A stretch of 41,716 bases of DNA from positions 1 through 41,716 of the forward strand of contig QKGH01000221.1 in NCBI GenBank assembly GCA_003250495.1. The letters run 5' to 3'. Below, piece by piece: positions 1 through 41,716 of the stretch. Each line of letters opens with the position of its first letter. Positions within the stretch are counted from its first letter, which is position 1. Under the pieces are notes generated by a model. The model was not told the origin of the DNA, did not search any database, and saw only the letters and a list, made by a program, of their open reading frames with translations. The DNA comes from Marinobacterium sp. Its GTDB lineage: Bacteria; Pseudomonadota; Gammaproteobacteria; Pseudomonadales; Balneatricaceae. A program made the position numbers and the translations under genes.

Positions 1-1
1 G

Positions 2-187
2 CTCGAACCGCAGGAACTGCTGCGGCTGTGGCGCGGCGAGATCGAACATCCCTATGGCGAGGGAGCTGTCGTTTCGACACTGGCGATGGTGCTGCGGCTG
101 TTGCACCCGGATCGGCCCTGTGACGTGACGGCCCTGCTGGAGGAGGCGCGGCGACTATGGGAAGCGCGCTCGCGGGAACGCTACTGA
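2..187 (+). CDS. C-terminal fragment of a TrpD2/YbiB-like glycosyl transferase family protein (partial)
   Basis: An open frame enters from the left edge and stops with TGA at 185-187, giving the last 61 residues of a protein. The fragment contains WRGEIEHPYGEGAVVSTLAM, which resembles the C-terminal end of the YbiB/TrpD2 proteins. These are nucleic-acid-binding relatives of anthranilate phosphoribosyltransferase. The last residues are Arg/Glu rich. With only the C-terminus visible no catalytic residue can be checked, so the family call rests on this one stretch and is moderate. It ends 84 bases before nfuA and a promoter-like sequence lies between them, so the two genes need not share a transcript. 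Confidence 0.55.
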   Translation, partial: LEPQELLRLWRGEIEHPYGEGAVVSTLAMVLRLLHPDRPCDVTALLEEARRLWEARSRERY

Positions 188-205
188 TGGCTAATAACTG
201 ATCGT

Positions 206-234
206 TTTACTGGGTATTTGGAAGGGTGTATCCT
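206..234 (+). promoter_or_regulatory. Candidate sigma-70 promoter for nfuA
   Basis: TTTACT at 206-211 and TATCCT at 229-234 are separated by 17 bases, matching the -35 and -10 boxes at 4 of 6 positions each. The -10 is 38 bases upstream of the nfuA ATG. NfuA genes are often under IscR control in enterobacteria, but I do not see a convincing IscR site here. Confidence 0.4.
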
Positions 235-271
235 TACCCCATCGCTTCATCTATCAGCAAGGTTTCTGAGT

Positions 272-865
272 ATGGATATTAACGTCACAAAGAGCGCCGA
301 AGATTACCTGGCCGAGCTGCTGGCCAAGCAGGAGGTTGCAGGAATCGCGGTACGTCTGTTCGTCACGCAACCGGGCACCCCCTACGCCGAAACCTGCCTG
401 GCGTACTGTCGCCCGGACGAGGTCGATGCCGGGGATGAGATTCTGGATCTGGAGTTGCTGCGCTTCTATATCGAACGCAACAGCCTGCCCTACCTGGCCG
501 AAGCCACCATCGATTTCGCCGAGGACCGGATGGGTGGACAACTGACGATCAAGGCGCCCAATGCCAAGCTGCCGCGGGTCTCGCCGGACAGTCCGATCGA
601 AGAGCAGATCAACTACGTTCTCTACTCCGATATCAACCCCGGCCTGGCCTCTCACGGTGGTGAGGTGAAGCTGGTGGAGCTGATCGAGGGCGAGGGCGGG
701 CAGATCGCGATCCTGCGCTTTGGCGGCGGTTGCCAGGGCTGCTCCGCGGTGGATCTGACGCTGAAAGACGGTGTCGAGAAAACCCTGGTCGAGCGCATCC
801 CCGGCCTGGTCGGCGTACGCGACGTCACCGATCACAGCGAAACCAGCAACGCTTACTACAAGTAA
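272..865 (+). CDS. nfuA: Fe-S cluster carrier protein NfuA
   Basis: NfuA is a cytoplasmic scaffold/carrier that holds a 4Fe-4S cluster at a dimer interface and passes it to client enzymes, especially under oxidative stress or iron limitation. The protein is 197 residues (E. coli: 191). Residues 1 to about 100 form the degenerate A-type (IscA-like) domain. The C-terminal NifU-like domain contains GGGCQGCS with the cluster ligands Cys154 and Cys157. The ATG at 272 is preceded by AAGG and starts the typical [13 protein letters not shown]; the frame stays open upstream to an ATG at 218, but that would add 18 residues not found in the family. The gene stands alone between a partial gene and lon, and has its own terminator. 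Confidence 0.95.
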
Positions 866-878
866 AATCCACGCCTGG

Positions 879-911
879 GGCCCGCTTCCCTCCCCGGGGG
901 CGGGCCTTTTT
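879..911 (+). terminator. Rho-independent terminator of nfuA
   Basis: GGCCCGC (879-885) pairs with GCGGGCC (900-906), followed by five T at 907-911. It starts 13 bases after the nfuA stop. Confidence 0.85.
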
Positions 912-997
912 CCTGTTTGTGGGCCGGCCTGCGACCTGTTATAACTGAACCAGCCCCACCTCCATCCGCCATAATTACAGCAAAGAGGAACCGAACG

Positions 998-1025
998 CTT
1001 GTAATCAGGCTGTCGGCCCCCATAG
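998..1025 (+). promoter_or_regulatory. Candidate sigma-32 (RpoH) heat-shock promoter of lon
   Basis: CTTGTAA at 998-1004 and CCCCAT at 1018-1023 are 13 bases apart, close to the RpoH consensus (CTTGAA, 13-14 bases, CCCCATnT). The site is 67 bases upstream of the lon ATG. lon is a known RpoH target in E. coli, which supports the reading. A weaker sigma-70-like pair, TTGTGG (917-922) and TATAAC (940-945) with 17 bases between, lies further upstream and could supply basal expression. Confidence 0.6.
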
Positions 1026-1090
1026 ATGTTCACATTCTGTATTTTTGCGCCAGTCCGCCCGGGTTGGTGCGCTGTTAAGAGGCACTCATC

Positions 1091-3511
<2,421 letters not shown>

Positions 3512-3544
3512 CCGGAAGCCGCGGAATAAAAGGGCTGCGGCCAG

Positions 3545-3574
3545 TTGACACCCATTTTGGGCAGTTGGTATAAA
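3545..3574 (+). promoter_or_regulatory. Sigma-70 promoter of hupB
   Basis: A perfect -35 TTGACA (3545-3550) and TATAAA (3569-3574) are separated by 18 bases. Transcription would start near 3581, leaving a leader of about 65 bases before the hupB start. This fits strong expression of a nucleoid protein. The same transcript probably carries the downstream tRNA-Asp. Confidence 0.8.
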
Positions 3575-3647
3575 GTGCCTGACTATATGCTGGGCTAGTT
3601 TACAGTTAGAGCAAAATAACGACTCGATACATTAAAAGGGGAACAAT

Positions 3648-3923
3648 GTGAATAAGTCTGAACTGATCGACGCAATTGCCGCTTCAGCCGATATTCCCAA
3701 GGCTGCAGCCGGGCGCGCGCTTGACGCCGCACTGGACGCAGTAACTGGGGCTCTGCAGAAGGGCGAGGCAGTTGCGCTGGTAGGTTTCGGTACATTTTCT
3801 GTAAAAGAGCGCGCTGCGCGCACTGGTCGCAACCCGCAGACTGGCAACCCGATCGAGATTGCTGCTGCGACGCTGCCGACGTTCAAGCCGGGTAAAGCGC
3901 TGAAAGACGCTGTTAACAAGTAA
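3648..3923 (+). CDS. hupB: DNA-binding protein HU-beta
   Basis: HU is a small dimeric nucleoid protein that bends DNA without sequence specificity and constrains supercoils. The 91-residue protein has the family's length and begins [11 protein letters not shown]. The DNA-binding arm is present: [21 protein letters not shown] followed by [18 protein letters not shown]. The start is GTG at 3648, with AAGGGG at 3636-3641 six bases before it. An ATG at 3646-3648 overlaps this GTG but is followed at once by TGA, so it cannot encode HU. The gene has its own promoter, follows lon, and is 31 bases upstream of tRNA-Asp. Confidence 0.97.
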
Positions 3924-3954
3924 CCGGCGCTGATCCGTCAAGGAATCAGGTTCG

Positions 3955-4031
3955 GGAGCGGTAGTTCAGCTGGTTAGAATACCTGCCTGTCACGCAGGGG
4001 GTCGCGGGTTCGAGTCCCGTCCGTTCCGCCA
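3955..4031 (+). tRNA. tRNA-Asp (anticodon GTC)
   Basis: A 77-base cloverleaf. The acceptor stem is GGAGCGG (3955-3961) with CCGTTCC (4021-4027), the discriminator is G and CCA is encoded (4029-4031). The anticodon stem CCTGC/GCAGG (3982-3986, 3994-3998) encloses CTGTCAC with anticodon GTC at 3989-3991. The TTCGAGT T-loop is intact. It is nearly identical to E. coli tRNA-Asp. It lies 31 bases after hupB with no clear promoter between, so it is probably processed from the hupB transcript. Confidence 0.98.
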
Positions 4032-4041
4032 GGTCAAGAAA

Positions 4042-4070
4042 AGCGCATTCAACCTGAATGCGCTTTTTTT
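4042..4070 (+). terminator. Rho-independent terminator after tRNA-Asp
   Basis: AGCGCATTCA (4042-4051) pairs perfectly with TGAATGCGCT (4055-4064) around a 3-base loop, followed by a T run to 4070. It ends the hupB/tRNA-Asp transcript and separates it from ppiD. Confidence 0.92.
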
Positions 4071-4112
4071 ATAGCCGTCATCGTTAGAACCCAATTAAGG
4101 TTATTGCAGACA

Positions 4113-5990
4113 ATGCTTCAAACCATCAGGGAAAACACCACCGGCATTATCGCCAAGGTGATCGTCGGTCTGATCGTGATCACCTTCGCACTTTGGGGGG
4201 TCGAGTCGCTGGTCAGTCTCACCAACCGCGAGCCCGCGCCGATCGAGGTCAATGGTGAGAAAGTATCGAACCAGGAGCTGCAGCAGGGTATCGAGCTGCA
4301 GCGGCGCCAGATCCTCGCGCAGATGGGTGAGAACGCCGATCCCGCCGCGATTGATGAGAAACAGTTGCGCCAGATGGTGATCGATGGGCTGGTGCAGCGC
4401 ACACTGCTGCTGCAGTCGGCGCAGGAGATGGGGTTCCACCTTTCCGAGGAGATGATCGACCAGCTGATCGTCAATACCCCGCAGTTCCAGATCGACGGCA
4501 AGTTCGATCGGGCCCAGTTCGAATCGGTCCTGCGCGGTGCCGGTTTGACGCCGCTGCTGTACCGCGACCTGGTACGCAAAGAGAAGCTGATCGATCAGGA
4601 GCGCAGCGGTTATCTGCTGTCGGCCTTTGCCACCAACGATGAGCTGGAACGGCTGATCGCGCTGGACCGCCAGACGCGCGAGCTGAGCTGGGTGACACTG
4701 CCGGCCGATCCGACCGCCGTCAGCGTCGACGAAAGCGAGATTGCGGCCAGCTACGAGCAGCAGAAAGCGAACTTCGTGACCGAGGAGCAGGTGCGGGTCG
4801 ATTATGTCGAGCTGGACCGGGAGGATTTCGCGCGTCCCGATGAGGTCAGCGCCGCCGAGATCCAGTCCGCCTACCAGCAATTGGTCGATGGCTTCAAATC
4901 CCAGGAGGAGCGCTCTGCGCGGCATATCCTGATCGATATCAACGCCGAGCGCGACGATGCGGCGGCACTGGCGAAAGCCAACGCGCTGCGCCAGGAGATC
5001 CTGGACGGTGCCGATTTCGCCGCGGTTGCCAAGCGCGAGTCGGCGGACCTGGGGTCTGCCGCCGAAGGTGGCGAACTGGGTTATAACGGTCGCGGCGTAT
5101 TCGTCGAGCCGTTCGAAAAAGCGCTGTTCTCGCTGGCCGAGGGGGCGGTTTCGGAACCGGTGCGCACCGAGTTCGGCTACCACCTGATCAAGGTCGATGG
5201 CGTGCGTCAGACGGAGGTCCCGACCCTGGCCGAGGCGGAAACCGATCTGCGCGACCAGGTGGCGCAGGGCAAGGCCGAGCAGCAGTATGTCGCGGCGCTG
5301 GAGCGGCTGGCGGACCTGAGCTTCTCCTCCACCGACCTGCAGAGCGCGGCCGACGAGCTGGGGCTGCAGATACGGACCAGCGAGCTGTTCTCCCGTAAGG
5401 GCGGTGCCGATGCGCTCAGCCTGTCACCGCGGGTGGTCGAGGCGGCATTCTCCGATCAGATCCTGAAGGATCAGCTGAACAGCGATCCGCTGGAGCTGGA
5501 TGCCGGACGCACGGTGGTGATCCATCTGCACGAGCATGTCGAGCCGCGTCAGCTGAGCCTGGACGAGGTACGGCCCCAGATCGAGCAGCAGGTCCGCAGC
5601 GACAAGGCGCGTAGCGTCGCCGCGCAGCAGGCCGAGCAGTGGCTGGCCGGGCTGCAGCAGGGTAAAGCCCTGGCTGACCTGGCCCCGCAGTTGCAATGGA
5701 CGGAGCCGCGTGCGGTCGACCGTGCGGCTCAGGATGTGCCGGCGACGGTGCTGCGCCAGGTGTTCAGCATGCCGCGCCCGCGCGATCAGCAGCCGGAGTA
5801 CGCCCTGGTGGCTCAGGCGGATGGTTCGCAGACCATCGTCGCCCTGCATGCCGTGCAGGCGGGTTCGACCGAGCTGAGCGATGAGGAACGCAGGTCGCTG
5901 GCGGCGATGTTGAGCAACCAGCGCGGCCAGCTCGAATATCAGATGCACCTCGATACGCTGAAGAAGGCGGCCGAGATCCAGCTGAATTGA
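4113..5990 (+). CDS. ppiD: Periplasmic folding chaperone PpiD (SurA/parvulin family)
   Basis: PpiD is anchored in the inner membrane by one N-terminal helix and helps newly exported proteins fold near the Sec translocon. The protein has 625 residues (E. coli: 623). Residues about 13-35 form the anchor ([19 protein letters not shown]), followed by a SurA-like N-terminal helical domain. One parvulin-type prolyl isomerase domain lies at about 265-360, with ARHIL near its start and [11 protein letters not shown] near its end. The ATG at 4113 is chosen; an in-frame TTG at 4104 would add three residues but lies only 3 bases from the AAGG (4097-4100). The order lon-hupB-ppiD is conserved in many gammaproteobacteria. 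Confidence 0.95.
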
Positions 5991-6014
5991 GATCGATGAC
6001 AGTGACCGGCTGAC

Positions 6015-6048
6015 AATAACAAGGGGCGCAATTGCGCCCCTTGTTATT
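6015..6048. terminator. Bidirectional terminator: 34-bp perfect palindrome between ppiD and yejF
   Basis: A perfect 34-bp palindrome centred between 6031 and 6032; each arm carries AATAACAAGGGGCGCAA. It lies between the 3' ends of convergent ppiD and yejF. The core is GC rich with A/T-rich ends, giving a U-containing 3' arm on both strands, so it can terminate both transcripts. Confidence 0.85.
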
Positions 6049-6101
6049 TCGGCCTCTGGGTCGATCTGCGGGGTGCCGGTTTGCCGGCGGCTTGCGTTAC
6101 G

Positions 6102-7697
6102 TCAGGCCAGCTCGGCGGCCTGCAGCAGCTGCCGGGTGTAGGGGTGGGCCGGTGCCTCGAAGATCGCGCTGGCCGGTCCGCTTTCGACCACCTTGCCGCG
6201 ATGCATTACCAGGACCTGGTGGCTGAGCGCACGCACCACGGCCAGGTCGTGGCTGATGAACAGGTAGCTGAGCTGATAGCGCTGTTGCAGTTCGCGCAGT
6301 AACTCGACGATCTGTTTCTGCACGGTGCGATCGAGGGCCGAGGTCGGTTCGTCCAGCACGATCAGTTGCGGTTTGAGGATCAGGGCGCGGGCGATGGCGA
6401 TACGCTGGCGCTGTCCGCCCGAGAACTCGTGGGGATAGCGGTGCCTGACCTCGGGGTCGAGGCGGACGTCCTGCAGTACCTCGATCACCCGCTGTTCCTG
6501 CTCCTGGCGGCTGGTCACGCCGTGCACGCCAAGACCCTCGGCGATGATTTCGGCGATGGAGAGGCGCGGGCTGAGACTGCCGTAGGGGTCCTGGAATACG
6601 ATCTGCATCTGGCGGCGCAGGGGTTTGACCGCCTGTTGGTTCAGGGTGTGGATCGGCTGACCGTCAAAGTGGATATCGCCCCGCGAACTCTGCAGGCGCA
6701 GCAGCGCCTGGGCCAGGGTCGATTTGCCCGAGCCCGATTCGCCGACGATGCCGAGGGTTTCGCCCCGGTCGAGGTTCAGCGATACGCCATCCACGGCCTT
6801 GATATGCCCCACCGTGCGTTTGAAGAAGCCGCGTTTGATCGGGAACCAGACCCGCAGCTGGCGGGCCTGCAGCAGAGGTTGGCGCGGCTCCGGGACCGGT
6901 GCGGGGGTGCCCTGGGGCTCCGCATCGAGCAGTTGGCGGGTATAGGGGTGCCGGGGGGAGGCGAAGATCGCCGCCGCGGCACCCTGTTCGACGATCTCGC
7001 CGCGGTACATGACACACACATCCTGGGCGTGGCGACGCACGATATTCAGGTCGTGGGTGATCAGCAGCACCGACATGTTGAGCTGTTGCTGCAACTGACT
7101 CAGCAGCTCCAGGATCTGCTGCTGGATGGTGACATCCAGCGCCGTTGTCGGCTCGTCGGCGATCAGCAGCTCCGGTTCGTTGGCCAGCGCCATGGCGATC
7201 ATCACGCGCTGGCGTTGACCGCCCGACAGCTCATGGGGGTACTGCTGCAGGCGCTGCTCGGGATCCCTGATGCCAACCAGCTGCAGCAGCTCCAGGGCGC
7301 GTTGCCGGGCGACGGCGCCGCTCTGGCCGCGGTGCAGGCGCAGGGTCTCGGTGATCTGGCGCTCGATGCGGTGCAGCGGGTTCAGCGAGGTCATCGGCTC
7401 CTGGAAGATCATGCCGACGCGGTTGCCGCGGATCTGCTGCAGACGCGCCTCGCCGGCCTGTAGCAGATCTTCGCCCTGGTAACGCACACTGCCGCTGGGG
7501 TAGTGGGCCAGTCCCGGCGGCAGCAGCTTCAGTAACGACAGCGCGGTGACCGATTTGCCGGAGCCGGATTCGCCGACCAGCGCCAGCGTGCGCCCCTTGC
7601 GCAGCGCGAAGCTGACATCGTGCACCACCGGCTCGACCCGGGCCGGATCGCCGAAGCAGACGCTCAGCGCGTCGATCTCGAACAGCGTATCGCTCAT
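6102..7697 (-). CDS. yejF: Peptide ABC transporter ATPase YejF (two fused ABC domains)
   Basis: YejF powers the YejABEF importer, which takes up oligopeptides and, in E. coli, the antibiotic microcin C. The protein has 531 residues (E. coli: 529) and two complete ABC domains in one chain. The first has Walker A GESGSGKS at residues 42-49, signature LSGGQRQR and Walker [13 protein letters not shown]. The second has another GESGSGKS around residue 320, FSGGQRQR and [12 protein letters not shown]. Both also have the oligopeptide-binding C-terminal motif HPYTRQLL. The ATG at 7697 overlaps the yejE stop by four bases (ATGA) and GAGGAAG precedes it. It is last in the operon, ending at the palindrome shared with ppiD. 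Confidence 0.95.
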
Positions 7698-8719
7698 AGG
7701 GTCTTCCTCGGGTCGAACGCATCGCGCACCGCCTCGCCGATGAAGATCAGCAGTGACAGCATCAAGGCCAGGGCGATAAAGGCGGTCAGCCCCAGCCAGG
7801 GCGCCTGCAGGTTCTCCTTGCCCTGGGCGACCAGCTCGCCGAGGGAGGGCGAGCCCGGCGGCAGGCCAAAGCCAAGGAAGTCGAGTGCGGTCAGCGTGAC
7901 GATGCCGCTATTGAAGATGAACGGCATGAAGGTCAGCGTGGCGATCATCGCATTGGGCAGAATGTGGCGATACATGATCAGGCGATTGCTCAGTCCCAGG
8001 GCCCGGGCGGCGCGGACATACTCGAGATTGCGCCCGCGCAGGAACTCGGCGCGTACCACGTCGACCAGGTTCATCCACGAGAACAGCAGCATGATGCCGA
8101 GCAGCCACCAGAAGTTGGGCTCCACCAGACTGGACAGGATGATCAGCAGGAACAGCACCGGCAGGCCGGACCAGATCTCGATAAAGCGCTGGAACAGCAG
8201 GTCGACCTTGCCGCCGTAGTAGCCCTGCACGGCGCCGGCCATGACCCCGACCACGGAGCTGGCCAGGGTCAATACCAGCGCGAACAGCACCGAGATCCGA
8301 AAGCCGTAGATCACGCGGGCCAGCACGTCGCGGCCCTGGTCGTCGGTACCGAGCCAGTTCTCCGCCGAGGGCGGCGAGGGGGCCGGCACCGCCAGGTCGT
8401 AGTTGATGGTGCGGTAGCTGAAGCGGATCGGGGGCCAGACCATCCAGCCGTCGCGGGCCGTGATCAGCTGTTGGATATAGGGGTCCTTGTAGTCGGCCAG
8501 GCTGTCGAACTCGCCGCCGAAGGTCAGCTCGGAATAGTCATGCAGCAGCGGCGTATACAGTTCGCCGCCGAAGCCGATCAGCAGCGGCTTGTCGTTGGCG
8601 ATCAGCTCGGCCCCCAGGCTCAGCACGACCAGGATCAGGAAGATCCACAGCGACCAGAAGCCGCGGCGGTTGCGACGGAAGGCATGCAGGCGGCGCTGCT
8701 GCAGCGGTGTCAGTTGCAT
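7694..8719 (-). CDS. yejE: Peptide ABC transporter permease YejE
   Basis: YejE is one of two inner-membrane permeases of the YejABEF importer. It has 341 residues, the same as in E. coli. It has a positively charged N-terminus, a first membrane helix at about 22-42, a periplasmic segment of about 100 residues, then further helices in a BPD_transp_1 domain. The coupling (EAA-like) loop reads EYVRAARALGLSNRLIMYRHILPNA and contacts YejF. The ATG at 8719 overlaps the yejB stop by one base (TGATG), which fits translational coupling. An in-frame extension further upstream overlaps yejB and is not part of the gene. Confidence 0.95.
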   Translation of the reverse strand: MQLTPLQQRRLHAFRRNRRGFWSLWIFLILVVLSLGAELIANDKPLLIGFGGELYTPLLHDYSELTFGGEFDSLADYKDPYIQQLITARDGWMVWPPIRFSYRTINYDLAVPAPSPPSAENWLGTDDQGRDVLARVIYGFRISVLFALVLTLASSVVGVMAGAVQGYYGGKVDLLFQRFIEIWSGLPVLFLLIILSSLVEPNFWWLLGIMLLFSWMNLVDVVRAEFLRGRNLEYVRAARALGLSNRLIMYRHILPNAMIATLTFMPFIFNSGIVTLTALDFLGFGLPPGSPSLGELVAQGKENLQAPWLGLTAFIALALMLSLLIFIGEAVRDAFDPRKTL

Positions 8720-9813
8720 CAGGCCTCCCGACTCTCGAAATCGATGCGCGGATCGACGAAGGTGTAGGTCAGGTCGGAGACCAGTTTCAACAGCAGGCCG
8801 ATCAGCGTGAAGATATACAGGGTGCCAAAGATCACCGGGTAGTCGCGGTTGATCACCGCTTCGTAACCGAGCAGCCCCAGGCCGTCGAGCGAGAAGATCA
8901 CCTCGATCAGCATCGAGCCGGTGAAGAAGATGCTGATCAGTGCGGCGGGCATCCCGGCGATGATCAGCAGCATCGCATTGCGGAACACGTGGCCGTAGAG
9001 CACCCCCGACTCCGACAGCCCCTTGGCGCGGGCGGTCAGCACATACTGCTTGTGGATCTCGTCGAGAAAGGAGTTCTTGGTCAGCATGGTCAAGGTGGCG
9101 AAGCTGGAGACCACCGACGCCAGCACCGGCAGCGTGATATGCCAGAAGTAGTCGAGCACTTTCTGGCCCAGGCTCAACTGGTCGAAATCGGGCGAGGTCA
9201 GGCCGCGCAGCGGGAACCACTCGAAGTAGGTGCCGCCGGCGAACAGCACGATCAGCAGGATCGCGAACAGGAAGTTCGGGATCGCGTAGCCGACGATGAT
9301 GACGCTGCTGCTCCAGACATCGAACGGCGTACCGTCGCGTACCGCCTTGCGGATGCCGAGCGGGATCGAAATCAGGTAGGTCAACAGCGTGGTCCACAGC
9401 CCCAGCGAGATCGATACCGGCATCTTCTCGATGATCAGCTGCACCACGCTCTTGTCGCTGTAGAAACTGCGACCGAAATCGAAGCTCAGGTAATCGCCGA
9501 GCATCTTCAGGAAGCGCTCGTGGGCCGGTTTGTCGAAGCCGTACAGCTGCTCGATCTCGGCGACCAGCTCCGGACGCAACCCCTGGGCGCCACGGTAGCC
9601 ATTGCCACCGCCACTATTGCTGCCGGCGGCGATATCGGACTGCGGGCCCGAGCCGATGCGGCTGCTGGCATCGATCCCCATCCCCTGCAGGTGGGCCAGG
9701 GTCTGCTCCACCGGTCCCCCCGGCGCGAACTGGATGATGATGAAGTTGAGCAGCAGTATCCCGAGCAGGGTGGGGACGATCAGCAGCAGACGGCGCAGGA
9801 CATAGCCGGCCAT
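8719..9813 (-). CDS. yejB: Peptide ABC transporter permease YejB
   Basis: YejB is the second permease of the YejABEF importer. The protein has 364 residues, equal to the E. coli protein, and starts [19 protein letters not shown] with the first membrane helix at the N-terminus. A periplasmic region with a glycine/serine-rich patch ([11 protein letters not shown]) precedes the conserved permease domain, whose coupling loop includes [20 protein letters not shown]. The ATG at 9813 shares one base with the yejA stop (TGATG). An ATG 15 bases further upstream lies inside yejA and would add five residues that the family lacks. Confidence 0.94.
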
Positions 9814-11618
9814 CAGGGCTTGATCCACCAGGTTTCAAAACCGAGACCGTATTTGGGACGCTGCTCGGGCATGCCGAACTTGTCCCAGTAGGCGACCCGG
9901 TAGGCGCTGATATGGAACTGCGGGATCACGTAGTGGTTCCACTGCAGTACCCGGTCCAGGGCGCGTGTGCGCAGCACCAGCTGTGCGCGGTCCGGGGCCT
10001 GGATGATCTGCTCGACCAGGTAATCCACGGCCGGGTTCTTGATGCCGATCAGGTTGCGGCTGCCGGGCTGGTCCGCCATGCTGGAGTGCCAGAAGTCGCG
10101 CTGCTCGTTGCCGGGCGAGTTGGACTCGGCGAAGCCGCTGACGATCATGTCGAAGTCGAACTGGCGGATGCGGTTGATGTACTGGGAGATGTCGACGATA
10201 CGGATGCTGGCGTTGATCCCCATCCGTTCCAGGTTACGGATGAAGGGAGCGACGATGCGCTCGAACTCCTTCTGTACCAGCAGGATTTCAAAGCTGAAGG
10301 TTTCCCCCTGGGCGTTCTTCAACACGCCGTCATCGAGTCGCCAGCCCGCTTCGCGCAACAGGCGCAGCGCCCTGCGCAACTGGTCGCGGATCTGGCCGTC
10401 GCCATTGCTGGTGGGGGCGCGGTAAACCGTGCTGAACACCTGCGGCGGCACCTGGTCGCGGATCGGCTCGAGGATCTTCAGCTCAGCGGCGGTGGGCAGC
10501 TCGGTGGCAGCCATTTCGGAGTTGGAGAAGAAGCTGTGGCTGCGGGTGTAGGCGCCGTAGAACAGGTTCTTGTTGGTCCACTCGAAATCGAAGGCGTAGG
10601 CCAGCGCCTCGCGTACGCGGGCATCGCTGAACAGCGGGCGGCGGGTGTTCATGACGAACGCCTGCATGCCGGTCGGATTCTGGTGCGGCAGCGTCTTCTT
10701 GATGATACGGCCGTCATCGAACGGTGTGCCGGTATAGGCGGTGGCCCAGGATTTGGCGCTGTTCTCCTCGCGGAAATCGTATTGACCGGCCTTGAACGCC
10801 TCCAGTGCCACGGTGCCGTCGCGATAGTAATCGTAGGTGATCCGGTCGAAGTTGTAGAGACCGCGGTTGACCGCCAGCCCAGCGCCCCAGTAGTCGGGGT
10901 TGCGCCGATAGGTGAGGGAGCGGCCCGGATCGAACTTCTCGATCGTGTAGGGGCCGGAACCGACCGGGATATCGAGGCTGGGGGCGGTGAAGTCACGCCC
11001 CTCCCAGTAGTGCTTGGGCAGGATCGGCACCTGGCCGACGATCAACGGCAGCTCGCGGTTATCGTCGCTGCCGAACTCGAACCGTACGCGGTGCTCGTTC
11101 AGTGCCTCGACCTTGCTGATACCGGCGTAGTAGGCCTTGTAGAACGGACTGCCCTGTTCGCGCAGCAGGGTGAAGGTGTACACCACATCCGCGGCGGTCA
11201 CCGCGACGCCATCGCTGAAGCGCGCCTCGGGGTGCAGCTCGAACTCGATCCAGCGCCGGTCCTCCGGCAGCAGGATCGCCTTGGCCAGCAAACCGTACTC
11301 GGAGAAGGGTTCGTCCTGGGCCTGGGTGGTGAGGCTGTCGTAGATCAGGCCGAGTCCATCCGCTTCGGTGCCCTTGACGATAAAGGAGTTGAAACTGTCG
11401 AAGGTGCCGAGCGCGGAGCGGGTCACGCTGCCGCCCTTGGGGGCGTCGGGATTGGCGTAGTCGAAATGGGTGAAGTCGGCGGGGTACTTCAGGTCGCCAT
11501 GCATGGCGATGCCGTGGCTCGGGACCGGCGCGTTCTGTGCCAGCGATAAGCCCGCGATCACGAGTGTGGCGATGCCGACCAAAGATTGGAAAAGGGCTTT
11601 GCTGGTCCTGGATAGCAC
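9813..11618 (-). CDS. yejA: Peptide-binding protein YejA (SBP_bac_5 family)
   Basis: YejA is the periplasmic solute-binding protein that delivers peptides to YejBE. The protein has 601 residues. An N-terminal signal peptide (about 1-27, ending SLAQ-NAP) is followed by a family 5 extracellular solute-binding domain. Typical stretches are [19 protein letters not shown] near the start, [16 protein letters not shown] and [18 protein letters not shown]. The start is GTG at 11618, with GGGAG six bases upstream. It lies 58 bases after the small membrane-protein gene and no strong promoter is evident between, so it may be read from the mltD promoter. Confidence 0.94.
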
Positions 11619-11676
11619 GGAGTTCTCCCTGTCGTATCAGTCGCTTAGGTTAGGCCTGCTGATCAGGTGAGACAAT

Positions 11677-11928
11677 CTAGCGTGGCTCCGGTTCGCCACC
11701 GGCGGCTAAGCGTTCGAGACGGCGATGGCGCTCGGCGCGGCGCATACCGGCCTGGCGCCAGTCGTTGTCCGCTGCGATCAGCATCAGGCGCTGCTGCTCA
11801 TCGCCGCCCGCCAGTCCCTTGATCAGGTCCTGGTCGATCCAGCTACGGATGCGGCGGAACAGATACCATTTGAACACCACTGCCAGCAGTACCGACACGA
11901 CGATAATGAAAAGACTGAGATTATCCAT
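11677..11928 (-). CDS. Small inner-membrane protein of unknown function (83 aa)
   Basis: I do not recognise this protein. It has an N-terminal hydrophobic helix (about residues 5-24, LSLFIIVVSVLLAVVFKWYL) followed by a basic stretch (FRRIRSW) and a charged, Arg/Glu-rich cytoplasmic tail of about 55 residues, so it is probably a single-pass membrane protein with its C-terminus inside. The ATG at 11928 follows the mltD stop by only 4 bases, which argues that it is translated and co-transcribed with mltD. It has the same base composition as its neighbours. A partner role for MltD or YejABEF is only a guess from position. Confidence 0.7.
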   Translation of the reverse strand: MDNLSLFIIVVSVLLAVVFKWYLFRRIRSWIDQDLIKGLAGGDEQQRLMLIAADNDWRQAGMRRAERHRRLERLAAGGEPEPR

Positions 11929-11932
11929 CCGA

Positions 11933-13366
11933 TCAACCCGGGTCTTGAGTGTTCGGATAGAGTATCAGATCCTGGCCCGGGCGCAGAGAGGTGGAATCGC
12001 TGAGGCTGTTCCAATCGGCCAGCTGCTCGGTGCTGACACCGTACTGGCGGGCGATCTTCCACAGGTTGTCGCCCCGGGTGACGCGGTGGATCCGCTGTTC
12101 GTTGCTGGCGACCTGGGTCGCGGCGGATTGCGCCGGCGCCGGGATCAGCAGGTCCTGGCCGGTCCGGATACGGTTTTTGACCAGGTTGTTGGATTTACGC
12201 AGGACGGCGACGCGGGTGCCGAAACGTTTGGCGATGCCGGACAGGGTGTCGCCGGAGCGGACCTTGTAACGGGCGTAGCTGACCCGCTCCGAGGCCGGCA
12301 ATGCCGCCAGTGCGTGTTGCAGGCGGGCGGCGCTGGAGACCGGCACCAGCAGGCGATGGGGTCCTTCCGGATCGGTGGCCCAGCGGCTGAACCCGGGATT
12401 GAGGCGGGCCAGCTCCTCCGGTGCGATACCGGCCAGCTTGGCGGCCTTGTTCAGTTCGATCTGGCCATCCAGGGGCACGACGGCGAAATAGGGGGCGGTA
12501 GTGATTTCCGGCAGCGTCAGGTTGTACCGCTGCGGGGTGTCGATCATCTGGGCAATCGCCAGCAGTTTGGGGACATAGCGCTGGGTCTCGCGCGGCAGCT
12601 CCAGGTGCCAGTAGTCGGCTGCCCGGCCCGCTTTCTGGTTGCGCTTGATCGACCGGGACAGGGTGCCTTCGCCGCCGTTATAGGCGGCCAGCGTCAGCAG
12701 CCAGTCGCCGTCGAAACGCTGGTTCAGGTACTCCAGATAATCCAGCGCGGCCTGGGTCGACTCGATGATGTCGCGGCGGCCGTCGTACCACCAGTTGTTG
12801 CGCAAGCCGTACAGGTCTGCGGTACTGGGAATGAACTGCCAGGTCCCGGTGGCCTGGCTCGGCGAGACGGCATTGGGGTTGTAGCGGCTCTCGACCATCG
12901 GCAGCAGCGCCAGCTCGGCGGGCAGCTGACGTTTGATCACTTCGGACAGCACGTATTGGTAATAGGGGGTGGCCTGCTTGGCGGCTTCGAGCACATAGTC
13001 GGAATGCTTGCGGAACCAGGCCAGCTGCTCATCGATGCTGGGGTGGTGGCCGCGCTCCAGGCGCATATGCTGGCGGGTCAGTTCCCAGCTATCGTCGCTG
13101 GCGCCGGCCAGGGGCTCCGCCACCAGCGGTTCGAGTACCGCCCGGCGCGCCGCTCTGCGCTGCTGCGGCACCGCGGCGGTGACCGCCTTGTTAGCGCGCG
13201 GCTGGGTCACCGTGACGGCGATGGGTTCGGCACGCCGTAGCGGCATGATGATGGTCGGCGAATCGCTCACGACCTGCGGGTTCCATGGGCGTGTGGCCAC
13301 CGACTGGCAGCCGGCCAGTAGCAGGGTAGAGAGCAGAGCTGCGGTTAGGGTGTAAAAATTTCGCAT
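11933..13366 (-). CDS. mltD: Membrane-bound lytic murein transglycosylase D
   Basis: MltD cleaves the MurNAc-GlcNAc bond of peptidoglycan, leaving 1,6-anhydroMurNAc ends. The protein has 477 residues (E. coli: 452). It begins with a lipoprotein signal peptide with lipobox LLAGC (Cys20). The SLT domain carries the catalytic Glu159 in LLPMVESRYNP, followed by SQATGTWQFIPSTA and AAYNGGEG. Two C-terminal LysM domains (RYKVRSGDTLSGIAKRFG and IHRVTRGDNLWKIARQYG) bind glycan. The ATG at 13366 is used because it starts the lipoprotein signal; the frame stays open upstream for 31 more codons through the promoter. It heads a group with the small membrane gene and yejABEF. Confidence 0.96.
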   Translation of the reverse strand: MRNFYTLTAALLSTLLLAGCQSVATRPWNPQVVSDSPTIIMPLRRAEPIAVTVTQPRANKAVTAAVPQQRRAARRAVLEPLVAEPLAGASDDSWELTRQHMRLERGHHPSIDEQLAWFRKHSDYVLEAAKQATPYYQYVLSEVIKRQLPAELALLPMVESRYNPNAVSPSQATGTWQFIPSTADLYGLRNNWWYDGRRDIIESTQAALDYLEYLNQRFDGDWLLTLAAYNGGEGTLSRSIKRNQKAGRAADYWHLELPRETQRYVPKLLAIAQMIDTPQRYNLTLPEITTAPYFAVVPLDGQIELNKAAKLAGIAPEELARLNPGFSRWATDPEGPHRLLVPVSSAARLQHALAALPASERVSYARYKVRSGDTLSGIAKRFGTRVAVLRKSNNLVKNRIRTGQDLLIPAPAQSAATQVASNEQRIHRVTRGDNLWKIARQYGVSTEQLADWNSLSDSTSLRPGQDLILYPNTQDPG

Positions 13367-13406
13367 GCGGTGCCAACCCAATGAAACAGAAATGAAACCC
13401 GCAGGC

Positions 13407-13435
13407 ATTCTATGGATGCTGTCAGGTCCGGTCAA
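13407..13435 (-). promoter_or_regulatory. Sigma-70 promoter of mltD
   Basis: Read on the minus strand, TTGACC (13435-13430) and TAGAAT (13412-13407) are 17 bases apart, each 5 of 6 to consensus. The -10 is about 40 bases upstream of the mltD ATG. It may drive mltD, the small membrane gene and yejABEF. Confidence 0.75.
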
Positions 13436-13489
13436 ATGGATTTGGCACGCTTTTTTCAACCTGCCGGCAGAAGTTGGCCGGGAGTTGAG

Positions 13490-14263
13490 CTAGAACTGGT
13501 TTTTCCACTCCCGCAGACTGGCCAGCACCGCCACCTCGTTATCCAGCGGGTTGCCGATGAAGCGTTCTGCCGCGGCGACGACAGCGGCTTGGGCCGTGCG
13601 CATGAACGGATTGATCAGCTTCTCCTGCGCGATATTGGAGGGCAGGGTGGGGCGGTTCTGCTCGCGCAACGCCTGGCAGCGCGCCGTGACGGCGCGGATA
13701 TCGGCGTTATCGGGTTCCACGGCGGCGGCGAAGGTGAGGTTGGCGAGGCTGTACTCGTGGGTGCAGTAGATCTGCGTCTGATCCGGCAGCGAGGCGAAAT
13801 AGTGCATCGCGTCGAGCATCTGCCGCGCCGTGCCTTCGAACAGCCGTCCACACCCGGCCAGGAACAGGGTGTCGCCACAGAACAGCTGCGGCTGCTCGTC
13901 CGGTTGCAGATAACTGATATGATCGCGGGTATGACCCGGCACGGCGCGGATCTGCAGGCGGTGCCCGAGCAGGCGGATTTCGCTGTTATGGCGCAGCGGT
14001 GCGGTGATGCCGGCGAACGGGGAGTCGAGCGGACCATACACCGGCACCGCGGCGTGCTGCAGCAGGTCGGCCACACCGCCGGTGTGGTCGGCGTGGTGGT
14101 GGGTGATCAGTATCGCCGCCAACTGGCCGCCCTGGCGCTGCAGGTATTCGAGGACCGGGCGCGCGTCGCCGGGATCTACGACGGCGAACTGATTGGGCGT
14201 ATCGCCCTCTATCAACCAGATGTAGTTGTCCTGAAACGCGGGGATTGCCGTAACCTTGAACAT
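13490..14263 (-). CDS. gloB: Hydroxyacylglutathione hydrolase (glyoxalase II)
   Basis: GloB hydrolyses S-D-lactoylglutathione to glutathione and D-lactate, the second step of methylglyoxal detoxification, in the cytoplasm. The protein has 257 residues with the metallo-beta-lactamase metal-binding motif THHHADHTGG (His55, His57, Asp59, His60) and the later CGDTLF and YCTHEYS segments. The C-terminal HAGH domain ends NPFMRT...LREWKNQF. The ATG at 14263 has GAGG eight bases upstream and starts MFKVTAIPAFQDNYIW; upstream in-frame ATGs would add residues the family lacks. It is divergent from the methyltransferase gene, as E. coli gloB is from yafS. Confidence 0.96.
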   Translation of the reverse strand: MFKVTAIPAFQDNYIWLIEGDTPNQFAVVDPGDARPVLEYLQRQGGQLAAILITHHHADHTGGVADLLQHAAVPVYGPLDSPFAGITAPLRHNSEIRLLGHRLQIRAVPGHTRDHISYLQPDEQPQLFCGDTLFLAGCGRLFEGTARQMLDAMHYFASLPDQTQIYCTHEYSLANLTFAAAVEPDNADIRAVTARCQALREQNRPTLPSNIAQEKLINPFMRTAQAAVVAAAERFIGNPLDNEVAVLASLREWKNQF

Positions 14264-14288
14264 CGTACGAACCTCGTTTGCCATTATG

Positions 14289-14317
14289 CACTTAGCCGTC
14301 TGAGGGTACTTTATAAT
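14289..14317 (+). promoter_or_regulatory. Candidate promoter for the methyltransferase-rnhA-dnaQ operon
   Basis: A perfect -10 box TATAAT lies at 14312-14317, 48 bases upstream of the methyltransferase ATG. The hexamer 17 bases before it (CACTTA at 14289-14294) is a poor -35, so an activator or weak promoter is possible. The complement of the same AT-rich patch (TATTAT/TATAAA) could be a -10 for divergent gloB. Confidence 0.5.
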
Positions 14318-14365
14318 AGCGGGGATTGGTAACATTGATGCTGGCTCAGCGGATATAGATAGCTT

Positions 14366-15127
14366 ATGGGATTTCCACTGCAACCGGGTACCCAGGATCT
14401 GGTCCCGATGATGCAAAACTGGTTTGATTCGGCGCTCGGCCGGGAGCTGTTACAAGCCGAGCAGCAGTTGCTGGAGCGCGTCCTGCCGGCCCTGTTCGGC
14501 TATCACCTGCTGCAGGTCGGTATCGATAACCGGCATCCAATGTTCGTGGCCAGTCCGGTGCCGCATCGCATCCTGCTGGGCCCGACGCTGGAACTGGGAA
14601 TGAGCAAGCGGGCGATCGTCGCCTCGAGCGACGAGCTGCCGATTCAGAGCGGCGTGATCGATGTGGTGCTGCTGCACCACGCGCTGGATTTCGCCGCCAA
14701 TCCCCACCAGGTGCTGCGCGAGGCGGCGCGGGTGCTGCGTCCCGGCGGACACCTGGTGGTGATCGGTTTCAATCCCGGCAGCCTGTGGGGTCTTTATCGC
14801 CGTTTGAAACGGCATCGGCCGGCACCCTGGCTGGGACATTTTATCGGCCATGGCCGGCTGCAGGATTGGCTGGGGCTGTTGCAACTGACCGAGACCCGGG
14901 TGCTGTCCGATTTTTACCGCCCGCCGTTCGACAATCCGCGCTGGCGCGAACGCTGCGCCTGGCTGCGGTTCCTGGCCCGGCGCGCGCCGGCGCGCTCCGG
15001 TGCCGTGCTGCTGGTCGTGGCGCGCAAGGATGTGCCGGGTATGACGCCGTTGCGCAAGCAGTGGCGCCCCTCCCTGATCAGTCTGCCGGTGATCGAGCCG
15101 AAACCCACCGCAAGAGGAAGAGAGTAG
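14366..15127 (+). CDS. SAM-dependent methyltransferase-like protein, YafS family
   Basis: A 253-residue protein with a class I methyltransferase fold (Methyltransf_11-like), positioned exactly as E. coli yafS between gloB and rnhA. The core segments are FGYHLLQVG, the acidic motif [38 protein letters not shown], and a C-terminal basic tail. The usual glycine-rich SAM loop (GxGxG) is replaced by VGIDNRHPM, so SAM binding is not assured. The substrate is unknown to me. The ATG at 14366 gives about 43 residues before FGYHLL, similar to E. coli YafS; no clear Shine-Dalgarno is seen, and ATG at 14408 is an alternative. rnhA starts one base after its stop. Confidence 0.8.
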
Positions 15128-15128
15128 T

Positions 15129-15569
15129 TTGAAAGAGGTAGAGATCTATACCGACGGCGCCTGCAAGGGTAATCCCGGGCCCGGCGGTTGGGGTGCGATT
15201 CTGCGTGCCGGCTCCCATGAGAAGGAGCTGTACGGCGGCGAGCCCCACACCACCAACAACCGCATGGAGATGAGTGCCGCGATCGCCGCGTTGGCGGCGC
15301 TGAACCAGTCTTGCAGGGTGAAGCTGACCACCGATTCCGAGTACCTGCGCAAGGGGATCACCGAGTGGCTGGCGGGGTGGAAACGCAAGGGGTGGAAGAC
15401 CGCGTCGCGCCAGCCGGTCAAGAATGCGGATCTGTGGCAGCAGCTCGATCAACTGGTGGCCAAGCATCAGATCGAGTGGCACTGGGTCAAGGGGCATAGC
15501 GGACATCCGGAAAACGAGCGCGCGGATCAACTGGCAAACCGGGGAGTAGAGGAGTTCGGGCGAAAATGA
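15129..15569 (+). CDS. rnhA: Ribonuclease HI
   Basis: RNase HI degrades the RNA strand of RNA-DNA hybrids in the cytoplasm and removes R-loops and primers. The protein has 146 residues (E. coli: 155). The catalytic acids are all present: Asp9 ([16 protein letters not shown]), Glu47 (TNNRMEMSA), Asp69 (TTDSEYL) and Asp133 (NERADQLAN), with His123 in VKGHSGH. The start is TTG at 15129; there is no upstream ATG or GTG in frame, and the purine-rich GAGGAAGAGAG just upstream serves as Shine-Dalgarno. It begins right after the yafS-like stop and overlaps dnaQ by four bases (ATGA), so all three are probably translated from one mRNA. Confidence 0.97.
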
Positions 15570-16297
15570 GTACACGACAGATAGTTCTCGATACGGAAAC
15601 CACCGGTCTGGAGCCCGATGAGGGGCATAACGTCATCGAGATCGGCTGCGTCGAGATGGAGCGGCGGCGGCTGACCGGGCGCACCTATCATCAGTACATC
15701 AGGCCCGACCGGGAGGTGGATGCCGAGGCGATGGCGGTGCATGGCATCAGCAACGAGTTCCTCGAGGATAAGCCGAAGTTTGCCGCGGTGGTCGACGAGT
15801 TCCTGGAGTTCGTGCGCGGTGCCGAGCTGATCATCCATAACGCCGCATTCGACGTCGGCTTCCTGAACAAGGAGCTGGAGCGTAACGGTTACAGCGAGCG
15901 GATCGAAGAGATCTGCAAGGTCACCGACTCCCTGCGCCTGGCGCGCAACAAGCATCCCGGGCAGAAGAACAGCCTGGATGCCCTGTGTCGTCGCTACGAT
16001 ATCGACAACTCCCATCGCGAGCTGCATGGCGCGCTGCTCGACTCCGAGATCCTGGCCGACGTCTACCTGGCGCTGACCGGGGGGCAGACCTCGCTGCTGC
16101 TGGGGCAGGAGGGCTCCGGCGCGGACGGTGGCAATGGCGAGCCGATCCGCCGGGTGGAGGGGGCGGCCGACCTGCCGCTGCTGCGTGCCAGCGCCGAGGA
16201 GCTGGCCGAGCACCAGGCGTTTCTGCAGCTGCTGGACAAAAAGAGCGGCGGCAACTGTGTCTGGCTGCAGCAGGAGGGCGAACAGGCCGGCGCCTGA
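15566..16297 (+). CDS. dnaQ: DNA polymerase III epsilon subunit (proofreading exonuclease)
   Basis: DnaQ is the 3'-5' proofreading exonuclease of the replicative polymerase; it binds the alpha subunit through its C-terminus. The protein has 243 residues, equal to the E. coli length. The DEDDh motifs are Exo [10 protein letters not shown] (Asp9, Glu11), Exo [11 protein letters not shown] and Exo [23 protein letters not shown] at residues 174-179 matches the position and form of the beta-clamp-binding motif (E. coli QTSMAF). A flexible Gly-rich linker follows, then the alpha-binding tail. Unlike E. coli, where rnhA and dnaQ diverge, here they are in tandem with a four-base overlap, as in pseudomonads. 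Confidence 0.97.
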
Positions 16298-16340
16298 TCG
16301 TTGCGGCGAGCACCCGCTAAATAATTCCCGAAAACAAAAA

Positions 16341-16373
16341 AAGCGGCGTCGAATCTCTCGACGCCGCTTTTTT
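16341..16373. terminator. Bidirectional terminator between dnaQ and nhaB
   Basis: AAGCGGCGTCGA (16341-16352) pairs with TCGACGCCGCTT (16358-16369) around a 5-base loop, with an A run on the left and T run on the right (to 16373). It serves dnaQ and, read on the other strand, convergent nhaB. Confidence 0.93.
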
Positions 16374-16414
16374 CATGCTACGGCATTAGGTGCCGTTGAG
16401 CGTCGCTAGGGCGC

Positions 16415-17923
16415 TCAGTGCAGATTCAGCAATACCATGGAGAAGGCAACGCCACTCATCACGATGGTGTAGGGCAGTGCCATCCACACCATGCGGCCGT
16501 AGGAGAGACGGATCAGCGGAGCCAGCGCCGAGGTCAGCAGGAACAGGAACGCGGCCTGGCCGTTCGGCGTTGCGACGCTGGGGATGTTGGTGCCGGTGTT
16601 GATGGCGATCGCCAGGCTGTTGAAATGGTCGCGGCTGATCTCGCCGGCATTGAGCGCGGCCAGCACCTCGTTGATATAGACGGTGGCGACGAACACGTTA
16701 TCGCTGATCGCCGACAGCAGGCCGTTGGCGATGAAAAACACCCCGGGCTGCTGCGCTGCGTCCAGCGCCAGCACCGCGTGGATGATCGGCTGGAACAGGT
16801 GCTGCTCGTGGATCACCGAGACGATGGTGAAGAACACCACCAGCAGCGCGGTGAACGGCAGCGCCTCTTCGAACGCGCGACCGATCTGATGCTCTTCGGT
16901 GATGCCGTTGAACGCGGTCAGCAGGACGATCACGGTCAGGCCGACCAGGCCCACTTCGGCCAGATGGAACGCCAGCGCCAGGATCAGGAACACGGCAACC
17001 AGAATCTGCACCAGCAGGATGGCACTGTCGCGCCGGGTGCGGTGTTTGTTCATCTCATTGGAGTATTCCAGCAGGATGCTGCGCACCGATTCCGGCAGTT
17101 GCCCGCCATAGCCGAACATTCCGGTCTTCTCCAGCAGTACGCAGGTGGCGAGACCGCAGGCCAGCACCGGCAGCGTGATCGGGGCCATCAGCGTGAAGAA
17201 CTCGATGAAGTCCCAGCCCGCCTTCTGGGCGATCAGCAGGTTCTGCGGTTCACCGACCAGGGTGCAAACGCCGCCGAGGGCCGTACCGACGGCGCCGTGC
17301 ATCAGCAGGCTACGCAGGAAGGCGCGGAACGACTCCAGATCCAGGCGCTTCTCCTCCTGTACCTGGCGGTCGTCGGAGTGGTCGTGGTCGGGATGGGTCA
17401 TCTGTTTGCCCGAGGCCACCTTGTGGTAGACGGCATAGAAGCCGACGCCGACGCTGATCAGTACCGCGGTCACGGTCAGCGCGTCGAGGAACGCGGACAG
17501 GAACGCCGCCGACAGCGAGAACAGCAGCGCCAGCAGCGGTTTGGAGCGTACTTTCAGCAGAATGGCGGTGAACATCCACAGCAGCATGCTCTTCATGAAG
17601 TAGATGCCGGCCACCATGAACATCAGTAGCAGGATCACCTCCAGGTTGCCGCTGACCTCGTGATAAACCGACTCCGGTGAGGTCAGGCCGATGATGACCG
17701 CTTCCAGCGCCAGCAGGCCGCCGGGTTGGAGCGGGTAGCATTTCAGCGCCAGCGCCAGCGTGAAGATAAATTCGAAGATCAGTAGCCAGCCGGTAGTGGC
17801 CGCGCCGATGGTGTGCAGCAGTATCGGGTTGAGGATCAAAAAGCCGATTACCACCTGTTTATACCAGGTCGGCGAGTTGCCTAGAAAGTTGCGCGCAAGC
17901 GCCTGGGTCAGCGAGTTGCTCAT
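16415..17923 (-). CDS. nhaB: Na+/H+ antiporter NhaB
   Basis: NhaB is an inner-membrane electrogenic Na+/H+ antiporter that expels sodium and helps pH homeostasis. The protein has 502 residues (E. coli: 513) with about a dozen hydrophobic segments. The N-terminal stretch [10 protein letters not shown] and internal segments [34 protein letters not shown] and ATVYINEV fit the family closely. A charged loop with several His and Asp (HPDHDHSDD) lies near residue 180. The ATG at 17923 has AGGA upstream. It stands alone, convergent with dnaQ and divergent from nudC. With Na+-NQR in the same window it points to sodium-based energetics. Confidence 0.96.
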
Positions 17924-18108
17924 TGCCGTCGAGTTCCTGTACCAGTCATGAAATTGCCCCCGGATTTCCGGCCCTGTCCGCGGTGGTTATCGGGCCGTTG
18001 GAGATATCCGACCAGTGCAGTATCAACTCGATGGCGCACCCTTATTAGTGTCGAAACCCCGTTGAGGCGGCGATAGACTAGCAGGTGCTCGGGTGTGACG
18101 GAAGGCTG

Positions 18109-18117
18109 TGCTACAGT
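18109..18117 (+). promoter_or_regulatory. Candidate extended -10 promoter for nudC
   Basis: TGCTACAGT forms an extended -10 (TG, one base, TACAGT at 18112-18117) with no good -35. It is 33 bases upstream of the nudC start. A related TGGTACAGT precedes sohB. The rest of the nhaB-nudC spacer shows only short inverted repeats (for example CCGGATTTCCGG at 17960-17971); no clear nhaB promoter was found. Confidence 0.4.
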
Positions 18118-18150
18118 CTCGCCACTGCCATTGGAAGCCGGGAGGAGGTT

Positions 18151-18891
18151 GTGTTGCAGTATCTGTTAAGCCATGCCGGTCATCTGCTCAGCGGTGCCGA
18201 TGGGCGCTGTTTCGTGACGCCGGAGCAGGTCGCGGCGCTGGCCACCGAGGCGCTGTACCCGGTGGCGGAGGGGATTGGACTCGCCGTGGTTGCTGAGCCG
18301 CCGGCCGATTTCGCCGTGCCGCTGGAGCTGCGCGCCCAGCTCGCCCAGGCCGACCAGGGCGGCTACGAACTGTTTGCCCGGGGCGCCCAACTGGCGGTGT
18401 GGCATGACCAGCACCGCTTTTGCGGGCGTTGCGGTACCCCGCTGCGACATCATGACGCGGATCTCGCCAAACAGTGCCCGGCCTGCGGTCTGACCCTCTA
18501 TCCGCGCATCTCCCCCTGCATCATCGTGCTGGTGGTGAAGGGGGAGCAGGCGCTGCTGGCGCACAACGCACGTTTTGCCGGGCGCTGGTTCAGCACCCTG
18601 GCGGGATTCGTCGAATCCGGCGAGAGCGTGGAGCGCGCGGTCGCCCGTGAGGTGCAGGAGGAGGTGGGGATAGAGATCGCCAACGTGCGCTATTTTCGCA
18701 GCCAGCCCTGGCCCTTCCCGCACTCGCTGATGCTGGGCTTTTTCGCCGATTACGCGGCGGGGGAGTTAACCCCGGACGGGGTGGAGATCGATGAGGCGGG
18801 CTGGTTCAGCCGCGATGCGCTGCCCGATCTGCCGCCGCCCTTCTCCATCTCCCGCCAGCTCATTGAGGCCTGGATGGCGGGCCCGGTATAG
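18151..18891 (+). CDS. nudC: NAD(H) diphosphatase / NAD-cap RNA hydrolase NudC
   Basis: NudC is a cytoplasmic Nudix hydrolase that cleaves NADH to NMNH and AMP and removes NAD caps from RNA. The protein has 246 residues (E. coli: 257). It has an N-terminal domain, a zinc ribbon with Cys91, Cys94, Cys109 and Cys112 (CGRCG, CPACG), the Nudix box GFVESGESVERAVAREVQEE from residue 152, and the NADH-specific SQPWPFPHS at 184-192. The start is taken as GTG 18151 because GGAGGAGG (18141-18148) lies just before it; TTG at 18154 is equally possible. The frame stays open to 18085 but that region includes the ribosome site. It is convergent with the SCP2 gene, 14 bases away. Confidence 0.94.
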   Translation: MLQYLLSHAGHLLSGADGRCFVTPEQVAALATEALYPVAEGIGLAVVAEPPADFAVPLELRAQLAQADQGGYELFARGAQLAVWHDQHRFCGRCGTPLRHHDADLAKQCPACGLTLYPRISPCIIVLVVKGEQALLAHNARFAGRWFSTLAGFVESGESVERAVAREVQEEVGIEIANVRYFRSQPWPFPHSLMLGFFADYAAGELTPDGVEIDEAGWFSRDALPDLPPPFSISRQLIEAWMAGPV

Positions 18892-18905
18892 GGTGAGGTC
18901 CGGCG

Positions 18906-19238
18906 TCAGAGCCCGGAGCCATCCTTGCGGCTGAACAGTTTGCCGAGGCGGGTGGCGAGCATGACGTTGCCCTCGGCGCGCAGCTGGCCTTTCATGTAGG
19001 CGCTCATGCCGTCCTGTTCGCCGCTGACGACCCGGATCAGCGTCGCCTCGTCCAGGTGCAGGGTGATATCCGGATCCTCGTGCCGGCCGGCGATCCCGCT
19101 GCATTGCTGATCGGCAATGCAGATATAGAAGGGCTCCGCGTCGCTGAGCTGGAACTGGAAGGTTGCGGTCAGGCCTCGGGCCTGGTCCGGATTGAACCGT
19201 TGCGGCAGTTTGGTGATGATCTGCTGGACACTAATCAA
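18906..19238 (-). CDS. SCP2 sterol-binding-domain protein
   Basis: A 110-residue stand-alone SCP2 domain, a small fold with a hydrophobic lipid-binding tunnel. Visible features are the QFQLSDAEPFYICIADQQC strand region, DPDITLHLDEATLIRVVSGE, and the C-terminal GQLRAEGNVMLATRLGKLF, which matches the SCP2 ending. No signal peptide is seen, so it is probably cytoplasmic. In bacteria such proteins are linked to lipid or ubiquinone metabolism, but the ligand is unknown here. The start is TTG at 19238; no ATG or GTG is available at a suitable place and GAGATAAG lies upstream. It is divergent from sohB, sharing a spacer of about 130 bases. Confidence 0.8.
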   Translation of the reverse strand: MISVQQIITKLPQRFNPDQARGLTATFQFQLSDAEPFYICIADQQCSGIAGRHEDPDITLHLDEATLIRVVSGEQDGMSAYMKGQLRAEGNVMLATRLGKLFSRKDGSGL

Positions 19239-19292
19239 GGTGCTTATCTCACTGGTACGGGCGGTGAAAATCGGTGTTTTGACAAGACAATA

Positions 19293-19301
19293 TGGTACAG
19301 T
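19293..19301 (+). promoter_or_regulatory. Candidate extended -10 promoter for sohB
   Basis: TGGTACAGT (TG, one base, TACAGT at 19296-19301). A perfect TTGACA at 19279-19284 is only 11 bases before the -10, too close to serve as its -35. Further down, GCGCCCC (19304-19310) can pair with GGGGCGC (19342-19348), giving a possible leader hairpin before the ribosome site at 19361. The promoter could drive sohB and the genes after it. Confidence 0.4.
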
Positions 19302-19371
19302 ACGCGCCCCCGAGCGCGAATACCCCAGATGCCTTCAGGCCGGGGCGCCGGGCAGGTAACAGGAGACTGGT

Positions 19372-20436
19372 GTGACCGAATTCCTCTTTCAATACGGGCT
19401 GTTTCTGGCCAAAACCCTGACCTTTATTATCGCGGTGCTGGCGGTCGTCGGCCTGACCGGCGCGTTGGTTGCGCGGCGGCGCGAAGCGCGCGAAGGGCAT
19501 ATCGAGGTCAAGCATCTGAATGATCATCTGGAGCAGATGCAGCACGAGATCGAAGACGCGGTCCTCGACGAGGAGACCGTCAAGCATCTGATCAAAGAGG
19601 AGAAGAAGCAGGACAAGCGCGAGGCCAAGGCGCGCAAGCAGGCGCTGAAGCGTGGCGAGACGCCGGCGCAGGAGCGGCGCCGGGTCTACGTGCTCGACTT
19701 CGACGGCGACATGCACGCCTCCCAGGTGGACTGGCTGCGCGAGGAGATCAGTGCCGTGCTGATGCTGGCCACGGATGAGGATGAGGTGGTGCTGCGGCTG
19801 GAGAGCCCCGGCGGCCTGGTCCACAGCTACGGGCTGGCGGCGTCCCAGCTCGAGCGCTTCCGCAGCCGCAAGATCCCGCTGACGATCTGCGTGGACCGGG
19901 TGGCGGCCAGCGGCGGCTATATGATGGCCTGCATCGGTAACAAGATCCTGGCGGCACCGTTCGCGTTGATCGGTTCGATCGGCGTGGTCGCACAGCTGCC
20001 CAACTTCCATCGGCTGCTGAAAAAGCACGACGTGGATTACGAGATCTACACCGCCGGTGAGTACAAGCGCACGCTGACGATGTTCGGCGAGAATACCGAG
20101 AAGGGACGGGAAAAGTTCATCGAAGAGCTGGAAGATACCCATGTGCTGTTCAAGGAGTTCGTCAGCGAGTATCGCCCGCAGCTGGATCTGGAGCAGGTGG
20201 CTACCGGGGAGGTCTGGTTCGGCAGCCGGGCGCTGCAGGAGCGCCTGGTCGATGGTATCAGGACCAGCGACGACTACCTGTTCGACGCCTGCCAGGACGC
20301 CGATGTCTATCAGGTTCGCTACGAATTGAAGAAGGGGCTGCAGGAACGCCTGAGCCAGTTGTCGGTCAGTATTGCCGACGGGGTCGTCAGCCGGGTGTTC
20401 TCCAAGCTCCAGCAGAGCCGGTTCTGGTCCCGTTGA
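19372..20436 (+). CDS. sohB: Inner-membrane serine protease SohB (S49 family)
   Basis: SohB is a signal-peptide-peptidase-like protease of the inner membrane; its substrates are poorly known. The protein has 354 residues (E. coli: 349). Residues about 7-32 form a membrane anchor, followed by a charged coiled region (about 40-100), then the S49 domain. The catalytic Ser is residue 180 in RVAASGGYMMAC and the general-base Lys is residue 232 in AGEYKRTLTMFG. LESPGGLVHSYG is also conserved. The start is GTG at 19372 with AGGAG (19361-19365) six bases upstream. It heads a run of co-directional genes through cydC. Confidence 0.94.
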   Translation: MTEFLFQYGLFLAKTLTFIIAVLAVVGLTGALVARRREAREGHIEVKHLNDHLEQMQHEIEDAVLDEETVKHLIKEEKKQDKREAKARKQALKRGETPAQERRRVYVLDFDGDMHASQVDWLREEISAVLMLATDEDEVVLRLESPGGLVHSYGLAASQLERFRSRKIPLTICVDRVAASGGYMMACIGNKILAAPFALIGSIGVVAQLPNFHRLLKKHDVDYEIYTAGEYKRTLTMFGENTEKGREKFIEELEDTHVLFKEFVSEYRPQLDLEQVATGEVWFGSRALQERLVDGIRTSDDYLFDACQDADVYQVRYELKKGLQERLSQLSVSIADGVVSRVFSKLQQSRFWSR

Positions 20437-20467
20437 CGGGAGTCGTTGTAGAAAGGAAGTGGTTACA

Positions 20468-21136
20468 GTGAAACAGCCGATGCAGGACGCCGATACGGCG
20501 ACCCGGATTATTCTTGCTGCGGAGGCGCTATTCGCCAGCCATGGTTTCGCGCAGACGACGCTGCGTCAGATTACCGCCAAGGCCGACGTGAATCTGGCCG
20601 CGGTCAATTATCACTACGGCTCCAAGCACGGACTGATCGAGGCGGTGGCGTGCCGTTTCGTCGATCCGCTGTGTCGCACGCTCGATCAGATGCTGGCGGA
20701 GCGCCTGGCGGCGGATGCCGCGGCGCCCCGGGTGGAGGAGCTGCTCGAGTTGCTGGTACGGACCCTGCTGCAGGTGCAGGATCGTAATGCCAGCGCGCTG
20801 GCCCTGTTCATGCGGCTGCTGGACCTGGCCTACATGCCGGGGCAGGAGGAGCTGCGGCAGTTCCTGAGTGCGAGTTATGCGCCCCGCCTGGCCAGCTTCC
20901 TGCAGTTGCTGCGCAAGGATTGCGCGCCGATGCAGGACAACGAGTTCTTCTGGCGGCTGCATTTCCTGCTGGGGTCGCTGGTGTTTACCCTGTCCAACTA
21001 CGAAACCCTGAACCAGCTCGAACGCGAGGCGGGTCACGAGCAGCCGGATATCGAACGTATCCTGCACCGGATGATCCCCGTCATCAGCGCCGGCTTCCAG
21101 GCCCGCGCCGAGTCCACCCTGATGTGCCGGGTGTGA
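20468..21136 (+). CDS. psrA: TetR-family regulator resembling PsrA (fatty-acid responsive)
   Basis: A 222-residue TetR/AcrR regulator. The N-terminal HTH region includes LFASHGFAQTTLRQITAKAD and VNLAAVNYHYGSKHGLIEAV. The C-terminal half (ELLELLVRTLLQVQ, LFMRLLDLAY, EFFWRLHFLLGSLVFTLSNYETL) closely resembles Pseudomonas PsrA, a repressor of beta-oxidation genes released by long-chain fatty acids. In P. aeruginosa psrA also neighbours nagZ, which supports the name. The start is GTG at 20468 with AGGA (20454-20457) upstream; ATG at 20480 is an alternative. No PsrA-type operator (GAAAC/GTTTC dyad) is seen nearby, so its targets are probably elsewhere. The next gene begins 3 bases after its stop. 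Confidence 0.75.
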   Translation: MKQPMQDADTATRIILAAEALFASHGFAQTTLRQITAKADVNLAAVNYHYGSKHGLIEAVACRFVDPLCRTLDQMLAERLAADAAAPRVEELLELLVRTLLQVQDRNASALALFMRLLDLAYMPGQEELRQFLSASYAPRLASFLQLLRKDCAPMQDNEFFWRLHFLLGSLVFTLSNYETLNQLEREAGHEQPDIERILHRMIPVISAGFQARAESTLMCRV

Positions 21137-21139
21137 GTC

Positions 21140-21649
21140 GTGGCGCCGTTACCGAATCCTGCCGAGGTTACGCTGTCTATCTCCCTGCAGCGGCAGCAGC
21201 TGCAGCTGCGTGAACGCAACGGGACTGAGGTGTACCGCTGCTACCCGGTCTCCAGTGCCCTGAACGGACCCGGCGAGCAGAGCGGCAGCGGCTGTACGCC
21301 GCGCGGGGCCCACTATATCCGTGCCCGGATCGGCGCCGGGCTGCCCTCGAATGCGGTGCTGGTGGGGCGGCGTCCGAGCGGCGAGATCTATTCGCCGCAA
21401 CTGGCGGCCGCGCATCCGGCGCGCGACTGGATACTGACGCGTATCCTCTGGCTCTGCGGCCTGGAGCCGGGCCGTAACCGCGGCGGAACGGTGGATAGCC
21501 AGCGCCGCTATATCTACATTCACGGCACGCCGGACAGCGAACCCATGGGTATCCCGCGTTCGCACGGCTGTATCCGGATGCGCAACGAGGACCTGATCGA
21601 GCTGTTCGAGCTGGTTCGGGTCGGAACCCCTGTACTGATTGAAGAGTAA
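21140..21649 (+). CDS. YkuD-fold L,D-transpeptidase-family protein without signal peptide; likely cytoplasmic L,D-carboxypeptidase
   Basis: A 169-residue protein that is essentially one YkuD catalytic domain. The active-site signature is intact: IHGT with His128, then SHGCIRMRN with Ser141, His142, Cys144 (nucleophile) and Arg146. YkuD enzymes normally act in the periplasm, but here the N-terminus (MAPLPNPAEVTLSISLQRQQ) has no signal peptide, membrane helix or lipobox. The start is GTG at 21140, three bases after the psrA stop; nagZ begins 6 bases after its stop. A known signal-less YkuD protein, ElsL of Acinetobacter, trims recycled muropeptides as a cytoplasmic L,D-carboxypeptidase. By analogy, and from the nagZ neighbour, I infer the same role. 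Confidence 0.85.
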   Translation: MAPLPNPAEVTLSISLQRQQLQLRERNGTEVYRCYPVSSALNGPGEQSGSGCTPRGAHYIRARIGAGLPSNAVLVGRRPSGEIYSPQLAAAHPARDWILTRILWLCGLEPGRNRGGTVDSQRRYIYIHGTPDSEPMGIPRSHGCIRMRNEDLIELFELVRVGTPVLIEE

Positions 21650-21655
21650 ACGAGC

Positions 21656-22666
21656 ATGACCACCGGAGCATTGATGCTGGATATCGCCGGCCTGACCCTC
21701 TCGGCCGAAGAGGCGGCGGTGCTGGGCGAACCCGAAGTCGGCGGCTTGATCCTGTTCAGCCGCAACTACGAATCCCCGGAGCAGTTGCGGGCGCTGATGG
21801 CGCAGATTCGCGCCGTGCGTCCCGACCTGTTGGTCGCGGTCGACCAGGAGGGCGGTCGGGTGCAGCGGATGCGCACCGGTTTTACCCGGTTGCCGCCGAT
21901 GGCGGTGCTGGGGCGGCGCTGGCAGCAGCATCCCGAGGCGGCGTTGGCGGCCTCCCGCGAGCTCGGCTGGCTGATGGCCAGCGAACTGCGCGCTTTCGAT
22001 ATCGATATCAGCTTTGCCCCGGTGCTGGACCTGGACTGGGGCCGCAGCGGCGTGATCGGCAATCGTGCCTTCGCCGCCGAGGCACAGGCCGTGAGCCAGC
22101 TCGCGGCGGCGTTCATGGCCGGGATGCACGAGGCCGGCATGGCGGCCACCGGCAAGCACTTCCCGGGGCATGGCTGGGTCGAGGCCGATTCGCACCTGGA
22201 TATCCCGGTCGATGAGCGGGCGCTGGAGCAGGTTGCGGCGGCGGATCTGCAACCCTTTGCGCAGCTGATCGCGCAGGGGCTGGACGCGATCATGCCGGCC
22301 CATGTGATCTACAGTGCCATCGATGCGGCCCCGGCCGGCTTCTCCGACTACTGGCTGCGACAGCAGCTGCGGGGGCGGCTCGGTTTCGACGGCGTCATCT
22401 TCAGCGACGATTTGACCATGGAGGGCGCCAGCGTGGCCGGCACTTTCCCGCAGCGTTGCGACCGGGCGCTGGCGGCCGGTTGCGACATGGTGCTGGTGTG
22501 CAATCGGCCCGCGGCGGCGCGCGAGGTGCTCGCACATCTGCGGCGGGCCGACTATCCGGCATCGCCGCGGCTGGGGCGGATGCGCGCGCGCGCGGCCGAT
22601 ATCAGTCCCGAGCGGCTGGCGGCGGCACGGACACTGGCCGGGCGGCTGTGTGAGGAGGCGGCTTGA
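21656..22666 (+). CDS. nagZ: Beta-N-acetylhexosaminidase NagZ (GH3)
   Basis: NagZ removes GlcNAc from GlcNAc-anhydroMurNAc-peptides in the cytoplasm, a central step of peptidoglycan recycling; its products act as AmpR inducers where ampC systems exist. The protein has 336 residues with GH3 motifs: VAVDQEGGRVQRM (62-72), KHFPGHG at 167-173 (the substrate-binding and general acid-base loop), and IFSDDLTMEGA with the nucleophile Asp251. There is no signal peptide. The ATG at 21656 follows the YkuD gene by 6 bases, and its TGA overlaps the next ATG by one base. Confidence 0.97.
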   Translation: MTTGALMLDIAGLTLSAEEAAVLGEPEVGGLILFSRNYESPEQLRALMAQIRAVRPDLLVAVDQEGGRVQRMRTGFTRLPPMAVLGRRWQQHPEAALAASRELGWLMASELRAFDIDISFAPVLDLDWGRSGVIGNRAFAAEAQAVSQLAAAFMAGMHEAGMAATGKHFPGHGWVEADSHLDIPVDERALEQVAAADLQPFAQLIAQGLDAIMPAHVIYSAIDAAPAGFSDYWLRQQLRGRLGFDGVIFSDDLTMEGASVAGTFPQRCDRALAAGCDMVLVCNRPAAAREVLAHLRRADYPASPRLGRMRARAADISPERLAAARTLAGRLCEEAA

Positions 22667-23826
22667 TGGATAGCCAGTCGCTGTTCACCTGGTTGCAGCC
22701 GCTGTTCGACTGGCTGCCCTGGCTGGCCGATTACCGCTGGCAGCTGGCGATGGTTGCCGTGCTGCTGGTCACGGCGCTGGTGGCGCTGATCTTCAACCGC
22801 GTGCTGCGCGCGCTCATCCGCTCGCTGGAGCGCACCGACCCGGTGTGGGACGACCTGTTGCTCGATGCGCTGAGCCGGCCCGCGGTGGTGCTGATCTGGG
22901 TCCTGGGTCTGACCTTCGCGTTGCAGATCGGTGCGCCCTATATCCGTGAGCTCAGCCTCGGCGTACCGGGCGCGGTGCGTAAATTCGCGCTGATCCTGCT
23001 GCTGGCCTGGACCCTGCTGCGCTTTGTCGCCCGCTTCGAGCGGGTGGTACTGCTGCAGCGCGAGTCGATCGATCGGACCACGGCCAGCGCCATCAGCAAG
23101 TTGCTGCGGCTGGTGATCTTCGTATTGACCGGGCTGACGCTGCTGCAGAGCCTCGGTTACAGCATCTCCGGCATTCTCGCCTTCGGCGGTGTCGGCGGTA
23201 TCGCCGTCGGTTTCGCCGCCAAGGATCTGCTGGCCAACTTCTTCGGCGGCCTGATGATCTACCTGGACCGGCCGTTCAAGGTCGGCGACTGGATCCGCTC
23301 GCCGGATAAGAATATCGAGGGGGTGGTGGAGCATATCGGCTGGCGCCTGACCATCATCCGTACCTTCGACCATCGCCCGCTGTATGTGCCCAACTCCACC
23401 TTCGCCAGCATCGCGGTGGAGAACCCGTCGCGGATGACGCACCGCCGGATCTTCGAATATGTCGGCGTGCGCTATGACGATGCGGCGGCGTTGCCGCGGA
23501 TCGTGGCCGAGATCCGCCGGATGCTGGTGACGCACGACGAGATCGACGAGCGCAAGGCGCTGTTCGTCAACCTGAACCGGTTCGGCCCCTCGTCGCTCGA
23601 TATCATGATCTACACCTCCACCCATACCACCGACTGGGGGCGCTACCTGGAGGTGCGCGAGGATGTGCTGATGCGCATCATGGCGATCATCGACGCGGCC
23701 GGCGCGGAGATCGCGTTCCCGACCACGACGGTCCACCTACAGCCGGGCGCCTTGCCCCTGGTCGGCAGCGAGGGGATGGCAGAGAGTACAGTGGCCACGC
23801 CGGCGCAGCCGGTTCCGGTTGCCTGA
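22666..23826 (+). CDS. MscS-family mechanosensitive channel, YnaI type
   Basis: A 386-residue inner-membrane channel that should open on membrane tension and release solutes on osmotic downshock. About five hydrophobic segments precede the pore helix, ILAFGGVGGIAVGFAAKDLLANF, followed by FFGGLMIYLDRPFKVGDWI and the cytoplasmic beta and alpha/beta domains. RSPDKNIEGVVEHIGWR and RPLYVPNSTF closely match E. coli YnaI rather than MscS itself. The C-terminal 30 residues are low-complexity. The ATG at 22666 shares one base with the nagZ stop, with GAGGAGG seven bases upstream; it ends 35 bases before cydD. Confidence 0.93.
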   Translation: MDSQSLFTWLQPLFDWLPWLADYRWQLAMVAVLLVTALVALIFNRVLRALIRSLERTDPVWDDLLLDALSRPAVVLIWVLGLTFALQIGAPYIRELSLGVPGAVRKFALILLLAWTLLRFVARFERVVLLQRESIDRTTASAISKLLRLVIFVLTGLTLLQSLGYSISGILAFGGVGGIAVGFAAKDLLANFFGGLMIYLDRPFKVGDWIRSPDKNIEGVVEHIGWRLTIIRTFDHRPLYVPNSTFASIAVENPSRMTHRRIFEYVGVRYDDAAALPRIVAEIRRMLVTHDEIDERKALFVNLNRFGPSSLDIMIYTSTHTTDWGRYLEVREDVLMRIMAIIDAAGAEIAFPTTTVHLQPGALPLVGSEGMAESTVATPAQPVPVA

Positions 23827-23861
23827 GGGCGGAGCTAGACGCAGCAGAGAGGACAGGCGTT

Positions 23862-25646
23862 ATGGCAGGTAACACAGCGGCTCGCGCGGAGTCGCCGATA
23901 CGACAGCGGGCGAAGTGGCTCAAGCAGCAGTCCCGCCGCGAGCGGCGCTGGTTGGCAGTGGCGATCGGCAGTGGCCTGGTCAGCGCCTTCGCGCTGGTAC
24001 TGCAGGCACGGCAGATCGCCGATGTGGTGGCCGACCGGGTGATGGGCGAGGGGGCGGGCGCGCCTTATCTGTTACCGCTGGTGCTGCTGCTCGGCGCGGT
24101 ACTGCTGCGGGCGCTGCTCGCGTTCAGTCGCGAATGGGCCGGGCAGCGCGCCTCGGTCGGGGTGCGCCGGCGCCTGCGCGCCGAGTTGCTGGCCAAGCTG
24201 GCGCGACTCGGTCCCGGTTACTGTCAGCAGCAGCGGGCCGGTGAACTGAGCACGCTGTTGCTGGAGCAGGTCGAGGCGCTGGACGGCTTCGTCGCCCGCT
24301 ACCTGCCGCAGCAGGCGCTGGCGGTGGGGCTGCCGCTGGTGATCCTGCTGTTCGTGTTGCCGCAGAACTGGGCCACGGCGTTGATCTTCCTGATCACGGC
24401 GCCGCTGGTGCCGCTGTTCATGGCGCTGGTCGGTATCCGTGCGGCGGAGGCGAACCGGCGCAACTTCCAGGCGCTGGCCAAGCTCAGCGCCTATTTCCTC
24501 GACGTGATCCAGGGGCTGCCGACGCTGCGCCTGTTCCAGCGCAGCCGCGGCGAGGCGCAGGTGATCGCACAGGTGTCGGAGGAGTTCCGCCTGCGCACCA
24601 TGCAGGTGCTGCGGATCGCCTTCCTCTCCTCGGCCGTGCTGGAGTTCTTCGCCTCGGTCTCCATCGCCGTCGTCGCGGTCTACCTCGGTTTCAGTTTCCT
24701 GCATGAGCTGGATTTCGGTTACTGGCAGGATCCGGTCACGCTGGCGCAGGCGCTGTTCCTGCTGATCCTGGCGCCGGAGTTCTACCAGCCGTTGCGTGAG
24801 CTGGGTACCCATTACCATGCCCGCCAGGAGGCGGTGGCCGCGGCGGAGCGGCTGATGGCGCTGCTCGACGAAGTCGAACCCCGCGCCGTCGATGGCAAGC
24901 GGGATCTTCCCCCAGGGGCGCCTGAGCTCTGTTTCGATGCGGTCACGCTGACCTATCCGGGACGTGCCAAGCCGGTGCTGGATCGGCTCAGTTTCAGCGT
25001 CGCGCCGGGGCAACTGGTGGCGCTGATCGGTCCCAGCGGCGCCGGCAAGTCGTCGCTGATGAACCTGCTGCTGGGTTTCCATCCGCTGCAGCAGGGCGAG
25101 ATCCGTGTCGCCGGCATAGCGCTGGAGCAGCTGGATCCCACCCGCTGGCTCGAGGCGGTCGCCTGGGTCAGCCAGCAGACCACGCTGTTTCCCGGTACGC
25201 TGCGCGACAACCTGTTGCTGGCGCGGCCCGATGCCAGCGACGAGCAGTTGCTGGAGGCCTGCCGCCAGGCGCATGTGATGGAGTTTGTCGAGCGCCTGCC
25301 GCAGGGGCTGGAGACCCGGGTCGCCGAAGCCGGCGCCGGCTTGTCCGGTGGCCAGATTCAACGTATCGCGCTGGCGCGGGCGTTCCTGAAGGATGCGCCG
25401 GTATTGCTGCTGGATGAACCGACGGCGAACCTGGATCGCGACAGCGAACTGATGGTGCTGGCGGCACTGGAGCGGCTCTGTGTCGGGCGTACCGTGCTGA
25501 TGCTGACCCATCGGCCGGCCAGCATGCGCCGCGCCGACCAGGTGTGGCGACTGCAACAGGGGCGTGTCGTGGCGCTGGATCCGCAGCAGCGGGCGCAGCT
25601 GCTGCAGCAGGCGCGACAGATCGGCGTGCAGGAGGAGCAGGCATGA
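23862..25646 (+). CDS. cydD: CydD, ABC transporter subunit for cytochrome bd assembly
   Basis: CydDC is a heterodimeric inner-membrane ABC exporter needed to assemble cytochrome bd; it has been reported to transport cysteine/glutathione or haem. CydD has 594 residues (E. coli: 588): six membrane segments (about 30-310), then an ATPase domain with Walker A GPSGAGKSS at residue 390, signature LSGGQIQR and Walker B VLLLDEPTANLD. The ATG at 23862 begins MAGNTAARAES. The stop overlaps cydC by four bases. No cydAB genes are in this window. Confidence 0.95.
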   Translation: MAGNTAARAESPIRQRAKWLKQQSRRERRWLAVAIGSGLVSAFALVLQARQIADVVADRVMGEGAGAPYLLPLVLLLGAVLLRALLAFSREWAGQRASVGVRRRLRAELLAKLARLGPGYCQQQRAGELSTLLLEQVEALDGFVARYLPQQALAVGLPLVILLFVLPQNWATALIFLITAPLVPLFMALVGIRAAEANRRNFQALAKLSAYFLDVIQGLPTLRLFQRSRGEAQVIAQVSEEFRLRTMQVLRIAFLSSAVLEFFASVSIAVVAVYLGFSFLHELDFGYWQDPVTLAQALFLLILAPEFYQPLRELGTHYHARQEAVAAAERLMALLDEVEPRAVDGKRDLPPGAPELCFDAVTLTYPGRAKPVLDRLSFSVAPGQLVALIGPSGAGKSSLMNLLLGFHPLQQGEIRVAGIALEQLDPTRWLEAVAWVSQQTTLFPGTLRDNLLLARPDASDEQLLEACRQAHVMEFVERLPQGLETRVAEAGAGLSGGQIQRIALARAFLKDAPVLLLDEPTANLDRDSELMVLAALERLCVGRTVLMLTHRPASMRRADQVWRLQQGRVVALDPQQRAQLLQQARQIGVQEEQA

Positions 25647-27403
25647 GTGCAGCGAAGCGCAAACCCACCAAGGGCACCCTGGCTACGCTCTGGCCCTACA
25701 TCCGACAGATGCGTCCGCACCTGGGCTGGGTGCTGGCCGGTTCGCTGCTGGGGCTGGTGACGCTGCTGGCCAGCATCGGGCTGTTGACGCTGTCGGGCTG
25801 GTTCATCTCCGCCACGGCGCTGGCCGGGGTCAGCCTGGCGGCGACGCAGAGCTTCAACTACTTCACCCCGGGGGCGGGGGTGCGCGGCTTCGCTATCCTG
25901 CGCACGGTCGGACGCTACCTGGAGCGGATCACCACCCATGAGGCGACCTTCCGCCTGATCGCCCGGCTGCGCAGCTGGCTCTACCGCCATATCGAGCCGT
26001 TGGGGCCGGCGGAGTTGAGCAAGCAGGGTTCGGCCCAGCTGTTGAGCCGGCTGGTGGGCGATATCCAGGCGCTGGACAACCTCTATCTGCGGGTCTTGTC
26101 GCCGAGCCTGATCGCGCTGCTGGTGGTCGTGCTGGTGACGCTATTCCTGGCGCTGTACAGCAGCGCCGTCGCCTGGGTCGCGCTGACCGGGCTGGTGCTG
26201 GCGGGGTTGCTGCTGCCCTGGTTGGGTTATCGCCTGGGGGCCGGCGCCGGTGCCGAGCAGATCGTCTCCCAGGCGGGACTGCGGCAGCAGTTGTTGACGC
26301 TGATCCAGGGGCTGGCGGACCTGCGTATCTATGGTGGTATGGGGCGGGCGCTGCAGCGCAGCGCTGAGGCTGACGAGGCGATGCTGGCGACGCAGAACCG
26401 GATGGCGACGATCAGCGCACTGACCGCCGCGCTGATGTTGCTGGTGTCCGGCACGACACTGGTGGCGGTGCTCTGGGTGGGGCTCGATGAGGTCGCCGCC
26501 GATCGGCTGCAGCCGGTCCAGCTGGCGCTGGTGCTGTTCTGCGTGCTGGCGGCGTTCGAGGCGGTGTCGCCGTTGCCGCTGGCCTGGCAATACCTGGGTA
26601 AGACCCGCACCGCCGCCGAACGCCTGAATCAGGTGATCGAGACCGAGCCGGCGATTCGCTACGGCGAACGCGAGCAGGCCGAGCAGCCGGGACGGATCGA
26701 GTTTCACGCGGTCAGCTTCGCCTACACGGCCGAGCAGCCGGCGCTGGATCGGCTGGAGCTGCAGGTGGCGGCCGGCGAAAAACTGCTGCTGGCCGGTCAC
26801 TCCGGCAGCGGCAAGAGCTCGCTGCTGAACCTGTTGAGCCGGTTCTGGGATCCGCAGAGCGGCCAGATCCTGCTCGGCGGTCAGCCGATCGCCGCCTACT
26901 CCGAACAGGGGTTACGGCGACAGTTCAGCGTCGTCAGTCAGCCGGTGCAGCTGTTCGCCGGCAGCGTGCGCGACAACCTGCAGCTGGGCCGCGCCGACGC
27001 CGGCGATGACGAGATGAGGGATCTGCTCGAACGGCTGGGGCTGCTGGACGAACTGGGCGAGGCGGGGCTGGATTACCCGATCGGTGAGGCGGGCGGGCGC
27101 CTGTCCGGTGGCCAGCGCAAGCGCCTGGCGCTGGCACGGGCGCTGTTGCGCGATGCACCGATCCTGCTGCTCGACGAACCCACCGAGGGGTTGGATGGCG
27201 CCAGCGCGCAGCGCGCCATCGATACCCTGCTCCGTTACCGGCCGCAGCAGACGGTGATCCTGATCAGCCATCACCTGCAGGCACTGGAGCGTTTCGATCG
27301 GGTGGTGCTGCTGGACCGTGGCCGGATCCTGGAGCAGGGCAGCCCGCAGCAACTGCTGGCACAGGGCGAGAGTCGGCTCGGTCAGTTGCTGGAGTTACAC
27401 TGA
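25643..27403 (+). CDS. cydC: CydC, ABC transporter subunit for cytochrome bd assembly
   Basis: The partner of CydD, 586 residues (E. coli: 573). Six membrane segments include GWFISATALAG and the typical FNYFTPGAGVRGFAILRTVG stretch near residue 75. The ATPase domain has Walker A GHSGSGKSS from residue 385, signature LSGGQRKR and Walker B ILLLDEPTEGLD. The ATG at 25643 overlaps the cydD stop (ATGA) and follows GGAGGAG. The longer open frame starting upstream lies inside cydD and is not part of the gene. It converges on csiV 60 bases away; no clear terminator is seen between them. Confidence 0.95.
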   Translation: MSAAKRKPTKGTLATLWPYIRQMRPHLGWVLAGSLLGLVTLLASIGLLTLSGWFISATALAGVSLAATQSFNYFTPGAGVRGFAILRTVGRYLERITTHEATFRLIARLRSWLYRHIEPLGPAELSKQGSAQLLSRLVGDIQALDNLYLRVLSPSLIALLVVVLVTLFLALYSSAVAWVALTGLVLAGLLLPWLGYRLGAGAGAEQIVSQAGLRQQLLTLIQGLADLRIYGGMGRALQRSAEADEAMLATQNRMATISALTAALMLLVSGTTLVAVLWVGLDEVAADRLQPVQLALVLFCVLAAFEAVSPLPLAWQYLGKTRTAAERLNQVIETEPAIRYGEREQAEQPGRIEFHAVSFAYTAEQPALDRLELQVAAGEKLLLAGHSGSGKSSLLNLLSRFWDPQSGQILLGGQPIAAYSEQGLRRQFSVVSQPVQLFAGSVRDNLQLGRADAGDDEMRDLLERLGLLDELGEAGLDYPIGEAGGRLSGGQRKRLALARALLRDAPILLLDEPTEGLDGASAQRAIDTLLRYRPQQTVILISHHLQALERFDRVVLLDRGRILEQGSPQQLLAQGESRLGQLLELH

Positions 27404-27463
27404 GCGGCGGCCGCATCGGCCGGCGCTCGCCTCGAAGCTGGGCTCTAAGGGTGCCGGTAGGCG

Positions 27464-28009
27464 TCAGTTGGCCGGAGTGGCCAGTACCAGGATGCCGAAC
27501 AGCGGGTGGTCCAGGTAGTGGACCTCCTTCGAGCGCATCCGCCGCGGCGTGTTCATGCGGTACTGGGCGCCGGCCGTTTCCGCCGCGGCGCTGCGGCTCA
27601 GCAGCAGGTCGGGGCGGAAATGCAGATAGTGGCCGCGGTCGACGCGGACCACGCCATCCACCCGGCCGTCGGCACTGCTGATGCGGATGTCCGGATTGTT
27701 GCCGCTCCTGACATCCTGCAGCCAGCCGGCATGGTACAGCACCTCGTAGCCCTGGCGGCGCAGCTGGGCGGCGTCGCCGCCGAGGCGGTAGGAGGAGCTG
27801 GGCAGCATCTCCAGGTTGGACAGCGGCGAGCCGTTGTACGGCGTCAGGTAGCGGGCGGCGCTGGTGTCGGGCACGGCGAGCGAGGGTTCGCTGCCGGCGC
27901 TGTAGCCATTCTGGCTGAATACCACCATCTCGATGGTGTACAGCTCGGCCTGGGCGGTTCCGCTCAGCAGTAGGCAGGGGAGCAGCAGCGTGCTCAGTCT
28001 CTTTTTCAT
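27464..28009 (-). CDS. csiV: CsiV-family periplasmic peptidoglycan-associated protein
   Basis: A 181-residue exported protein with a signal peptide (about 1-21, cleavage after AQA). The first mature residues, ELYTIEMVVFSQ, and the WLQD segment with RVDRGHYLHFRPDLLL fit the CsiV family. In Vibrio cholerae CsiV (also called LpoV) is a periplasmic or outer-membrane activator of the cell-wall synthase PBP1A. No lipobox Cys is visible here. The ATG at 28009 is 8 bases after the mfd stop, so it is probably co-transcribed with mfd. Similar genes lie beside mfd in Vibrio and Pseudomonas. Confidence 0.8.
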   Translation of the reverse strand: MKKRLSTLLLPCLLLSGTAQAELYTIEMVVFSQNGYSAGSEPSLAVPDTSAARYLTPYNGSPLSNLEMLPSSSYRLGGDAAQLRRQGYEVLYHAGWLQDVRSGNNPDIRISSADGRVDGVVRVDRGHYLHFRPDLLLSRSAAAETAGAQYRMNTPRRMRSKEVHYLDHPLFGILVLATPAN

Positions 28010-28017
28010 ATCGTCGG

Positions 28018-31000
28018 TTACTCGCTCGGTGTCAGGCGTTCAAGCAGCGCTTCAACGCAGTGAAAACGGTCGTCGGCCTTGCTCATCGGCAGCGTGAAGC
28101 GCAGCGCGCTGGCGCCGTCCAGTTTATAGCGTGTCGGCTGCTGCTGCACCAGCGTAACCAGTGTCAACGGTTCGACCCGGGTGTCGGCTTCGAATTCGAT
28201 CCGGCCGCCACTGTCGCCGGCCTCCAGCTTGGCGATCCCCAGCTGTTGCGCGCGCAGTTTCAGCGCCGTCAGGCGGAACAGGTTGCGCGTTTGCGGCGGC
28301 AGCAGGCCGAAGCGGTCGATCATCTCCACCTGCAGCTCGTCCAGTGCCGCGTCGCTGTCGGCGTTGGCGATGCGTTTGTACATGATCAGGCGGTTGTGCA
28401 CGTCGGGCAGGTAATCCTCCGGGATCAGCGCCGCCAGGCGCAGGTTGATCTCGGCGCCCTGGTGCAGCGGCTGGTCCAGGTTCGGGGTCTTGCCGTCGCG
28501 GATCGCCTTGATCGCCTGGTCCAGCATCTCCATGTACAGGCTGAAACCGATGCTCTGGATCTGGCCGCTCTGCTCCTCGCCGAGCAGCTCGCCGGCGCCG
28601 CGGATCTCCAGGTCGTGGGTGGCCAGCGTGAAGCCGGCGCCGAGGGTGCTGGACTGGGCGATCGCCTCCAGACGCTTGACCGCGTCCGGCGTCATCACCT
28701 GCGGCGGCGGTGTCAGCAGGTAGGCGTAAGCCTGGTGGTGGGAGCGGCCGACGCGACCGCGCAGCTGGTGCAGCTGGGCCAGGCCGAACTTGTCGGCGCG
28801 CTCGATGATGATGGTGTTGGCGCTGGGTACGTCGATGCCGGTCTCGATGATGGTGGTGCACACCAGCACGTTGAAGCGCTTGTGGTAGAAATCGGACATC
28901 ACCTGTTCCAGCTCGCGTTCGCGCATCTGGCCGTGGCCGATGCCGACCCGCGCCTCCGGCACCAGTTCGGCGACCTCGCGTGCCACCTTGTCGATGCTCT
29001 TGACCTCGTTGTGCAGGTAGTAGACCTGGCCGCCGCGCAGCAGCTCACGCAGGATCGCCTCCTTCAGCAGCGGGCGGTCCGATTCGCGCACGAAGGTCTT
29101 TACCGACAGGCGGCGGGCCGGCGGCGTGGCGATGATCGACAGGTCGCGCATGCCGGACATCGCCATGTTCAGCGTGCGCGGGATCGGCGTGGCGGTCAGC
29201 GTCAGGATATCGACCTCGGCGCGCAGCGCCTTCAGCCGCTCCTTCTGCTGCACCCCGAAGCGGTGCTCCTCGTCGATGATCACCAGCCCCAGCTCCTTGA
29301 ACTGCAGGTCGCCCTGCAGCAGCTTGTGGGTACCGATCAGGATATCGACCTGGCCGGCGCAGACCTGCTCGGCGATGCTGTGCTGCTGTTTGGCGCTGCG
29401 GAAACGGGAGATCAGCTCCACATTGACCGGCCAGTCGGCGAAGCGATCGCGGAAGTTGTCGAAGTGCTGCTGCGCCAGCAGCGTGGTCGGCACCAGTACC
29501 GCGACCTGGCGACCGGCCTGCACGGCGATGAAGGCGGCGCGCATCGCCACTTCGGTCTTGCCGAAACCAACGTCGCCGCACACCAGGCGGTCCATCGGCT
29601 GCGGCGAGCGCATGTCGCGCACCACGGCGTCGATGGCACTGGCCTGGTCCGGCGTCTCTTCAAACTGGAAGCCGGCGGCGAACTGGGCGTAGGACTCGTC
29701 GTCGCAGACGAAACTGTAGCCGGCGCGGGCGGCCCGGCGGGCGTAGATGTCGAGCAGTTCGGCGGCGCTGTCGCGCACCTTCTCCGCCGCCTTCTGCCGC
29801 GCCTTGCTCCACTGTTCGGTGCCGAGCCGGTGCAGCGGCGCGCTCTCGTCGGAGGCGCCGGAGTAGCGGCTGATCAGGTGCAACGAGGAGACCGGGACGT
29901 ACAACTTGGCGTTGTTGGCGTACTCCAGGGTCAGGAACTCGTTGGCCTCGCCCTCGACGGCGATGCTCTGCAGCCCCAGGTAGCGGCCGACACCGTGATC
30001 GATATGCACCACCGGGGCGCCGATCTCCAGCTCGGACAGGTGGCGGATCGCCTGGTCGGCGTCGGCCTGCTCGCGCTGGCGGCGCCGGCGCTGGAACACC
30101 TGCTGGCCGAACAGCTGGGTTTCGGTGATGACTTGCAGCTGGCCGTCGAGGTTGAGCCCCTGTTCCAGCGGGAAGGTACAGATCCCCAGCGGTGCCGGAT
30201 CGGCGTTGTAGTCGTCCCAGTTGGCATATTCGCGAAACTTCAGTCCGGCGCGCTGGGCCAGTCCGAGCAGCGCCTCGCGGCGGCCGGCGGACTCGGCGCA
30301 CACCAGCAGCGGCTGCGCGGCGCGGGCGTGCAGCTCGGCCAGTGGCTTTAGCGGCTCGGTGCTGCCGGCCGCGGCGGTCAGTTGCGGCGGGGCGCTGCAG
30401 GGCAGGTTGCTGCGCCCGGGGCGTACCTGCTCCGCCTCGTCGTTCAGGCGTAGGGCCGGGTAGCGTTTGAGGTGGGCGGCCAGCTCCTCGGGCGGCAGGT
30501 AAAGTCGCTCCGGCGCCAATACCGGGCGCTGGATATCGTGGGCGCGTTCGCCATGGCGCGAGCAGACCTCGTTCCAGAACTGCTGCGCGGCAGCGTTGAG
30601 CCCGGTCTGCTGCAACAGCAGGGTGTGCTCGGGCAGATAGTCGAACAGCGTGGCGCACTGGTCGAAGAACAGCGGCAGATAGTATTCGATCCCCGCCGGC
30701 GTCAGCCCGGACGAAACATCCTGGTACACCGGACAGCGGCTGTAGTCGACATCGAACAGCTCGCGCCAGCGCTGCTTGAAGCGCCCGATCGCCTCCTTGT
30801 GAAACGGGAACTCCTTGGCCGGCAGCAGCTGGATGCGGTCGATCTGCTCGATGGAGCGCTGGGTTTCCGGGTCGAAAGTGCGCAGCGTGTCGATCTCGTC
30901 GTCGAACAGGTCGATACGGTAGGGGCTGGCACTGCCCATCGGGAAGATATCGAGCAGGGCGCCGCGGATGGCGAACTCGCCATGCTCGTAAACGGTATCG

Positions 31001-31464
31001 ACCAGGGTGTAGCCGGCGTCAGTCAGCTGGCCGCGCATCCGTTCCGGGTCGAGACGCTGGCCGCGCTCGAGCCAGAGCGAGTTGCCGGTGACGAAGGCGG
31101 CCGGGGCGATGCGCTGCATCAGCGTCGCCGCCGGGATCACCAGTACCCCCTGGGTGAGCTGCGGCAACCGGTACAGGGCCTGGATCCGGGTCGAGATGAT
31201 ATCCTGGTGCGGCGAGAAGTTGTCGTAGGGCAGCGTTTCCCAGTCCGGGAACAGCTGCACCGGCAGCGTGTTGCAGGTGTAGAAGCGGATCTCCTGCTGC
31301 AGCCGGGCGGCGTTCTCGCTGTCGCGGCACACCAGCAGGATGGGGCCGCTGTACTGTTGGCTGATCTGGCGCACCAGCAGTCCGGTGGCGCTGCCGAGTA
31401 CCTGTCCAATCCGTTTCAGGTCCCCGGCCGTGGTGGGAAGTGGGGGGGTAAACGTGCTCAGCAC
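28018..31464 (-). CDS. mfd: Transcription-repair coupling factor Mfd
   Basis: Mfd is a cytoplasmic DNA translocase that removes RNA polymerase stalled at lesions and recruits UvrA. The protein has 1148 residues, the same as E. coli. It has the UvrB-homology region in the first third, the RNA-polymerase-interacting domain (IGAPVVHIDHGVGRYLGLQ, about 500), the helicase motor with Walker A GDVGFGKTEVAM (Lys636) and the DEEH box (VIIDEEHRFG), the Q/R-rich motif VI (QLRGRVGRS) and the C-terminal TRCF domain. The start is GTG at 31464, with GGAG six bases before it. The frame stays open for 64 codons upstream through the spacer shared with gap, which is not part of the protein. Confidence 0.97.
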   Translation of the reverse strand: MLSTFTPPLPTTAGDLKRIGQVLGSATGLLVRQISQQYSGPILLVCRDSENAARLQQEIRFYTCNTLPVQLFPDWETLPYDNFSPHQDIISTRIQALYRLPQLTQGVLVIPAATLMQRIAPAAFVTGNSLWLERGQRLDPERMRGQLTDAGYTLVDTVYEHGEFAIRGALLDIFPMGSASPYRIDLFDDEIDTLRTFDPETQRSIEQIDRIQLLPAKEFPFHKEAIGRFKQRWRELFDVDYSRCPVYQDVSSGLTPAGIEYYLPLFFDQCATLFDYLPEHTLLLQQTGLNAAAQQFWNEVCSRHGERAHDIQRPVLAPERLYLPPEELAAHLKRYPALRLNDEAEQVRPGRSNLPCSAPPQLTAAAGSTEPLKPLAELHARAAQPLLVCAESAGRREALLGLAQRAGLKFREYANWDDYNADPAPLGICTFPLEQGLNLDGQLQVITETQLFGQQVFQRRRRQREQADADQAIRHLSELEIGAPVVHIDHGVGRYLGLQSIAVEGEANEFLTLEYANNAKLYVPVSSLHLISRYSGASDESAPLHRLGTEQWSKARQKAAEKVRDSAAELLDIYARRAARAGYSFVCDDESYAQFAAGFQFEETPDQASAIDAVVRDMRSPQPMDRLVCGDVGFGKTEVAMRAAFIAVQAGRQVAVLVPTTLLAQQHFDNFRDRFADWPVNVELISRFRSAKQQHSIAEQVCAGQVDILIGTHKLLQGDLQFKELGLVIIDEEHRFGVQQKERLKALRAEVDILTLTATPIPRTLNMAMSGMRDLSIIATPPARRLSVKTFVRESDRPLLKEAILRELLRGGQVYYLHNEVKSIDKVAREVAELVPEARVGIGHGQMRERELEQVMSDFYHKRFNVLVCTTIIETGIDVPSANTIIIERADKFGLAQLHQLRGRVGRSHHQAYAYLLTPPPQVMTPDAVKRLEAIAQSSTLGAGFTLATHDLEIRGAGELLGEEQSGQIQSIGFSLYMEMLDQAIKAIRDGKTPNLDQPLHQGAEINLRLAALIPEDYLPDVHNRLIMYKRIANADSDAALDELQVEMIDRFGLLPPQTRNLFRLTALKLRAQQLGIAKLEAGDSGGRIEFEADTRVEPLTLVTLVQQQPTRYKLDGASALRFTLPMSKADDRFHCVEALLERLTPSE

Positions 31465-31500
31465 GCCGGTCTCCTTATCTACTGCAGCTGTTTGCCAAGC

Positions 31501-31537
31501 GCGGTATGTTACCGCTGATTGGCATGCAGTGCATGCC
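31501..31537. promoter_or_regulatory. Two adjacent perfect inverted repeats upstream of mfd
   Basis: GCGGTA-TGT-TACCGC at 31501-31515 and GGCATGC-AGT-GCATGCC at 31521-31537 are both perfect, each with a 3-base centre. Their centres (31508 and 31529) are 21 bases apart, two helical turns. They lie 37-73 bases upstream of the mfd start. They could be operator half-pairs or two hairpins in the mfd leader; no regulator can be assigned. Confidence 0.5.
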
Positions 31538-31599
31538 CGGACGCGGCGGTGTACGACCCCGGTATCCATGCGGTGGGACAAAAGTCTAGGTGTTTCGGT

Positions 31600-31628
31600 T
31601 TGCTGATAGCGCCTGAAACAGGGATAAT
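31600..31628 (+). promoter_or_regulatory. Candidate sigma-70 promoter of the GAPDH gene
   Basis: TTGCTG (31600-31605) and GATAAT (31623-31628) are 17 bases apart (4 of 6 and 5 of 6 to consensus). Transcription would start near 31635, leaving a short leader of about 39 bases before the GTG at 31674. Confidence 0.6.
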
Positions 31629-31639
31629 GCGCGCACCCA

Positions 31640-31659
31640 AAATTGAGCCGACACAATTT
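31640..31659. promoter_or_regulatory. Operator-like inverted repeat just downstream of the gap promoter
   Basis: AAATTG (31640-31645) and CAATTT (31654-31659) are perfect inverted arms around 8 bases, located at about +5 to +24 of the predicted gap transcript. This is a usual place for a repressor site. It does not exactly fit the TTGT-N7/8-ACAA form I recall for Pseudomonas HexR, so the regulator is open. Confidence 0.4.
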
Positions 31660-31673
31660 CGGAGCAACGACCT

Positions 31674-33110
31674 GTGAGCCAAGAACTGATTTTAGCCGAC
31701 TGGAATGCCCGTGAAGCGATTGCCGAAGCGATGGTCCCCCTGGTCGGTCGTTTGTACCGCGACAAGAATGTTGAAATCTCCATCTACGGACGTCTCGTTG
31801 TCAAGCGTTCCGTTATCGATATCCTGAAAGCGCACCGCTTCGTGCGTCAGGTAGAGGGAGAGGAACTCTCTGTAGTCGATACCTTCCCGGTACTCGAAGC
31901 AGTTAGCGAAATGGATGTCTACAACGCGCATGTCGATATCGGCAAGTTGGCGGTCAAGTTCCGCAAGAAGGGTGCAGGCCGCACGCTGCAGGCGTTCCTC
32001 GCCGATGAGTTGGCAGGCGCCGCAGGCGAGGCGCCGAGCTCTCCCTCCAGCGATGTAGTGCTGTTCGGCTTCGGTCGTATCGGTCGTTTGTTGGCACGGC
32101 TGCTGATCGACCGTTCCGGTGCCGGTCACTCGCTGAGCCTGAAGGCGATCGTGGTGCGTAAGGGCAGCGCCGAAAACGACCTGGAAAAGCGCGCCAGCCT
32201 GCTGCGCCGCGATTCCGTGCACGGTTCTTTCAATGGCACCATCCAGGTGGACGAGGAGAATCAGGCGCTGATCGTCAACGGCAACCTGATCCGCATCATC
32301 TTCGCCGACAAGCCCGATAGCATCGATTACACCCAGTACGGCATCAACAACGCGCTGGTGATCGATAACACCGGTAAATGGCGCGACAAAGAGGGGCTGT
32401 CGCTGCACCTGCAGTCCAAAGGGGTCGCCAAGGTGATCCTGACCGCACCGGGCAAGGGCGTGAAGAACATCGTCATGGGCGTTAACCAGGGCGATATCGA
32501 AGACGGCGATACCGTGCTGTCGGCCGCGTCCTGCACCACCAACGCGATTACGCCGGTGCTGAAGGCGATCAACGACCGTTTCGGTGTGATCAATGGCCAC
32601 GTCGAGACCGTGCACTCCTACACCAACGACCAGAACCTGATCGACAACTACCACAAGGGCGATCGTCGCGGCCGTGCCGCCGGCCTGAACATGGTGTTGA
32701 CCGAGACCGGTGCGGCCAAGGCCGTGGCCAAGGCGCTGCCGGAACTGGAAGGCAAGCTGACCGGTAATGCGATCCGCGTACCGACGCCGAACGTGTCGAT
32801 GGCGATCCTGAACCTGAACCTGAAGGAGGCGACCGACCGCGACGAGCTGAACGCCTTCCTGCGCGATGCCGCGCTGCACGGTCCGATGCAGAAGCAGATC
32901 GACTACAGCAACTCACCGGAAGCGGTTTCCAGCGATTTCGTCGGTTCCCGTTCGGCGGGTGTGGTCGATGCCCTGGCCACCATCTGCTCCGGCAACAGCT
33001 GCGTCCTGTACGTCTGGTACGACAACGAGTTCGGTTACAGCTGCCAGGTCGTGCGCATGGCACAACATGTTTCCAAAACTACACTGCCGGCCTACCCGCT
33101 GGAGTCGTAA
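31674..33110 (+). CDS. gap: Glyceraldehyde-3-phosphate dehydrogenase with an extra N-terminal domain
   Basis: The enzyme interconverts glyceraldehyde-3-phosphate and 1,3-bisphosphoglycerate with NAD(P). The protein has 478 residues against about 330 for the classical enzyme. The dehydrogenase core starts near residue 127 with the dinucleotide loop FGFGRIGRL, has the catalytic Cys287 in SAASCTTNAITPV, the substrate motif HSYTNDQNL and ends with WYDNEFGYS. The first 125 residues (from MSQELILADWNAREAIAEAM to a Ser/Pro/Ala linker) are an added domain of unknown role, also found in the long GAPDH next to mfd in pseudomonads. The start is GTG at 31674 with GGAG upstream. It is divergent from mfd; a gluconeogenic role is plausible but not shown. 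Confidence 0.93.
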   Translation: MSQELILADWNAREAIAEAMVPLVGRLYRDKNVEISIYGRLVVKRSVIDILKAHRFVRQVEGEELSVVDTFPVLEAVSEMDVYNAHVDIGKLAVKFRKKGAGRTLQAFLADELAGAAGEAPSSPSSDVVLFGFGRIGRLLARLLIDRSGAGHSLSLKAIVVRKGSAENDLEKRASLLRRDSVHGSFNGTIQVDEENQALIVNGNLIRIIFADKPDSIDYTQYGINNALVIDNTGKWRDKEGLSLHLQSKGVAKVILTAPGKGVKNIVMGVNQGDIEDGDTVLSAASCTTNAITPVLKAINDRFGVINGHVETVHSYTNDQNLIDNYHKGDRRGRAAGLNMVLTETGAAKAVAKALPELEGKLTGNAIRVPTPNVSMAILNLNLKEATDRDELNAFLRDAALHGPMQKQIDYSNSPEAVSSDFVGSRSAGVVDALATICSGNSCVLYVWYDNEFGYSCQVVRMAQHVSKTTLPAYPLES

Positions 33111-33135
33111 TTCGGCTGTAGTCCTGTAGTTTGAG

Positions 33136-33164
33136 AAAACCGCCTCCATCGAGGCGGTTTTTTT
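33136..33164 (+). terminator. Rho-independent terminator of gap
   Basis: AAAACCGCCTC (33136-33146) pairs perfectly with GAGGCGGTTTT (33151-33161) around CATC, followed by T to 33164. It lies 25 bases after the gap stop and isolates the nqr operon from gap. Confidence 0.94.
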
Positions 33165-34808
<1,644 letters not shown>

Positions 34809-34820
34809 GAGGGACTGACC

Positions 34821-36029
34821 ATGAGTTTGAGATCTATTCTGGATAATCTCGAGCCGCACTTTCACAAGGGCGGCAGATACGAGAAGTGGTACGCCCTGTT
34901 CGAAGCGGTCGATACCATCTTCTACACGCCAGGCAGGGTGACCAAGAGCGCGGCTCATGTCCGTGACGGCGTCGACCTGAAGCGCATCATGATCCTGGTC
35001 TGGATGTGCACCTTCCCGGCGATCCTTTTCGGTATGTACAACCTGGGTCTGCAGGCCAACACGGCGATGGCGGAGCTGGGGCTGACCGAAGCCACCGGCT
35101 GGCGCGGTTCGATCATCGGCGCACTGAGCGGGTTCGATCCGAGCAGTGTCTGGGACAATATCATCTACGGTGCCGTGTACTGGCTGCCGGTGTATATCAC
35201 GACCTTCGTGGTGGGCGGCTTCTGGGAAGTCCTGTTCGCCATGAAACGTGGTCACGAGGTTAACGAAGGCTTCTTCGTCACCTCCGTTCTGTTTGCCCTG
35301 ATCTTGCCGCCGACCATTCCGCTGTGGCAGGTTGCGCTGGGGATCAGCTTCGGTGTCGTGATCGGTAAAGAGGTGTTCGGCGGTACCGGGAAGAACTTCC
35401 TGAACCCGGCGCTGACCGGTCGTGCCTTCCTGTTCTTCGCCTATCCGGCGCAGATGTCCGGTGACTCCATCTGGACCGCGGTCGACGGCTTCTCCGGCGC
35501 GACGCCGCTGGGTCTGGCGGCGCAGGGCGGGGTCGATGCGATTCTGAACGCCAACATCACCTGGTTCGATGCCTTCATCGGTACCATCCAGGGCTCGGTC
35601 GGTGAAACCTCGACGCTGGCGATCCTGGTCGGCGGTCTGGTCATCATGTTCGCCCGTATCGCGGCCTGGCGCATCATCGTCGGCGTGCTGCTGGGTACCG
35701 TTGCGATGTCCGTGCTGTTCAACCTGATCGGCTCCGATTCCAACCCGATGTTCAGCCTGCCGTTCTACTGGCACTTTGTCCTCGGCGGCTTCGCCTTCGG
35801 TCTGTTCTTCATGGCGACCGATCCGGTGTCCGCTTCGATGACCAATACCGGTAAATGGGTGTTCGGTGCGCTGATCGGCGTCATGGTCGTGCTGATCCGT
35901 GTCGTCAACCCCGCGTTCCCGGAAGGGATGATGCTGGCGATTCTGTTTGGCAACCTGTTCGCGCCGTTGATTGATAGCTTCGTGATCCAGGCGAACGTGA
36001 AACGGAGGATGAAACGCAATGTCGTCTAA
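34821..36029 (+). CDS. nqrB: Na+-translocating NADH:quinone reductase subunit B
   Basis: NqrB is a membrane subunit (RnfD/NqrB family) carrying a covalently bound FMN and riboflavin, and contributes to the Na+ path. The protein has 402 residues with about ten membrane helices. The flavin attachment motif SGATPLG is present, with Thr228 as the predicted FMN-binding residue. The N-terminal amphipathic segment ([23 protein letters not shown]) is typical. Its FMN would be attached by the ApbE encoded downstream. It overlaps nqrC by 11 bases. Confidence 0.97.
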
Positions 36030-36801
36030 TAACGATTCAATCAGCAGAACCCTTATCGTTACGATTTTGCTGTGTGTGGTTTGCTCCGTTGTCGTGTCCG
36101 CTTCTGCCGTACTGCTGAAGCCGAAGCAGATCGCCAACAAGGATCTGGACCGTAAGTCCAATATCCTGGCGGCTGCCGGAATCAGCGATCCGAGCAAGTC
36201 CGTCGATGAACTGTTCCAGCAGATCACCACCCGCTACGTGGATCTCAAGAGCGGTCGTTTTGTCGACCAGCCGGTCGCCAACTACGATGCGCGCAAGGCG
36301 GCCAAGGATCCGAAACAGGGCCACTCACTGTCAGCCGATATCGACACCGCGTCGATCAAGTTTCAGGCTAACGTGATGCCGGTCTACCTGGTTGAAGATG
36401 CCGATGGCAAGATCCAGAAGCTGATCCTGCCGGTCCATGGCTACGGCCTGTGGTCAACGCTGTATGGCTTCCTGGCGCTGGAAGGTGATATCAACACCGT
36501 GGTCGGGCTCGGTTTCTACTCTCATGCAGAAACCCCGGGTCTGGGTGGCGAGGTCGACAACCCGCTGTGGAAAGCACTGTGGCCGGGCAAGAAGGTCTAT
36601 GCCGATGGCGATACTACCAACCCGGTAATTCGCCTGATCAAGGGTGGCGTCGATCCCTCGGCTCCCGATGCGGAGTACAAGGTTGATGCGCTTTCCGGTG
36701 CGACGCTGACCAGTAATGGTGTAACCCACCTGGTCCAGTTCTGGATGGGTAAAAATGGTTACGCGCCGTTCCTGAACAATCTGCGTGCAGGGGAGGCTTA
36801 A
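36019..36801 (+). CDS. nqrC: Na+-translocating NADH:quinone reductase subunit C
   Basis: NqrC has one N-terminal membrane helix (about residues 12-34) and a periplasmic FMN domain. The protein has 260 residues. The flavinylation motif SGATLTS is intact, with Thr229 predicted to carry FMN, attached by Apb[17 protein letters not shown] and [11 protein letters not shown] are family landmarks around the flavin. The ATG at 36019 lies inside the end of nqrB (11-base overlap), and nqrD begins one base after its stop. Confidence 0.97.
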
Positions 36802-36802
36802 G

Positions 36803-37462
36803 ATGTCCCAGACTAAAGAGGTCCTGTTTGGACCGCTGATCAAAAACAACCCGATCGCGTTGCAGATCCTTGGTATCTGCTCCGCATTGGCGGTAACGTC
36901 GAACCTGAAAACGGCGTTGGTAATGGGGATCTCCGTGTCGCTGGTAACGGCGTTCTCGAACTTCTTCATTTCGCTGATCCGTAACCAGATTCCGGGCAGT
37001 ATCCGTATCATCGCGCAGATGACGATCATCGCCTCGCTGGTAATTGTCGTCGACCAGATCCTGCGCGCCTTCGCCTATGACATCTCCAAGCAGTTGTCGG
37101 TGTTCGTCGGTTTGATCATCACCAACTGTATCGTCATGGGGCGCGCCGAAGCCTTCGCGATGAAGAACCCGCCGGTGATCAGCTTCCTTGACGGCATCGG
37201 TAACGGTCTCGGTTATACGCTGGTGTTGATGTTCGTCGGCACGGTGCGCGAACTGTTCGGTTCCGGTTCCCTGTTCGGGATCGAGATCCTGCCGCTGATC
37301 AACAACGGTGGCTGGTATCAGGGTAACGGTCTGCTGCTGCTGCCGCCGAGCGCATTCTTCATTATCGGGATGTTCATCTGGATCGTGCGTACCTGGAAGA
37401 AAGAGCAGGTCGAGAAGCCGGAGTACGTATTGGCATCCAACAGCAAGAAGGAGGCGGCGTAA
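36803..37462 (+). CDS. nqrD: Na+-translocating NADH:quinone reductase subunit D
   Basis: NqrD is a small integral-membrane subunit (RnfE family) that, with NqrE, holds an iron centre between them in the membrane and lines the core of the pump. The protein has 219 residues and six hydrophobic helices; [17 protein letters not shown] contains the conserved Cys of the metal site. The ATG at 36803 is preceded by GGGAGG; an in-frame ATG at 36785 overlaps the end of nqrC and would add six atypical residues. nqrE follows after 3 bases. Confidence 0.96.
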
Positions 37463-37465
37463 GTC

Positions 37466-38074
<609 letters not shown>

Positions 38075-38110
38075 TGGCAGGCACGAAGAGCTTAAGGATG
38101 GAATGAACCG

Positions 38111-39340
38111 ATGAATGCAGAAATCATTCTGGGCGTAGTGATGTTCACGGCGATGGTGCTTGCACTGGTTGCCGTGATCCTCGCCGCCCGTGCAAAACTG
38201 GTAAGCACCGGTAATGTGACCATCGAGATCAATGATGATCCCGAGAAGTCCATCACCGTACCGGCCGGCGGCAAGCTGTTGCAGACGCTAGCCAACCAAG
38301 GGATCTTCCTTGCTTCCGCCTGCGGCGGCGGCGGCACCTGCGCGCAGTGCAAATGCCAGGTGATGGATGGCGGCGGTTCCATGCTGCCGACCGAAGAGTC
38401 CCACTTCACCATGCGTGAAGCGAAAGAGGGCTGGCGTCTCTCCTGCCAGGTAGCAGTCAAGCAGGACCTGAAGATCCATGTCGAAGACGATGTGTTCGGC
38501 GTGAAGAAGTGGGAGTGTACGGTCGAGTCCAACCCGAACGTGGCCACCTTCATCAAGGAACTGACCCTGCGTCTGCCGGAAGGCGAGCATGTGAATTTCC
38601 GCGCTGGCGGTTACGTGCAGCTGGAAGCACCGCCCCATGTCGTCAACTACAAGGATTTCGACATTCAGGAGAAATTCCGTGGCGACTGGGACAAGTTCAA
38701 CATGTGGCAGTACGTATCCAAGGTCGACGAGACCGTGATCCGTGCTTACTCCATGGCGAACTACCCGGAAGAGAAGGGTATTGTTAAGTTCAATATCCGT
38801 ATCGCTTCGCCGCCTCCGGGCAGCCAGGGGATTCCGCCGGGGCAGATGTCCTCCTATGTGTTCAGCCTGAAGCCGGGCGACAAGATCTCCGTGTACGGGC
38901 CGTTCGGCGAGTTCTTCGCCCGCGATACCGATCACGAGATGGTGTTTATCGGCGGTGGTGCCGGCATGGCGCCGATGCGTTCGCACATCTTCGATCAGCT
39001 CAAGCGCCTGCACTCTACCCGCAAGATCTCCTTCTGGTACGGTGCGCGCTCGATGCGCGAGGCATTCTATGTCGACGAATTCGACAAGCTGCAGGAAGAG
39101 AATCCGAACTTCAATTGGCACCTGGCGCTGTCCGATCCGTTGCCGGAAGACAACTGGACCGGCTACACCGGCTTCATCCATAACGTGCTGTACGAAAACT
39201 ATCTGAAGAGCCATGAGGCGCCGGAAGATTGCGAGTACTACATGTGCGGACCGCCAATGATGAACTCCGCCGTGATCAAGATGCTGCTCGATCTGGGCGT
39301 TGAGCGTGAAAACATCATGCTCGATGACTTCGGTGGTTGA
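38111..39340 (+). CDS. nqrF: Na+-translocating NADH:quinone reductase subunit F
   Basis: NqrF is the electron entry point: it oxidises NADH with FAD and passes electrons through a 2Fe-2S cluster. The protein has 409 residues. Residues about 5-27 form a membrane anchor. The plant-type ferredoxin domain has ligands Cys71, Cys77, Cys80 ([13 protein letters not shown]) and Cys112. The FAD domain has [11 protein letters not shown] and the NADH domain has [17 protein letters not shown] and the C-terminal [10 protein letters not shown]. The start ATG at 38111 follows a short spacer; apbE begins 5 bases after the stop. Confidence 0.97.
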
Positions 39341-39345
39341 TCCGG

Positions 39346-40383
39346 ATGCGTAGATTGATACGTGATCTGAAATGGCCGGCAGCTCTGCTGCTGGCCGTTT
39401 TCGTTCTGGCTGGCTGCCAGCGCGAGCCCGAAGCCCAGGTGATCGGCTTTACCGGTCTGACCATGGGCACCAGTTTCAGCCTGCGTTGGGTGGATCGCGA
39501 TCCGCAGCGGGTAGCGGAGTTGCAGCCCAAGGTGGCGCTGTTGCTGAAGCAGGTCAATCAGCAGATGTCGACCTATATCCCCGATTCGGAGCTGTCGCGC
39601 TTCAATCAGGCGCCGGCGGAAACGACGATGCAGGTCTCTCCCGGTCTGATCCAGGTCGTGGCCGAGGCGCTGCGTATCAGCCGCCTGACCGATGGCGCCT
39701 TCGATGTGACGGTCGGGCCGCTGGTCAATCTGTGGGGGTTCGGTCCGGATGGGCGGGTGGTGAATGCGCCCTCGCAACAGAAGATCGACGAGCTGTTGAC
39801 CCGGATCGGCTACCAGCAGATCTCGGTGTCGCCGCAGGACGGCACGCTGAGCAAAAAAGGTGCACAATATGTGGACCTGTCGGCGATCGCCAAAGGCTAC
39901 GGTGTCGATCAGGTGGCCGAACTGCTGGAGCAGAATGGCGTACAGAGTTACCTGGTGGAGATCGGCGGCGAGTTGCGCGCCAAGGGGCTGAAACCCGATG
40001 GCAGCGACTGGCGCGTGGCGATCGAGAGTCCGCTCAGCGGCGAACGGGCGGTGGAGCGGGTGATCAGTGTCAGCGACACCGGCATCGCCACCTCGGGCGA
40101 CTACCGCAACTATTTTGAAGAGAACGGGATCCGTTTCTCCCATACCATCGATCCGCGCACCGGCTATCCGATCCGCCATAAACTGGCATCGGTGACCGTG
40201 CTGCGGCCCACCTGTGCCGAGGCGGATGCGTTGGCCACCTCGTTGATGGTGATGGGGGATGAAAAAGGGGTTCAATTCGCGCGCGATCACCAGATCGCGG
40301 CGTTTTTCATTATCAAGCAGGACCAGGGGTTCCGTGAGCTGTCCACTCCGGAGTTCGAGCAGTTCCTGCAGGAGGTGAAGTGA
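39346..40383 (+). CDS. apbE: FAD:protein FMN transferase ApbE (lipoprotein)
   Basis: ApbE transfers FMN from FAD to threonine in SGAT motifs, as found here in NqrB and NqrC, on the periplasmic side. The protein has 345 residues with a lipoprotein signal and lipobox VLAGC (Cys24). MGTSFSLRW, DLSAIAKGYGVDQVAELLE, YLVEIGGELRAKG and HTIDPRTGYP are family landmarks. The ATG at 39346 is chosen; an in-frame TTG at 39337 overlaps the nqrF end and would add three residues. Its stop shares one base with the nqrM ATG. Confidence 0.96.
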   Translation: MRRLIRDLKWPAALLLAVFVLAGCQREPEAQVIGFTGLTMGTSFSLRWVDRDPQRVAELQPKVALLLKQVNQQMSTYIPDSELSRFNQAPAETTMQVSPGLIQVVAEALRISRLTDGAFDVTVGPLVNLWGFGPDGRVVNAPSQQKIDELLTRIGYQQISVSPQDGTLSKKGAQYVDLSAIAKGYGVDQVAELLEQNGVQSYLVEIGGELRAKGLKPDGSDWRVAIESPLSGERAVERVISVSDTGIATSGDYRNYFEENGIRFSHTIDPRTGYPIRHKLASVTVLRPTCAEADALATSLMVMGDEKGVQFARDHQIAAFFIIKQDQGFRELSTPEFEQFLQEVK

Positions 40384-40634
40384 TGGAAACGATGATACTT
40401 ACCTTTGTTGCGTTGTTGCTGATCGTTGCCGCGATGTCGATCGGGGTGATGTTGGGGCGCAAGCCGATCGCCGGGTCCTGCGGTGGCATGTCGGCGCTGG
40501 GTATGGAAACTGCCTGCGAGATCTGTGGCGGCGATCAGGCCAAATGCGATGAGGAGCAGGAGCGCCGCAAAGACGAGAAACGCGCCAAGCGAATCAGCGC
40601 AGATCTGGCGTACGAGGTTAAATCTAATAGCTAA
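40383..40634 (+). CDS. nqrM: Na+-NQR maturation protein NqrM
   Basis: NqrM is a small membrane protein required to assemble Na+-NQR, probably by delivering iron to the NqrD/NqrE site. The protein has 83 residues: one N-terminal helix (about 4-24) and a Cys-rich tail, GSCGGMSALG, CEICGG and KC (Cys33, 45, 48, 55), followed by a charged C-terminus. GGAGG (40371-40375) lies seven bases before the ATG at 40383, which overlaps the apbE stop (TGATG); an in-frame GTG at 40380 is too close to the ribosome site. Confidence 0.93.
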   Translation: METMILTFVALLLIVAAMSIGVMLGRKPIAGSCGGMSALGMETACEICGGDQAKCDEEQERRKDEKRAKRISADLAYEVKSNS

Positions 40635-40712
40635 TGTGTGTGCGGACGCGAAGCGGGTAAGCTTGGCGTATTTACCGCTCTGGGCGGAACGACTGCACAA
40701 TAAGGGGGATTA

Positions 40713-41716
40713 ATGGCTGTTTATGACTATGATGTCGTAGTAATTGGCTCCGGACCTGCCGGCGAAGGGGCGGCAATGAGTGCCGCCAAGCAGGGGTACC
40801 GGGTGGCGGTCGTAGAGGAGCAGGATACGGTCGGCGGTAACTGCACCCATAAGGGAACCATCCCGTCCAAGGCGCTGCGACATTCGGTCAAGCAGATCAT
40901 AGAGTTCAACACCAACCCGATGTTCCGCGATATCGGCGAGCCGCGCTGGTTCTCCTTTCCGAAAGTGCTCAAGCGTGCCGAGAAGGTGATCTCCAACCAG
41001 GTGATGCTGCGGACCAACTTCTATGCCCGCAATCGCGTCGACGTGTTCTTCGGGCGCGCCCATTTCGCCGAGAAAGGGGTGATCAACGTCGATGGGCGCA
41101 ACAACGCGCGCGAGATACTGCGCGCCGGCAAGGTGGTGATCGCCACCGGCTCCAGCCCCTGGTGCCCGGCCGATATCGATTTCGATCATCCGCGTATCTA
41201 CAACTCCGATACGGTCCTGAAGCTGAACCACACGCCGCGCACGTTGGTGATCTACGGCGCCGGGGTGATCGGCTGCGAATACGCGTCGATCTTCAGCGGC
41301 CTGGGGGTCAAGGTGGACCTGGTCGATACCCGTGACCGTCTGCTGTCGTTCCTCGATGGCGAGATCTCCGATGCGTTGAGTTACCACCTGCGTAACAACG
41401 CGGTGAAGATTCGCCATAACGAGGAGTACGAAACGGTGGTGGGCGACGACCACGGGGTTACCGTCAGCATGAAGTCCGGCAAACTGATCCGTGCCGATGC
41501 CTTTCTCTGGTGCAACGGCCGCAGCGGTAACACGACGCATCTGGGGCTCGAAAATATCGGCCTCAGCGCCAATAGCCGGGGGCAGATCCAGATCGACGAT
41601 CACTACCGGACCGAAAGCGACGGCGTCTACGCGGTGGGCGATGTGATCGGTTGGCCGAGCCTGGCGTCGGCGGCGCTGGACCAGGGGCGTGCGGCGGCGG
41701 CCGATATGGTCGACAG
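40713..41716 (+). CDS. sthA: Soluble pyridine nucleotide transhydrogenase SthA (partial, 3' end missing)
   Basis: SthA is a cytoplasmic flavoprotein that transfers hydride between NADPH and NAD+, mainly to use up excess NADPH. The first 334 residues are visible; the window edge cuts the rest. The N-terminal FAD-binding motif is [31 protein letters not shown] shows the family mark, with a Thr in place of the second redox cysteine of related disulphide reductases. The NAD(P)-binding motif [15 protein letters not shown] and the second FAD motif [10 protein letters not shown] follow. AAGGGGG lies just before the ATG. It follows nqrM by 78 bases that hold only a weak imperfect hairpin, so read-through from the nqr operon is possible. 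Confidence 0.95.

Follow-up and report, generated by a model that had tools for sequence, protein, structure and literature searches.

ElsL (alias LdtK) of Acinetobacter baumannii is a leaderless protein with a single YkuD domain, about 160–170 residues long, and a catalytic cysteine. Dai et al. 2021 (PMC8649774), who named the ElsL class, reported that ElsL cleaves the disaccharide tetrapeptide but not the pentapeptide, and collected 788 predicted cytoplasmic orthologues, 624 of them from Gammaproteobacteria and 101 from Betaproteobacteria. Simpson et al. 2021 (PMC8630537) located ElsL in the cytoplasm, described orthologues, all predicted to be cytoplasmic, in four of ten gammaproteobacterial orders, and noted that many ElsL-bearing organisms possess neither LdcA nor LdcV. 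LdcA (peptidase family S66) and LdcV (a VanY/LAS metallopeptidase) are assigned the same proposed step as the protein described here, conversion of the tetrapeptide to the tripeptide ahead of Mpl, although their folds and mechanisms are unrelated to it. Csd6 of Helicobacter and Pgp2 of Campylobacter share with it the YkuD fold and, as described, L,D-carboxypeptidase function; they differ in being much longer proteins that trim the wall itself to set helical shape. The gene of interest here lies in a 41,716-nucleotide stretch of Marinobacterium sp. DNA (contig QKGH01000221.1), which we refer to in its entirety as the window. As ElsL, its spread and its replacement of LdcA are already in print (Dai et al. 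2021; Simpson et al. 2021), the window gene is a further, largely expected case.

The elsL-type gene (21140..21649, forward strand), recognized from its ORF, Pfam and NCBIfam matches, alignment and a structure model, runs from a GTG start at 21140 to a stop codon ending at 21649 and encodes 169 residues. YkuD is the sole Pfam domain of the product (residues 14–167, E = 1.9e-21), the same search finding no peptidoglycan-binding, Peptidase_S66 or VanY domain. The codons of the catalytic His128 (21521..21523, forward strand) and of Cys144 in the SHGC motif (21569..21571, forward strand) were read directly, and neither residue varies among 25 aligned homologues or in a second alignment of 63 rows, which bears out the intact active site proposed in the first-pass annotation. 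The tight packing that it had described also holds: three bases (21137–21139) separate the gene from the stop codon of a psrA-like TetR regulator (20468..21136, forward strand; TetR_N and TetR_C_30 domains, with 179 bits against the NCBIfam PsrA model, under its cut-off of 300), and six bases (21650–21655) separate its end from the ATG of nagZ (21656..22666, forward strand), identified by Pfam and by NF003740 (477 bits, cut-off 207).

The psrA stop codon, TGA at 21134–21136, lies in the elsL frame and is separated from the GTG start by the single codon GTC, so that a signal peptide could be encoded upstream in frame only if the stop were read through; a start upstream of 21140 was considered and ruled out on the same ground. 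ElsL-type proteins fall into two groups, A and B (see below), and a signal-like N-terminus was found by our own heuristic in none of 107 group A homologues, the window protein included. The absence of an export signal, likewise claimed at first pass, is thereby upheld. Besides Cys144 the product contains three cysteines (residues 34, 52 and 107), and spare cysteines, which are also common in group A (mean 2.74, n = 107), fit a reducing cytoplasm. The protein resembles Acinetobacter ElsL in being a leaderless, single-domain YkuD protein with a catalytic cysteine; it falls within the 105–200 residues that Dai et al. 2021 (PMC8649774) give for their ElsL class and, as in that class, combines a YkuD domain and catalytic cysteine with the lack of a signal peptide or transmembrane helix, as judged from the in-frame stop and our heuristic, and of a peptidoglycan-binding domain. 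As a separate observation, psrA and elsL together form one frame over 20468–21649 of the window, split by TGA GTC only, and readthrough would yield a fused protein.

The best NCBIfam model for the window protein is that of ElsL, the cell-wall-recycling L,D-carboxypeptidase (NF040925, E = 5.1e-59, 198.7 bits), followed by three transpeptidase models with less than 30 bits each. Dai et al. 2021 required a BLASTp match to A. baumannii ElsL at E < 1e-4; the comparison here is with the ElsL profile. Unlike A. baumannii ElsL, the window protein stays below the curated cut-off of this naming model (270 bits, an "exception"-kind model). Five other group A proteins likewise scored below it, at 165–203 bits, a Moraxellaceae protein reaching 181.6, and the threshold was apparently set with Acinetobacter itself in mind; for this reason the window gene is filed under the wider ElsL class and not under NF040925. 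A quick tree was computed from 106 rows and leaves 47 of its 103 inner branches open. In it, the ElsL-type rows separated from four periplasmic L,D-transpeptidases (Ldts) with support 100, on few outgroup rows, and the five rows nearest the window protein belong to its own genus. Of the named group A rows one in three entered the tree, all rows used being at least 120 residues long, and two intended outgroup loci, L026 and L039, were left out. Grouping with ElsL and not with the periplasmic Ldts, the placement on which the first-pass annotation depended, was thus recovered.

An AlphaFold2 model of the protein built from 63 sequences showed a YkuD fold (pLDDT 94.2, pTM 0.89), for which the best solved match was Bacillus subtilis YkuD (Z 15.8, 113 residues, rmsd 2.2). 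By sequence, no close relative was found among solved structures (best E = 4.8e-6). Csd6 and Pgp2 each aligned over 131 residues (Z 13.9 and 13.0, rmsd 2.9), against at most 123 residues for the listed Ldts; since the rmsd is larger than for the best Ldts, the likeness is a hint only, and a lid common to Csd6, Pgp2 and the window protein, which the longer alignments had suggested, was dropped. A further structure, that of the carboxypeptidase Bd1075 (7o21), aligned over 127 residues. Most of the solved structures closest to the model in fold are L,D-transpeptidases and the domain is YkuD, as would be expected of a periplasmic L,D-transpeptidase that forms 3-3 cross-links or anchors proteins and is exported by an unrecognised route. 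We regard such an enzyme as very improbable here, given a leader that is absent and impossible in frame, the spare cysteines, the separation from the four periplasmic Ldts in the tree and the presence of another YkuD gene in the genome, one that does carry a peptidoglycan-binding domain. The latter was the only other YkuD gene found (L039 50–1678, contig C77; Scaffold, PG_binding_1 and YkuD domains), so that, as reported for Acinetobacter, the genome pairs a leaderless YkuD protein with an Ldt-like one. A Peptidase_M15_2 (DUF882) gene (L039 1813–2409) follows this second YkuD gene.

The position between psrA and nagZ was compared across 25 loci with a full-length match, drawn from the same genome and its relatives and counting nagZ within 300 nt. 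At these loci nagZ follows elsL in 23 and psrA precedes it in 21. In a sample of named loci, which are close ones (79 distinct loci among the 80 top-ranking of 588 confirmed relatives), nagZ comes next in 36 of the 76 whose sequence extends far enough, and psrA lies upstream in 27 of 75. Under the same distance limits neither gene adjoins the three divergent loci that the class sample described below adds to group A. The linkage of elsL to nagZ is therefore conserved, not universal. Further out, sohB (19372..20436, forward strand; NF008745, 508.5 bits, cut-off 259) is a conserved upstream neighbour in many relatives, and a putative MscS-type channel membrane protein (22666..23826, forward strand; labelled by inspection, its ORF listed from a TTG at 22663) overlaps the nagZ stop and has a similar counterpart downstream at many relatives' loci. 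We found no report of a linkage between elsL and nagZ in the open-access texts searched, and "nagZ" does not occur in the main text of Dai et al. 2021. The conserved gene order ties the ElsL-type gene to nagZ and supports the proposed role independently of experiment.

The first-pass annotation had further supposed that the genome may lack LdcA. A search for S66 gave no match in the Marinobacterium assembly, which is 87.5% complete in 490 contigs, or in any of seven congeners (90–100% complete), in agreement with that supposition. VanY gave no match in the same assembly and none over the cut-off in the seven congeners, one of which (G005) had a weak match (2.0e-4). AmpG was present over the cut-off (contig C422), and the genome is thus like that of Acinetobacter in having AmpG and NagZ together with no detected LdcA. 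Mpl was over the cut-off in all seven congeners; in the 87.5% complete Marinobacterium assembly it was not found over the cut-off, the matches there being weaker Mur-ligase matches alone. A draft in which even mpl was not found might conceal an LdcA in an assembly gap, and the window gene would then be redundant or decaying. We consider this exceedingly improbable: S66 and above-cut-off VanY were found in none of the seven congeners, each of which carries elsL (68–76% identity), and the window gene retains an intact active site.

The searches, AmpG included, covered 38 relatives. Strong ElsL matches were present in 25 of the 38 genomes (the Marinobacterium genome included), with weak matches in G032 and G033 (E = 1.7e-5 and 7.7e-5). 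Nine genomes have Mpl without a strong ElsL match; S66 or VanY below 1e-20 is present in eight of these, the exception being G035, whose completeness is 81%. Four genomes (G008, G015, G023 and G029) lack AmpG, ElsL, S66 and Mpl over the cut-off all jointly, G029 having a moderate VanY match (7.6e-12). Among the 38, ElsL and S66 occur together in G031, ElsL accompanies a moderate VanY match in G025 (3.1e-13) and G030 (9.5e-14), and weak VanY matches reach the cut-off in G013 and G031. In four ElsL-less relatives (G027:C13, G032:C6, G033:C2 and G036:C43) a VanY-domain gene lies about 3–9 kb from mpl on the same contig; these genes possibly encode LdcV-type enzymes.

The comparison was extended to a sample of 229 genomes of the class, with cut-offs of E 1e-15 for ElsL-type proteins, 1e-10 for S66, 1e-10 for VanY and 1e-100 for Mpl, and with at most 16 ElsL candidates scored in genomes that had more. 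ElsL-type proteins were found in 175 genomes, S66 in 23, VanY in 27 and Mpl in 198. Among Mpl-positive genomes, S66 or VanY (<1e-20) occurred in 12 of 159 with an ElsL-type protein versus 29 of 39 without one (Fisher P = 4.6e-17, kinship ignored); with one genome per family the counts were 8 of 105 versus 21 of 30 (P = 1.6e-11, kinship above the family level ignored). At least one of the three enzymes was present in 188 of 198 Mpl-positive genomes versus 18 of the 31 others, our Marinobacterium genome among them (P = 1.9e-7, kinship ignored), and in 126 of 135 versus 15 of 24 with one genome per family (P = 1.9e-4, kinship above the family level ignored). ElsL-type genes occur together with AmpG and Mpl, and they replace LdcA- and LdcV-type enzymes. 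Ten Mpl-positive genomes (G050, G053, G083, G085, G101, G110, G116, G130, G181 and G226) have no ElsL-type protein, S66 or strong VanY; since some of them are 97–100% complete, a further enzyme class is possible.

On this evidence our preferred reading, to which we give a probability of about 0.9, is that the window gene encodes a cytoplasmic ElsL-type L,D-carboxypeptidase, an ElsL orthologue that stands in for LdcA. The first-pass suggestion of a cytoplasmic L,D-carboxypeptidase is supported, at the level of sequence, by the missing leader, the grouping with ElsL and the lack of an S66 match. From the published work on ElsL we infer the reaction, substrate and location of the window protein. 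The enzyme would remain in the cytoplasm, where its Cys144/His128 site would cleave off the terminal D-alanine of murein tetrapeptides, whether free or sugar-linked, that are imported by AmpG and stripped with the help of NagZ; the acyl group would be taken by water and not by an amine, and the tripeptide would pass through Mpl into precursor synthesis again. The elsL product would in this way do the job of LdcA in a lineage without it. That the protein and NagZ may share the processing of recycled muropeptides, as first proposed, is consistent with the presence of AmpG and NagZ and with Mpl in all seven congeners. The claim that they act "in turn" is too loose, because trimming needs no fixed order after NagZ.

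In YkuD active sites, either water or an amine can accept the acyl group. A cytoplasmic YkuD enzyme could accordingly catalyse another reaction, exchanging D-amino acids on precursors or cleaving imported 3-3 linked peptides. We judge this improbable for the window protein, since ElsL-type genes rarely coexist with S66 or VanY carboxypeptidases, as would be expected if all act at one step, and ElsL itself is a carboxypeptidase (Dai et al. 2021, PMC8649774).

The ElsL matches of the class sample form two groups, and a profile made from the weaker group also finds 175 genomes. There is usually one ElsL-type match per genome, with two in G084, G211 and G252 and, by the first profile, also in G137. 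Assignment by the better score (best E-values) gave 127 group A and 48 group B genomes, G084 having both, and 48 distinct group B proteins were recovered independently in the signal screen. The motif is mostly IHGT.EE..IG in group B versus IHGTPD.EPMG in group A. The set used for signals and cysteines consisted of distinct domain sequences from all 25 relatives' loci, 79 of the 80 named loci, the three divergent group A loci and 48 group B proteins. By our heuristic, signal-like N-termini were present in 19 of the 48 group B proteins versus none of the 107 group A proteins, and some of the group B proteins called leaderless (e.g. L137, L157 and L162) may hide missed signals. The 19 proteins (L125, L126, L127, L130, L131, L132, L135, L136, L140, L151, L153, L155, L159, L161, L163, L164, L167, L177 and L181) all lack a spare cysteine in the domain, which fits real export; the mean is 1.69 in group B without a signal (n = 29; P = 1.6e-6 for the difference from those with a signal), beside 2.74 in group A.

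The surroundings of group B differ as well. Of the 47 group B loci that extend far enough, 29 have a purF gene within 700 nt upstream (9 of 18 with a signal and 20 of 29 without), so members of both kinds occupy this position, whereas none of 103 group A loci does. TIGR01134 confirmed three of these purF genes, and another of the upstream genes is similar to cvpA (NF008100, score under the cut-off). Neither nagZ nor psrA adjoins any of 47 group B loci; one survey of the group took loci of at least 4 kb. On the quick tree, group A is one clade (support 97) inside a group B grade, most of the placing branches being supported in the eighties, and the signal state changes at least 12 times. All 19 genomes with exported group B members have Mpl, and 17 have neither an S66 match nor strong VanY; among the 19, S66 occurs in G084 alone, which also holds a group A copy, and strong VanY in G038 alone.

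These observations tentatively suggest, in our estimate at slightly under even odds, that the ElsL family extends beyond the cytoplasmic class so far described and that the exported group B proteins would trim the tetrapeptide in the periplasm before import, the step having moved between compartments several times within a pathway that was otherwise retained. The main rival account is that the exported proteins became transpeptidases or trim the wall itself. The orthologue set of Dai et al. 2021 (PMC8649774), as described there, left out proteins predicted to carry a signal peptide, and an exported branch would thus have been set aside. The branch to which the window gene belongs is the cytoplasmic one, often linked to nagZ.

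For Marinobacterium, the elsL-type gene would close the recycling route on paper in a lineage without LdcA. Across the class, the finding that three unrelated enzyme families rarely share an Mpl-positive genome suggests that the trimming step is needed but replaceable, so that its enzyme would be predictable from the genome. The compartment in which trimming takes place decides which fragments enter the cell, and through NagZ and AmpR the entering fragments can bear on β-lactamase control.
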